Source of the DNA: Cyclobacterium sp.
GTDB lineage: Bacteria; Bacteroidota; Bacteroidia; Cytophagales; Cyclobacteriaceae
Length of the DNA: 51,176 bases
NCBI RefSeq assembly: GCF_014762705.1
Contig: NZ_JABURL010000096.1
Coordinates: 1-51,176, forward strand
Direction: 5' to 3'
Under the pieces are notes generated by a model. It was not told the origin of the DNA, made no database searches, and was given only the letters and a program-made list of their open reading frames with translations. This document shows, piece by piece, positions 1 through 51,176 of this stretch; the first letter of the stretch is position 1; every line of letters begins with the position of its first letter. The translations under genes and the position numbers were made by a program.

Positions 1-104
1 ATTTTTATTGGGTATTCCGCTGAAATCAACGATAATGTAGTAGGGTTTGGTGACGCATTGGTTTTGCCAGGGTGCTTGTTTTGTGTCACCGTTGATTTTT
101 TACC
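1..104. other. Left edge, unassigned sequence before radC
   Basis: No gene can be supported here. On the plus strand one frame stops at 21-23 and another at 38-40, so either could be the last codons of an upstream gene. The third frame stays open from base 1 to 195 and would overlap the start of radC by about 90 bases, which is unlikely for a real gene. No clear promoter or terminator is visible. Confidence 0.3.
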
Positions 105-800
105 ATGGAAGATTATCGATCAATACGCATTTCTGCACTGGCAGAAGAAGACCGGCCAAGGGAAAAATTATTACTCAGGGGCAAGTCCCATTTAACGGAT
201 GCGGAACTGATTGCCATTTTAATTGGGTCTGGTACCCGGTACCTCAGCGCTGTGGACCTGTCCAGGATCATCCTGAAGAGTGTTGGCAATGACCTGGCCC
301 AACTGGCCAAACTTTCTGTCAATGATTTAAAAAAATTCAAAGGCATAGGGGAGGCAAAAGCCATAAGCATCGTCAGCGCCTTGGAATTGGGTAGGAGGCG
401 AAAGGTATCTGAACCCCAGAAAAAAACCAAAATCAGCTCTTCGGCAGATGTCTACCAGTTGATGCGTCAGGAATTGCAGGACGAATCAGTCGAATTTTTT
501 TATGCCTTATTTTTAAACCGCAGCAATTTGGTCATCAAAAAGCAATTGATCAGCCAGGGCGGCACTTCGGCCACTATCGCTGATCCCAAATTAATTTTTA
601 AATATGGAATGGAATACCTTGCCAATGCGATAATATTGGTACACAATCACCCTTCAGGAAGCCTTAAGCCGTCTACAGCGGATATTAACCTCACCAAAAA
701 ATTGTGCCTGGTGGGTCAAAATTTGGAGCTTCCTGTATTAGATCATGTTATTTTCACAGATGTTGGCTATTTTAGCTTTGCAGATGAAGGCATGATTTAA
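105..800 (+). CDS. radC: RadC family JAB-domain protein
   Basis: A 231-residue protein matching full-length RadC. The N-terminus carries the family hallmark EEDRPREKLL and DAELIAILIGSG. A helix-hairpin-helix stretch (FKGIGEAKA, near residue 79) follows, and then a JAB/MPN metalloprotease-like domain with HNHPSG near residue 180 and a downstream Asp, which together form the predicted zinc site. The family was named for DNA repair, but its biochemical role is unsettled. The ATG at 105 gives the normal RadC N-terminus, although no ribosome-binding site is evident. The next gene starts directly after the stop, so the two are probably co-transcribed. Confidence 0.95.
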   Translation: MEDYRSIRISALAEEDRPREKLLLRGKSHLTDAELIAILIGSGTRYLSAVDLSRIILKSVGNDLAQLAKLSVNDLKKFKGIGEAKAISIVSALELGRRRKVSEPQKKTKISSSADVYQLMRQELQDESVEFFYALFLNRSNLVIKKQLISQGGTSATIADPKLIFKYGMEYLANAIILVHNHPSGSLKPSTADINLTKKLCLVGQNLELPVLDHVIFTDVGYFSFADEGMI

Positions 801-1424
801 ATGAAAATGAATAAAAACAGCATATTTTGGACTTTAGTTGCCCTGGTGATAGGGATTTCCCTGATTTATACCTTTACAGGTACGGAAAACCCAGAATTGT
901 ATCAGGAGACCATAGAAGCGGAAAGAGAACGACAATTTAAGTTTTTGAAGTACAACCTGGAGTCCCCTCTCAAGGAGGACCAGAAACAAGAGCTGGACTC
1001 CCTGGATTTTTATCCCATTGATCCATCTTATAAAGTACGGGCAAGGATGGTGCCTGTCGCAAATAAAAGAATTCTGGAGATTCCCATGACAGATGGATCC
1101 ATTGAGCGCTATATCAGGCATTCTTTTGCGGAATTTGAGTTGTCAGGAAAACCAGTAAAGTTATTGTTGCTTCAAGCCGAGGATGAAACGGATCTGCGGA
1201 ATTTTTTTCTTGCTTTTGCGGATGAAACCAGCGGGGAAGAAACTTATGGGGGAGGTCGGTATTTAAACCTCAGGCAAGATGGGCAATCTTCCATTACCAT
1301 TGACTTCAACCTGGCTTTTAATCCCTATTGCGCCTACAACCCTGATTTTGCCTGCCCTATTCCGCCTCGGGAAAATATTCTTGAAATTCCCATCAAGGCG
1401 GGGGAGAAAAATTACGATAAATAA
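801..1424 (+). CDS. DUF1684 domain protein, membrane-anchored
   Basis: A 207-residue protein with one N-terminal hydrophobic segment (about residues 8-26), so it is either anchored in the inner membrane or exported. The rest matches DUF1684: an ER-rich segment, DPSYKVRARMVP, a region FADETSGEETYGGGRYL, and the ending FNPYCAYNPDFACPIPP with three conserved cysteines or aromatics, then the IPIKAGEK tail. The function of the family is not known. Its ATG follows the radC stop with no gap, which suggests translational coupling. Length is normal for the family with a membrane anchor. Confidence 0.85.
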   Translation: MKMNKNSIFWTLVALVIGISLIYTFTGTENPELYQETIEAERERQFKFLKYNLESPLKEDQKQELDSLDFYPIDPSYKVRARMVPVANKRILEIPMTDGSIERYIRHSFAEFELSGKPVKLLLLQAEDETDLRNFFLAFADETSGEETYGGGRYLNLRQDGQSSITIDFNLAFNPYCAYNPDFACPIPPRENILEIPIKAGEKNYDK

Positions 1425-1426
1425 CC

Positions 1427-1456
1427 TTTCAGTAGAGGCCAATTATCGTAAATTTG
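1427..1456 (+). promoter_or_regulatory. Predicted Bacteroidota-type promoter of pheT
   Basis: TAAATTTG at 1449-1456 matches the -7 consensus TAnnTTTG exactly. TTTC at 1427-1430, 18 bp upstream, is a one-base variant of the -33 TTTG. The leader to the pheT ATG would be about 18 bases. Confidence 0.5.
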
Positions 1457-1478
1457 TATTTAAGTCAAAATCATAATA

Positions 1479-3890
1479 ATGAAAATTTCGATCAACCGTC
1501 TTAAAGATTATATTCCTTTTGATCATTCTTCTGAGGAAATTGCCCATTTATTGACAGCTTCCGGATTGGAAGTGGAAGGAATGACGACCTATGAATCCAT
1601 AAAAGGAAGTCTTAAGGGGGTAGTCGTTGGGGAAGTTGTCAGTTGTGAGCCCCACCCCAATGCGGATAAACTTAGCCTGACAAAGGTGGATATTGGTGGT
1701 GAAATTGTGCCCATAGTATGCGGCGCACCCAATGTGGCCAAAGGACAAAAAGTGCCTGTGGCTACTGTAGGAACAAGCCTTTACCCAAATGATGGCAAGC
1801 CATTTGAAATCAAAAAGGCTAAAATCAGGGGAGAAGTTTCTCAGGGAATGATTTGCGCCGAGGATGAATTGGGGTTGGGTAGCAGCCATGAAGGTATTCT
1901 GGTTTTGGACACTGATTTACCCAATGGAAGCCCGGTTGTTAAATTATTTGACATAAATACCACAGATGTGCTGGAAATCGGACTCACTCCTAACCGGGCC
2001 GATGCAGCTTCCCATTTGGGCGTGGCCAGGGATTTGAAGGCATTGTTGGGCAAAGCATTGGTTTTACCAGATATCAGTGACTTTAAAGTAGACCATGAAG
2101 AGCGAACCATCAATGTATCCGTGGCCGATAGCGGAGACTGTCCCCGGTACGCCGGATTAACCATCAGCGGTTTGAAAATCGGTCCGTCTCCCAAGTGGCT
2201 GCAGGATTATCTGAAAGCACTGGATCTGGATCCTATCAACAATGTGGTGGATGTGACCAATTTTATTTTGCATGACCTGGGCCAGCCCTTACATGCTTTT
2301 GATGCGGATAAAATTAAGGGAGAAGAAATACAGGTAAAGAAATTACCTTCAGGAACAAAATTTATCACCCTGGAGGGAAAAGAACGAAAGCTGACCGGAG
2401 AGGAATTGATGATCTGTGACCGGGAAGAAGGGCTGTGTATGGCAGGTGTCCTGGGAGGACTGGATTCCGGGGTGAGTGAAACTACCAGCTCAATTTTCCT
2501 GGAAAGTGCCTGTTTCGGTGCTGATATTATCCGTAAAGGGGCACAACACCACGGAATCAAAACAGATGCCTCTTTCCGCTTCGAACGTGGCACAGATCCA
2601 AACATGCCCGTCTTTGCACTGAAAAGGGCAGCCATGCTGATCAAAGAACTGGCAGGAGGAGTCATCAGTTCCGGAATTACAGACCTTTATCCCGAGCCTG
2701 TTGCCGACTTTCAGATTCCGGTAAAATTCAGGCATATCGACAGGTTAATCGGTAAGTCAATTGACAGGCGGGAAATCAAAAAAATCCTGGAATCCCTGGA
2801 TATCCGGGTGAGTAGTGAAACAGCCGAGGGATTTGTGGCATTGGTTAAGCCTTACCGGGTAGATGTAACAAGGGAAGCAGACATCATCGAAGAAATACTC
2901 CGGATCTACGGATTTGAGGCCATCCCTCTAGAGGAAAATTATCAGTCTGACTTTTTAGCAGAACATCCTGAGAAGGACTTGAACAAATTGCAATACAGGG
3001 TTTCTGAAATGCTGGCAGGGATCGGGTACAGTGAGATAATCACCAATTCACTCACGAAATCTTCTTACTCGGAAAAGTCCTCCTTCCTGGATTCCAGGGA
3101 AGATGTGGTGATATTGAATAAGTTGAGCGAGGACCTGGGTGTTTTGAGGCAAACCTTACTTTTTACCGGGCTGGAAGTTTTGGCGCACAATATCAACAGG
3201 AGACAAAAGGATTTAAAATTTTTTGAATTTGGATCCGTTTATTCGAGAAAGAAAGAGGGGTACAGAGAGATGAAAATGCTGTCCCTTTTTATGACTGGAA
3301 ATTCCAGGCATGAAAACTGGATGGAGGCAGTGAGACCGGTAGGTTTTCCGGACTTATATGCCATAGTAGAAGCCTTATTGACCAAGCTGAACATCCATCA
3401 AACGGAGGTAGATGTGGTTGAGGATGCTCCGTATGCTTATGGTCTTGTATTGAAAGCAGGGCAACAGGAGGTCGGAAGAATAGGATTGCTGGAAGGTGCC
3501 CTGAGCAAAATGGCTGAAGTGAAGCAGGAGGTTTATTTTGCCGAACTGAACTGGAATGTGTTGGCTAAGCTTGCCAGAAGCAGGGAGAAATTCCAGGAGA
3601 TTTCAAAATTTCCGGAAGTCAGAAGAGATTTGTCTTTGGTCATTGATGAGGCCGTAAGTTTTGATCAATTGCGTCAATTGTCCTTCAAGGCAGGCGGGAA
3701 GTTACTTAAACGGATCAATGTATTTGATGTTTATAGGGGAGATAAAGTGGAAAAAGGTAAAAAGGCCTATGCCTTGAGTTTTTATCTGCAGGATGACCAA
3801 CAAACTTTAACAGATAAGGTAATAGATAAAACCATGAATAAATTAATGGCCATGTTTGAAAATAATACCGGTGCTTTGATCAGAAAATAA
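1479..3890 (+). CDS. pheT: Phenylalanine-tRNA ligase beta subunit
   Basis: An 803-residue protein of full bacterial PheT length. It charges tRNA-Phe in the cytoplasm as the beta half of an alpha2-beta2 enzyme. Visible domains are the N-terminal lysine-rich segment (MKISINRLKDYI), an EMAP-type tRNA-binding fold around residues 40-150 (PHPNADKLSLTKVD), B3/B4 editing domain (about 210-390), B5 (about 410-480), the catalytic-like core, and a C-terminal FDX-ACB anticodon-binding domain from about residue 705 (FPEVRRDLSLVID). The alpha subunit gene is not in this window. The small coiled-coil gene and zapA follow within a few bases, so they probably share its promoter. Confidence 0.98.
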   Translation: MKISINRLKDYIPFDHSSEEIAHLLTASGLEVEGMTTYESIKGSLKGVVVGEVVSCEPHPNADKLSLTKVDIGGEIVPIVCGAPNVAKGQKVPVATVGTSLYPNDGKPFEIKKAKIRGEVSQGMICAEDELGLGSSHEGILVLDTDLPNGSPVVKLFDINTTDVLEIGLTPNRADAASHLGVARDLKALLGKALVLPDISDFKVDHEERTINVSVADSGDCPRYAGLTISGLKIGPSPKWLQDYLKALDLDPINNVVDVTNFILHDLGQPLHAFDADKIKGEEIQVKKLPSGTKFITLEGKERKLTGEELMICDREEGLCMAGVLGGLDSGVSETTSSIFLESACFGADIIRKGAQHHGIKTDASFRFERGTDPNMPVFALKRAAMLIKELAGGVISSGITDLYPEPVADFQIPVKFRHIDRLIGKSIDRREIKKILESLDIRVSSETAEGFVALVKPYRVDVTREADIIEEILRIYGFEAIPLEENYQSDFLAEHPEKDLNKLQYRVSEMLAGIGYSEIITNSLTKSSYSEKSSFLDSREDVVILNKLSEDLGVLRQTLLFTGLEVLAHNINRRQKDLKFFEFGSVYSRKKEGYREMKMLSLFMTGNSRHENWMEAVRPVGFPDLYAIVEALLTKLNIHQTEVDVVEDAPYAYGLVLKAGQQEVGRIGLLEGALSKMAEVKQEVYFAELNWNVLAKLARSREKFQEISKFPEVRRDLSLVIDEAVSFDQLRQLSFKAGGKLLKRINVFDVYRGDKVEKGKKAYALSFYLQDDQQTLTDKVIDKTMNKLMAMFENNTGALIRK

Positions 3891-3891
3891 A

Positions 3892-4179
3892 ATGAGGGTT
3901 TTCGATGAGCTTCAAAGGTTGGAAAGGTTGTCTGAGCAGGTTGAACAGAAGGTCAGCAGGCTTGAAGAGGAAAATATTGCCCTTAAAAATCAACTTTTGG
4001 AGTACCAAAAAAAACTATCAGATCAGGAAGAAGCATTGGAGGATTTTAAAAATCAAATTAAAATTAGTAAAATTGTAAGAAACATACCGGTAGAAAATAA
4101 AGCGTCTGCTGAATTGAAGGGAAGAATTGATGACTATATAAAGGAAATCGATAAAATTATTACTTACCTGTCTGAATAA
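3892..4179 (+). CDS. Small coiled-coil protein between pheT and zapA
   Basis: A 95-residue protein that is almost entirely predicted coiled coil. Leucine/isoleucine heptads run from about residue 5 to 60 (LERLSEQVEQKVSRLEEE), followed by a short C-terminal helix rich in Asp, Lys and Ile. It has no cysteine motif or membrane segment. It starts one base after the pheT stop and ends two bases before zapA, so it is in one operon with the divisome factor. Size, coiled coil and position suggest a ZapB-like partner of ZapA; this is inference from context, not recognised homology. Confidence 0.75.
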   Translation: MRVFDELQRLERLSEQVEQKVSRLEEENIALKNQLLEYQKKLSDQEEALEDFKNQIKISKIVRNIPVENKASAELKGRIDDYIKEIDKIITYLSE

Positions 4180-4181
4180 AT

Positions 4182-4466
4182 ATGGAAACACTTTCGATCA
4201 GAATAAAAATAGGAGATAGGGAATATCCTATGAAAGTGAAGGCCGATGAGGAGGCCAGAATCAGGCGGGTTGGAAAATTAATTAACGATAAAATTAAAAA
4301 GTATAGGGAAGAGTTTGGACTAGAGGACCGGCAGGACCTGCTGGCCATGGTGGCATTTGATTGCATGGTAGAATCCATGGAGTTAAATGAAGATCATACC
4401 GAGGGCAGCGAGCAGGTTAAAAATGTGATCCTGCAGGTAAACCAACGCCTTGAAGCCATACTTTAA
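4182..4466 (+). CDS. zapA: Cell division protein ZapA
   Basis: A 94-residue protein with the ZapA layout: an N-terminal beta hairpin (LSIRIKIGDREYPMKVKADEE) and a long helical C-terminal half. ZapA binds and bundles FtsZ filaments at the division site in the cytoplasm. Length and the opening, including the IKI-x-x-REYP stretch, fit the family well. It is the last gene of the tight pheT, coiled-coil, zapA run; rny begins 70 bases downstream. Confidence 0.88.
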   Translation: METLSIRIKIGDREYPMKVKADEEARIRRVGKLINDKIKKYREEFGLEDRQDLLAMVAFDCMVESMELNEDHTEGSEQVKNVILQVNQRLEAIL

Positions 4467-4536
4467 TAATTATAGCCGCTTTTATCCCATCACAGTGGAC
4501 GATGTTTTTTTCCGGTAGATAAACTCAAATATATCT

Positions 4537-6102
4537 ATGGGAATACCAATATACATCATTTTATCAGGAGCTGTGGGCATTTTGCTTGGAGCTTTGCTCG
4601 CAGGGCTGTTTATCAAAAATAACAGCAAAAAGTTAGAAGCTGAAGCCAGGGAAAAAGCCAAAAGCATTATAAGGGAAGCCGAAATTACAGCTGAAGGGCT
4701 TAAGAAGGATAAAATACTGGAGGCCAAGGAGAAGTATATTCGACTCAAATCCGAATTCGAAGACGAAGTTGGTAAAAAGAAAAACATCCTCATTACCAAC
4801 GAAAACAAACTCAAGCAGAGGGAGCAGGTTTTGTCTAAGGAGATGGAACAGCTCAAGCGCAAAGAAGCCGAACTGGACAGCAAAAAGGAAAATTTAAGTG
4901 CCCAGTTGCATGCTGTTCAGGTTCGGAAGGACGAGCTGGATAAAGTAACCCAGCAGCGGATTACCGACCTGGAAAAAGTGGCCTTGCTCACCCGTGAAGA
5001 AGCCAGGGATCAGTTGATAGAAATGCTCAAAGATGAAGCAACTACCAAAGCCTCTTCGCATATCAAGGATATTCTGGACCAGGCAAAGCTGAGTGCCACC
5101 AAACAGGCCAAGAAAATTGTTTTGGATACCATACAGCGTACAGCAACAGAACACGCGATTGAAAATTGTGTTTCCGTATTCAATATTGAAAGCGATGATG
5201 TCAAAGGAAAAATAATTGGTCGGGAAGGAAGGAATATCCGTGCCCTGGAAGCGGCTACAGGTATTGAAATTGTGGTGGATGATACCCCGGAAGCCATTAT
5301 CATTTCCGGTTTTGATCCGGTTCGCAGGGAAATAGCCCGCTTGTCCTTGCACAGGTTGGTACAGGATGGCAGGATCCACCCTGCCCGTATAGAAGAAGTG
5401 GTTGCCAAAACGGAAAAAAATATTGATGAGGAGATCATAGAGATCGGAGAAAGAACCTGTATTGACCTGGGCATCCATGGCCTGCATCCGGAATTGATCA
5501 AAATGGTAGGCAGGATGCGTTTTCGCTCATCCTATGGACAGAACCTCTTGCAACACTCAAGGGAAGTGGCCAAGCTCTGTGCTACCATGGCTGCAGAAAT
5601 GGGCATCAATGCCAAGCTGGCCAAAAGAGCCGGATTGCTGCATGATATCGGGAAAGTGTATCCCGAAGAAGCCGAATTGCCACATGCCATTTTAGGAATG
5701 GAGCTGGCCAAAAAGTACAAAGAGCATCCCGAGGTCATCAATGCCATTGGAGCCCACCATGATGAGATTGAAATGACCTCCATGCTTTCACCCATTGTGC
5801 AGGCCTGTGATGCCATCTCCGGTTCCAGGCCAGGAGCCAGGAGAGAGATCATGGACAGCTACATCAAAAGGCTCAAAGACCTGGAAGACCTGGCCCTGAG
5901 CTTTGATGGTGTCAACAAATGTTTTGCCATGCAGGCGGGCAGGGAGTTGCGGGTTTTGGTAGATGCAGATAATGTGGATGATACGACTGCCGGTCGCCTC
6001 TCTTTCGAGATATCTCAAAAAATAGAAAAAGAAATGCAATATCCCGGACAAATTAAAATCACGGTGATCCGCGAGATGCGGTCTGTGAATTATGCCAAAT
6101 AG
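4537..6102 (+). CDS. rny: Ribonuclease Y
   Basis: A 521-residue membrane-anchored endoribonuclease that starts mRNA decay. Residues 5-27 form one transmembrane segment. A long charged coiled coil spans about residues 30-185. A KH RNA-binding domain starts near residue 222 ([12 protein letters not shown]), and a metal-dependent HD domain follows, with [12 protein letters not shown] near residue 368 and AHHDE further on. The C-terminus has the usual [11 protein letters not shown]. Length and architecture are standard. It lies 70 bases downstream of zapA and may be read from the same transcript. Confidence 0.97.
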
Positions 6103-6274
6103 GGTGTAGTTAACGGCATTTCAAAGAATATTAATAGGATATCGGTCCGGAAGGAATGGCTACCCTTTTTTCATTTCAGGTTAAAAAGTGCAAAATATTT
6201 TTGTTTTAAAAATTATTTTTTTAGTTTTATTGAGTTCTAGATAAAAAGATCAACTAAATATTCAAATTCTGAAT

Positions 6275-6388
6275 ATGCTTTCCACAAGCTGTTTCCAACC
6301 TGTCCTGATTGTTTTGCTGATCAGTTTGAGTCTTTCCTGCAGCAGTATCGGTCATGAAAATAAATCAGGCGATGACTTTAACCCCTAA
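6275..6388 (+). CDS. Tiny lipoprotein reading frame, possible remnant of a membrane-fusion gene
   Basis: A 37-codon frame (ATG 6275, stop 6386-6388) encodes a complete lipoprotein signal peptide: a hydrophobic stretch PVLIVLLISLSL, then the lipobox ending at Cys22, then 15 polar residues. It ends three bases before the ATG of the RND permease. In Bacteroidota, RND operons usually run TolC, membrane-fusion lipoprotein, permease, and the fusion protein starts with just such a leader. The frame may therefore be the stump of a deleted fusion gene, or a real micro-lipoprotein coupled to the permease. No other coding sequence is visible in 6103-6274. Confidence 0.45.
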   Translation: MLSTSCFQPVLIVLLISLSLSCSSIGHENKSGDDFNP

Positions 6389-6391
6389 AAA

Positions 6392-9300
6392 ATGACACCA
6401 TTTCGTCTGGTCATCGCCTTTTTCGTAGTCTCTATCATAGGCTTCGCCTTACTGCCGGAATTGTCGGTGGACCTCAATCCAAGAGAAAAGGAGCCGGTTT
6501 TGAATATCAGCTTTTCTGTAAGAAGCGCCTCTCCGGAGTTGGTGGAAAAACTCGCCACTTCTCCGTTGGAAGGCGCAATATCTCAAATTTCTGAACTTAA
6601 AAAGACAACATCCGTCTCCAACTATAACCAGGGATCCATTCAGCTTAGGTTTGACAAGCGCACGGATATGGAATACAAGAAATTTGAGGTGGCGGCATTG
6701 ATCCGGCAGGTATATCCCTCCATGGACAGTAAAGTCAGCTACCCGGTTATCACCCAGTCCTCGCAAAGGAGCATCCAGGAAAAAAGCCCCATCCTTACTT
6801 TTAGTATCAATGGCCCGTTCGCCTCTTTTGAAATTAAAAAAATTACAGAGGATGTATTGGTAGCCTCCCTGAACAGTATGGAGGCCATTGAGGAAATGGA
6901 GGTCAGGGGGGCCAATGAACTGTACCTTTTCGTAACCTATGATATTCAAAAGCTTCAGGCATTTCAGTTTTCCAGGTCCTTTTTGGAAAATAAATTGCGG
7001 AATTCATTTGGCAAAAATTACCCTGGCCTGGCCATGAATGTGTCCGGTGAATCGCTTTTTTTGGAAATTGACCGTTCCCTTCATTCCCTGGAGGCCCTGG
7101 AAAATCTGCTTATAGGCAGGATTGAGGGTAAGGATATTTTCCTTAAAGACGTAGCTACCCTGACCATGGAAGAAGCGGCTCCACAGCGATACTACAGGAT
7201 CAATGGCAACAATTCGGTAAATCTGACCATTTACAGCCGGGATGGGGTTAACAAGGTGTTGTTGGCCCAAAACATCAAAGACAAGGTAAATGCTGCCAAG
7301 GCCTTATTTCCAGAAGGCATGGATGTAAGGCTGGAATTTGACAATACCTCTTTCCTGGAAAAAGAACTCCAAAAAATCTATAAAAGATCGGGTCTATCCA
7401 TATTGATATTGATTGTATTTATCTTTCTGATCAACAGAAACCTGCGCTATCTGCTTACCTTATTTCTGGGTATTTTGGTGAATGTTAGTCTCACTGCCAT
7501 CATGCTTTACCTGCTTGAAGTTGACATTCACCTGTATTCACTGGCCGGGTTGACCATTTCATTTGGTTTGATTGTAGACAATGCCATTATCATGATAGAC
7601 CATTTGCACAAACATAAAAACAGAAAGGTCTTTTTAGCATTGCTGGCAGCCTCGCTGACCACCATTGCAGCTTTGTTGATGGTGTTTTTGTTGCCCGAGG
7701 AAGACCGTAAAAATTTAGGGGAATTTTCTATTGTCGTGGCCGTGATGCTGGGCAATTCCCTGTTGGTAGCCTTGCTGTTTACGCCGGCCATCTATGATTT
7801 GCTTTTTGGGAGGGCCCGGGCCCGGGGCAGGAAACTTACCGTTTCCAGGTTGAGGAAAAGGGTCAGGGCATTCGATGTGTTTTCTCGTACCATTTCATTT
7901 TTTGCCAGGTACAGGAAAGCCTTCATTACGGCATTGTTGCTCCTTTTTGGATTACCCATCTTTTATCTTCCCGCAAAATGGGAGGATAAGGAATGGTACA
8001 ATAATACTGTGGGTAGCACGGTGTATCAGGAAGAAATACGTCCCTATGTGGACAAGGTATTTGGTGGTACCCTGCGGATGTTCGTTCGCGGCGTATTCGA
8101 AAAATCAGCCTACAGGGAAGCCGAAAGGACACGTTTGATTGTCAACGCCAGTTTGCCATTTGGCAACACCCTGGATCAGATGGATTTTATCATCAGGGAA
8201 TTTGAAGACTACCTCAAAGGAGTGGAGGGGATAGACAAGTTCGTGACCAGTGTCAATTCGGGGCAAAGTGCCAGGATAGAGATCACCTTTAAGGAAGCCC
8301 ACGAAACCTCTGCTCTTCCCTACAGGCTCAAAGGGAAACTGGCCATGAAATCTACAGACTGGAGTGGGGTAAGGTGGAATATTTATGGAGTAGGGCAGGG
8401 CTTTTATACCGGTCCCGGAGGGGAAGGGATTCCTTCATTTCGGGCTGAATTGAGAGGGTACAACTTCACGGAGTTGGAAAAACAAGCCGATATTCTGGCA
8501 GAAAAACTATTGTCTCATCGCCGGATACAGGAAGTGAACACCAATGAAAGACTGAGTTATGGGGAACAGAAAACAGAGGAATATGTCTTGAGGCTGGACC
8601 AGCAACGGCTCGCCATGGCCGGGGCCAATCAGTATGAGCTGGTGAATGCCCTCAATGACATGTCCAGACACGAACAGCCTTCTTTGTTTTTGGAGGTGGC
8701 CTCAGCGCAATACGGCTTGGTAGTGAGAGAAAAACAATCTGACAGTTTTTCCAGGTACGATTTAGAAAACAGCAGCCTTATCACAGGGGAAGATAGGATT
8801 TTTAAAGTGTCAGGCTTTGGCTCTCTCCAAAAAGAGACTACCACCAATGCCCTGCATAAAGAAGACCGGCAATACATTCGCCTGGTTTCCTTTGATTACA
8901 TGGGATCTGCCAAATTTGGCGGGGAATACCTGGATGAAGTATTGGAAGAAATGAAGGCCAGTATGCCTATAGGCTATTCCGCGAGCCGGCAAACCTATAC
9001 CTGGAACTACGATCAGGCCAAAAGACAATATGGCTTGCTGCTGGTGCTGGTGTTGGGGATCTTCTTTATCTGTTCCATTTTGTTTGAAAATTTCAGGCAG
9101 CCCCTCTTTATAATATTCATCATTCCCATTTCTTTCATAGGCTTGTTCCTGATTTTTTCGGTATTTGATTTTTATTTTGATCAGGGGGGATATGCAGCCT
9201 TTGTGATGTTGGGGGGATTGGCGGTCAATGCAGCTATTTTTATAGTCAATGATTTAAATAACAGGACGGCAGGAAAGTATAACAGAAATGTGTTAAAAGC

Positions 9301-9517
9301 AGTCGCCGGGAAGGCAACCCCAATTTTATTGACCGTATTGTCTACCTGTTTTGGTCTGATCCCTTTTGTCATGGAGGGGCAGAATGAAATTTTTTGGTTT
9401 TCTTTGGCCATAGGGACCATTGGAGGCCTTCTTTTTAGCATGGTAGGTGTTTTCCTGGCTTTACCTGTTTTCTTGTGGAAAAAGCAGCCTTCACAAAAAA
9501 ATACCATAAATGATTAA
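6392..9517 (+). CDS. RND-superfamily permease (HAE-like), orphan
   Basis: A 1041-residue inner-membrane protein with the RND layout: TM1 at the N-terminus, a large periplasmic loop, a TM2-6 block (about 335-470), TM7 (about 510), a second periplasmic loop, and TM8-12 (about 885-1030). Such pumps export drugs, metals or lipids using the proton gradient. The TM4 motif reads LIVDNAIIM (Asp396-Asn397), where AcrB has two Asp. The TM10 position of the AcrB relay lysine is Val945 (LAVNAAIF). The pump may therefore couple differently or be degenerate. No adaptor or TolC gene is adjacent. A lipoprotein gene follows 12 bases downstream. Confidence 0.9.
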   Translation: MTPFRLVIAFFVVSIIGFALLPELSVDLNPREKEPVLNISFSVRSASPELVEKLATSPLEGAISQISELKKTTSVSNYNQGSIQLRFDKRTDMEYKKFEVAALIRQVYPSMDSKVSYPVITQSSQRSIQEKSPILTFSINGPFASFEIKKITEDVLVASLNSMEAIEEMEVRGANELYLFVTYDIQKLQAFQFSRSFLENKLRNSFGKNYPGLAMNVSGESLFLEIDRSLHSLEALENLLIGRIEGKDIFLKDVATLTMEEAAPQRYYRINGNNSVNLTIYSRDGVNKVLLAQNIKDKVNAAKALFPEGMDVRLEFDNTSFLEKELQKIYKRSGLSILILIVFIFLINRNLRYLLTLFLGILVNVSLTAIMLYLLEVDIHLYSLAGLTISFGLIVDNAIIMIDHLHKHKNRKVFLALLAASLTTIAALLMVFLLPEEDRKNLGEFSIVVAVMLGNSLLVALLFTPAIYDLLFGRARARGRKLTVSRLRKRVRAFDVFSRTISFFARYRKAFITALLLLFGLPIFYLPAKWEDKEWYNNTVGSTVYQEEIRPYVDKVFGGTLRMFVRGVFEKSAYREAERTRLIVNASLPFGNTLDQMDFIIREFEDYLKGVEGIDKFVTSVNSGQSARIEITFKEAHETSALPYRLKGKLAMKSTDWSGVRWNIYGVGQGFYTGPGGEGIPSFRAELRGYNFTELEKQADILAEKLLSHRRIQEVNTNERLSYGEQKTEEYVLRLDQQRLAMAGANQYELVNALNDMSRHEQPSLFLEVASAQYGLVVREKQSDSFSRYDLENSSLITGEDRIFKVSGFGSLQKETTTNALHKEDRQYIRLVSFDYMGSAKFGGEYLDEVLEEMKASMPIGYSASRQTYTWNYDQAKRQYGLLLVLVLGIFFICSILFENFRQPLFIIFIIPISFIGLFLIFSVFDFYFDQGGYAAFVMLGGLAVNAAIFIVNDLNNRTAGKYNRNVLKAVAGKATPILLTVLSTCFGLIPFVMEGQNEIFWFSLAIGTIGGLLFSMVGVFLALPVFLWKKQPSQKNTIND

Positions 9518-9529
9518 TACCAGGTTTTT

Positions 9530-10720
9530 ATGAACAAATGCATTTACGCCCTTTTATTGTTCTTCTTTTGCAATGCCTGCAACAGGTCTGAAAATCAGAA
9601 AGAATCTGGGCCAATGACAAAACTGACTTTGGGCCTGGTGGACAGCATCATGGTAGACGAACTCAGTCCCCTGGTCATTGATGATTACCTGGAAAGGACA
9701 GGTCATTTTTTGATGCGGGGGACCAGGAGCAGAAAGCCTTATTTGGTAAACGATAAAGGCTTTGTATTAATGGAATATGACATCTTGAATGAAAGCCCAA
9801 ACGGGGTGGGATCCAATGGGGCATTAGGATATGGATTTTTGGACCAGGACCGTTGGGTGGCCCAGGGAATTTTCAATGGCTACCACATTTTTGACATGAA
9901 AGGAAACAAGGTGAAATTTCTGGAACCCATTCAATTGGATATTTACGCCATGTCCATTTATAGTTATCGCACTTTTTTCCGAAGTTTTACTAAATCGGGA
10001 AAGGGGATTATTATTGGGCAGGAGCAAAATTTATTTGATCCCAAAACCATCGAAAAGGATAAAATTCAAACGCCGGAATATTATGAAAAGGTAAAAACAG
10101 TATTTGCCTATGCGGTAGAAAACGGGCAATTGGACCTTTTGGAGACCTATCCTGAGGAATGGACCCCCCGCAAATTGGGAGAATTTGTCGGGCAAAGCCA
10201 ACCCATTGTTGCTTATCACCGCCACCTGCATGAAATGGCCATTTTACCTGCAATAGGCAATCAACTTTTTATATACGATTTTTCCAAAGCAAATCCTGAA
10301 TTGAAAAAGGTGGTGGAATTGTCCCATCGTTTTCTGCCTGAAGGACTTCCGGTACGGGAACATGAAGTGGAAGGGTACTCAGATTATCCCAATTTTACGG
10401 ATGTCAGGTATGTTGGTGAGCGGTTACTGGTTGAGTTCAAGACAAAAATACCTGTAGATCTCATTGCCCAGCTGAGGGCCAAATCAGAGCAATACTACAA
10501 TTTACCAGAATTTAAAGAGGCCCTGAGGGCTTTTGCAAAACCCTATTACATGGTCGTGGAAAACGGAGAACAAATTGGGGTTTTGGAGGGATTACCAGTG
10601 CATGGGGCACTGGATTTTGCAGATGAAAATGGTTTTATTTATGTTAATGATAATCTCGAACCCGAGGTGGAAAGGGAGTACAATATTTTTTATAAACTGA
10701 AATTCAATGAATTAGATTAA
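9530..10720 (+). CDS. Lipoprotein, DUF4221-like (probable beta-propeller)
   Basis: A 396-residue lipoprotein with a signal peptide and a lipobox ending at Cys17 (FFFCNAC). The mature part is rich in short beta strands with repeated Tyr/Phe/Gly patterns (GALGYGFLDQDRWVAQG, FIYDFSKANPELKKV), consistent with the propeller-like DUF4221 proteins common in this phylum. I recognise the resemblance only loosely and no catalytic motif is visible. It begins 12 bases after the RND permease and is probably co-transcribed with it, so it may serve that transporter at the envelope; this is inference. Confidence 0.75.
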   Translation: MNKCIYALLLFFFCNACNRSENQKESGPMTKLTLGLVDSIMVDELSPLVIDDYLERTGHFLMRGTRSRKPYLVNDKGFVLMEYDILNESPNGVGSNGALGYGFLDQDRWVAQGIFNGYHIFDMKGNKVKFLEPIQLDIYAMSIYSYRTFFRSFTKSGKGIIIGQEQNLFDPKTIEKDKIQTPEYYEKVKTVFAYAVENGQLDLLETYPEEWTPRKLGEFVGQSQPIVAYHRHLHEMAILPAIGNQLFIYDFSKANPELKKVVELSHRFLPEGLPVREHEVEGYSDYPNFTDVRYVGERLLVEFKTKIPVDLIAQLRAKSEQYYNLPEFKEALRAFAKPYYMVVENGEQIGVLEGLPVHGALDFADENGFIYVNDNLEPEVEREYNIFYKLKFNELD

Positions 10721-11095
10721 ATAAGATGCTGTTCCAGCTTTTATTTTAATATTATTCTATTTTCGGGTGATTTTTACCACTAAAAAAAATTTTATTTTGT
10801 TGAATTCTGTATTTGGAGTGAAAAAATCAACCTGTTGCTGGTTTTTTGTACCCTGCAATCACTACTTCCGAATTTTGGAATACATAATATTTAAGCCTCA
10901 ATATTAATTAATAGTTAATTTATACATATTTTCATTGATATATTTGCAATGTAAAATCCTCTCTGTTACATTTGTGTCATACTTACGTAAGTAATTCAAT
11001 TACCCGCCCAAAATAATTAGCCTCAAACAAAAATTTTTCGGGAGGTTCCCGGGAAGAGGTTTTAAAAGTGTCTAAACCTTTAAAAATTTATTACC
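10721..11095 (+). promoter_or_regulatory. AT-rich intergenic region with a possible promoter
   Basis: No gene is visible in these 375 bases. TATATTTG at 10939-10946 matches the -7 consensus exactly, but no good -33 TTG lies 17-21 bp upstream. If used, the leader for the next gene would be about 140 bases. A small hairpin (CGGGA-ggt-TCCCG, 11039-11051) lies in that leader. Confidence 0.3.
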
Positions 11096-11674
11096 ATGAG
11101 ATTAATTATTGTAACATTACTCGTTTTTTCTTTAAGCACGGCGGTATTCGCTACAGCACCTGTTGAAAACCCTATCGTTACCCTTGAAAAGGTAGGTGAA
11201 AACAAATTCCAGTTGAAATACATGGGAATTCCCGAGGGAAGAATCACTGTGGCATTCAAAAATGAAGACAACAGGGTGATTTTCAGGGATATCATTGAAG
11301 CTGAAAAGGTTTTTTTCAAAAATTATGATTTGAACAAATTGGATTTGGGCAACTACCAGGTTGAGGTTTTTGCTGCTGAAGCAGGAAAACTGGAAGATTT
11401 TGAAGTTTACTTAGGTCCTAAAAGTGTCGAAAAAACCTATTTTGCAAAAGTGCAGGTTCTGGATAACCAAACGCTCGCATTTGTTTTGAAAAATCTGGAT
11501 GGTACCGAAAAGAAACTTGAGATTTTCGAAAGGGGAAAATTGATTTTCGAAGAAGCCATCTCAGGGGATACTTTTGGCAAAAAATTCAAGTTTGAAAAAA
11601 TAGGATCGTTGGAGAACATCAGCTTCAAAGTATCTGATAAAAGCGGATTTGGAAATTATATTTCCGCACTATAA
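11096..11674 (+). CDS. Secreted beta-rich protein of unknown function
   Basis: A 192-residue protein with a clear Sec signal peptide (residues 1-20, cleavage near VFATA). The mature part looks like two successive beta-sandwich units. The first (about 25-100) is VTLEKVGENKFQLKY and following strands; the second (about 108-185) is KVQVLDNQTLAFVLKN and following strands. Both contain an F/L-x-I-F-type strand plus a lysine-rich turn. I do not recognise a named family. It stands alone, with long non-coding sequence upstream and two terminators downstream, so it is probably monocistronic. Confidence 0.7.
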   Translation: MRLIIVTLLVFSLSTAVFATAPVENPIVTLEKVGENKFQLKYMGIPEGRITVAFKNEDNRVIFRDIIEAEKVFFKNYDLNKLDLGNYQVEVFAAEAGKLEDFEVYLGPKSVEKTYFAKVQVLDNQTLAFVLKNLDGTEKKLEIFERGKLIFEEAISGDTFGKKFKFEKIGSLENISFKVSDKSGFGNYISAL

Positions 11675-11700
11675 TATAAATTTAGCCACCAACAATGCAA

Positions 11701-11730
11701 ATAGGTTGCCTTCGGGCAGCCTATTTTTTT
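11701..11730 (+). terminator. Rho-independent terminator after the secreted protein gene
   Basis: ATAGGTTGCC pairs with GGCAGCCTAT (one G-U pair) around a TTCG tetraloop closed by a C-G pair, followed by seven or more T. This is a textbook intrinsic terminator. Confidence 0.9.
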
Positions 11731-11789
11731 TATGAGATCCTGAAATCAGAAATCCAGTCCGTTTTATGGATAATTCCATTTAAAATCAA

Positions 11790-11813
11790 TCCGTTTTGAA
11801 ACGGAATTTTTTT
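11790..11813 (+). terminator. Second hairpin with T-run
   Basis: TCCGTTT and AAACGGA form a near-perfect palindrome at 11790-11805, followed by seven T at 11807-11813. It probably acts as a backup terminator, 60 bases after the first. Confidence 0.6.
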
Positions 11814-11956
11814 CTTGCCCCCAACCCAATTTCATGAAAATATAGTCTTCTCAAACCTTGACGGCTGGAAAATTTAAAACCCGGGTTAGATGGGGTTTTT
11901 CAATCTATTGAATTACAATTAATTCACCTGAATTTCATCGGAAGACTCAAAATGAG

Positions 11957-12074
11957 ATGGGCCAAGTAAGCCCATGTTAAGAAGGGGTTACCACATCTTT
12001 TTCCCGCATAAAAGAGCCGCAAAAAAGGGTTTTAGGTGAAGGTTCATGCGGTCTTTCAGGTAATTTTGTCCCCC
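11957..12074 (+). other. Candidate structured RNA element upstream of the AraC-type gene
   Basis: Three helices can be drawn. ATGGGC (11957-11962) pairs with GCCCAT (11970-11975). GGGGTTACC (11984-11992) pairs with GGTAA (12059-12063) plus CCCC (12070-12073) with a six-base bulge. Nested inside, CCGCAT (12004-12009) pairs with ATGCGG (12046-12051). The stretch is richer in G and C than other gaps in the window. Whether it is transcribed is unknown. Confidence 0.3.
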
Positions 12075-12180
12075 TCTCTACTTTGTAGGATCAATGTCAG
12101 GGATAATACAAACAGGCAATGGGGGAGTGATCCGTTTATTTATTTTGAAATTTATTTTCCCTTTACCTTGTTTAAATACC

Positions 12181-12759
12181 ATGCATAAAGTCGGGATCAA
12201 AAACATGGTATGCCCAAGATGTGTCATGGCTGTACAGGAGGTTCTCAAATCCATGATGGTGGATTTTGAGCGGGTTGAACTCGGTCAGGTGATGTTTGAG
12301 CAAAGGCCTGATGGATCATTTTTAAAAGACTTTGAAGAAAAGCTTGGGCCTTTGGGATTTTCTTTGGCCAGGTCCAGGGAAACAGTTTGGGTAGAAACGA
12401 CGAAGCTTACCTTAATTCAGCTTTTGGAGGGGGGTAACATAAAAGGTGAATCACCGCTTTCAGACTTGCTGTCGAGTAAAACAGGTCTGCCCTACAGCAG
12501 GTTGAGTCATCTTTTCAGCAGTTTGGAAGGAATGTCCATCGAGCAATATTTTATCGGCTTAAAAATTGAAAAGGCAAAGGAATGGCTGAGTTACGAATCA
12601 ATGAATATCAGCGAAATCGCCTGGAGTCTGGATTACAGCAGCGTACAGCACTTTTCTGCTCAGTTTAAGAAAGTAACGGGTTTAACGCCCAGCCAGTTTA
12701 AGAAATTGAATCAAAAACCCAGGATATTTTTAGATCAGGTGGGTAAGTCTCAACATTAA
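12181..12759 (+). CDS. AraC-type regulator with heavy-metal-associated-like N-terminal domain
   Basis: A 192-residue protein starting at the ATG at 12181. An upstream in-frame ATG at 12094 would add 29 residues that do not look like protein. Residues 1-70 resemble a heavy-metal-associated domain: a beta strand, then MVCPRCVMAVQEVL with a CxxC metal-binding motif, then strand and helix. Residues about 85-180 form an AraC-type double helix-turn-helix (ISEIAWSLDYSSVQHFSAQF, then KVTGLTPSQFKK). It lacks the usual cupin-like sensor, so metal or redox sensing through CPRC is a reasonable guess. It converges on the barrel gene at 12779, 19 bases away. Confidence 0.85.
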   Translation: MHKVGIKNMVCPRCVMAVQEVLKSMMVDFERVELGQVMFEQRPDGSFLKDFEEKLGPLGFSLARSRETVWVETTKLTLIQLLEGGNIKGESPLSDLLSSKTGLPYSRLSHLFSSLEGMSIEQYFIGLKIEKAKEWLSYESMNISEIAWSLDYSSVQHFSAQFKKVTGLTPSQFKKLNQKPRIFLDQVGKSQH

Positions 12760-12778
12760 GTGGGATATCGTATGACTT

Positions 12779-13384
12779 TCAAAAAAGACGAATACCCAAT
12801 GAAAGCATCAATTGATTTTGCCTTTGATCTGTGGCGAAACCTGCAATGGAGTCTGCATGCTTCCCCAAAGCACCTTCATATTTAAAATCTAAAATCATAT
12901 TGGCAATATCTAATCCAATACCAGCCTGATAGCCTAAAGTGGTGCTGTTATAATCCGGATCAAAGCTACCGGGAGTATTATTGACTGAGCTGAACTCACT
13001 GTCAATGATAAATGTGGCCACCGGGCCGGCCTGAACCCTGAATACACGGGCGATTTTAAATCCGCCCATCAGAGGGATATCAATTCTATCGAAACTGGCG
13101 GTATAGGTAACCGTGTTGTTTCCCTGTGAATTTTGAAATTCGCCCCCTGTATTGGTGTAAAGCACTTCGGGTTGGATATAAATACGGTTGCCACCCAGTC
13201 TGGCAAATAAACCCGCATGATACCCCAGTTTTTCATTGCCTTTGGTAAAGTCTGTCCCGTTTACGGAAATATTTCCCTGAGATATACCGATTTTGGGTCC
13301 AATAGAAAATTCCTGGGCATGTGTTTGGACGAAAGCCAACAGGAATATCATTAAAATAAGGTTATTTTTGAGCACCTTTTTCAT
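12779..13384 (-). CDS. Outer-membrane beta-barrel protein (porin-like, PF13568 type)
   Basis: A 201-residue protein starting at 13384 with a signal peptide (MKKVLKNNLILMIFLLAF, cleavage near THAQ). Alternating hydrophobic strands and Gly/Asn turns follow, ending in LSLGIRLF. The terminal Phe is the usual outer-membrane assembly signal. It fits the outer-membrane-beta-barrel family very common in Bacteroidota (FSIGPKIGISQGN, IYIQPEVLYTNTGG). An ATG ten codons upstream is also open but gives a poor signal peptide. Substrate or role is unknown. Confidence 0.85.
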   Translation of the reverse strand: MKKVLKNNLILMIFLLAFVQTHAQEFSIGPKIGISQGNISVNGTDFTKGNEKLGYHAGLFARLGGNRIYIQPEVLYTNTGGEFQNSQGNNTVTYTASFDRIDIPLMGGFKIARVFRVQAGPVATFIIDSEFSSVNNTPGSFDPDYNSTTLGYQAGIGLDIANMILDFKYEGALGKHADSIAGFATDQRQNQLMLSLGIRLF

Positions 13385-13756
13385 GGTGGATCCTTTTAAG
13401 TTGAGTTGCAGCATGAAATAAACCAGCTTTGAAACGATCAGGATACCGAGATGGTATTATTTTTTTATTGACAGAATACAAAATTGCTTGATTTTATATC
13501 AAATACAAAATTATGGGCATAAACTTGCCACAGTAGCTTGTTATTTCGCAAAGGTTCCTTTAATTTGTCTTTATACTGAAGGTTAGTCACCTGCTTCCTT
13601 AATATATTGATGAAAAATAATTAAGTTTGTAAGAAGCCTAAATTTCAAAGAAATGGTTTGTTTAACTTTCTAAGGTCTTGATAGTTTTTAATCTTATATT
13701 TAAGAAAAAGGACTTGGTAAATTGTTTTATAAAAGATAAAAGCAAATAAAAATTCC
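13385..13756. promoter_or_regulatory. Divergent intergenic region
   Basis: No gene is visible. It must carry the start signals for the barrel gene (leftward) and the actin-like gene (rightward). On the plus strand TATATTTA near 13695 differs by one base from the -7 consensus, with TTG near 13679. On the minus strand TAATTTTG (read from 13513 to 13506) fits TAnnTTTG but lacks an obvious -33. Both are weak predictions. Confidence 0.3.
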
Positions 13757-14785
13757 ATGATAGAAGTAATAAAGTACCCCAGTGTATTGGAAAGCAGTAA
13801 TCTTGAGCTCAGGAATGTGGCAAAGGATTTGGTCTCGGGACTTAAAATTTACCATGACAATATTGGTTATTTGGTTGGGGACTTGGCATTGTCCGAAGGC
13901 ACATCGCCTCACAGGAACATCAATAGTTCACCTGAAGAAATTGATTACAAAATCTTTTTGAAAGCCGGGCTTCTTTTGGCCTCCCAGAAATTGGGCAGTC
14001 CCATTACTGTGACTACAGGTTTTCCATTTTCCACTTTTCAGGTTTTTAAGGAAAATGCATATCGGTTGTTGGAAAATGAACACATTATAGAATACGATAC
14101 CCAGACCTTCGGTGGAGGCGGCAGAAAAAAAATGGCTGTTGAAGTAGACAGGGTAGCGGTAATACCCGAAGTGGTGGGTTGCAGTATGGCTGTAAGGCAA
14201 ATGTACAGTGATGCACCAAAAAATTTCTTTATGATAAGTCTGGGCTATGGTACTATGGAAGCCATTTTGAGCACAGAAGGAGGCTTGGTACAAAGGTCAA
14301 GTGTGTCCACCTTTGGACTGCGGTATGCCATTAATCTGATTACCAGGGAGCTTCAGAAGGACAATTACCTTGATCTGAAAACCGAACATCAGATCGATCA
14401 ATACTTTAGTGAGGGTACAATTATATTAAACAGAAAACGTTTAGACTTAAGAGAATTGCGCAAGCAGGTGATCACCCAATATTACAATGACGTGATTTCC
14501 CCATCCATTAGAAAAGCTTTCTCCGATAGTGATTTTTCTAAATCCGCAGATCTCTATTTGGCCGGAGGTGGGGCCAATTATGTGGAGTTGGTGAATCTTT
14601 TCAGGGATGAATTTGATGGGTTGTTAAATGTGCATGTTCCAGATTCTCCAGAACAAATGGCTTCAATAGGTTATTGCTACAATAGTTTGGCCATAGGTGG
14701 AGGAGCTAAGGATAAGGCTGTTGGGTTGGACCTGGGAAACAGCTCAACTATCCTTACTACATTCAAACAGGAAAAAGAAGATTAG
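13757..14785 (+). CDS. Actin-like ATPase (ParM/archaeal-actin type), apparently circularly permuted
   Basis: A 342-residue protein with actin-fold motifs in an unusual order. It opens with IKYPSVLES, which matches the segment directly after phosphate-1 in ParM/Ta0583-type proteins (FPSV). GYLVGDLA and VTTGFPFSTF follow as in those proteins. Phosphate-2 is SLGYGT (residues 161-166, with the usual Asp replaced by Ser). The adenosine motif is GGGAN (270-274), followed by PEQMASIGY. The phosphate-1 signature GLDLGNSST lies at residues 323-331, eleven residues from the end. An in-frame stop 24 bases before the ATG excludes a missed N-terminus. A bactofilin gene follows, suggesting a cytoskeletal role. 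Confidence 0.85.
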   Translation: MIEVIKYPSVLESSNLELRNVAKDLVSGLKIYHDNIGYLVGDLALSEGTSPHRNINSSPEEIDYKIFLKAGLLLASQKLGSPITVTTGFPFSTFQVFKENAYRLLENEHIIEYDTQTFGGGGRKKMAVEVDRVAVIPEVVGCSMAVRQMYSDAPKNFFMISLGYGTMEAILSTEGGLVQRSSVSTFGLRYAINLITRELQKDNYLDLKTEHQIDQYFSEGTIILNRKRLDLRELRKQVITQYYNDVISPSIRKAFSDSDFSKSADLYLAGGGANYVELVNLFRDEFDGLLNVHVPDSPEQMASIGYCYNSLAIGGGAKDKAVGLDLGNSSTILTTFKQEKED

Positions 14786-14801
14786 TCATATAAAATCGAA
14801 C

Positions 14802-14894
14802 ATGGCTCAGCCGACACACAAATGGATGAATTCCATCATGCGAGAATCTCCTGAAAGTCGGGAACCTTCAGTAGGTACAAAATATGACCTTTGA
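14802..14894 (+). CDS. Possible 30-residue protein between actin-like and bactofilin genes
   Basis: An ATG frame of 30 codons fills most of the 127-base gap between the two cytoskeletal genes. The product is polar, with Trp8, several Met and a Pro/Glu-rich C-terminal half (RESPESREPSVGTKYDL), and no membrane segment. It starts 16 bases after one stop and ends 18 bases before the next start, as an operon gene would. Similarity to anything known is not apparent, and chance is a real possibility at this length. Confidence 0.35.
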   Translation: MAQPTHKWMNSIMRESPESREPSVGTKYDL

Positions 14895-14912
14895 AAATCA
14901 AAATATAATCAG

Positions 14913-15479
14913 ATGAAATTTGGATCCAATAAGCAACAAAACGAAGAACCAAATGTGGGAAAAGTGACGGTTTTGTCACTTGGATTTGAACTTACAGGAG
15001 ACATCATCTCTAAAAGTGATATACGTGCGGACGGAATATTGGTAGGCAGTATTCGCACTGATAAAAGAGTAGTGGTGGGAGAAAAGGCCTCTATTACCGG
15101 CGATATCATTGCAGAAGAAATCAGCATTAGCGGAGAAGTTGTTGGTGACTTGTTCATTAAAGGTGAAACGACCATTTATGCCAATGCAAAGGTTTCAGGT
15201 AATATCAAAACCAGTTCCATTTTTATCCACAAAGGAGCCCAAATCAATAGTGGTATTCAGGTATTGGAGCCCAAAGAAGTGGAGGAAGCTTCCAAATCAA
15301 GTAAAATCAATTCGGTAAGCAGAGAGGAGCTTTATTCCATGTTAGATGATCGCTCCACTACGAAGCGAAACAAGGAGGTGCCGGTGAAGCCCATATCCCA
15401 GCCCAAAACAAAGACGTATACCGATTCTTCAACAGATGGCGATTCTGATACTAACATGGATTATCCCAGGTCCTGGTAA
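14913..15479 (+). CDS. Bactofilin (polymer-forming cytoskeletal protein)
   Basis: A 188-residue protein. The central bactofilin domain (about 20-110) is a run of short beta rungs with regular glycine/valine spacing (ELTGDIISKSDIRADGILVG, ISISGEVVGDLFIKGE), expected to form a right-handed beta helix that polymerises without nucleotide. The N-terminal tail has 18 polar residues. The long C-terminal tail (about 115-188) is charged, Ser/Thr-rich and likely disordered. Bactofilins scaffold envelope and shape functions. It lies just downstream of the actin-like gene, probably in the same transcript, and ends before a strong terminator. Confidence 0.93.
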   Translation: MKFGSNKQQNEEPNVGKVTVLSLGFELTGDIISKSDIRADGILVGSIRTDKRVVVGEKASITGDIIAEEISISGEVVGDLFIKGETTIYANAKVSGNIKTSSIFIHKGAQINSGIQVLEPKEVEEASKSSKINSVSREELYSMLDDRSTTKRNKEVPVKPISQPKTKTYTDSSTDGDSDTNMDYPRSW

Positions 15480-15510
15480 AGTAAATTCACAGATTTTCTA
15501 AGGAAAATAA

Positions 15511-15545
15511 AAAATGGCAATCCCAGAAGGGATTGCCATTTTTTT
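15511..15545. terminator. Bidirectional terminator between bactofilin and symporter genes
   Basis: AAAATGGCAATCCC (15511-15524) pairs perfectly with GGGATTGCCATTTT (15529-15542) around AGAA. T-rich sequence follows on the right and A-rich sequence precedes on the left, so it can stop transcription from both convergent genes. Confidence 0.9.
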
Positions 15546-15567
15546 ATGCATATTCCGCCAAATAATC

Positions 15568-16959
15568 TTAGCCACCTTCTCCCGGTTCTCCAAAAACACC
15601 TACCATGTTTAACAATACGAGAATGATCACGATGGGGCATATCCACTTGATAAAAAAGATCCAGGCCTTTTTTGGGAAGCCTTCAAAAGAAGCTGAACCC
15701 ATGGATAACTCTCCTGCGTATTCCTTGACATTTTTTATCCAGCCGGTATAGAGACTTAGCATCAGACAAATGACCACAATGGCTAGCGTCCCGAAGAAAA
15801 AATCCATTAAATCAAAGAAGCCTGAAATTTGTTTTCCAAAAAAGTTGAAACCCATTTTGTTAAAGAAATTGCCCTGTACTGCAGCGAGGGATGAGGGTAT
15901 GCTTAGGACCATGGCGGCAATACCTATGGTCCATGCGGCTTTTTTTCTGGACCATTTTCTTTCATCAATAAAATAGGCTACAGGTACTTCCAGCATGGAA
16001 ATGCTCGATGTAAGGGCCGCTACGAGCAAGAGAAGAAAGAACATGCCTCCTATGATATTTCCAAATGGTTCGATTTGATCAAAAACCCTGGGAAGAACAT
16101 TGAATACAAGAGCGGGACCTTCGTCTGGACTCACTCCTGGCAAAAGGGCAAAGAGGGCCGGAAAAATCATCAAACCACCCATTAAGGCCACCATACTATC
16201 CATACCGGCTATCCATCCGGATGAACGGATTACATTGTTATTTTTGGGCAAATAGGAACCAAAGGTTATCATTAAGCCCCAACCAACAGATAAACTGAAG
16301 AAGGCCTGTCCAAGGGCTGAAAGGATTACTTTTCCGTTGATTTTGGAAAAATCCGGAGAAAGGTAATATTCTATACCCGCACTTGCTCCGGGCAAGGTTA
16401 CGGCCCTGGCTGCAATGAGGATGATAATGAGAAACAAAACGGGCATCAAAAATTTAGCAGCTTTTTCAATACCACCGGAAATGCCTCCCAATACCACCAT
16501 GATGGTCATGAGTATAAAGACCATGCACAGGGGAATAACGTATAAGGGTGTTTGGACAAAATCTTCAAAGTCGATCGGTATATTGATCAATTCAGTAAAA
16601 ATATAACCTATGGTCCATCCCGCAATGACAGAATAATAACTCAAAACAGCAAAGCAAACCATGACACACAAAACCCCTGCTGATTGCCAGAATTTACTTC
16701 CCCCTGTTGTTTTGATCGCTCCGACAGGGTTTCTGCCTGATTTTCTACCCAATGCAATTTCATTCAGGAGTAGTGGAAGACCTATTAATAAGACGCAAAG
16801 CACATAAACAAAAACAAATGCACCACCTCCATTTTGACCTGTTATATATGGGAACCGCCAAATATTACCTAAACCCACTGCCGATCCTCCAGCGGCCATT
16901 ATAAAACCAAATGAGGATCCCCATTGCCCTCTTGAGGGTGTTTTAATAGATTTTTGCAT
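15568..16959 (-). CDS. Sodium-dependent symporter of the NSS/SNF family
   Basis: A 463-residue inner-membrane protein with about eleven or twelve hydrophobic segments. TM1 carries the family signature GSAVGLGNIWRFPY, whose unwound part binds Na+ and substrate. Bacterial members (LeuT, MhsT) import amino acids with Na+; the substrate here cannot be told. Length is close to the shorter, MhsT-like members. It lies 42 bases downstream of the RmlD-like gene on the same strand, so it could be the last gene of that operon, and it ends at the bidirectional terminator. Confidence 0.93.
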   Translation of the reverse strand: MQKSIKTPSRGQWGSSFGFIMAAGGSAVGLGNIWRFPYITGQNGGGAFVFVYVLCVLLIGLPLLLNEIALGRKSGRNPVGAIKTTGGSKFWQSAGVLCVMVCFAVLSYYSVIAGWTIGYIFTELINIPIDFEDFVQTPLYVIPLCMVFILMTIMVVLGGISGGIEKAAKFLMPVLFLIIILIAARAVTLPGASAGIEYYLSPDFSKINGKVILSALGQAFFSLSVGWGLMITFGSYLPKNNNVIRSSGWIAGMDSMVALMGGLMIFPALFALLPGVSPDEGPALVFNVLPRVFDQIEPFGNIIGGMFFLLLLVAALTSSISMLEVPVAYFIDERKWSRKKAAWTIGIAAMVLSIPSSLAAVQGNFFNKMGFNFFGKQISGFFDLMDFFFGTLAIVVICLMLSLYTGWIKNVKEYAGELSMGSASFEGFPKKAWIFFIKWICPIVIILVLLNMVGVFGEPGEGG

Positions 16960-17001
16960 ATAGTTAATTGAGTTGAGTGATGTACAAAAAGAAAAAAGAT
17001 G

Positions 17002-17949
17002 TCAGGTTTTATATTCAGCTAATTTAATTTGTTTTGCTATAATACCAATTCCTTCGGCGAAACTTTTTGGACTAAAGCCCAGAATTTCTTTGGCTTTGGA
17101 AATGATTAGCCCGGTTCGTAAGGGTCTGTTAGCTACCTGACCAAAATGGCTGGAATCTGTTTTTTTGATTTTTGTGGCATCCAGATGGAAAAAACCTGCC
17201 GTTATAATAGCCATGTCATAGGGGGTAAGTAACTCCTCTCCGGACAAATTAAAAATCCCACTGGCCTTTTTGGCCACAATGAGAAGGCAGCCTTCCGCCA
17301 GGTCCTCTGCCAATGTTGGTGTCCTGAACTGGTCGTCTACCAATTCAAGCGTTTTACCTTGTTCCAATCCTTTTTTAACCCAAAGTATGATATTGGAACG
17401 GCTCATGTCATGGGAAATGCCGTATACCAGATTGGTCCTTACTATAGCCCATTTGTAAGGGTACTTTTGGATGGCAATTTCTGTTTCCAGTTTGGTTTGG
17501 CCATAATAATTTAATGGGTTTGGTTTGTCTTCTTCATCATAGGGGCCATTTTTGCCATCAAAAATAAAATCAGTGGAAATAAAGATCAGATGAGATTGGC
17601 ATTGGGTGGCAGCCTGAATAATATTTAGTGTGGCTTTCACATTTTGCTCGTAACAGTTGTGCCTGCTTACCTCGCATCTGTCTACATCTGTCATAGAAGC
17701 TGAATGGATAACGTATTGCGGAGAATAGATGCGGAATACCTGCATTACCTCTTTGAAATGGGTAATGTCCATTTCCTCATAATCATATCCTTCCCATTCC
17801 CCTGGCAACCTGCATGATCCTATTCCTGTGGCTATGACATCATACTTTCCGTCAATAAGGATTTTCTTGACAATTTTTTGTCCTACCAGACCATTGGCTC
17901 CCGTAATTAATATTTTTGGTTTTTCACTCTTCAGGATATTGATATCCAT
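17002..17949 (-). CDS. RmlD-like NAD(P)-dependent sugar-nucleotide reductase (extended SDR)
   Basis: A 315-residue protein with an N-terminal Rossmann motif TGANGLVGQKIV (residues 17-28), an SDR active site with Ser/Thr in FISTDFIFDG, and YYGQTK, where Tyr and Lys are the catalytic pair. The layout matches dTDP-4-dehydrorhamnose reductase (RmlD), which makes dTDP-rhamnose. None of the other rml genes is nearby, so the true substrate is open. Its start overlaps the end of the cyclophilin gene by 26 bases, which implies tight coupling. Confidence 0.82.
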   Translation of the reverse strand: MDINILKSEKPKILITGANGLVGQKIVKKILIDGKYDVIATGIGSCRLPGEWEGYDYEEMDITHFKEVMQVFRIYSPQYVIHSASMTDVDRCEVSRHNCYEQNVKATLNIIQAATQCQSHLIFISTDFIFDGKNGPYDEEDKPNPLNYYGQTKLETEIAIQKYPYKWAIVRTNLVYGISHDMSRSNIILWVKKGLEQGKTLELVDDQFRTPTLAEDLAEGCLLIVAKKASGIFNLSGEELLTPYDMAIITAGFFHLDATKIKKTDSSHFGQVANRPLRTGLIISKAKEILGFSPKSFAEGIGIIAKQIKLAEYKT

Positions 17950-18775
17950 AATCTTCAGATATTTTCTTCTTAGCCACTAATTCAACATTTACTTTGATGT
18001 AAACGGGTGTAACAGGTTTGTCATTCGGTCCTTTTTCCAGTTGCGTTATCGCTTCCATTACATCAAGGCCCTTGATTACTTTTCCAAAAACGGTATAGGT
18101 GTCATCCAAATGTGGGGTCCCCCCTATACTGGTGTATGCCCTGACTTGATTTTCCCGGATGTCTTTTCCCAAATTTAAGTTAAAAAATTGTTCCATCATT
18201 GCTTTTTTGGAAAGCATTAGCGCATTTAAACTATCAAATTCCTGACTTTGGTAAAGTTTACTGTATTTTTCCCTTAATCCCATATTGCTGTCCAGCTGTA
18301 TGTATTTTGAAAAAGCCATTTGCAGCTTCCGCATATCGGTAGTTAGCTCTTGCTCTTCATATACCCTGCCTTCCACAATGTAAAATTGACAACCACTGGA
18401 TTCCCGTTCCGGATTCAGGTTGTCACCCTGCCTGGCAGCGGCAATACTTCCTTTTTCATGGATAAGGGAAGGGTCAAACTCCGCAGGCAGTGTGTACCAT
18501 TCTTCTTTTGGTAAGCCTTCCCTGGTAAAGACGTCGCCTCCCTGGATCATAAAATCATCGATGATCCTGTGAAACTCAGTGGAATCATACCTTCCTGAAC
18601 TTGCCAGATCAATAAAGTTTTCCTTGTGCCGGGGTGTTTCATCATACAAAACGGCATACATCTTCCCAAATTTGGTGTCTATGGTCACCAGGTAATCCTT
18701 TTCCGTGGCGCAGGAAAGGGACAAGCTAAGGTAGGCCACACAGCTTATCCATTGGATTATTTTCAACCTATTCAT
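17924..18775 (-). CDS. Lipoprotein cyclophilin-type peptidyl-prolyl isomerase
   Basis: A 283-residue envelope protein. The lipobox ends at Cys22 (LSLSLSC). The cyclophilin fold follows: TKFGKMYAVLYDETP, then FHRIIDDFMIQGGDVF with the catalytic Arg/Phe/Gln region, and later GGTPHLDDTYTVFGKVIKG. It helps fold exported proteins by isomerising prolyl bonds. Between the two halves there is an insertion of about 65 helical, Lys/Met/Leu-rich residues not found in minimal cyclophilins. Its start overlaps the hemC stop by 8 bases, so it sits in the same operon. Confidence 0.9.
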   Translation of the reverse strand: MNRLKIIQWISCVAYLSLSLSCATEKDYLVTIDTKFGKMYAVLYDETPRHKENFIDLASSGRYDSTEFHRIIDDFMIQGGDVFTREGLPKEEWYTLPAEFDPSLIHEKGSIAAARQGDNLNPERESSGCQFYIVEGRVYEEQELTTDMRKLQMAFSKYIQLDSNMGLREKYSKLYQSQEFDSLNALMLSKKAMMEQFFNLNLGKDIRENQVRAYTSIGGTPHLDDTYTVFGKVIKGLDVMEAITQLEKGPNDKPVTPVYIKVNVELVAKKKISEDYGYQYPEE

Positions 18776-19706
18776 TTAGCGTTTTCTTGATTTCCTTTAA
18801 AACCTGATCCCCTCCCATGGTCAATATGCTTTCCGCAAGTTGGTGACCCAAACTTTCAGCATTTTGTTCCGGACCAATAAAGTGATCATAAAGTCTGTTT
18901 TTCCCATCCAGTGACATCAACCCGCCCTTCAGTTCCACCAGGTCCCCTTTCCATTGGGCCAGGGCAAAGGCAGGAATACTGCAGCCACCTTCCAAAACCT
19001 TTAGAAAGCTCCGCTCCGCCCGCAGGCAGACGGCTGTCGGAACATGGTTGACGGCCAGAGAAATGGATTCCTTAATTTCCGCAGGGAGGAGTTGGTGGGC
19101 TTCTATACCAATACTGCCCTGGCCCACTGCCGGAATAAATTGCTTCAGGGTCAATTCTTTTCGGATCAGGTGGTCATACCCCATGCGGTGTACCCCGGCA
19201 AAGGCCAATAGCAAACCATCACAGACCCCTTTTTCCATTTTTGCAATTCTCGTTTGCAAATTCCCCCGGATATCTGTTGTTTTTACATTTGGATAATAAT
19301 GCTTTAAAGTAGCGATTCTTCTCGTGGATGAAGTGCCCAGCACCAATGGTTTTTCCCGGTTATTGAGATCCGGGAATTCTTTTTGGTGGCTGATGATGAC
19401 ATCATTCACCTTTTCCCTTTCGGTAAAAGCAATGATTTCAAATCCTTCGGGAAGTCGCGAAGGTAAATCTTTGGCACTATGCACGGCAATGTCTACCCCA
19501 CCTTCAGCCAACTGGTTTTCTAATTCTTCGGTAAATACCCCTTTACTGCCAATTTTTGAAATGGCCACGTCGAGTACCTTGTCCCCTTTGGTTTCAATGA
19601 TGACAATCTGAGAGGAAATCCCTTTCCTTGTCAATAAGTCTGCTACATGGTGGGCCTGATAAAGAGCCAGTTTGCTTCCCCTTGTCCCTATGCGAATCGG
19701 ATCCAT
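18768..19706 (-). CDS. hemC: Hydroxymethylbilane synthase (porphobilinogen deaminase)
   Basis: A 312-residue enzyme that joins four porphobilinogen molecules into hydroxymethylbilane in heme synthesis. Recognised by the start IRIGTRGSKLALYQA, the DIRGNLQTR segment, IPAVGQGSIGIE, and EGGCSIPAFA, whose Cys carries the dipyrromethane cofactor. Length is normal. Its ATG shares one base with the rimK stop (TAATG), so translation is likely coupled. hemE is encoded elsewhere in the window, at 37177, as an independent unit. Confidence 0.97.
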   Translation of the reverse strand: MDPIRIGTRGSKLALYQAHHVADLLTRKGISSQIVIIETKGDKVLDVAISKIGSKGVFTEELENQLAEGGVDIAVHSAKDLPSRLPEGFEIIAFTEREKVNDVIISHQKEFPDLNNREKPLVLGTSSTRRIATLKHYYPNVKTTDIRGNLQTRIAKMEKGVCDGLLLAFAGVHRMGYDHLIRKELTLKQFIPAVGQGSIGIEAHQLLPAEIKESISLAVNHVPTAVCLRAERSFLKVLEGGCSIPAFALAQWKGDLVELKGGLMSLDGKNRLYDHFIGPEQNAESLGHQLAESILTMGGDQVLKEIKKTLNE

Positions 19707-20617
19707 TACTGCTCGTTTTTTCTTTTTATGGTTTTTTTCTCCACTGCACTTTCAATATAGGAAATGATTTTTCCGGCAATATTTATTCCTGTTGCTTTTT
19801 CGATCCCTTCCAGGCCCGGAGAACTGTTTACCTCTAAAATCAATGGACCGCGGTCAGATTGGAGCATGTCCACGCCGGCTACCGAAAGGCCGAGCGCTTT
19901 GGCAGCATTTAAAGCGGCTGCTTTTTCCAGTCGGCTCAGTTTTATGACTTCTGCTTTTCCTCCCCTGTGTAAATTAGACCGAAATTCCCCATCTGCTCCC
20001 TGTCGCTTCATGGCACCTACCACCCTGTTGTTTACTACAAAAGCCCTGATATCCGCTCCCTTGGCTTCCTTTATGAATTCCTGGACAATAATGCGTGCTT
20101 TAAGGCCATGGAAAGCTTCAATGACCGATTGGCTGGCTTTTCTGGTTTCAGCCAATACAACTCCCAGACCCTGAGTACCCTCCAGCAGTTTGATGATAAG
20201 CGGTGCACCTCCAACCATCTCCACCAACTGTTTTTCTCCACCTTTCGAAAAATTGGTAAATGCCGTTTTTGGCATTCCCAGACCCTCTCTGGATAAAATC
20301 TGTAAAGATCTCAATTTATCCCGGCTGCGTACTATAGCCTGGGACTCAACTGCAGAAAAAACACCCATCAATTCAAATTGTCGGACCACAGCAGTTCCAT
20401 AAAAAGTAACAGAAGCCCCTATCCTGGGAATAATGGCATCAATTGATTTGAGCTTCTCTCCTTTATAAAGAATATAAGGACCATTTTGCTCGATAATCAA
20501 ATCACAGGCAGAGTGGTCGATCACCATGGCTTCATGGCCTGCTTCCCTGATAGCCTGTATCAATCTTTTGGTAGAATACAGGTTTGAATTTCGGGACAAT
20601 ACGGCTATTTTCATCAC
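19706..20617 (-). CDS. rimK: RimK-type ATP-grasp ligase (ribosomal protein S6 glutamylation)
   Basis: A 303-residue ATP-grasp enzyme very like E. coli RimK in length and order. The N-terminal domain is [18 protein letters not shown], followed by [14 protein letters not shown]. The ATP-grasp core has [16 protein letters not shown], and [26 protein letters not shown] carries the Mg2+-binding acidic residues. RimK adds glutamates to the C-terminus of ribosomal protein S6. Its start overlaps the upstream RimB-like gene by 4 bases (ATGA). The pairing supports an S6-tail modification role, though other acceptors are possible. Confidence 0.92.
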
Positions 20618-21057
20618 TGATTTTTATACTTAGGGTTTCCGGCCAAATTAACTTTATCCACGTCTACCAAAAACCGGCCTTTCAGGATTTTTCTTCCCAA
20701 CAACACGGCATTTTTCATATTTGATCGGTTAGAAAGGGTAAATGCTGCCGGAAAGGTAGCGTCTCCAATAGCCAGAGAGGTAAGCACCAGGTAGCGTTTT
20801 TCCATCTGGCCGAAGGAATTTTTCACTTTTTTCACTTTATACTTTGCGGTTTGTATTTTTTTTCCTGAAAAGGATTTATGGGAGGGTTCCAGAGGAATAA
20901 ACTCCAATAATTTTTTTCCTCCTTCCTGTATTTCATTGGCCAGTGAGACGTGAATGGTGCAATTGTATGCACCGGTATCTATTTTTGCATTTATTTTACC
21001 AATGTCCCATTCCGGCAGACTAATGCTTTCTTTTCTCCCTAAAATTGTTTTTTCCAT
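20614..21057 (-). CDS. RimB-like retropepsin-type protease (PF05618)
   Basis: A 147-residue protein of the family annotated as ATP-dependent zinc protease, now known as retropepsin-like. The hallmark is [13 protein letters not shown], where Asp-Thr-Gly-Ala forms the half-site of an aspartic protease. [18 protein letters not shown] at the C-terminus is also typical. The E. coli partner RimB trims glutamates added to S6 by RimK. Here the gene overlaps rimK by 4 bases, so a modification/removal pair is likely. The family usually has Thr or Ser after DTGA, while this one has Tyr-Asn. Confidence 0.88.
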
Positions 21058-21114
21058 TGGTTCAAAGGTAATTTATTTCAATAACTTACAAGGATAATTC
21101 CAAAGCTTTATGGG

Positions 21115-22248
21115 CTAGACTGTCCGGATTATTTTGGCAAGGTTAAAAGCCATGTCCAAAAACAGGATTTTGGAATTTGCATTTCTTTCAATATGGTAGT
21201 GGCCATCATTGAGTACCCGATAAATTTCCATGATTTTTTCATCATTCAGCACGGTATTGCTAAAATTCACAATAAACTCCCTGTCAGTTTCGCTGCTCCG
21301 CATCAGGTTTGTTAATTGGGTCCTGTTGAGCAGGGATTCTCTGATTACGTTTATACCAGTCAATAAAATAGATTTTTGTACATCTTTACTGCCAGTCCCA
21401 ATTAGTTCTGCAAAGTCAATAAGGGACTGAATATCCGCTTTATAACAATTTCTCAACCAGTCCCTGAAGAGCAAGGTATTTTTGTCTGCAACATTTTGGG
21501 ACAGTAGAATAGCCTCGCGCAGGTTGCCGTCTGTCAGTGGGGCAATCTGCTGCGCTTCCATCCTCCCACAAAGTGATTGATCCACCAGATAATTTTGGAT
21601 TTCTTCATCGGTAAAATTTCTGACATGGATTTTTTGGGTTCTCGATAGTATGGTTGTCAATAGACTTTCCGGCTGTTGACTGACCATTAGGAAGATGGTT
21701 TTTGCAGGTGGCTCTTCCAGGATTTTAAGCAGGGCATTGGCGGAAGAAAGGTTCATGGTCTCCGGAGCCCAAATTAACATCATTTTGTAGCCGCCCTCAA
21801 AGGATTTAAGGGAGAGGGTTTTTACGATTTGCCTTGCTGCCGCCTTGGAAATACTCAAAGGTTTGTTGATACCCAGATGTAAACTCCAATCCTGAAAATT
21901 ACCATAGGGTTTTTCCAAAGCAAAATTCCTCCAGAAGGCTGGAAAATCAGGTTGTTCCTCCTCTTTTTTTTCTCCTTTCTTTTTTGAAGGTGCAGGCAGC
22001 GGAACCGCGAAATTCAGGTCAGGGTGGACCAGTTTTCCCATTTTTAAACAGGAGGGACATTTGCCACATGCATCTTCCTCTCCTGGCTGACTACAGTTGA
22101 TATAGGTAGCCATGGCCAAAGCCAGAGCCAGGTTTGGGCTGCCTTCTTTTCCATGAAAAAGTAAGGCATGGGCCAGATGGTCTTTCTGAATGGCCTTTAT
22201 AAGCTTTTGTTTGGTTTCCCCGAGGCCGGGGATAGATGAAAAAAGCAT
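21115..22248 (-). CDS. holB: DNA polymerase III delta' subunit
   Basis: A 377-residue clamp-loader AAA+ subunit. Residues 1-60 match (HALLFHGKEGSPNLALA), where the P-loop is degenerate as expected for delta', which does not hydrolyse ATP. A zinc-type cysteine set is present (Cys53 and Cys61-GKCPSC). NALLKILEEPP is a strong clamp-loader signature, followed by ILSRTQKIHV. An inserted Lys/Glu-rich loop around residue 90 looks like a lineage-specific extension. It lies 11 bases downstream of the GlmU-like gene and 57 bases upstream of rimB. Confidence 0.9.
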   Translation of the reverse strand: MLFSSIPGLGETKQKLIKAIQKDHLAHALLFHGKEGSPNLALALAMATYINCSQPGEEDACGKCPSCLKMGKLVHPDLNFAVPLPAPSKKKGEKKEEEQPDFPAFWRNFALEKPYGNFQDWSLHLGINKPLSISKAAARQIVKTLSLKSFEGGYKMMLIWAPETMNLSSANALLKILEEPPAKTIFLMVSQQPESLLTTILSRTQKIHVRNFTDEEIQNYLVDQSLCGRMEAQQIAPLTDGNLREAILLSQNVADKNTLLFRDWLRNCYKADIQSLIDFAELIGTGSKDVQKSILLTGINVIRESLLNRTQLTNLMRSSETDREFIVNFSNTVLNDEKIMEIYRVLNDGHYHIERNANSKILFLDMAFNLAKIIRTV

Positions 22249-22259
22249 GGTGTTGTTAT

Positions 22260-23462
22260 TTAAAATTCCTTATCCCAAATCCGGTAAGGCCTGGTGAGCT
22301 CAAATACCTTCTGCAATATAGCCCTTTCTTTTTCATCAAATTCCATTCCTTTAAAGGCCATCGCTTTTTGAGCAGTTTCTTCAAACCGCATCAATTTAAA
22401 GGTACTGAATCCCGAAGCACCTCCCCAGGCAAAAGAAGAAACAAATTTCCTTGGAAAGCCTTCCCCAAATAAATTAGCCCCTACTCCGATAACGGTACCA
22501 GTATTCAAGGTGGATCCAATACCCAATTTAGCATGGTCTGCTACCATTGCCCCGCAAAACTGCAATCCGGTATCGCTGAAACCACCCTTGGTATAATCCC
22601 ATACCTTTACGGGCATGTGGTTGTTTTTTAAGTTAGAAACTACTGTGTTGGCACCAAAATTACACCATTCTCCAATCACACTGTTTCCCATGTAGCCATC
22701 ATGCGATTTATTACTATGGCCCATGAAAACTACGTTGGAAACTTCTCCGCCTACTTTGCATTTTGGACCAACGGTAGTGTTTTCCCTTATTTTTGCTCCC
22801 ATGCTGATAGTGGCATCTTCACAAAGGGCAAAAGGGCCTCTGATCAATGCACCTTCCATTATCTCTGCGTTTTTACCTATGTATATGGGACCATTTGTAG
22901 CATTTAGTATGGCGGCCTTTATTTTTGCGCCCTTCTCAATAAAAATATTGGGTTCCTGATACAAATGCGTGTGTGGGTCGTCAGTGCCCCAGGATACACG
23001 TCTTTTTGTCAGCAGGTCAAAATCCCTGCGGATTTCATTACCGTTCCATTGAAATATGTGCCAGTTTCTACTTAGTAATTGAATGTCTTTTTCATAATTC
23101 ACCTTTTTTTTCTGAGGCAAATGGTCAGTTTGAAATTGCTCAGGGCTATCCAGATTGCTGGCCAAAAGGGTGTCCTGGTGCCAGAGGGATTCATTGCCCT
23201 TCAAGGCTTCTATAGCATTCACCAAATCCTCATCCGGGCAAAGGGCACCATTGATGTACAAGGCTGGTCCATGGATGGCTGGATATTTTAATTGTAAATA
23301 ATCCTGGGTCAGAAACCCCATATTTTTTGCTTGCAGGCGGGTTTGCCATTTTTCACAAATTTTTAAAATCCCAACCCTTATTTCAGCTACTGGACGGGTA
23401 AAGGTAAATGGCAGTAGGTTACCCCTGCTGCGGGGGTCGTCAAACAACATGATATGATCCAT
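22260..23462 (-). CDS. GlmU-like sugar nucleotidyltransferase with left-handed beta helix
   Basis: A 400-residue protein of the NTP_transf_4 type. The N-terminus (LFDDPRSRGNLLPFTFTRPV, residues 6-25) holds the nucleotide-binding Arg. The C-terminal half (about 165-350) is a left-handed parallel beta helix built from hexapeptide repeats (IYIGKNAEIMEGALIRGP, VIGEWCNFGANTVVSNLK). It is expected to activate a sugar phosphate or acylate an amino sugar for envelope precursors, but the exact substrate is not evident. It starts 9 bases after the rpmE2 terminator region and leads into holB. Confidence 0.85.
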   Translation of the reverse strand: MDHIMLFDDPRSRGNLLPFTFTRPVAEIRVGILKICEKWQTRLQAKNMGFLTQDYLQLKYPAIHGPALYINGALCPDEDLVNAIEALKGNESLWHQDTLLASNLDSPEQFQTDHLPQKKKVNYEKDIQLLSRNWHIFQWNGNEIRRDFDLLTKRRVSWGTDDPHTHLYQEPNIFIEKGAKIKAAILNATNGPIYIGKNAEIMEGALIRGPFALCEDATISMGAKIRENTTVGPKCKVGGEVSNVVFMGHSNKSHDGYMGNSVIGEWCNFGANTVVSNLKNNHMPVKVWDYTKGGFSDTGLQFCGAMVADHAKLGIGSTLNTGTVIGVGANLFGEGFPRKFVSSFAWGGASGFSTFKLMRFEETAQKAMAFKGMEFDEKERAILQKVFELTRPYRIWDKEF

Positions 23463-23470
23463 GGTACAAA

Positions 23471-23509
23471 AATAAAAAAGTCTACCGGAATAAAGCTTCC
23501 GGTAGACTT
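23471..23509 (-). terminator. Rho-independent terminator of rpmE2
   Basis: On the minus strand AAGTCTACCGGAA (23509-23497) pairs perfectly with TTCCGGTAGACTT (23490-23478) across six bases, and is followed by TTTTATT. It separates rpmE2 from the GlmU-like gene. Confidence 0.85.
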
Positions 23510-23534
23510 AATCTCAGGCAATATCCTGAAGAAA

Positions 23535-23780
23535 TTAATTTTTCTTGTACCTTCTGTTGAATTTCTCTACTCTTCCGGCAGTATCCAGCAACATTTTCTT
23601 ACCGGTGTAAAATGGGTGTGAGGCAGAACTTACTTCCACTTTTACCAGGGGATAATCTTTGCCATCTTCCCAAGTGATGGTGTCACCGGTCTCTATGGTA
23701 GATTTGGTAATGAATTTATAGTCGCTTGAAGTATCCAAAAATACAACGTCTCTGTAATTGGGATGAATTTCTTTTTTCAT
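23535..23780 (-). CDS. rpmE2: 50S ribosomal protein L31, type B
   Basis: An 81-residue protein matching L31 type [20 protein letters not shown] at the start, [12 protein letters not shown] in the middle, and [13 protein letters not shown] at the end. It lacks the CxxC zinc ligands of type A, so it is the zinc-independent form. It has its own promoter upstream and its own terminator, as expected for a ribosomal gene with independent control. Confidence 0.97.
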
Positions 23781-23820
23781 TATATGGTTTGTTATTTTTT
23801 TACTCCTTCAAATTGAGGCA

Positions 23821-23852
23821 CAAATTTACCTTATTTTATGATTTTCTCCAAA
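23821..23852 (-). promoter_or_regulatory. Promoter of rpmE2
   Basis: On the minus strand TTTG (23852-23849) and TAAATTTG (23828-23821) are spaced 20 bp apart, a full match to the Bacteroidota -33/-7 consensus. It predicts a leader of about 35 bases. Confidence 0.7.
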
Positions 23853-23990
23853 ACATTCTCTTTCAAATATAAAATACTTCCTTAATTTTATGCGAAAGTT
23901 GATCTTTTAGGACAAGTCGCTATGAAACAGGTATTTCCTTTCAAGGGAAAAGCCCTTTGTAAATGGCCAAACCTTACTGAATCATAATAT

Positions 23991-25661
23991 ATGAGATTAT
24001 TTTTTTTCTTAGTTTTACTGGCAGCTCACCCGATTACCCCTAGCCTGGCACAAAGCCCATTTGTTCCTTTTGACAGGGATTATTACCAGTTGATCGAACG
24101 GTATGAAATCAAACAGGGTTTTTTTACTCCTTCGTTTCACACTGGCACAAAACCTTATTCCAGGGATGAGGTGGTTGAGTTTTTGGAAGCGTATAAAAAA
24201 TCCTCCGGAACGCTTTCCGATACCGATGATTTTAATCTTGATTTTCTAATTCAGGACAGCTGGGAATATGCTTCAGATTCCCTTCCCCTTTCCAGGAATA
24301 CTATCGGGAAGCGTTTTTACCAGCGGCCTGCTGATTTTTTTTATTACCGGGATCAGTCTCTGGATGTACACATCAACCCGGTTTTGTATTTTCAGGTAGG
24401 GGCCGAGACACAGGAAGATAATCTCAGGTTTAGAAATACCAGGGGGCTTTCAGTAAGGGGCAGCATAGATCGCAAAATCGGTTTTTATACCATGTTGGCC
24501 ACAACGGATCTTGTCTTTCCTTCATGGATCAAAAGGTATGTTACCCATCATGGCGCCTTGCCCGGTCAGGGTTTTTGGAAAAGATATGGGGAGCAGGGGT
24601 ATAGTTTTTTTTCTGCCAGGGGTCACCTTAATTTTAAAGCAACCGAACATGTTCAGGTGGTTTTAGGGCACGACACTCATTTTATAGGGGATGGGTTCCG
24701 GTCATTTGTCCTCTCTGATTTTTCCAACCCTTTTGCTTTTTTGAAGATTAATACCCAGATCGGTAAAATCAATTTTACGAATCTCTGGGGACAAATGACC
24801 GCGGATATCATCACCGACCGGGGCTTTCCAACAGATGGCAGGTATCCCCAGAAATGGTTTTCTTTTCATCGCCTGGGGATTAATTTGGGAGAGCGTTTCA
24901 ACCTGGGAGTTTATGAGTCTGTAATGGCCAGTCAAATGGATTGGAATTACCTCAACCCAGTGATTTTTTATCGTTGGGTGGAGCACCAGTTGGGAACACC
25001 AGACAAGGTCATGCTGGGGACTGATTTCAAATGGCATCCGGTTAAGGGAATGCAGCTTTATGGGCAATTTGTATTGGATGAGTTTGTGTTCAATGAGTTT
25101 TTCGGGATTTCGGGCAAAGGCTCCAGTCGCAACAAACACGGTTTTCAGCTGGGATATAAGTATGTGTCCGTAGCAGGCATCAATAACCTGGATGTGCAGG
25201 TCGAATACAATCATGCCAGGCCCTACACCTATCAGGAGAAATTTGCTTACCAATCCTACACCAACTACCGCATTCCACTGACCCACCCTCTGGGGGCAAA
25301 TTTCAGGGAATTGATGGCCAGCAGTACCTTCCAGCCCCTTCCCAAACTCAGGTTGAAAGGAATTTTCCTGTTTCAAATGAAAGGTAAGGATCCTGAGCCT
25401 TCGGCTAATTTTGGAGGAGATATTCTGAAAGACAGGCTGGAAACCAGTACAACACTCCTTGGTAATTTTATTGGGCAAGGGATAAGGCAGGAGACTTTGA
25501 TGGTTACCCTTCAGGCGGAATACATGTTGCGCCATAATTTGTTTGTGGATTTTTCCCATACCCTGAGAAAAAATAGTGGCGGGGCAGTTGCTATTCCAGA
25601 CGTTGCGTTTGGTCAAATAGCTTTAAGATTGAATATGGGAAGATTTGACCCTCATTTTTGA
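23991..25661 (+). CDS. Wzi/RemB-like outer-membrane beta-barrel (capsule assembly Wzi family)
   Basis: A 556-residue protein with a signal peptide (residues 1-20, ending SLAQ). It begins with a short helical region (DRDYYQLIERYEIKQG) and then a long series of amphipathic strands rich in Phe, Tyr and Gly. GHDTHFIGDGFRSFVLSDFS and the terminal Phe fit the Wzi capsule-assembly family, which includes RemB of gliding flavobacteria. Wzi anchors capsule at the cell surface. The polysaccharide cluster starts 13 kb away, so a functional link is only suggested. The 304-codon antisense frame inside it is a shadow. Confidence 0.85.
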   Translation: MRLFFFLVLLAAHPITPSLAQSPFVPFDRDYYQLIERYEIKQGFFTPSFHTGTKPYSRDEVVEFLEAYKKSSGTLSDTDDFNLDFLIQDSWEYASDSLPLSRNTIGKRFYQRPADFFYYRDQSLDVHINPVLYFQVGAETQEDNLRFRNTRGLSVRGSIDRKIGFYTMLATTDLVFPSWIKRYVTHHGALPGQGFWKRYGEQGYSFFSARGHLNFKATEHVQVVLGHDTHFIGDGFRSFVLSDFSNPFAFLKINTQIGKINFTNLWGQMTADIITDRGFPTDGRYPQKWFSFHRLGINLGERFNLGVYESVMASQMDWNYLNPVIFYRWVEHQLGTPDKVMLGTDFKWHPVKGMQLYGQFVLDEFVFNEFFGISGKGSSRNKHGFQLGYKYVSVAGINNLDVQVEYNHARPYTYQEKFAYQSYTNYRIPLTHPLGANFRELMASSTFQPLPKLRLKGIFLFQMKGKDPEPSANFGGDILKDRLETSTTLLGNFIGQGIRQETLMVTLQAEYMLRHNLFVDFSHTLRKNSGGAVAIPDVAFGQIALRLNMGRFDPHF

Positions 25662-25733
25662 TTACTGAATCGTCAGGGAGCCCCAATACCTTTAAAAAGT
25701 TGTAAATTGCGCCCCTTAATGAGATAAAACCGT

Positions 25734-27566
25734 ATGAATACCTATTTGCGAATACTTGCCTATGCCCGTCCATACAGGCGGTATTTTCCCATTTATATAC
25801 TCTATGCCCTGTTGGCCATTGTTTTTGGTTTGCTGAACTTCACTTTGTTGAAGCCACTTTTCGATGTGATATTTGAACAGGTTGGGCCAGACGAATTGCA
25901 GGAATACAGCACCAGGCCTGAATTTTCCTTTTCCCTGCAATATTTCATGCACCTGTTTAACCATTATTTTCTGGAAATAGCGACCATTTATGGGAAATTT
26001 GGCACACTGGTTTATGTTTGTATCATTATTGTAATTTCGGTTTTTTTAAGTAATCTATTTGCCTACCTGTCGGGAGTGGTCCTGGCAAGGGTTAGGGCAG
26101 ATATCATTCAGGGTATGCGTATCCATATTTTCAATGCGGTCAGCAACATGCACCTGGGATACTTCTCTGATGAGCGAAAGGGAGATTTAATTTCCAAAAT
26201 GACCAACGATATTCAGGAAGTGGAAAACAGTATCGTGCAATCTTTGCGGGTAGTGTTCAAGGAGCCGGTTACTGTTGTACTTTATTTTGCGGTGCTCTTT
26301 TTTATGTCAGTGCAGCTCACCTTATTTACCATATTGCTTATTCCGGTTTCAGGGGCAGTAATTGGCTATGTGACCAAGAGGTTGAAAAAAACCGCTGAGC
26401 AAAGCCAGGAGTCACTGGGAAGAATTGTTAATATTCTGGACGAAACGATTGGTGGGATGAGGGTGGTAAAGGCTTTTGGTGCAAGAAAATTTGTGCAGGA
26501 TAAATTTGAATCAGAAACAGCGCATTACGCCAATGTAAATGTTGCCATGGCCCGGAAATATGAATTGGCTTCACCTATCAGTCAATTTCTTGGCGTGTCT
26601 GTAGTGGCAGGGATCCTTTTATACGGAGGTAATCTGGTATTGAACAATACCTCTTCGTTAAGTGCCAGTGAATTCATTGCCTACATCATCCTGTTTACCC
26701 AGGTTTTGAACCCGGCCAAAGAAATTTCAAGAGCTCTCAGCAGTATACAGCGTGGTTTGGCCTCCGCCAGAAGAATTTTCGGAGTGGTGGATGCCAGGCC
26801 AAAGATAGCGGATGAACCTGATGCCAAAAATCTGTCGGGATTTTCTGATTCGGTTGTTTTTGAGAATGTGGGTTTCGCCTATCAGGAATCTTTTGTATTG
26901 AAGGATATTAATTTTGAACTCAAAAAAGGAAAAACAATCGCTCTGGTGGGGCCTTCCGGTGGGGGGAAATCCACTTTAGCCGACCTGTTGCCGCGATTTT
27001 ATGATCCCACAGCAGGTCTGATCAAAATTGATGGAATGGATTTGAAAACCTTAAAGATTAATGACATCCGCAAAATCATGGGTATCGTAACCCAGGAATC
27101 CATTTTATTCAATGATACGGTATTTAATAATATTGCCTTTGGTATGCAGGGAGTTGCTCCCGAAAATGTGGAGAAGGCAGCATCCATAGCCAATGCCCAT
27201 GATTTTATCATGGAGCTGGAGCAGGGATACCAAACTACCATAGGGGAAAGGGGAACGAAATTATCCGGGGGACAGCGGCAGCGCCTGAGTATTGCCAGGG
27301 CGGTTTTAAAAAACCCGGATATTTTGATTTTGGATGAGGCCACATCTGCTCTGGATACGGCTTCCGAACGGTTGGTTCAAGAGGCATTGGCCAATTTAAT
27401 GGCAAATAGAACATCTCTGGTGATTGCCCATAGGCTGAGTACCATTCAACATGCGGATGAAATTTTGGTGATTGACGGAGGAAAAATAGTAGAAAGAGGC
27501 ACCCATGAGGAATTGATTCTGGAAAATGGATTGTACAATAAACTTTCCCAAATGCAGTCTGTTTAG
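25734..27566 (+). CDS. ABC transporter half-molecule, MsbA-like lipid exporter type
   Basis: A 610-residue fused permease and ATPase. Six transmembrane segments occupy residues 1-320, then a nucleotide-binding domain follows with Walker A GPSGGGKST (about 405), signature LSGGQRQR (about 510), Walker B ILILDEATSALD (about 531) and H-loop AHRLST (about 565). The order and the intact signature are as in MsbA, which flips lipid A as a homodimer; drug or peptide export is possible too. Its substrate is not identified. It is followed 34 bases later by a small membrane protein, possibly in the same transcript. Confidence 0.93.
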   Translation: MNTYLRILAYARPYRRYFPIYILYALLAIVFGLLNFTLLKPLFDVIFEQVGPDELQEYSTRPEFSFSLQYFMHLFNHYFLEIATIYGKFGTLVYVCIIIVISVFLSNLFAYLSGVVLARVRADIIQGMRIHIFNAVSNMHLGYFSDERKGDLISKMTNDIQEVENSIVQSLRVVFKEPVTVVLYFAVLFFMSVQLTLFTILLIPVSGAVIGYVTKRLKKTAEQSQESLGRIVNILDETIGGMRVVKAFGARKFVQDKFESETAHYANVNVAMARKYELASPISQFLGVSVVAGILLYGGNLVLNNTSSLSASEFIAYIILFTQVLNPAKEISRALSSIQRGLASARRIFGVVDARPKIADEPDAKNLSGFSDSVVFENVGFAYQESFVLKDINFELKKGKTIALVGPSGGGKSTLADLLPRFYDPTAGLIKIDGMDLKTLKINDIRKIMGIVTQESILFNDTVFNNIAFGMQGVAPENVEKAASIANAHDFIMELEQGYQTTIGERGTKLSGGQRQRLSIARAVLKNPDILILDEATSALDTASERLVQEALANLMANRTSLVIAHRLSTIQHADEILVIDGGKIVERGTHEELILENGLYNKLSQMQSV

Positions 27567-27600
27567 TATATTGTGTTTAGAAACCCTAATCAAAAGTTTT

Positions 27601-27954
27601 ATGAAAAAAGTCAACAGCATATTTCAGCTTTTAACCGCATTGTTTTTTGGCCTCGGCCTGGTTTATTTTCTGACCTATGAAAGAATGTGGAGTGGAAGTC
27701 CGGAGGCAGGGGAAGTAGTATCCTGGTTGTTGGCAGGTTTGGTGGTGTACCTGATTACCTGGGGGACAGGCTGGGGGCATACCAGTAGTTTAGACAGCAG
27801 GATCAGGAAGTTGGAATTGGAAAAGAAAGAGTTAAAAGCCATGGTTTTTGATTTGGAAAGAGGGGTGAAAATGGGACAGTTGGACAAAAAAATCGAAGAG
27901 CAGCCGGATGAAAAAGATTCTTCTTCCATAAAGCCCAGGGAAAATTTTAAATAA
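27601..27954 (+). CDS. Small two-helix membrane protein with coiled-coil tail
   Basis: A 117-residue protein starting at the ATG at 27601; the open frame extends further left but overlaps the ABC gene. Two transmembrane segments lie at about residues 8-24 and 40-56. A charged heptad region follows (LDSRIRKLELEKKELKAMV), then a Glu/Asp/Ser-rich tail that is probably disordered. No family is recognised. Overall it resembles small LapA-like inner-membrane proteins, but that is only a likeness in layout. It follows the MsbA-like gene by 34 bases and precedes comM by 53. Confidence 0.7.
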   Translation: MKKVNSIFQLLTALFFGLGLVYFLTYERMWSGSPEAGEVVSWLLAGLVVYLITWGTGWGHTSSLDSRIRKLELEKKELKAMVFDLERGVKMGQLDKKIEEQPDEKDSSSIKPRENFK

Positions 27955-28007
27955 CAGTCCAATTTTGATGTTGGCCTGAATCAAGTTTTTCAATTGAAGC
28001 CGTAGCT

Positions 28008-29546
28008 ATGGTAGCCAAGACTTTTGGAAGTGCAGTATCCGGAGTAGACGCCAACCTGATCACTATTGAAGTCAATGTGGGTCAGGGTACCAGTTTTTTT
28101 ATGGTGGGACTTCCGGATAGTGCCGTTAAGGAGAGTCAGCAGCGGGTAGAATCATCGTTAAAATTTTACAATTTCCGCATGCCGCGGCAGAAAGTGGTCA
28201 TCAATCTTGCTCCTGCAGATATCAGAAAAGAGGGATCTTCCTATGACCTTCCCATTGCCATGGGTATTTTGCAGGCTTCAGAACAAGCCTTTTTCCCCGC
28301 ATTGGGAGAATACGTCATCATGGGAGAGTTGTCTCTGGATGGAAAGCTGCGTTCCATAAAAGGCGTACTGCCTATTGCCATTGAAGCCAGGAAAAGAGGC
28401 TTTAAGGGGTTTATTTTGCCAAAGGAAAACGCCAAAGAGGCCTCAATAGTCAATAAACTGGACATTATTGGTGTGGAATCCCTGCAGGATGCCATTCACT
28501 TTATGGAAGGGAAGGAGGATATTCCGCCGCTGGTGACGGATACCAGAAATATTTTTTATCATTCCATGGAGGATTATGCCTTCGATTTTGCAGATGTACA
28601 GGGTCAGGAAAATATCAAAAGAGCCATGGAAATTGCCGCAGCAGGTGGCCACAATGTCATCATGATTGGTCCACCGGGTGCAGGAAAAACCATGTTGGCC
28701 AAAAGGTTGCCTTCCATTTTGCCTCCCCTTAGCCTACAGGAGGCTCTGGAGACAACAAAAATTCATTCTGTGGCGGGGAAGTTGGGGGTGGAGGCTTCTT
28801 TGGTGGCCCAGCGTCCATTTCGCTCTCCCCATCATACCATTAGTGATGTAGCTCTGGTAGGAGGGGGCGGTAATCCCCAGCCAGGCGAGATTTCCCTTTC
28901 CCACAATGGGGTACTCTTCCTGGATGAGTTGCCTGAATTCAAACGGACCGTGCTGGAAGTAATGCGCCAGCCGCTTGAGGAACGTAAAGTAACCATTTCA
29001 AGAGCTAAAATTTCTGTGGATTTCCCGGCTAATTTTATGCTGATAGCCAGTATGAACCCCTGTCCCTGCGGGTTTTATAACCATCCTGATAAGGAATGTG
29101 TGTGCGGGCCAGGTGTGGTTCAGAAATACCTCAATAAAGTAAGCGGACCACTACTGGACAGAATAGACCTGCATGTGGAGGTCACACCAGTTAATTTTGA
29201 TGAAATGACTTCCGAAGGGAAATCAGAGTCAAGCAAATCCATCAGGGAAAGGGTAACCAAAGCCAGAGAGTTACAACTGGCCAGGTTTAACGATAGCCCT
29301 GAGGTACACTGCAATGCGATGATGCCGTCTCATACGGTTAAGGAAGTTTGTAAAATCAATCAGGCAGGCAAAACGCTTCTGAAAACAGCAATGGAAAGAT
29401 TGGGGCTTTCTGCCCGGGCTTATGACCGGATTTTAAAAGTATCGAGAACGATTGCGGATTTGGCCGGAGCGGAAGAAATCAGGGTGGAGCACCTGGCTGA
29501 AGCCATTCAATACCGCAGCCTGGACAGGGAAGGTTGGGCAGGTTAA
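28008..29546 (+). CDS. YifB/ComM-family AAA+ ATPase (Mg-chelatase-like)
   Basis: A 512-residue protein. The N-terminal ~190 residues form the Lon-like ChlI domain (VGLPDSAVKESQQRV, VVINLAPADIRKEGSSYDLP). The AAA+ core follows, with Walker A GPPGAGKTM near residue 220, Walker B VLFLDELPEF, and a cysteine cluster near 350-370 (NPCPCGFYNH and ECVCGPG) that may bind zinc. A helical lid closes the protein (LGLSARAYDRILKVSRTIADL). In naturally competent bacteria ComM helps branch migration of incoming DNA. Length and domain order are typical. Confidence 0.93.
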   Translation: MVAKTFGSAVSGVDANLITIEVNVGQGTSFFMVGLPDSAVKESQQRVESSLKFYNFRMPRQKVVINLAPADIRKEGSSYDLPIAMGILQASEQAFFPALGEYVIMGELSLDGKLRSIKGVLPIAIEARKRGFKGFILPKENAKEASIVNKLDIIGVESLQDAIHFMEGKEDIPPLVTDTRNIFYHSMEDYAFDFADVQGQENIKRAMEIAAAGGHNVIMIGPPGAGKTMLAKRLPSILPPLSLQEALETTKIHSVAGKLGVEASLVAQRPFRSPHHTISDVALVGGGGNPQPGEISLSHNGVLFLDELPEFKRTVLEVMRQPLEERKVTISRAKISVDFPANFMLIASMNPCPCGFYNHPDKECVCGPGVVQKYLNKVSGPLLDRIDLHVEVTPVNFDEMTSEGKSESSKSIRERVTKARELQLARFNDSPEVHCNAMMPSHTVKEVCKINQAGKTLLKTAMERLGLSARAYDRILKVSRTIADLAGAEEIRVEHLAEAIQYRSLDREGWAG

Positions 29547-29605
29547 CCAACTGATCATCTTGATTATTTGGGCTGAATCACTATGGATTGTATTCCTTAT
29601 TTGCC

Positions 29606-29613
29606 TATATTTG
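29606..29613 (+). promoter_or_regulatory. Possible -7 element for the second bactofilin gene
   Basis: TATATTTG matches TAnnTTTG exactly, but the nearest TTG (29588-29590) is only 15 bp upstream, so the -33 part is weak. The leader would be about 75 bases. Confidence 0.35.
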
Positions 29614-29692
29614 CTCCGCCTACTGGTTGTTTGTTACTGATACTATAGGGGTTAAATATTGGTATTAAAGATAAAAATGAGCAGTTGATTTT

Positions 29693-30160
29693 ATGTGGAC
29701 CAAAGAACGAAAAATTCAGGATGAGATGGAAATGGCTAGCGCAACTTCAGTTTTTGCACCGGGATTGAGTATCAAAGGTAATGTAGAGGCAAGCAGTGAT
29801 ATCCGGATTGAAGGAGAAATCGCAGGAGATGTCACCACCGGTAGAAAGGTGATTGTTGGTGTTTCCGGCAAAATCACCGGTAATATCAAAGCCTCAGAGG
29901 TCTGTGTGATGGGGGAGGTCTTGGGAGATATTTTTGTACAGGATCTTGCCAGGTTTACCGCCGAAGCCAGGATGAAAGGAAACGTTTATTCAGGAAAAAT
30001 TGAAATCGAATCAGGAGCGGATATGGAAGTGACCCTCTCCAAACCAAAGAAAAGTAGTGCAAACTTTACCCTTCCTTCCACAGAAAATCAGGCTAAACCC
30101 GCAGAAAACAAGGATACAACCAAAAAAACCGGAAAGGAAATGGTCAGAATGGATCATTAA
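29693..30160 (+). CDS. Second bactofilin
   Basis: A 155-residue protein. The bactofilin core (about residues 20-110) has the regular beta-rung pattern (SIKGNVEASSDIRIEGEIAG, VIVGVSGKITGNIKASEVCV, MGEVLGDIFVQ), and a Lys/Thr-rich tail of about 40 residues follows. It is a paralogue of the protein at 14913 but has a shorter, more basic tail. It stands alone in its direction. Its stop codon shares the four bases TTAA with the stop of the convergent PLP enzyme gene at 30157. Confidence 0.92.
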   Translation: MWTKERKIQDEMEMASATSVFAPGLSIKGNVEASSDIRIEGEIAGDVTTGRKVIVGVSGKITGNIKASEVCVMGEVLGDIFVQDLARFTAEARMKGNVYSGKIEIESGADMEVTLSKPKKSSANFTLPSTENQAKPAENKDTTKKTGKEMVRMDH

Positions 30161-31263
30161 AATTGGCCCAGGGCCTGCTCCAGGTCTTCCAATAGATCCT
30201 CAATATTTTCTATCCCTACTGACATCCTGATTAACTGTTCGGGAATTCCGGGAACTACCCCTTGTACCCTGGATCGTCTTTCAATCAGACTTTCAACTCC
30301 CCCCAGACTGGTGGCATTGGTAAAATAATGCAATTTGTCAATCAGCTTATCCGCATCTGCTGCATTGCCCTTGATGACAAAAGACAACATCCCCCCAAAA
30401 CCCTGCATTTGAGAATTGGCGATCAGGTGCCCATCATGTTTTTCCAAACCAGGATAATAAACTTTTTCCACAAAAGGATGTTGGTCTAAAAAAGTGGCAA
30501 TTTTTGCTGCATTGGCAGCATGGGCCTTCATGCGATAGGGCAAGGTTTTGATGCTTCTGGTCAGGAAATAGGTATCAAAAGGAGAGGGTACAGCTCCTGC
30601 CAGAGCCTGTACATTTTTGATTTGCTTCCAAAAATCATCTTTTTCTTTGGTGATTAAAATACCTCCGACCAGGTCACTGTGTCCCCCAATGTATTTGGTA
30701 CTGCTGTGCATCACCAAATCCGCCCCCAAACCAAGTGGTTGCTGGAAAACAGGGCTCGCAAAAGTGCTGTCGCACACTACTCTAATGCCATGCTTTTTGG
30801 CTTTTTTTGACAACTTTTGGATATCAGAAATTTTTAACAGCGGATTTGAGGGGGTTTCGATCCATAGCAATTGGGTATTTTCACGAATGGCATCCGAAAG
30901 TAATTCAGGCTTTGTGAGGTCAATAAAGTCTACTTCAATTTTTTGATTGAAAACTGTCAGGAGGAGGGATTTCAAGCCATGATACATATCGTCTGGTGCG
31001 ATCATATGCGATCCTGCGGGTAAGGCCTGAAATACTGCATTAGCGGCAGCATTTCCAGAGGAAAAGGCCGCTGCATCATTGCCTTTTTCCAATGCGGCAA
31101 GCACGGTTTCCAATGACTTTCGGTTTGGGTTTTCCAGCCTGCTGTAAACCATGGATCCTTCCTGGTGGCCGAAGGTACTGGACAGGGTAATGGGTTGAAT
31201 GACCGGATTTAAAGGATCATTGACGATGTTTCCCCCGTGGATGGCAATGGTTTCTGTTTTCAT
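30157..31263 (-). CDS. Cys/Met-metabolism PLP enzyme (cystathionine gamma-synthase or gamma-lyase type)
   Basis: A 368-residue PLP-dependent enzyme starting at 31263 (MKTETIAIHGG); an upstream ATG adds 12 poorly conserved residues. Family features are YSRLENPNRKSLE, the PLP pocket CDSTFASPVFQQP, the lysine-containing MHSSTKYIGGHSDLVGG, and SLGGVESLIERRS near the end. It could be a cystathionine synthase, a gamma-lyase or a methionine gamma-lyase; the sequence alone does not decide. It lies 61 bases downstream of the DUF4293 gene and shares its stop with the second bactofilin gene. Confidence 0.9.
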   Translation of the reverse strand: MKTETIAIHGGNIVNDPLNPVIQPITLSSTFGHQEGSMVYSRLENPNRKSLETVLAALEKGNDAAAFSSGNAAANAVFQALPAGSHMIAPDDMYHGLKSLLLTVFNQKIEVDFIDLTKPELLSDAIRENTQLLWIETPSNPLLKISDIQKLSKKAKKHGIRVVCDSTFASPVFQQPLGLGADLVMHSSTKYIGGHSDLVGGILITKEKDDFWKQIKNVQALAGAVPSPFDTYFLTRSIKTLPYRMKAHAANAAKIATFLDQHPFVEKVYYPGLEKHDGHLIANSQMQGFGGMLSFVIKGNAADADKLIDKLHYFTNATSLGGVESLIERRSRVQGVVPGIPEQLIRMSVGIENIEDLLEDLEQALGQF

Positions 31264-31324
31264 TTCAATTTGTTTATTCCGGTTGAAGATTCTTGCCAAA
31301 TGCCCATTTCAGGAAAATGTCAAA

Positions 31325-31804
31325 TCACCTGATTCTGTCCACCGAACGGATAAGCATTTCATCCTTTCGTATAAAACGGTTGGCAACCAAATTCATTATC
31401 AGGGCAAACGCTATGGCATAAAAACCCAGAACAAATGAGCCGCTAACCGCAGGATTAAAATCTTCATTGGCTTTAAAGCTGGTGTATACCACCAAGCCTA
31501 AAGTCAGACCCATTAGCAAGGCATTGATCATGTTAAGCATCAGCTGTTTTTTTCTGTTTTTAAATTGCAGCATGCTAAAAATGGCGATAACTGCCGCCAA
31601 TAGTGCCAGAATTCCAATGTAGATATTACTGGATTGAGAAAGGGTGTTTTTCTGGGGCAGCTCACTGATAGTAATCTGCCATGCGGTCATTTCCATATAT
31701 TGGTTTCCCATTGCATTTACCTGCAACCAGATCGGGGTAGCCACAGCAGCGATCATGGCGATAGCCACGAGAAGTAGAAATAGGGTCTGAATTCTTTGAA
31801 TCAT
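31325..31804 (-). CDS. DUF4293 family membrane protein
   Basis: A 159-residue inner-membrane protein starting at 31804 (MIQRIQTLFLLLVAIAMI); the longer open frame runs into the truA promoter and gives an unlikely N-terminus. Four hydrophobic segments lie at about residues 6-26, 58-78, 90-108 and 118-138. The start MIQRIQTLFLLL and a short periplasmic-like loop after TM1 are typical of DUF4293, a Bacteroidota family of unknown role. truA is divergent, its start 102 bases away. The PLP enzyme gene lies downstream. Confidence 0.85.
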   Translation of the reverse strand: MIQRIQTLFLLLVAIAMIAAVATPIWLQVNAMGNQYMEMTAWQITISELPQKNTLSQSSNIYIGILALLAAVIAIFSMLQFKNRKKQLMLNMINALLMGLTLGLVVYTSFKANEDFNPAVSGSFVLGFYAIAFALIMNLVANRFIRKDEMLIRSVDRIR

Positions 31805-31870
31805 GTTATTAATCTTTTGACAAAGAAAACGGGTTATTTGATTTTTCGCAAGGAATACCTTAAATCTGAC

Positions 31871-31898
31871 TTGATCTGTGGGTATATTTTTATCTTTG
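31871..31898 (+). promoter_or_regulatory. Promoter of truA with very short leader
   Basis: TATCTTTG (31891-31898) matches the -7 consensus exactly, and TTG (31871-31873) lies 17 bp upstream. The truA ATG is at 31907, so the predicted transcript would have a leader of only a few bases. Confidence 0.6.
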
Positions 31899-31906
31899 CG
31901 TCTGAA

Positions 31907-32662
31907 ATGAATGACTTCAAACGCTATTTTATCGAGCTTGCCTACAATGGCACAAATTACCATGGATGGCAAATGCAGAAAAATGCTGTTTCAGTACAGG
32001 AGAAATTACAAGAATCCTTATCCCTGCTTTTTCGGAAACCAATTGGGATAATGGGAAGCGGAAGGACAGATACCGGCGTGCATGCCAAACAGCAATTTGC
32101 TCATTTTGATTTTGACGGAGAAATGAGGAAGGGGGAATTTTTAAAGAGAATAAATGGTTTATTGCCAGGTGACATAGCGGTATTTGATGTGTCACCAGTT
32201 ACACACAAAGCGCATGCGAGGTTTGATGCGACCTGGAGGAGGTACGAGTACCACATTACTTTCAGAAAAGATCCATTTCAGACCGGAAAGGCATGGCATT
32301 GTTATTATGATCTGGATGTTTCAAAAATGGAATCCGTTTCCAAACTATTATTGGGATACCAGAACTTTGAATGTTTCAGCAAAACAAAGACTGACGTCAA
32401 GAGTTTTGATTGTGAAATAAAAGAAGCCTTTTGGGAACAAACAAGCCATGGATTGATATTTCATATCAAAGCAAATAGGTTTTTGCGCGGTATGGTGAGG
32501 GCAATTGTGGGAACCTTAATCAAAGTGGGTCGGGATCAATTGGACAAGGAACAATTTGTCTCCATCATTGTGGGCAAAGACAGGTCAAGGGCTGGAATAG
32601 CTGCCCCTGCACATGGGCTATATTTAAGTGAGGTCAATTATCCTGAAATTATTTTTAAGTAA
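31907..32662 (+). CDS. truA: tRNA pseudouridine synthase A
   Basis: A 251-residue enzyme that makes pseudouridine at positions 38-40 of tRNA. The start at 31907 (MNDFKRYFIELAYNGTNYHG) is the normal TruA start; the open frame extends 37 codons upstream, across the promoter. The catalytic Asp lies in MGSGRTDTGVHAKQQ. Further motifs are GLLPGDIAVFDV, FDATWRRYEYHI and ANRFLRGMVRAIVGTL. Length is usual. The following ABC transporter gene starts 11 bases after its stop. Confidence 0.96.
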   Translation: MNDFKRYFIELAYNGTNYHGWQMQKNAVSVQEKLQESLSLLFRKPIGIMGSGRTDTGVHAKQQFAHFDFDGEMRKGEFLKRINGLLPGDIAVFDVSPVTHKAHARFDATWRRYEYHITFRKDPFQTGKAWHCYYDLDVSKMESVSKLLLGYQNFECFSKTKTDVKSFDCEIKEAFWEQTSHGLIFHIKANRFLRGMVRAIVGTLIKVGRDQLDKEQFVSIIVGKDRSRAGIAAPAHGLYLSEVNYPEIIFK

Positions 32663-32673
32663 ACTATAGCACT

Positions 32674-34449
32674 TTGGGACTGGGAAAAGAAAATGTAAAA
32701 AGCGGTGATATCATTGATACCAAAGTTTTGAAAAAACTGTATCAATTTGTTAACCCGTATAAACAGCGGTTTTATTTTTTGGTTGTGCTTACCCTGCTAT
32801 TAGCTGTGTTGGCACCAACAAGGCCGCTATTGATTCAAATTGCCATAGATGATTACGTGGCTTTAGGGGATGCAGATGGTCTTTTGACCATGATGTACTT
32901 TTTGGTGGGGCTTTTGGTTTTGCATGCTTTGGTGCAATTTGGCCACACTTATTTGTCCGGATGGATCGGCCAGGTGATCATCAGGGATATCAGGATCAAA
33001 CTTTACAGGCACCTGCTTAAAATGCGATTAAAGTATTTTGACAATACCCCCATAGGTCGACTGGTTACCAGAAATATATCCGATGTGGAAACGCTCTCAG
33101 ATGTATTCAGTCAGGGTCTTGCAGAAATTATCGGAGATCTTTTGCAGTTGGTATCTATTCTGGCAGTCATGTTCTATGTGGACTGGAAACTTACCCTGGT
33201 CAGTTTGTGTACCCTGCCACTGTTGATCATATCCACCTATGTTTTCAAGGAGAAGGTTAAAGTGTCCTTTAATGATGTGAGGAATGCTGTATCCAATTTA
33301 AATTCTTTTTTGCAGGAACACATCACCGGGATGAATATCATTCAGGTATTTAACAGGGAAGACAGGGAGTACGAAAAATTTAAGGCAATTAATAAAGAGC
33401 ACCGGCAGGCTCATCTGAAATCGGTATTGTATTACTCCATATATTATCCTGTGGCGGAAATTATCCAGGCCATAGGTATTGGGTTGGTAGTCTGGTATGG
33501 TGCGACAGGAGTTTTCGACATGCAGTTGAAAGTAGGCGTCCTGATTTCTTTTATCATGTATCTTCAGCTCTTTTTTAGGCCCATCCGCATGATAGCCGAT
33601 AGGTTCAATACTTTGCAGATGGGAGTGGTAAGTTCATCCAGGATTTTTAATATCCTGGAAAATGACGAGCAAATCCCCAATGAGGGCACGCATACTCCTG
33701 AGAAGATCAAAGGGAATATTTCTTTTGAAAAGGTATGGTTTGCCTACGAAAAGGAGGATTGGGTACTGAAAGATATCAGCTTTAATGTCCGTCATGGAGA
33801 AACCATTGCTTTGGTGGGTGCCACTGGCGCTGGGAAATCATCAACCATTAACCTGATCAGCAGGTTTTATGATATCAACAAGGGACAGATTAAAATAGAT
33901 GGAGCACCAATATCTTTTTTTGAACTTTCTACATTAAGAAAACATGTCGGAGTGGTATTACAGGATGTATTTCTTTTTTCAGATACCATATTTCAGAACA
34001 TCACGCTGGGGAACCCTGATATTTCCAAAGAGCAGGTATTGTATGCAGCAGATTTGGTAGGTGCCAGAAAGTTTATAGAAAGACTTCCCGGAGGCTTGGA
34101 CTATGATGTAAAAGAGAGAGGTGGCACCTTGTCTGTGGGGCAAAGACAGCTTATTTCTTTCGTTAGGGCCATGGTGTATGATCCGGAAATCATCATTCTG
34201 GATGAGGCCACTTCTTCGGTAGATACGGAAACTGAAGAGATGATTCAGGCTGCCATTGAGAAAATGATGCAGGGAAGAACCTCCATTATTATTGCCCACA
34301 GACTTTCCACCATCCAAAAAGCCCAAAAAATAATTGTATTGAACAAGGGGGAAATTGTGGAAGAGGGTACGCACGATAAATTACTGAAACTGGATGGCTA
34401 TTATGCGCAGCTTCACCAGATGCAACTGAAGACAATGGTAATTGGCTGA
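32674..34449 (+). CDS. ABC transporter half-molecule, MdlB-like, with TTG start
   Basis: A 591-residue fused permease-ATPase. Six transmembrane segments span residues 20-310, and the ATPase has Walker A GATGAGKSS (about 381), signature LSVGQRQ (about 485, Gly replaced by Val as in MdlB), Walker B IIILDEATSS (about 507) and H-loop AHRLST (about 541). The start is unusual. The frame is open only from 32659, contains no ATG until after TM2, and the first plausible start is TTG at 32674, which gives the family's N-terminal KSGDIIDTKVLKKLYQFV segment. Transport substrate is unknown. It may work as homodimer or with a partner. Confidence 0.92.
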   Translation: MGLGKENVKSGDIIDTKVLKKLYQFVNPYKQRFYFLVVLTLLLAVLAPTRPLLIQIAIDDYVALGDADGLLTMMYFLVGLLVLHALVQFGHTYLSGWIGQVIIRDIRIKLYRHLLKMRLKYFDNTPIGRLVTRNISDVETLSDVFSQGLAEIIGDLLQLVSILAVMFYVDWKLTLVSLCTLPLLIISTYVFKEKVKVSFNDVRNAVSNLNSFLQEHITGMNIIQVFNREDREYEKFKAINKEHRQAHLKSVLYYSIYYPVAEIIQAIGIGLVVWYGATGVFDMQLKVGVLISFIMYLQLFFRPIRMIADRFNTLQMGVVSSSRIFNILENDEQIPNEGTHTPEKIKGNISFEKVWFAYEKEDWVLKDISFNVRHGETIALVGATGAGKSSTINLISRFYDINKGQIKIDGAPISFFELSTLRKHVGVVLQDVFLFSDTIFQNITLGNPDISKEQVLYAADLVGARKFIERLPGGLDYDVKERGGTLSVGQRQLISFVRAMVYDPEIIILDEATSSVDTETEEMIQAAIEKMMQGRTSIIIAHRLSTIQKAQKIIVLNKGEIVEEGTHDKLLKLDGYYAQLHQMQLKTMVIG

Positions 34450-34562
34450 TTTTTTGATTGCTGTGCTGAGGCTGAAAAAAGTTTTGTAATGGCCTGTAAC
34501 ATCCCTCTTCAATGCTTCGTTGCAAGAGAAGTTAATGTAAATAAATTCGATTGGTATCGCTC

Positions 34563-35150
34563 ATGAAACATCTCTTTTTTCTTGCTCTGATGATCGCAGG
34601 GTATAGTGGTTTTGCACAACAACATCAGGTAGGGCTAAGGTTGGGAGACCCCTACGGGATTTCGTTTAAAACAGCATTAAGTCAGCAATATGCTGCCGAG
34701 GTAATCCTTGGAAGGGGAAGTCCGAACAGCAGCCAGTATTACAGAAGGACCTTTGAACAAAGCAAGCCCCTAAGCTCCGCCATTTACGACGGGCAACAAG
34801 TATCAGGAGCTTTTTCCTTGCAGGCAAGACTATCTTATGAGGAGTCGCTGAACGGGGAATTTGATATTGTGGAGGGTAATTTAAAGGGCTTTGCAGGAAT
34901 CGGGCTACAGTTGAGAAGTGTAGCCCTCAGTTATTTTTACCATACGCCAAATCCGGGGGACATTCCATTGGGAAGAGTTGAAGAGAGGTCAGATATTGAT
35001 TTTGGCCCGGAAGGTTTTATTGGGGCCTCTTATTTGTTTGAAGATTTGCCAGTCGTTGTTTTTGCCGAAATGGGGCTTTTCATGGAACTAATAAACCGAT
35101 TAGGCCATTTGAAGGTGCAAGGAGCCCTTGGTGCCCGGTATAGATTTTAA
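34563..35150 (+). CDS. Outer-membrane-type protein of unknown function
   Basis: A 195-residue protein starting at the ATG at 34563; the frame reaches a TTG 12 bases further left. It has a signal peptide (MKHLFFLALMIAGYSGFAQQ). The mature part consists of alternating hydrophobic strands (HQVGLRLGDPYGISFKTAL, SLQARLSYEE, GASYLFEDLPVVVFAEMG) and ends in GARYRF, with the terminal Phe of barrel proteins. It would make a small eight-stranded barrel. No named family is recognised. The next gene follows after five bases, so the two probably form an operon. Confidence 0.75.
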   Translation: MKHLFFLALMIAGYSGFAQQHQVGLRLGDPYGISFKTALSQQYAAEVILGRGSPNSSQYYRRTFEQSKPLSSAIYDGQQVSGAFSLQARLSYEESLNGEFDIVEGNLKGFAGIGLQLRSVALSYFYHTPNPGDIPLGRVEERSDIDFGPEGFIGASYLFEDLPVVVFAEMGLFMELINRLGHLKVQGALGARYRF

Positions 35151-35155
35151 AAATC

Positions 35156-35671
35156 ATGAAGTATAAAAAAATTATTTCATTAGCAGTGGTCTCAGGACTA
35201 ATACTGTGTGGGATATATGCTTACCTGGGTGGGTTTAATGCCGTAAGCCTTGAGTTGGTAAACTGTCAGGAAATTGAACTAATTGGCTTGGAATACCAGG
35301 GTACCCCACAGGATGAAGGAATAGGCTCGATTTTTCAAAATGTAGAAGCGGAGAGAAAAGGAAGCCCCCTTTATACCATTTATTATGTAGAACCCTCCGG
35401 AAAGCGTGATACCCTACATGTTTTCGTAGGAGTGGAGGTGGAAAATAGTTTCAATAACCTTTACGACGGTTGGGTTAAGAAAACTTTCGATTGCCAGCGG
35501 GCCATAAGAGCCTCTATGGAAATGCATCAATTGGTAATGCCAGGAGCAAATAGTGTAAAGCAAAAGATCAATGATTTTGCAAAGGCGAAGGGGGTTAATC
35601 CCAAAGGGCATTTTATAGATAAAATCATTTCCCGGAATAAAGTTGAAGTGTTGGCGCCAATATCGGATTAA
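35156..35671 (+). CDS. Membrane-anchored protein of unknown function
   Basis: A 171-residue protein with one N-terminal hydrophobic segment (about residues 6-24), then a soluble domain of alternating strands and helices (LELVNCQEIELIGLEYQGTP, LYTIYYVEPSGKRDTLHVFV) and a C-terminal Lys-rich helical part. The central pattern is loosely reminiscent of GyrI-like effector-binding folds, but I cannot claim homology. It follows the barrel gene by five bases and lies 159 bases ahead of the collagen-motif lipoprotein genes. Confidence 0.65.
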   Translation: MKYKKIISLAVVSGLILCGIYAYLGGFNAVSLELVNCQEIELIGLEYQGTPQDEGIGSIFQNVEAERKGSPLYTIYYVEPSGKRDTLHVFVGVEVENSFNNLYDGWVKKTFDCQRAIRASMEMHQLVMPGANSVKQKINDFAKAKGVNPKGHFIDKIISRNKVEVLAPISD

Positions 35672-35830
35672 AAAAAATTATAAAAATTGGTATTCTGCAT
35701 CCAACGTGTGATTGAAAAGAAAGTGAGCGGATATGTTGGTTTTAAAATTTGTTAATTTATACTGCTTTTAGCGGCTGTTGGTATGATTTTAGAGAAGGAT
35801 ATACTGATTTCAAACTAAACCTGAAATATA

Positions 35831-36376
35831 ATGAGAAAAGCAAATTTGATGACACCTTCCAGAATAACCTTACTATTTATTTCCGCCTTACTATTTTGGA
35901 GGTGTGAAGGCCCCATAGGACCAGAAGGCCCTCCGGGTGCTGATGGCCTCGATGGAGTCAATATTGTAGGCGAAGTTTTTGAAATCGTCGGGGATTTTAT
36001 TCCCGGGAGTGATTTCCGCCTTCGTGGAGAGTACGGCTTTGATTTATTGGAATCAGATAAAGTTTTGATATATCGATTGGATGGTACAGACCAGGAGGGT
36101 ACTGATATCTGGAGGCTTGTCCCACAGGTAGTTTTTCATGAGGAAGGTATCTTCACCTATGATTACGATTTTACCTACTTTGATTATACCATCTTTTTGA
36201 ATGGTGACTTTGATTTGAACAATCTGGAGCCTGCTTTGACCGATGATCAAATATTCCGGGTACTCATTATCCCTGCTGACAGGATTGATTTGAGAATGGA
36301 TTTTTCAGACCATCAGGGCGTACTTGAAATGCTGGAAATCGATGAGGAGGATATAAAGCGAATTTCTTTAAAATAA
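35831..36376 (+). CDS. Collagen-motif envelope protein, first of a tandem pair
   Basis: A 181-residue protein. A hydrophobic leader ends at Cys25, but the residues before it (FWR) are a poor lipobox, so lipidation is uncertain. Directly after Cys comes a short Gly-X-Y run (GPIGPEGPPGADGLDG, about five triplets) and then a beta-rich domain rich in Asp, Phe and Leu. An internal ATG at codon 7 could also be used. The protein is clearly homologous to the next gene over its whole length, and both share the motif FDL-x2-LEP. Function is unknown. Confidence 0.8.
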   Translation: MRKANLMTPSRITLLFISALLFWRCEGPIGPEGPPGADGLDGVNIVGEVFEIVGDFIPGSDFRLRGEYGFDLLESDKVLIYRLDGTDQEGTDIWRLVPQVVFHEEGIFTYDYDFTYFDYTIFLNGDFDLNNLEPALTDDQIFRVLIIPADRIDLRMDFSDHQGVLEMLEIDEEDIKRISLK

Positions 36377-36408
36377 TAATACCTGAAAAGATTAACATTA
36401 TCCGAGAA

Positions 36409-36442
36409 AAACAGTTTATCATAAGGTAAGCTGTTTTTTTTT
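36409..36442 (+). terminator. Rho-independent terminator between the paired lipoprotein genes
   Basis: AAACAGTTTATC (36409-36420) pairs with GGTAAGCTGTTT (36425-36436), with two G-U pairs and loop ATAA, and a run of T follows to 36442. It separates two paralogous genes, so they are not one operon. Confidence 0.8.
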
Positions 36443-36518
36443 GTTTGTTGTTGGATATACAAAAATTACCCTTTATCTTTCAAATAAAGCATTATATTAT
36501 TCAGGTAAACCAAGATTT

Positions 36519-37064
36519 ATGAAAAAGATTTTATACTTGTTAGCATTCGTATTAGTGTTGTCTTTGCCGGCATGCGAGGGCCCCGAGGGACCCCAGGGTC
36601 CTCCTGGTCTGGATGGAGTGGACGGTGAGGATGGAGAAGATGGAATAGAGGTCTTGAATTTGGTATTTGAAGGAGTGGTGACCTTCTCCGAGGAAAATGA
36701 TTTTGCCATTGGATCACAATTTGAACTGGGGCAAGGGGACAATTTGCTGGTTTTTCTGGAATGGGCTCAGGCCGAAGGGAATTCCTTGTGGAGGCATCTT
36801 CCACAAAATGTTTTTTTTGATGAGGGTGCAATATTGACTTACAATTATCAATATACGACCACTTTTTTCAATGTGTTCATGCAAGGAAATTTTGATCTTA
36901 CTCAATTGGAACCGGAATGGACAGATAATCAAAGAATAAGAATAGTATTGCTTCCAGGGTTCTTTGTTGATGAGAATGCGAGAGTAGATTTAAGTGACTT
37001 CGATGCAGTTATGAAATTGATAGGTAAGGATGAAAGCGATATCCTAAAGATTGATTTCGATTGA
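36519..37064 (+). CDS. Collagen-motif lipoprotein, second of a tandem pair
   Basis: A 181-residue lipoprotein starting at the ATG at 36519; the frame is open further left. The leader ends in a good lipobox (SLPAC, Cys19). A Gly-X-Y run follows Cys (GPEGPQGPPGLDGVDGEDGE, about seven triplets) and then a beta-rich domain parallel to the previous gene's (QNVFFDEGAILTYNYQYTTT; FDLTQLEPEWTD). The run is too short for a stable triple helix on its own but could promote trimerisation. Likely surface-exposed. Function is unknown. Confidence 0.85.
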   Translation: MKKILYLLAFVLVLSLPACEGPEGPQGPPGLDGVDGEDGEDGIEVLNLVFEGVVTFSEENDFAIGSQFELGQGDNLLVFLEWAQAEGNSLWRHLPQNVFFDEGAILTYNYQYTTTFFNVFMQGNFDLTQLEPEWTDNQRIRIVLLPGFFVDENARVDLSDFDAVMKLIGKDESDILKIDFD

Positions 37065-37094
37065 TGGTCAGAAGAATTATAAGATGATCTTTAT

Positions 37095-37126
37095 ATGCCT
37101 TTTTAGAAATAGAAAGGCATTTTTTT
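37095..37126 (+). terminator. Rho-independent terminator after the second lipoprotein gene
   Basis: ATGCCTTT (37095-37102) pairs with AAAGGCAT (37113-37120) around a ten-base loop and is followed by six T. The hemE promoter begins just downstream. Confidence 0.75.
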
Positions 37127-37140
37127 CATTTTAATGCATG

Positions 37141-37172
37141 TTTCTTTTTTGAAATAACTTGGGCTATATTTG
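37141..37172 (+). promoter_or_regulatory. Promoter of hemE, predicted near-leaderless
   Basis: TATATTTG (37165-37172) matches the -7 consensus exactly, with TTTC (37141-37144), a one-base variant of TTTG, 20 bp upstream. The hemE ATG is at 37177, four bases after the element, so transcription would start at or next to the ATG. The frame's earlier ATG (37159) overlaps the element and is unlikely. Confidence 0.5.
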
Positions 37173-37176
37173 TGCC

Positions 37177-38202
37177 ATGCAATTAAAGAATGACCTCCTG
37201 TTAAGGGTAATCAAAGGGGAAAAAGTAGAACGCACACCGGTGTGGCTAATGAGACAGGCGGGGAGAATTTTGCCCGAATACAGGGCGGTGCGCAATAGCG
37301 TAAGTGGTTTTATTGAACTGGCAAAGACTCCGGAACTAGCCGCTGAGGTAACCATTCAACCTGTTGATCTTTTAGGTGTTGATGCAGCCATTATTTTTTC
37401 AGATATTTTGGTAGTGCCGGAGGCCATGGGCTTAGCCTATCAGATGATTGAAAAAAAAGGGCCATGGTTTCCTGAAACCATAAAAAATAGTTCAGACTTA
37501 AAGAGATTAAGGGTAGCTGATCCGAAGGCGGATCTCCATTATGTACTGGAAGCTATCCGTATGGCAAAAAAAGGACTAAACGGAAGGGTCCCATTGATCG
37601 GCTTTGCGGGTGGGCCGTGGACCATTTTTGCTTATATGGTGGAAGGGTCTGGCAGTAAAACCTTTTCTAAAGCAAGGGCCATGTTGTACCAAAATCCTGA
37701 TTTGGCGCATCAATTGTTGGAAATGATTACCCAAACCACTATAAGATATGTTAAAGCTCAAGTGGAGGCAGGTGCCAATCTTATTCAGCTGTTTGATAGC
37801 TGGGCAGGTATCTTACCAGCCTATCATTACAGGGAATTCTCAATAAGGTACATGGAAAAGATTTGTGAAGCTGTTACAGAAGTTCCCGTGACCATTTTTG
37901 CCAAGGGAGCCTATTTTGCGATCAATGAAATCCTGGAGCTCTCCTGTGACACTATTGGGTTAGATTGGAACATGAATATCGAAGAAATCCGCAAACAGGC
38001 AGATGGCAGAAAAACCTTTCAGGGAAATTTGGATCCTGCGGTTTTGTATGCGCCTGATGATGTATTGGTCAAACAAACTCATGATATGTTAACGCAATTT
38101 AAAGGGAGCAGGCATATTGCCAATCTGGGTCATGGAGTATATCCGGATACAAATCCTGAAAAAGTTCGACTTTTTATACAAACTGTAAAAGCTTTTGAAT
38201 AA
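37177..38202 (+). CDS. hemE: Uroporphyrinogen decarboxylase
   Basis: A 341-residue cytoplasmic enzyme that removes four carboxyl groups from uroporphyrinogen III in heme synthesis. Signatures are [17 protein letters not shown] near the N-terminus (substrate-binding Arg), [43 protein letters not shown], and [15 protein letters not shown] at the end. The start at 37177 gives the normal N-terminus; an ATG six codons upstream falls inside the promoter. It has its own promoter and is bounded by a terminator upstream, so it is an isolated unit and not linked to hemC. Confidence 0.97.
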
Positions 38203-38350
38203 AATCATTACCCGAATCCTATTTAGTTTAATCATTTACAGAAAAATATTAACTTTATCAGGTCGTTTCCAGAATTATCCGTCATAAATGATTTATTTTA
38301 CTATTTTTCAATATTAGTTTTAATCCCCGTAAAGAATTTAGCCCAGATAA

Positions 38351-38382
38351 TTTGTAATTGTGAACTTAGCTGAATATATTTG
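38351..38382 (+). promoter_or_regulatory. Promoter of the first sugar transferase gene
   Basis: TTTG (38351-38354) and TATATTTG (38375-38382), spaced 20 bp apart, are a full match to the -33/-7 consensus. Paired direct repeats begin two bases after the -7 element. The leader is about 60 bases. Confidence 0.65.
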
Positions 38383-38384
38383 CT

Positions 38385-38417
38385 AAAATGTATTTTGCAT
38401 ACATTAAAACGATTTAT
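38385..38417 (+). repeat. Pair of AAAAYG direct repeats, 21 bp apart, over the start of transcription
   Basis: AAAATGTATTT at 38385 and AAAACGATTTA at 38406 start exactly 21 bp apart, two helical turns. The pair begins two bases after the -7 element, the same place as the pair before the second sugar transferase gene. Confidence 0.5.
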
Positions 38418-38448
38418 AGTTTTATCGGGGGTTATCTCAATTACGACA

Positions 38449-39141
38449 ATGGAAAAGTTTTTACGTAAGGAAAAGGAGCCTGATTTTTTATCCAGAAGGC
38501 TTAGCGGATACATTACCCCTGAAGGAGCCGTTTACCTTACAGATCCCCAAAAATTGCTGGTTAAAAGTTTCATTGACCTGACAGTTTCTGTTTTGTTTGT
38601 GGTTTTTATTTTATCATGGGCATTTCCCATTATCGCATTAATAATCCGTATAGATTCTAAAGGACCCATTCTTTTCAAGCAATTGAGACATGGGAAAGGA
38701 AACAAGGCTTTTTGGTGCTACAAATTCAGGACGATGAAGACAAATACAGAGTCGGACCTCCTGCAAGCTTCAAAAAACGACAAAAGGGTTACTCGCGTGG
38801 GGAGGTTTTTGAGGAAGTCAAGTTTGGATGAAATTCCGCAGGTGTTTAACGTGCTGTTAGGGGATATGTCTCTTATCGGCCCAAGGCCACATGCGGTACC
38901 GATGAACCACGTCTTTTCCAACGAAATCAATAATTACATGTTTCGCCATGTGGTAAAGCCTGGTATCACAGGACTTGCTCAATCCAGGGGGTTCAGAGGG
39001 GAGATAATTGATCACTTTGACATTTATGGAAGGGTAAGGCTGGATCACTTTTACATCAAAAAGTACTGTCTGTTTTTGGACCTGAAAATTGTTTTCTGGA
39101 CACTTTCGACCATCCTTTTCAAAAACGGTAAAGCCTATTAA
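38449..39141 (+). CDS. Short sugar-phosphate transferase, first of two (bacterial sugar transferase family)
   Basis: A 230-residue protein starting at the ATG at 38449; the open frame extends left into the leader. It has one transmembrane segment (about residues 45-68), then the catalytic domain of PF02397: GPILFKQLRHGKG, YKFRTM, RVTRVGRFLRKSSLDEIPQ, SLIGPRPH and VKPGITGLAQ. Such enzymes start repeat-unit synthesis by moving a sugar phosphate onto undecaprenyl phosphate. It lacks the N-terminal four-helix block of WcaJ, so it is a PglC-type short form. It is a paralogue of the next gene and has its own promoter. Confidence 0.9.
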   Translation: MEKFLRKEKEPDFLSRRLSGYITPEGAVYLTDPQKLLVKSFIDLTVSVLFVVFILSWAFPIIALIIRIDSKGPILFKQLRHGKGNKAFWCYKFRTMKTNTESDLLQASKNDKRVTRVGRFLRKSSLDEIPQVFNVLLGDMSLIGPRPHAVPMNHVFSNEINNYMFRHVVKPGITGLAQSRGFRGEIIDHFDIYGRVRLDHFYIKKYCLFLDLKIVFWTLSTILFKNGKAY

Positions 39142-39320
39142 ACATTTTTCTTTTTAGATTGAACATGCAATGATCGCGTCCAATGAGGTTTTTGGTTTTT
39201 AAAAGTGATCTTGCCATCTTTTAAGTCGCTCGATTGATGCAATCCCCAGGTTTGGATTTTCAACTACCAGATAGCGTTTTATGACGCATCCCTACCTCGA
39301 GTAACTGTTTTAATACTATA

Positions 39321-39352
39321 AAAACGGATTTTAAATACAAAAAAACGAATTT
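39321..39352 (+). repeat. Upstream pair of AAAAYG direct repeats, 21 bp apart
   Basis: AAAACGGATTTTAAAT at 39321 and AAAACGAATTTTAATT at 39342 are spaced 21 bp apart and match at 13 of 16 positions. They lie upstream of the -33 element of the second sugar transferase promoter, where an activator would bind. Confidence 0.5.
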
Positions 39353-39377
39353 TAATTAAAAATATTTCTCCAAAGTC

Positions 39378-39408
39378 TTGCGTGCTGCTGAAAGTAATTA
39401 TATATTTG
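39378..39408 (+). promoter_or_regulatory. Promoter of the second sugar transferase gene
   Basis: TTG (39378-39380) and TATATTTG (39401-39408) are 20 bp apart, matching the consensus. The arrangement copies that of the promoter at 38351. The leader is about 75 bases. Confidence 0.65.
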
Positions 39409-39410
39409 TA

Positions 39411-39442
39411 AAAATGTATTTCAGATATATAAAAATGTTTTT
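39411..39442 (+). repeat. Second pair of AAAAYG direct repeats over the start of transcription
   Basis: AAAATGTATTTCAGAT at 39411 and AAAATGTTTTTTAAAC at 39432 start 21 bp apart, two bases after the -7 element, in the same position as the pair at 38385. Confidence 0.5.
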
Positions 39443-39488
39443 TAAACAAGTAGTTTGGTTTTGAAGTTGAATGTAAAGATTGTTAGAG

Positions 39489-40196
39489 ATGGAAGATGTT
39501 TTGATAGGCCAAAAACTTGGCCGTTCCGGAAAAACGGAAAATTTTGTTAAACAGCAGCAGCGCGTTAAAATTATCAATTTGTATGGTCAAAATGATAATT
39601 TGAGGAAAAGAGCAATGAAAAGAACTTTTGATTTGGTAATTTCTCTTTTCACAATGGTTTTTATTGTTTCCTGGTTATTTCCTATCGTGGCACTATTGAT
39701 CAAATGGGATTCCAAAGGTCCGGTTTTTTTCAAACAGTTACGTCACGGAAGGGGTAATAAAAAGTTTTATTGCTACAAATTCAGGACAATGGTGAAAAAT
39801 AAGGAAGCAGACACCAGGCAAGCCACTCAGAATGATGCCAGGATAACAAAAATCGGCAAGTTTTTAAGGAAAACGAGTTTGGATGAATTACCTCAGATTT
39901 TTAATGTGATCCTGGGAGAGATGTCGATTGTAGGTCCCAGGCCACATGCAGTACCCATGAACCTGGAATTTGCCAAGGAAATTGAAAATTTCATGCAGCG
40001 GCATCAGGTGAAACCGGGTATTACCGGCTTGGCGCAGTGCAAGGGATTAAGAGGAGAGATTTCTTCCTTCCAGGAGCTATACTCTAGGTTCAGGTTGGAT
40101 TTTTTCTATGTAAAAAAGTGGTGTTTAATTTTTGATATCAAAATTGTGATTGAAACAGCTATTTCTTTATTGACCAAAAACGAGAAGGCTTATTGA
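39489..40196 (+). CDS. Short sugar-phosphate transferase, second of two
   Basis: A 235-residue paralogue of the previous gene, starting at the ATG at 39489 (a TTG three codons earlier is less likely). One transmembrane segment lies at about residues 45-66 and the PF02397 catalytic domain follows: GPVFFKQLRHGRG, YKFRTM, ITKIGKFLRKTSLDELPQ, SIVGPRPH and VKPGITGLAQ. Both proteins end in KxxKAY. The N-terminal 35 residues are basic and unrelated to the first copy. Two initiating transferases suggest two priming sugars or a duplication. The export genes follow after a 407-base gap. Confidence 0.9.
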   Translation: MEDVLIGQKLGRSGKTENFVKQQQRVKIINLYGQNDNLRKRAMKRTFDLVISLFTMVFIVSWLFPIVALLIKWDSKGPVFFKQLRHGRGNKKFYCYKFRTMVKNKEADTRQATQNDARITKIGKFLRKTSLDELPQIFNVILGEMSIVGPRPHAVPMNLEFAKEIENFMQRHQVKPGITGLAQCKGLRGEISSFQELYSRFRLDFFYVKKWCLIFDIKIVIETAISLLTKNEKAY

Positions 40197-40603
40197 TTTA
40201 AGCTGAAAAGTAAGTTTATCAAAATAAAAAAAACAGCAGGTTAAGGGATCAAAAACCATTTTTGATCCCTGTAAATTTCCCTTAATCAATGCATATAATT
40301 GTATTTGGTGCGATGTTTGCTGCAGATGATCGAATTTACATGGATATTGCACCAAAACCCTCGTTTAAATGGAATTATGGATGTTAAGCTTGTTTGCCTT
40401 TACGTATTGAAGGGTAGATTCATTTACCATTCTTTTTCAGGAATTGTACATTATATTAAAAATATTCACCAAAGTTCTTATTGTTCTGATAATTAAGTAA
40501 TTTGCGGTGTCATTGACGGTTTAAGGTTTTAAGAATAATTGTTTAGCTTTTTCGCCTGCTATAAGTACGGTGAGTAAAATTGATGTAACAGTCTTTATAT
40601 TTT
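40197..40603 (+). other. Gap between sugar transferase and export genes
   Basis: No gene is supported. A strong perfect hairpin lies at 40244-40270. A TTG-started frame at 40299-40496 does not look like a protein. No consensus promoter with both elements is visible; TATATTTT at 40596-40603 is close to the -7 form but has no -33 at the right distance. Confidence 0.4.
40244..40270 (+). terminator. Perfect 12-bp hairpin, possible terminator or attenuator
   Basis: AGGGATCAAAAA (40244-40255) pairs perfectly with TTTTTGATCCCT (40259-40270) around CCA. There is no long T-run after it, so it may terminate poorly or act as an attenuator or RNA-protecting stem before the export genes. Confidence 0.45.
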
Positions 40604-41401
40604 ATGAAAAAAAATACTTTATTTAACAGCTTGGTTTTGATTGTTTTGTTTTTCGGCCTTGTTGGTTGTGCAAAAAGGAATCTGGTTTATTTTAGTGATA
40701 TTGAAGCCGGTTCTGATTTTTCTACTGAGATCCCCGATTTTCCAGAACCTAAGATTCAAAAGGGCGATTTGTTGAAAATTACGGTAAGCAGTTTAAATGC
40801 TGAATCAAATCTATTGTTTAATGCAGGAGTAATGTCCTCTTCGGATGATGGAAGAATGATGAATGCAGCAGTCCCTATAAACGAGGGTTATCTGGTGGAT
40901 AAAAATGGGCAAGTTAATTTCCCGGTGTTGGGAATGATCGTTTTGGAAGGCTTGACGAAGGAAGAAGCCATTGAGAAAATGGCACAGCGATTGGAGGAAT
41001 ATGTTAAAGATCCAATTGTTAATGTTCAATATCTCAATTTCAAGATAACTGTGATAGGAGAAGTATCTAATCCCAATACCTTCACATTGGAGACCGACAG
41101 GATTACTATTTTGGAGGCTTTGGGTCTTGCAGGAGACATGACTGAGTATGGAAAGCGTGAGAACGTATTAATTATTAGAGACGAAGATGGTGTAAGAAAA
41201 GCGGTAAGATTAAATCTTAATGATAAATCCATTTTAAACTCCAGATATTTCATGTTGCATCAAAATGATGTGATTTACGTTGAACCTGATAAAATTAAAG
41301 CTGTTCAGGCGAGTACCAACCAACGTTCATTAGCAGTGATGGGATTATTGGTTTCGGTAGGGGTTTCCCTTCTGTTCAATTTACGTTTCTACCTGGAATA
41401 A
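40604..41401 (+). CDS. Wza-like polysaccharide export outer-membrane lipoprotein
   Basis: A 265-residue lipoprotein with a lipobox ending at Cys22 (GLVGC). The Poly_export domain (PF02563) covers about residues 50-150 (IQKGDLLKITVSSL; NEGYLVDKNGQVNFPVLG), then one SLBB-type domain follows (ITVIGEVSNPNTFTL). The C-terminus has a hydrophobic segment (LAVMGLLVSVGVSLLF, about 243-258) that may form the helical channel rim or a membrane anchor, as is common in this phylum. It forms the outer-membrane channel for the polysaccharide. The kinase gene follows after 12 bases. Confidence 0.93.
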   Translation: MKKNTLFNSLVLIVLFFGLVGCAKRNLVYFSDIEAGSDFSTEIPDFPEPKIQKGDLLKITVSSLNAESNLLFNAGVMSSSDDGRMMNAAVPINEGYLVDKNGQVNFPVLGMIVLEGLTKEEAIEKMAQRLEEYVKDPIVNVQYLNFKITVIGEVSNPNTFTLETDRITILEALGLAGDMTEYGKRENVLIIRDEDGVRKAVRLNLNDKSILNSRYFMLHQNDVIYVEPDKIKAVQASTNQRSLAVMGLLVSVGVSLLFNLRFYLE

Positions 41402-41413
41402 GATTATAATATT

Positions 41414-43786
41414 ATGAAAATGTCCGATATGTTAATGGATGATTTTCAACCGAGAGAGGTTGAAAAAACAGATTACAAACACCTGATTATGCAATACCTA
41501 AAATTTTGGTATTTGTATGTTCTGGGTTTACTTTTTTGCCTTAGCCTGGCTTACCTATATTTACAGTACGCAACACCCGAATATCCCGTTGGGGCGACTA
41601 TTCTGATCAACGGCAATAAAAGTTCTGATTTTTCTCAGAATGCCGTCTATTCAGAATTGGAAACCTATCAATCTGTTAAAAAAATAGAAGATGAAGCGGA
41701 GGTATTGAAATCAGTTAGTTTAATGGCTGAAGCCATTAAAAAACTAGATCTTAATGTATCTTATTTCGTAAAGGACAATTATTTCAGGGATAAAGAAATT
41801 TTCGGGGCTCAGCTTCCGATTAAAGTTCATCTTGAAAGGTACGATTCTGCGGCATTTTTTGACAAGGAAATGCTGACCAAATATAAAGTTCATATTCTGG
41901 ATGAAGAAAACTTCCAACTGGAGGATGAAGAAGAAAAGACTTCCAATCATCAGTTTGGGGAAAAGCTTGCTTTTCCTTTTGGCGAATTTTATATAGAGCA
42001 GGTAAAAGAAATTGAATATCCAAGTACGGTTATTATCAATTTCAATAATCCCTATTCCCTTCCTGGCAGATATAGTGGAAAGTTAGAAGTTTTGATTGTC
42101 AATAAACTGGCAAGCGTGTTACGTTTAGGGTTTACGGATCCCGTTCCTCAAAAAGGTATTTTGGTGTTGAACAGTCTCATTGAAGCCTACAACAGAGAGG
42201 CCATGCTGAATAAAAACCAAACAGCAAGAAACACCATTGATTTTATTAATGAACAGTTAGATTCTGTTACCAATGATTTGTTGAAAATAGAATCACTGGC
42301 AGAAAACTATAAAAAAGAAAATAAAATTACGGAGTTGAGTTCCGACGCTGAACTATATGCTGCAAGCTTTAACGAGGGAAAGGAGCAATTGGCTGAATAT
42401 TCTATTCAATTGGACGTTTTGTCTTCGATTGAAAATTATTTGATGGATCAACAGGAAGAATATCAGGCTGTTCCAAGTTCTTTTAATATTCAGGATCAAA
42501 CCCTGAAGTCCTATATCACCCAATTTAATGATTTACACAGGGATAGGGAAAGGATGCTCCGGACTACTCAGCCAGGTAATCCCCTGGTTTTGGAAAAAGA
42601 CCAGCAACTGCGTACCGTCCGAAGAAACATATTGGAAAACATTAAAAACATTAAATCCAGTGTAGAGATTGCCCGAAACAATCTTTTGGCAAGGACTACG
42701 GAGTTGGAGATACAAAGTGGGAAAGTTCCTGAAATTGAAAGAAGGTTATTGGAAATAAACAGACAGCAGGCCATCAAACAGGAACATTACCAATACCTGG
42801 TTAAAAAAAGAGAGGAAGCCGCTATGTCTTTGGCTGCTACAACTGTCAGCAACTCCAGAATAATAGATCCTGCCATGGCTGGAAGCAATCCCACTAAGCC
42901 AAACAAAATACTGATCCTGGGATTTGCATTTTTTCTTGGATTTGGAGGTCCATTGGGTTTGGTATTTATTTATTATCAACTCAATACAAAAATAAAGGTT
43001 AGGAAAGATGTGACCTCCAAAACAAATATTTCTATTTTGGGAGAGGTTTCTCATCATGATGATAAAGCTCCCATTGCTATTTCAAAAGGAGTAAGGACAC
43101 CTGTGGCAGAGCAATTCAGGTTAATCAGGACCAATCTTCAATTTGCCTTACCCAATAAGGACAAAAAAGTGGTGTTGGTTACCTCCAGCACAAGTGGTGA
43201 AGGCAAAACCTTCTTTTCCCTAAATTTGGGAGTAAGCATGAGTCTTGCTGACAAGAAGGTGGTAATTTTGGAATTTGACTTGAGAAAACCACTGTTGTTG
43301 GAATATCTGGGAATGATGGGAGAAATTGGTATTTCTGATTATTTACAAAATGATTCCCTGACGATTTCAGATTTAATAGTTAAAAGTGATAAACTTCCCG
43401 AAAATCTCGACATTCTTGGATGTGGTACCCTTCCCGAAAACCCTTCAGAGTTGATGCTTTTGCCTAAAGTAGGATATTTTCTTGATCAATTAAAGGACAG
43501 GTATGATGTCATTATCATTGATTCTGCTCCGGTGGGTCAGGTAGCAGATGCATTTTCCTTATCCAAATTTTCAGATATTACCACCTATATCATGAGGTAC
43601 AATTATACCACTTCTGATATGATTGATTTCATGAATGAAAATAAGAAGGAGAAAAAACTCAAAAATCCCGTCATTGTGCTAAATGATGCCAAGACAAAAT
43701 TGAGTTATGGCTACGATTATTATCAAACTGGGGATATCAAAAAGAAAAAGCGTACGGTTTATAAAAAGATGGCGAAAAAAATATAG
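41414..43786 (+). CDS. Wzc-like chain-length determinant and BY-kinase
   Basis: A 790-residue inner-membrane protein. Wzz-type domain: TM1 at about 34-53, a long periplasmic region with coiled coil (about 270-480) and a second TM near residue 500. The cytoplasmic BY-kinase domain has Walker A SSTSGEGKT (about 590), Walker A' ILEFDLRKP, where Glu takes the place of the usual first Asp, and Walker B VIIIDSAPVG. The C-terminus has a tyrosine cluster (SYGYDYYQ, then VYKK) for autophosphorylation. It controls polymer length and export together with the Wza-like protein upstream. Confidence 0.94.
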   Translation: MKMSDMLMDDFQPREVEKTDYKHLIMQYLKFWYLYVLGLLFCLSLAYLYLQYATPEYPVGATILINGNKSSDFSQNAVYSELETYQSVKKIEDEAEVLKSVSLMAEAIKKLDLNVSYFVKDNYFRDKEIFGAQLPIKVHLERYDSAAFFDKEMLTKYKVHILDEENFQLEDEEEKTSNHQFGEKLAFPFGEFYIEQVKEIEYPSTVIINFNNPYSLPGRYSGKLEVLIVNKLASVLRLGFTDPVPQKGILVLNSLIEAYNREAMLNKNQTARNTIDFINEQLDSVTNDLLKIESLAENYKKENKITELSSDAELYAASFNEGKEQLAEYSIQLDVLSSIENYLMDQQEEYQAVPSSFNIQDQTLKSYITQFNDLHRDRERMLRTTQPGNPLVLEKDQQLRTVRRNILENIKNIKSSVEIARNNLLARTTELEIQSGKVPEIERRLLEINRQQAIKQEHYQYLVKKREEAAMSLAATTVSNSRIIDPAMAGSNPTKPNKILILGFAFFLGFGGPLGLVFIYYQLNTKIKVRKDVTSKTNISILGEVSHHDDKAPIAISKGVRTPVAEQFRLIRTNLQFALPNKDKKVVLVTSSTSGEGKTFFSLNLGVSMSLADKKVVILEFDLRKPLLLEYLGMMGEIGISDYLQNDSLTISDLIVKSDKLPENLDILGCGTLPENPSELMLLPKVGYFLDQLKDRYDVIIIDSAPVGQVADAFSLSKFSDITTYIMRYNYTTSDMIDFMNENKKEKKLKNPVIVLNDAKTKLSYGYDYYQTGDIKKKKRTVYKKMAKKI

Positions 43787-43822
43787 ATCATTTTTATACA
43801 GTAATAAAGAAATCTTTTTTGA

Positions 43823-45193
43823 ATGAGTAATCAATTTGCTTCGCTTTATTTATTTATTAATAAAGCAATAAATAAGGGACATAAAAGAAGCGTTAAGGCC
43901 AAAAAAAATATCCTGGCTTCTTTTATTATTAAAGGCGGCAGTATTGCGATAGGTCTGATACTTGTTCCATTGACAATTAATTATGTAAATCCAACTAGTT
44001 ATGGTATCTGGCTTACGCTGAGTTCCATGGTGGCTTGGTTTGGGTTTTTTGATATTGGATTTGGTCATGGCTTAAGGAATAAATTGGCTGAAAGTATTGC
44101 TAAGGAGGAATTTGTGCTGGCAAAAAAGTACGTTAGTACCACCTATGCTATTCTTAGCCTAATCATAGGTGGCGTACTGGTTTTATTTATGGGGATAAAC
44201 CCCTTTTTGAATTGGGCCAGTATCTTGAATACTTCCGAAGCTTTAGGAGATGAGCTGGGTGTTGTGGCGCTTATAGTGTTTTCCTTTTTTTGCATGCAGT
44301 TTGTGCTCAAGTTGATTACAACGGTGTTGACGGCTAACCAGGAACCGGCGAAGGCTTCTTTTTTTAATTTTTTAGGAAGTTTGTTTTCTCTTTTGGTCAT
44401 TTTTATCCTCACAAAAACCACAGAGGGCAATTTAATTTATCTGGGGGCCGCACTGAGTTTTACCCCTGTTTTGGTGTTGACCTGTTCTAGTGTTTGGTTT
44501 TATACTCAGGATTATAAACGTTATGCACCGTCTTTTCGCCAGGTAGATTTTAGTCTGGCCAAAGATTTAATGTCCCTGGGCGCTAAGTTTTTTGTAATTC
44601 AAATAGGCGCGTTGGTACTTTTCAGTACAAACAATGTAATTATAACCCAACTTTTTGGTCCGGAAGAAGTGACTCCATTTAATATCGCCTTTAAACTTTT
44701 CAATATTGTCACAATGGGTTTTGGCATAGTGGTGACTCCGATGTGGAGTGCCTTCACCGATGCATATGTTAGGGAGGAGTTTGACTGGATCAAGCAAACG
44801 CTTGCTAAGATGAGGAAATTCTGGTTTTTGGCCATTCTTGGCTCAATAGGCATCTTATTTGCTTCACCATTTTTGTATCGGATTTGGGTTGGCGATTCAG
44901 TGGATGTTCCATTTGAACTTTCAGTGGCTATGTGCCTCTATGTAATCGTGGCCATTTGGCAAACCATGCATGTTTTCTTCTTGAATGGAATTGGTAAAAT
45001 TAAGTTACAACTGTATTTGGTTACCTTTACTGCCATAATAAATATTCCTTTGGCCATACTTTTGGGCAGATGGTTTGGTTTGGTGGGCATAACCATGACC
45101 AGTACCTTGATATTTGGTATCATGGGGATTGTATTTTCTATTCAAACACATAAGATTTTAAATAAAACGGCAAAAAATATTTGGAACGAATGA
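43823..45193 (+). CDS. Wzx-like oligosaccharide flippase
   Basis: A 456-residue inner-membrane protein of the polysaccharide transporter (MOP) superfamily with about twelve to fourteen hydrophobic segments. GGSIAIGLILVPLTINYVNP and YGIWLTLSSM near the N-terminus are typical of TM1-2. It moves the lipid-linked repeat unit to the periplasmic face. Its last codons overlap the acetyltransferase start by four bases (ATGA at 45190-45193), so the two are translationally coupled. Base composition is now more AT-rich than in the housekeeping regions. Confidence 0.9.
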   Translation: MSNQFASLYLFINKAINKGHKRSVKAKKNILASFIIKGGSIAIGLILVPLTINYVNPTSYGIWLTLSSMVAWFGFFDIGFGHGLRNKLAESIAKEEFVLAKKYVSTTYAILSLIIGGVLVLFMGINPFLNWASILNTSEALGDELGVVALIVFSFFCMQFVLKLITTVLTANQEPAKASFFNFLGSLFSLLVIFILTKTTEGNLIYLGAALSFTPVLVLTCSSVWFYTQDYKRYAPSFRQVDFSLAKDLMSLGAKFFVIQIGALVLFSTNNVIITQLFGPEEVTPFNIAFKLFNIVTMGFGIVVTPMWSAFTDAYVREEFDWIKQTLAKMRKFWFLAILGSIGILFASPFLYRIWVGDSVDVPFELSVAMCLYVIVAIWQTMHVFFLNGIGKIKLQLYLVTFTAIINIPLAILLGRWFGLVGITMTSTLIFGIMGIVFSIQTHKILNKTAKNIWNE

Positions 45194-45846
45194 GTTTTTT
45201 TAAACCCATATGGAATTTTATATCTAACCTTTATTTCCTTTTTAAGATTTCGGCTAAAAATGAAAAAGTTTATTGGGAAATTCTGGGAAGTAATATGCAC
45301 AATAGCCATATTCATCCGCAGGCCAGAATTTTTAAATACCATGTATTAACCAATACCCGTGTAGATAAAGGCACTTATATATCCTTAAATGCAAGAATCT
45401 ACAATACGACAATTGGGAAATTTTGCTCTATAGGACCTAATTTGGTTAGTGGTTGGGGAGTTCATCCTATTGATGGTATATCGACTTCGCCTGTCTTTTA
45501 TTCTACCAATCGACAGGTAGGTTTTACTTATTGTAAAAAGACCAAAGTTAAAGAGTTAATTCCTGTAACCATTGGGAATGATGTTTTTATAGGCGCAAAT
45601 GTCACTATCCTTGATGGTGTCAAAATCGGGGATGGTGCAGTTATTGGTGCAGGTGCCGTGGTGAGTAAAGATATCCCGCCTTATGCTGTTGCTGTTGGTT
45701 GCCCGATAAAAATCATTAAATATCGTTTTGATGAAAAAACAATAGATTCTTTATTGAAATCAAAGTGGTGGGACGGAGACGAAACGACCTTAAAAAAGGT
45801 TGAAGAAATGTTTTTCGATGTTGAAAAATTTGTAAAAGAGGTTTAA
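45190..45846 (+). CDS. Hexapeptide-repeat O-acetyltransferase (CatB/LbH type)
   Basis: A 218-residue protein starting at the ATG at 45190. A left-handed beta helix covers about residues 30-185, with hexapeptide repeats (ARIYNTTIGKFCSIGPNLVS; VFIGANVTILDGVKIGDGAV) and a loop WGVHPIDG containing the His that fits the catalytic site of xenobiotic-acyltransferase-like enzymes. It probably acetylates a sugar of the repeat unit. The C-terminal ~30 residues are helical. It lies between flippase and polymerase genes, six bases ahead of the latter. Confidence 0.9.
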   Translation: MSFFKPIWNFISNLYFLFKISAKNEKVYWEILGSNMHNSHIHPQARIFKYHVLTNTRVDKGTYISLNARIYNTTIGKFCSIGPNLVSGWGVHPIDGISTSPVFYSTNRQVGFTYCKKTKVKELIPVTIGNDVFIGANVTILDGVKIGDGAVIGAGAVVSKDIPPYAVAVGCPIKIIKYRFDEKTIDSLLKSKWWDGDETTLKKVEEMFFDVEKFVKEV

Positions 45847-45852
45847 GCGAAT

Positions 45853-47106
45853 ATGAATACCATCGAATACGCTGCCAATTATCAAAAGTATATAAATGAG
45901 CTAAATTTCAATTATAAGTTATTTTGGTTTTCCGTACTCATCTATAGTTTTAGTTCAGGTCTTGGTAGTACATTTATTAATAGTTTATTTATCGTTGAGC
46001 AGTTTTTTCAATCCCTGGCGCTTATTGGATTGTTTTATACCAGCTATAATATTGTCCAGTTTAAGGTAAATAATAAGTTTCTCGGCATTACATTGGTGAT
46101 TTATTTCTTATGGATATTCTTTATCACCTTTTATGGTTTTGAATTTACTTATGCGAATACCAAATCGGTTATTTTTGGAGGAGTTTTTAAATACTTTTTC
46201 CCAATTTTTCTCTTTTTCCCTAAAAATCTTTATTTCTATAAAAAGTTATTCGTGGTTGTTTCCTTTATGGCCATTGCTTTTATTATATTCAATTTGATAT
46301 TTCTTGAAGAAGTCACAGCTCATTACGATTCAAATGTAAATGAAAAATTTATTTTTGAAGGATTTACAAGAAATTTTGGGCTGCCTTTGGGGTTTTTATT
46401 GTTTACTTATATCTATCACAGCAAGACAAAGAATATTCTTGTTCTTTTGGCGCTCCTTTTGATGCTTGGTATATCTGCATACCGGGCTAGGAGATCCATC
46501 ATGGTAGTTTCGATGGTCTATCTACTTATTTTTATGGTAGTCTTATATATCTATTCAAATCGAAAGGTTTTAATAAGTATGATCTTTGCCGTTTTTTTAT
46601 TGGTGGCATCTGTATTTGCTGGTCAAATTTATGAAAAACTCCGGTTTAGCTTTTTTGAAAAAATTGAAGAACGTAATACTATAAACACTCGAGAGGGTGT
46701 AGAAGCAGCCTTTATAAGAGATTTTGAATTGCAAGACTGGATCATAGGTAGAGGTATCAATGGGAAGTATTGGTGTCCTAATATAGACATAAATGATACT
46801 ACCGGATACAGGACAATGATTGAGACAGACTATCTGAATATGATTTTGAAAGGAGGAGGAGTCCTGCTTTTTTTGATTCTTTTGATATCTATTCCTGCCG
46901 CTTTTAAAGCATTTTTTTATTCTAAAAATTTATTATCAAAAGCTGCAGGTATTTGGATAGTTCTTTGGATTTTGAGTTTATATCCTATGAACGTTTTCTT
47001 GTTTTCAGTGAATTATATTTTGTTTTGGATTTGTGTAGGTATTGGATATTCCAAGGATATGCGATATTTATCCGATGATACCATTAAAAAGGCGTTTTTA
47101 AATTAA
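45853..47106 (+). CDS. Wzy-like polysaccharide polymerase (O-antigen polymerase type)
   Basis: A 417-residue, very hydrophobic inner-membrane protein with around ten transmembrane segments, Phe- and Ile-rich throughout, and one larger loop (about residues 270-330, between IRDFELQDWIIGRG and DYLNMILKGGG). This is the layout of Wzy polymerases, which join repeat units in the periplasm. Sequence conservation in the family is very low, so the call rests on topology and position between acetyltransferase and glycosyltransferase genes. Codon use is strongly AT-biased. Confidence 0.75.
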   Translation: MNTIEYAANYQKYINELNFNYKLFWFSVLIYSFSSGLGSTFINSLFIVEQFFQSLALIGLFYTSYNIVQFKVNNKFLGITLVIYFLWIFFITFYGFEFTYANTKSVIFGGVFKYFFPIFLFFPKNLYFYKKLFVVVSFMAIAFIIFNLIFLEEVTAHYDSNVNEKFIFEGFTRNFGLPLGFLLFTYIYHSKTKNILVLLALLLMLGISAYRARRSIMVVSMVYLLIFMVVLYIYSNRKVLISMIFAVFLLVASVFAGQIYEKLRFSFFEKIEERNTINTREGVEAAFIRDFELQDWIIGRGINGKYWCPNIDINDTTGYRTMIETDYLNMILKGGGVLLFLILLISIPAAFKAFFYSKNLLSKAAGIWIVLWILSLYPMNVFLFSVNYILFWICVGIGYSKDMRYLSDDTIKKAFLN

Positions 47107-47122
47107 TTTCCAATTATAGATA

Positions 47123-48433
47123 ATGGACTTTCCAAAGATTCTTATTTTGATTCAACCCTTCACCAATAATACAGGAGGTGGTATTACTTTGGGTAATTTA
47201 TTCAAAGGTTGGCCCAAAAACAAATTGGCTGTGGCCAGTCTCCCAGGGTTAATTAATACCAATATAGATACTGATATTTGCGACACCTATTATCAATTAG
47301 GGGAGAAGGAAATGACCTGGAAATTTCCTTTTAATATGATTAAAAGAAAATACACTTCAGGTTTGCTTGATTTTCAAAATCATTCGGTCCAGGAGATTGT
47401 TCCAAAAAAATCCAAACTGCGATCCAGGGTTTTAATCAATTATATCGAACCTTCTCTCAAGTGGTTAGGTTTAATGGAGACTATTTACAAACTTGATTTA
47501 TCGGAGGAATTTTGCAATTGGCTGGATGAATACCAACCTGATATAATTTATGCTCAAGCTCATGGAAGAAACAGGGTGAAGTTTTGCTCCAGAGTAAAAC
47601 AGTACACCAACAAACCAATGGTTTTTCACATGATGGATGATTGGCCTGAATTTGTAAGAGGTGAAAGTATTTTTGGTAAATATTGGGAAAAGGTGGTGGA
47701 CAAAGAGTTTAAAAAACTGCTTGAAGTTTCAGATTTACATTTGGGAATTAGTGAGTTAATGGAAGTGGAATATCTCAGAAGGTATAATATTCAATTTAAA
47801 GCTTTCCACAATCCTATAGATTTTGATTTTTGGAAAAAGGGTCAAAAGTCAAATTGGGAGATAAATGGTGAATATCCTAAAATATTATATGCAGGAAGAA
47901 TGGGACTAGGTATTGAGAAATCTTTGAAACTTCTTGCAGAAACTATTTCTATAATCAATAAAAAATCAGGCCGTTCTATTCAGTTTATTTTGCAAGTGGC
48001 TGAAAAGAAGAAATGGATGAATAAATTTAAGTGTATAATACACCGACCATTTGTTCCTTATGAGGAACTTCCTGAAAAATTTGGAGAGGCTGATATTTTG
48101 TATTTGCCTTATGATTTTTCGGAAAAAGCGGTTAAATTTATTAAATATTCAATGCCTACCAAAGCATCTGAGTACATGATTAGTGGGACACCAATTCTTA
48201 TTTTTGCTCCTGGAGATACAGCCCTTGTAAATTATGCTGAAAAGTATCATTGGGCCAAAGTTGTCAAAAATGAAGATATTGAAGAGTTGGTAAATTCAGT
48301 AGAGAAATTACTTGATTGTCCAGAGGAGCGGGAACGTTATGGTAAGTCGGCCATACTTTTAGCTAAGGATAAACATGAAGCATTTAAAGTCAGAAACGAT
48401 TTTAGAAAAGCATTGATATCTGTTATAGAATAA
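47123..48433 (+). CDS. Glycosyltransferase, GT-B fold (GT4-like), first of three
   Basis: A 436-residue cytoplasmic enzyme. The N-terminal half has NNTGGGITLGNLFKGW, a Gly-rich acceptor region. The C-terminal half has ILYAGRMGLGIEKSLKLLAE, VPYEELPEKFGEADILYLPY and PTKASEYMISGTPIL, matching the donor-binding E-x7-E region of GT4-type enzymes (here Lys-Ala-Ser-Glu with downstream residues). It transfers a sugar to the growing repeat unit; sugar identity cannot be read. It lies 16 bases after the polymerase gene. Confidence 0.85.
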   Translation: MDFPKILILIQPFTNNTGGGITLGNLFKGWPKNKLAVASLPGLINTNIDTDICDTYYQLGEKEMTWKFPFNMIKRKYTSGLLDFQNHSVQEIVPKKSKLRSRVLINYIEPSLKWLGLMETIYKLDLSEEFCNWLDEYQPDIIYAQAHGRNRVKFCSRVKQYTNKPMVFHMMDDWPEFVRGESIFGKYWEKVVDKEFKKLLEVSDLHLGISELMEVEYLRRYNIQFKAFHNPIDFDFWKKGQKSNWEINGEYPKILYAGRMGLGIEKSLKLLAETISIINKKSGRSIQFILQVAEKKKWMNKFKCIIHRPFVPYEELPEKFGEADILYLPYDFSEKAVKFIKYSMPTKASEYMISGTPILIFAPGDTALVNYAEKYHWAKVVKNEDIEELVNSVEKLLDCPEERERYGKSAILLAKDKHEAFKVRNDFRKALISVIE

Positions 48434-48442
48434 TAAATTATA

Positions 48443-49450
48443 ATGAAAAATATTTTTTTATATCCAAAGCACAATAAATATTATAAGTCTCCTAATCCAT
48501 ATATTTTTGATTTTCACAGAGAACTTGCTAAAAGGCACAGGATTGTAAATAAAAATGCTTCAGGTTTAGGTATTCTTAACCTTTATATTTACTTTTTTTC
48601 GACCGACATTTTTATATTTAACTGGATAGAAACCTTGCCTCAGAAGATGTTGGGACGTTTTCAGGTGGCCGGATTTGTTCTTTTTTTATGGTTTGTTCGG
48701 GTTTTCAAAAAGAAAATTGTGTGGGTATTACACAACAAGGGTTCTCATCATCAAAATGACAATAAGTTAGTAAAGAAGGTTTTTGATTTGATGATGAAAA
48801 GATCAGACAAAATAATAACTCACTCAGAATCAGGAAAATCTTTCGTCAAGGAAGTCTATCCAGATCAGGCTAGTAAGGTAATGGTTATTATGCACCCTAT
48901 CAGGGAGTTGTTTCCGCTGCTTAATGTGGAAAAAACAACAGATTTTTTAATTTGGGGTAGTGTTTACAAATACAAGGGTATCGATAAATTTTTAAATTTT
49001 AATTCAACTTTATCTTCAGACAGGCAATTTAAAGTAAAAATTGCAGGTAAATGTTTTGACCGGAAGTACCTGGCTGAAATTGAGGGTCTTTTAGGCGAAA
49101 ACATTGAATTTTATAATGCGGTTCTCGATTTTGAAGAAATATATAGGTTTGCCCAGGAATCCAGGTTCATTTTGTTTACCTATAATTCCGATACTGTGAT
49201 AAGTTCAGGGTCCTTAATAGATTCAATAAGAATGGGGAGTATGATTTTAGGTCCCAATCATGGCGCATTTAAGGATCTAAATCACCTAAGTTTTGTAAAC
49301 ACGTATGAAGACTTTAATCAGATTCCTTCAATAATTAAAACAATTGATCAGGATGGATACAGGCTTGAATCCGAAAGGCAAGCTTTTTATGAAGAAAATA
49401 ATTGGAAGAAATTTATAGAAAAACTAGATTCCATTCTTTTAGAACTTTGA
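48443..49450 (+). CDS. Glycosyltransferase, GT-B fold, second of three
   Basis: A 335-residue protein with two Rossmann-like halves. The N-terminal half holds an aromatic, basic membrane-facing segment (FQVAGFVLFLWFVRVFKKK) and VLHNKGSHHQND. The C-terminal half has DFLIWGSVYKYKGIDKFLNF, FAQESRFILFTYNSDTV and SSGSLIDSIRMGSMILGPNH, as in glycosyltransferases that add a sugar to a lipid-linked chain. The hydrophobic stretch suggests loose membrane contact. It starts nine bases after the previous gene and is followed by a long AT-rich gap. Confidence 0.75.
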   Translation: MKNIFLYPKHNKYYKSPNPYIFDFHRELAKRHRIVNKNASGLGILNLYIYFFSTDIFIFNWIETLPQKMLGRFQVAGFVLFLWFVRVFKKKIVWVLHNKGSHHQNDNKLVKKVFDLMMKRSDKIITHSESGKSFVKEVYPDQASKVMVIMHPIRELFPLLNVEKTTDFLIWGSVYKYKGIDKFLNFNSTLSSDRQFKVKIAGKCFDRKYLAEIEGLLGENIEFYNAVLDFEEIYRFAQESRFILFTYNSDTVISSGSLIDSIRMGSMILGPNHGAFKDLNHLSFVNTYEDFNQIPSIIKTIDQDGYRLESERQAFYEENNWKKFIEKLDSILLEL

Positions 49451-49867
49451 TTGAATTTATTTTTCTTAATGAAATATTGTCTATATGATGTTTTTATGTT
49501 AATTAAGTAAAACATAATTTTTCCGCTGTTAAGCGCCCAAAGTAATGATTTGTTTAAGTATTTATTTAATAAAAAGGATTAGTTAAAGAAGTGTGATTAT
49601 TTCATTCAAAAATTATTAATATCCTTATTTTTCAATTTATACGTTCAAGTATTTAATGGACTTATTTTGGTTTTAATGTCTTTCCGATAGATAATTTTAT
49701 TTTAATGCAATTATTTTTGCTAGTATTTTATTGAACAATTAATTTACTATTAAGGTTATTAATTATTATGTATATACATTAAAAGCTATTTATTAAAGCA
49801 GAAAATATTCTGTTGATTTTTGTCGCTATTTGAAGGTGTTAGTTATATTATTATTAATTATTTTATA
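49451..49867. other. AT-rich intergenic gap in the polysaccharide cluster
   Basis: I see no gene, terminator hairpin or consensus promoter in these 417 bases. It is around four-fifths A and T, richer in AT than any other gap of similar size here, and interrupts an otherwise close-packed gene row. A TTG-started in-frame extension of the next gene reaches 49820 but does not look like protein. Confidence 0.4.
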
Positions 49868-50959
49868 ATGAGGGTTTTATTGATTAATAGTTATTCCATG
49901 GAGAATGCTTACCAGCTTTGGAGAGAAGGGAAGAGTGGTAGTCACCATGTTTGGGGTAAGATTGAGCTTGAAAAAATCAGTCAAATCAATATGGTTATTT
50001 TTCCTCATGAAAAATTTAAATGGCTCAACAAGCTTGGAGGCTTGTTTGGGATCACTCATTTGGATCAACAAATTAGAATTTTGTTTTCATCCTCCAAATA
50101 TGATATATTGTATGCTCCCTATAGCACCCAAAATACCAAATTATTGTTAGTATTAAAGCTATTTAGAATTTACCGGAAACCTATTGTTGTTACCATACAT
50201 AGTCCCTTTTTAGGTACAAATTATGATAATTCGTGGGTGAAGTGGATTTCAAAAAAATTGTTACTTACTTATGATGCCAGTATTTATTTAAGTGATAATC
50301 TAATGAAGCAGGCTATAGAAAAGCTTGGAATTCGACGTGAAATTTCCTCTAAAAGGATTTTTACTGCCCAATGGGGTCCAGATCGGAATTTTTATAGTAA
50401 TTTCATAGGTAAGAATTCAATGAGTGATAGGTACCTAATCAGTGCAGGACATACTTCACGTGACTATGAAACTTTGATTGAAGCCTTTAAGCAATTGGAT
50501 TATAAACTTAAAATCTTTTGTACGCCCAAATCAATTCCCATTGTAGATGAAATTCCCCATAATGTTACTATTCATTCCGAATTCATCCCTTATAGTGAAC
50601 TAATGAATTATTATTTAAATTCAAGTGTAATACTCATACCCTTAAAATATGATTCAAGAAATGAAGGATGCCAGGGGATGACAAGTATTCAGGATGTTGT
50701 GGCACTTGGTAAGCCGACGATCATTACAAAAAATAAAAATTTAAATCTTGATGTTGAGAAAGAAGGGTTCGGTATCTTTGTTGATATGGGTGATGTTTCA
50801 GGATGGGTAAATGCTGTCAAATTACTAATGAATGACAAGGCGAAAATGAAGCATATGGGTGAAAATGCAACTGCTGTATACCATAGTAAATTCAATGCAG
50901 AAATATTCGGAGCGCGACTGAAAAATGTTTTTTCTAATGTATACAATAGTTATAAATAG
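49868..50959 (+). CDS. Glycosyltransferase, GT4-like, third of three
   Basis: A 363-residue GT-B enzyme starting at the ATG at 49868. The N-terminus is MRVLLINSYSMENAYQLWRE, and SGSHHVWG forms the Gly-rich acceptor loop. The donor half shows SAGHTSRDYETLIEAFKQLD (the strand-helix start of GT4 domains), IPYSELMNYYLNSSVILIPL, and EGCQGMTSIQDVVALGKPTII with Glu in the expected E-x7-E region. It lies alone after the AT-rich gap and is the last complete gene in the window; it may continue an operon beyond the right edge. Confidence 0.85.
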   Translation: MRVLLINSYSMENAYQLWREGKSGSHHVWGKIELEKISQINMVIFPHEKFKWLNKLGGLFGITHLDQQIRILFSSSKYDILYAPYSTQNTKLLLVLKLFRIYRKPIVVTIHSPFLGTNYDNSWVKWISKKLLLTYDASIYLSDNLMKQAIEKLGIRREISSKRIFTAQWGPDRNFYSNFIGKNSMSDRYLISAGHTSRDYETLIEAFKQLDYKLKIFCTPKSIPIVDEIPHNVTIHSEFIPYSELMNYYLNSSVILIPLKYDSRNEGCQGMTSIQDVVALGKPTIITKNKNLNLDVEKEGFGIFVDMGDVSGWVNAVKLLMNDKAKMKHMGENATAVYHSKFNAEIFGARLKNVFSNVYNSYK

Positions 50960-51176
50960 TTAACGGCTATTTTAAAAAGAGTCTTTTAATCTTATATTGG
51001 ATATTTAAGGAATAATAATTTATATTTGTAATGAAAAGATATTTTATGTTAATATTCGATTCCAAATATGGTTTTTGCAATAAATTAACCTTTAGTTATT
51101 TAAATTGCCTGATATTTACTACTCCTAAATTTTAAATGAATTAGGAAATGACTCTAATCAATTTGAAAGTTAGGTT
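50960..51176 (+). other. Right edge, AT-rich, with a promoter for a gene outside the window
   Basis: No gene is supported. An ATG at 51031 opens 34 codons but begins only two bases after a -7 element and looks like chance. The promoter at 50997-51028 probably serves a gene beyond the edge. Confidence 0.35.
50997..51028 (+). promoter_or_regulatory. Possible promoter at the right edge
   Basis: TTG (50997-50999) and TATATTTG (51021-51028) are spaced 21 bp apart, one base longer than the best examples in this window. Confidence 0.5.

What the first reader, a model, noticed from the sequence alone, without database searches (positions are those of the whole stretch)
13757..14785. Actin-like ATPase with phosphate-1 motif at its C-terminus: a natural circular permutant
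The reading frame shows the post-phosphate-1 segment (YPSV) at residues 7-10, phosphate-2 at 161-166 and the adenosine motif at 270-274, all in the normal order for ParM or Ta0583-like proteins. The phosphate-1 strand-turn-strand (GLDLGNSST) is at 323-331, at the very end. Known actin-fold proteins begin with phosphate-1. Moving just this hairpin to the C-terminus is geometrically reasonable, because the C-terminal helix of the fold packs near the first strands. I know of no described actin homologue with this arrangement. Phosphate-2 also lacks its usual Asp (Ser161), so nucleotide handling may differ.
Basis: partly seen in the sequence, partly recalled or inferred. Interest (0 to 1): 0.8.

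Follow-up and report, generated by a model that had tools for sequence, protein, structure and literature searches.

The report
A naturally rearranged actin-like protein
Some Bacteroidota bacteria carry a protein related to actin whose first ATP-binding piece has moved to the far end of the chain, usually encoded next to a second cytoskeletal gene (a bactofilin), and we found no published description of such a natural rearrangement of actin.

Summary
The 342-aa ORF at 13757-14785 encodes a ParM/Ta0583-like actin with its phosphate-1 hairpin at the C-terminus; it is neither a frameshift nor a wrong start. Of 96 distinct Bacteroidota relatives, all 95 with an intact C-terminal end carry G-x-D-x-G-N there, and none of the 95 with an intact N-terminal end has GxDxG near it, upstream open frame included. 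Profile-profile comparison with five canonical actin-like proteins peaks when the family alignment is rotated at residues 308-320: 148 against 133 unrotated and at most 137 for 30 hairpin-shuffled controls. AlphaFold2 gives pLDDT 92.3, pTM 0.91; model residues 1-316 superpose on ParM and Ta0583 from their residue ~19-23 on, leaving the hairpin over. I had no coordinates, so the hairpin's place in the cleft is indicated, not measured. The phosphate-2 Asp is absent in all 96. A bactofilin lies in the fetched flanks of 68 of 96 loci, 67 downstream on the same strand. Best reading: a circularly permuted, probably slow-ATPase actin filament protein working with bactofilin; ATP binding, polymerisation and partnership are inferred. 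Ten paper searches (capped listings) showed no permuted actin.

The parts
13757..14785 (+). circularly permuted actin-like protein gene (342 aa plus stop)
13760..13780 (+). N-terminal strand (residues 2-8) leading into YPSV; counterpart of the strand after the phosphate-1 hairpin in canonical actins (residues ~19-23 onward)
   Evidence: ALP_N begins at profile position 19; model residue 1 = canonical residue 19-23 in Ta0583 and ParM
14168..14170 (+). Glu138, connect-1 position (counterpart of the catalytic Gln/Glu of actin and Hsp70; that role is recalled)
   Evidence: E in 95 of 95 rows with that residue, one gap
14237..14254 (+). phosphate-2 SLGYGT (residues 161-166); Ser161 replaces the usual Asp; Glu168 follows
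   Evidence: S 92, G 3, N 1 of 96; G163, G165 and E168 96 of 96
14564..14578 (+). adenosine motif GGGAN (residues 270-274)
   Evidence: GGG in 95 of 95 rows with those residues, one gap
14705..14782 (+). C-terminal phosphate-1 hairpin (residues ~317-342; strands 321-326 and 330-336; GLDLGNSST at 323-331)
   Evidence: GxDxGN in 95 of 95 with an intact C-terminal end; model strands; rotation tests
14913..15479 (+). bactofilin (188 aa, PF04519), probable partner in the same transcription unit
   Evidence: E 2.8e-21; downstream same-strand neighbour in 67 of 96 loci
15509..15544 (.). palindromic terminator-like hairpin after the bactofilin gene (found on the - strand; also fits the converging transporter gene); none was found between the two genes
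   Evidence: 1 found in 2.2 kb, 2.0 expected by shuffles, so weak
14786..14912 (+). 127-nt spacer between the two genes, holding a short interspersed repeat; two sister Cyclobacterium strains compared lack it
   Evidence: spacer is 4 nt in four sister strains looked at

Best explanation
The gene encodes a natural circular permutant of a ParM/Ta0583-type actin-like protein. The chain starts at what is normally the third strand of domain Ia, runs through the whole fold in the usual order, and ends with the phosphate-1 hairpin that normally starts an actin. Shown here: the order of motifs, its conservation across Bacteroidota, the predicted fold, and the cut point (residues 308-320 by rotation scan). 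Inferred: the C-terminal hairpin folds back in cis through a linker (residues 314-320, Gly-rich in the window protein), inserts into the domain Ia sheet and completes an ATP site made of Asp325 and Asn328 (phosphate-1), Glu138, the SLGYGT loop and GGG270-272. The protein then binds ATP and polymerises like other bacterial actins. Because the phosphate-2 Asp is missing in every member, hydrolysis is probably slow, giving stable rather than dynamic filaments. The new termini lie between the second and third strands, probably an exposed loop, and three members carry long tails there, so they are available as attachment points. The downstream bactofilin is the likely partner, so the pair probably forms a cell-shape or localisation scaffold. 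Likelihoods: permutation 0.95, ATP binding 0.75, polymerisation 0.65, functional partnership with bactofilin 0.7, shape or scaffold role 0.4.
Against: No biochemical evidence. In one of three relatives tested (L019) the ALP_N hit disappeared from the list on rotation instead of rising. No actin-like PDB chain matches by sequence at E below 0.001, rotated or not (best actin-superfamily E 0.026, and the top row is a ribosomal protein). The unrotated 18-row profile already matched mostly actin-superfamily chains at that weak level (10 of 11), so the shift seen with six rows is soft evidence. Pfam's C-terminal domain falls just under its cut-off (26.4 against 27.8 bits). Loss of the phosphate-2 Asp could mean no hydrolysis at all. 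28 of 96 loci show no bactofilin in the fetched flanks, among them all 12 Bacteroidales representatives L063, L065-L073, L076 and L077 (mostly rumen and other gut bins), so the partnership is not obligate; the flanks were short in some (L177 2 nt, L080 702 nt, L071 724 nt downstream). The coupling analysis was uninformative.
Confidence: 0.75

Rival explanations
1. Pseudo-actin scaffold: a permuted actin fold that has lost ATPase activity (no phosphate-2 Asp) and serves as a static adaptor for bactofilin rather than a filament-forming ATPase.
For: The phosphate-2 Asp is replaced in 96 of 96 (S 92, G 3, N 1); frequent bactofilin neighbour.
Against: The other nucleotide residues are kept without exception where present: G323, D325, G327, N328 95 of 95, E138 95 of 95, GGG 95 of 95. 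A protein that had given up nucleotide binding would not be expected to keep them. A Ser at this place is known in a solved Hsc70 variant titled D199S (1qqm, title seen); that such a variant still binds nucleotide is recalled.
Confidence: 0.25
2. Strand donation between subunits: the C-terminal hairpin inserts into the phosphate-1 position of a neighbouring subunit, so that subunits are linked by swapped hairpins.
For: The hairpin is at a free terminus after a linker; permutation makes such a swap possible in a way that canonical actins cannot (inference).
Against: The single-chain model places linker and hairpin with high confidence (block pLDDT 96, 93, 88), as expected for docking in cis. 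No complex was modelled.
Confidence: 0.07
3. Artefact: a frameshift, misassembly or wrong start hides a normal N-terminal phosphate-1, and the C-terminal motif is a chance match.
For: None beyond the oddity itself.
Against: 95 of 95 distinct proteins with an intact C-terminal end have the same arrangement, from isolates and metagenome bins, with no GxDxG motif in the upstream open frame of the 95 with an intact N-terminal end. The true rotated score exceeds all 30 shuffled controls.
Confidence: 0.01
4. A chromosomal or cryptic DNA segregation actin (ParM function) that happens to be permuted and lies beside bactofilin by common origin of the region only.
For: Fold nearest to ParM-type proteins; bactofilins in other bacteria can anchor chromosome-segregation proteins (recalled).
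Against: No match in 72,556 plasmid records and none confirmed in a pattern-based scan of viral contigs; in phages only a weak 24.6% match to a canonical protein. The neighbour in 67 of 96 loci is bactofilin. A DNA-binding ParR-like partner was not searched for.
Confidence: 0.12

Closest known systems
ParM-type actin-like proteins (Dh-cParM1 8x1i; C. botulinum pCBH ParM 6izr/6ixw)
   Different: Phosphate-1 hairpin at the C-terminus instead of the N-terminus; no phosphate-2 Asp; no match in the plasmid collection; bactofilin neighbour; 17-19% identity.
Ta0583, Thermoplasma acidophilum actin homologue (2fsj, 2fsn)
   Different: Ta0583 begins with phosphate-1 (recalled); archaeal; 17% identity.
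CorM (9rmi), BeeR (8r2n), MamK (5ljv), Alp7A (5ec0): other bacterial actins
   Different: The model's residue 1 aligns only from target residue 59, 59, 29 and 20 on (entry numbering), so their chain starts with something the model lacks there. BeeR is from Verrucomicrobiota and has a 30-50 residue N-terminal extension.
MreB (PF06723)
   Different: The window protein does not match PF06723 at E up to 10, though some relatives match it weakly below its cut-off; the genome has a separate canonical MreB (E 3.8e-126).
Other naturally circularly permuted nucleotide-binding domains (YlqF/YawG and cpRAS GTPases, PMC2430557; title and start of abstract seen in the listing)
   Same: Motif order of a nucleotide-binding fold rearranged in nature while the fold is kept.
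   Different: GTPase fold, not actin.

Membership tests
ParM/Ta0583-like actin-like proteins (Pfam ALP_N PF17989 plus C-terminal actin domain) | ALP_N domain above the curated cut-off | tested here: met
   42.9 bits against a cut-off of 26.3, but only profile positions 19-148
ParM/Ta0583-like actin-like proteins (Pfam ALP_N PF17989 plus C-terminal actin domain) | recognisable C-terminal actin domain by sequence | tested here: inconclusive
   MreB-like_C 26.4 bits, cut-off 27.8; the fold matches
ParM/Ta0583-like actin-like proteins (Pfam ALP_N PF17989 plus C-terminal actin domain) | phosphate-1 hairpin at the N-terminus of the domain | tested here: not met
   it is at the C-terminus in 95 of 95 with an intact C-terminal end
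ParM/Ta0583-like actin-like proteins (Pfam ALP_N PF17989 plus C-terminal actin domain) | phosphate-2 Asp | tested here: not met
   S 92, G 3, N 1 of 96
ParM/Ta0583-like actin-like proteins (Pfam ALP_N PF17989 plus C-terminal actin domain) | ATP-dependent polymerisation | not testable with these tools
   needs purified protein
Actin / Hsp70 / sugar kinase fold superfamily | two-domain actin fold with phosphate-1, connect-1, phosphate-2 and adenosine elements | tested here: met
MreB/Mbl | match to PF06723 above cut-off | tested here: not met
   no PF06723 match for the window protein at E up to 10
Plasmid segregation actins (function) | encoded on plasmids | tested here: not met
   no match in 72,556 plasmid records
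Plasmid segregation actins (function) | ParR-type adaptor and centromere beside the gene | not tested
   not searched for
Circular permutants of the actin fold | best alignment to canonical members only after rotation, with a defined cut | tested here: met
   score plateau at cuts 308-320; shuffled controls lower
Circular permutants of the actin fold | moved segment occupies the original place in three dimensions | tested here: inconclusive
   confident strands and linker in the model, but no coordinates to measure

The most novel reading that the evidence does not exclude
A phylum-wide family of naturally circularly permuted actins in which the ATP site is completed only by the last ~25 residues. 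Nucleotide binding and filament assembly could then be switched by docking and release of that hairpin, in cis or as strand donation between subunits, with the adjacent bactofilin polymer as the element that captures or templates it: a composite actin-bactofilin cytoskeleton with a control mode no canonical actin has.
Probability: 0.12. Interest if true: 0.92.

Novelty: new variant of a known kind. Interest (0 to 1): 0.77.

Why it matters
Actin and its relatives are among the most studied folds, and all that I know of start with phosphate-1 (recalled). A conserved natural permutant shows the fold can be opened between its second and third strands and still be kept by selection across a phylum. 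It gives a ready system to test how termini position, co-translational completion of the ATP site and hairpin docking affect polymerisation. It also links an actin-like protein to bactofilins in Bacteroidota, where my searches listed no paper on such a pair. Structure and alignment searches that follow chain order leave out the moved part, so more such proteins may be hidden.

Tried and rejected
Sequence search against the PDB with the single protein: no match. Profile searches gave only weak matches, none actin-like at E below 0.001; the top row in all three is a ribosomal protein. With the same six proteins, 36 of 50 chains were actin-superfamily after rotation against 3 of 16 before. But the unrotated 18-row profile also gave 10 actin-superfamily chains of 11, so I treat this comparison as soft and do not use the E-values as evidence of homology.

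Pfam rotation test: window, L063 and L089 rose, L019 lost its ALP_N row; unexplained. The unrotated L019, L063 and L089 stretches given were the matched ranges (338, 332, 333 aa), slightly shorter than the full proteins that were rotated.

Searching genomes with Pfam ALP_N found 0 of 60 but also missed the window's own gene, so it is uninformative.

Residue-coupling analysis on 94 sequences (effective number 40) gave no usable contact information. Rejected.

A frameshift or wrong start was rejected: upstream open frames hold no GxDxG motif. In 5 of 82 proteins a second GxDxG match exists, but it lies in the linker just before the C-terminal motif.

A canonical-order close relative was sought with the rotated profile in 198 Bacteroidota genomes. 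14 genomes had strong matches; in 10 of these the hairpin scored as a separate downstream piece. Three further genomes gave only weak partial matches (E 0.002-0.009), not followed up.

Rows dropped: L110 and L178 (one contig-edge fragment of about 47 residues, same genome) were left out of all counts. L177 (C-terminus cut by the contig end) and L174 (N-terminus cut) are among the 96 and are excluded where said. The bactofilin profile was built from 39 of the downstream proteins themselves, so those count by construction; 8 distant ones and the window's were confirmed with Pfam. An ATG-only count gave 53 of 82 downstream plus one upstream. The stop-to-stop count gave 68 of 96, of which my rule called 65 downstream; L030 and L036 were misfiled by that rule because their open frame begins inside the actin gene, so 67 are downstream and one (L085) upstream.

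Literature: ten searches showed no permuted actin in the rows listed; one search listed 20 of 385 papers and one search listed 15 of 131, and most rows were seen as title and start of abstract only. In the CIRPIN preprint (PMC12667903, passages) the word actin does not occur, but it mentions permuted ribonuclease-H-like domains, not examined further. The jumbo-phage review (PMC7824862, passages) concerns methylases. PMC7203096 holds the words 'circularly permuted' and 'MreB', but that passage lies outside the text held, so its context is unread. PMC6669507 was not opened. Most preprints and subscription journals are not held.

Full report
Observation. The reading frame 13757-14785 (+) encodes 342 residues starting at an ATG, with only eight open codons upstream. 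Pfam's actin-like N-terminal domain (ALP_N) is matched at 42.9 bits (cut-off 26.3), but residue 5 aligns to profile position 19, so the first 18 positions, the phosphate-1 hairpin, are missing there. The C-terminal MreB-like domain is just under its cut-off (26.4 against 27.8 bits). NCBIfam has no match at E up to 1.

Is it a real, conserved arrangement? Relatives were found in 26 of 196 genomes of the same family, 24 of 395 genomes drawn from the phylum, 31 of 244 genomes of the class of one distant member, and 61 loci of the named genome collection. The named loci include Cyclobacterium, Lunatimonas, Roseivirga, Belliella, Mongoliitalea, Cecembia, Sediminibacterium and Bacteroidales bins, many from rumen and other gut samples; the window's protein is 100% identical to that of Cyclobacterium plantarum GBPx2. 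From 111 loci (L110, a fragment, left out) there are 82 distinct proteins, all 82 with the GxDxGN motif near the C-terminus and none with GxDxG in the first 60 residues, upstream open frame included. Fourteen further distinct sequences bring the total to 96. L177 is cut by the contig end before the motif; the other 95 all carry G-x-D-x-G-N at the C-terminal end. L174 is cut at its N-terminus; in the other 95 no GxDxG occurs near the N-terminus of the full open frame. The P of the PS(V/I/M/L) motif that follows phosphate-1 in canonical actins lies at residue 7-10 in 87 of the 95 rows counted. The gene gave one match in each of the 26 genomes and two in some members of group f36. No plasmid record matched and a pattern-based scan of viral contigs confirmed none. 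The only phage protein matched, by two records of one phage, is 24.6% identical over 54% of the query and starts with phosphate-1.

Is it a circular permutation? (i) Moving residues 318-342 to the front raises the ALP_N score from 42.9 to 51.2 bits and the match then covers 1-148 of 148; two relatives rise from 44.7 to 51.4 and from 33.5 to 42.2; with the hairpin letters shuffled the window's score stays at 42.9. One relative of three (L019) went the other way: ALP_N was no longer listed after rotation, though its C-terminal domain score rose from 22.4 to 28.3; I cannot explain this. (ii) A rotation scan by profile-profile alignment against five canonical actin-like proteins gives 132.9 (E 2.8e-18) unrotated, a plateau of 148.0-148.3 (E about 1.6e-20) for cuts at 308-320 with one collinear alignment over the whole chain, and lower scores at the other cuts tried (76.2 to 145.6). 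Thirty controls with hairpin columns shuffled reach at most 137.0 (mean 133.3), against 148.2 for the true order. (iii) When the rotated profile is run on 198 genomes, the body and the hairpin match as two separate pieces in the permuted order in 10 of the 14 genomes with a strong match. (iv) Softer: with the same six proteins the rotated profile finds 36 actin-superfamily chains among 50 PDB matches at E up to 10, the unrotated one 3 among 16, and the printed rotated alignments to Hsc70 run without a gap across the join, from GPAVGIDLGT to the PS that follows. All these are weak (best actin-superfamily E 0.026; a ribosomal protein ranks first), and an unrotated profile of 18 rows also found 10 actin-superfamily chains of 11, so little weight rests on it.

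Active site. Phosphate-1 Gly323, Asp325, Gly327 and Asn328 are in 95 of 95, Glu138 in 95 of 95, GGG270-272 in 95 of 95 (one gap each), Glu168 in 96 of 96. The phosphate-2 Asp is absent in all 96: Ser 92, Gly 3, Asn 1. From established knowledge of actin and Hsp70 (recalled), that Asp helps place the metal and water, so ATP binding with slow hydrolysis is my reading. This is an inference.

Neighbourhood. The next gene (14913-15479) is a bactofilin. A bactofilin frame was found in the fetched flanks of 68 of 96 loci: 67 downstream on the same strand and one upstream (L085); in 62 of the 67 the frame begins within 300 nt of the actin stop or overlaps it, and in five it lies 419-1208 nt away. Pfam confirmed it in 8 of 8 distant neighbours tested. 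Among 58 representatives under 90% identical, 40 have it, 17 do not and one could not be scored; the tree needs at least five changes (an earlier state list with missed cases gave seven). The window's genome has four bactofilin genes and a separate canonical MreB; with so few bactofilins per genome, repeated adjacency is not expected by chance (inference; no statistic computed). No terminator-like site was found between the two genes and one lies after the bactofilin (fewer than shuffles give, so weak). 28 loci show none in the flanks, including all 12 Bacteroidales representatives L063, L065-L073, L076 and L077.

Mechanism. Most likely the C-terminal hairpin folds back to complete the ATP site, the protein forms ATP-dependent and comparatively stable filaments, and it works with bactofilin as a scaffold. 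New termini in an exposed loop fit with three members that have 110, 139 and 58 residues from the first Gly of the motif to the C-terminus, charged or of low complexity; one of these (L165) also has an N-terminal extension that puts its PS motif at residue 74. Rivals are a non-hydrolysing pseudo-actin, hairpin exchange between subunits, and a segregation actin.

Novelty. Ten full-text searches showed no permuted actin in the rows listed (two of the listings were capped). One long paper could not be read at the relevant word, and most subscription journals and preprints are not held. I rate it a new variant of a known kind: actin-derived by fold and profile, outside the defined actin-like families by motif order and by the missing phosphate-2 Asp.

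Noticed in passing
window 14786-14912: The spacer between the permuted actin and the bactofilin is 127 nt, against 4 nt in four sister Cyclobacterium strains; five partial imperfect copies lie elsewhere in the genome, so it holds a short interspersed repeat.
   Followed up: partly
window 29750-30034: A second bactofilin gene lies 15 kb downstream on the same contig; its neighbourhood was not examined.
   Followed up: no
L100/L101 and L103/L111/L112: Some genomes of group f36 carry two copies of the permuted actin, each with its own downstream bactofilin.
   Followed up: partly
L094:2551-3681 (a similar gene in L092 and L096): In group f17 a tetratricopeptide-repeat gene (Pfam run for L094 only) sits between the permuted actin and the bactofilin, a possible third component.
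   Followed up: partly
L064, L086, L165: Members with 58-139 residues from the first Gly of the motif to the C-terminus, charged or of low complexity; L165 also has an N-terminal extension.
   Followed up: no
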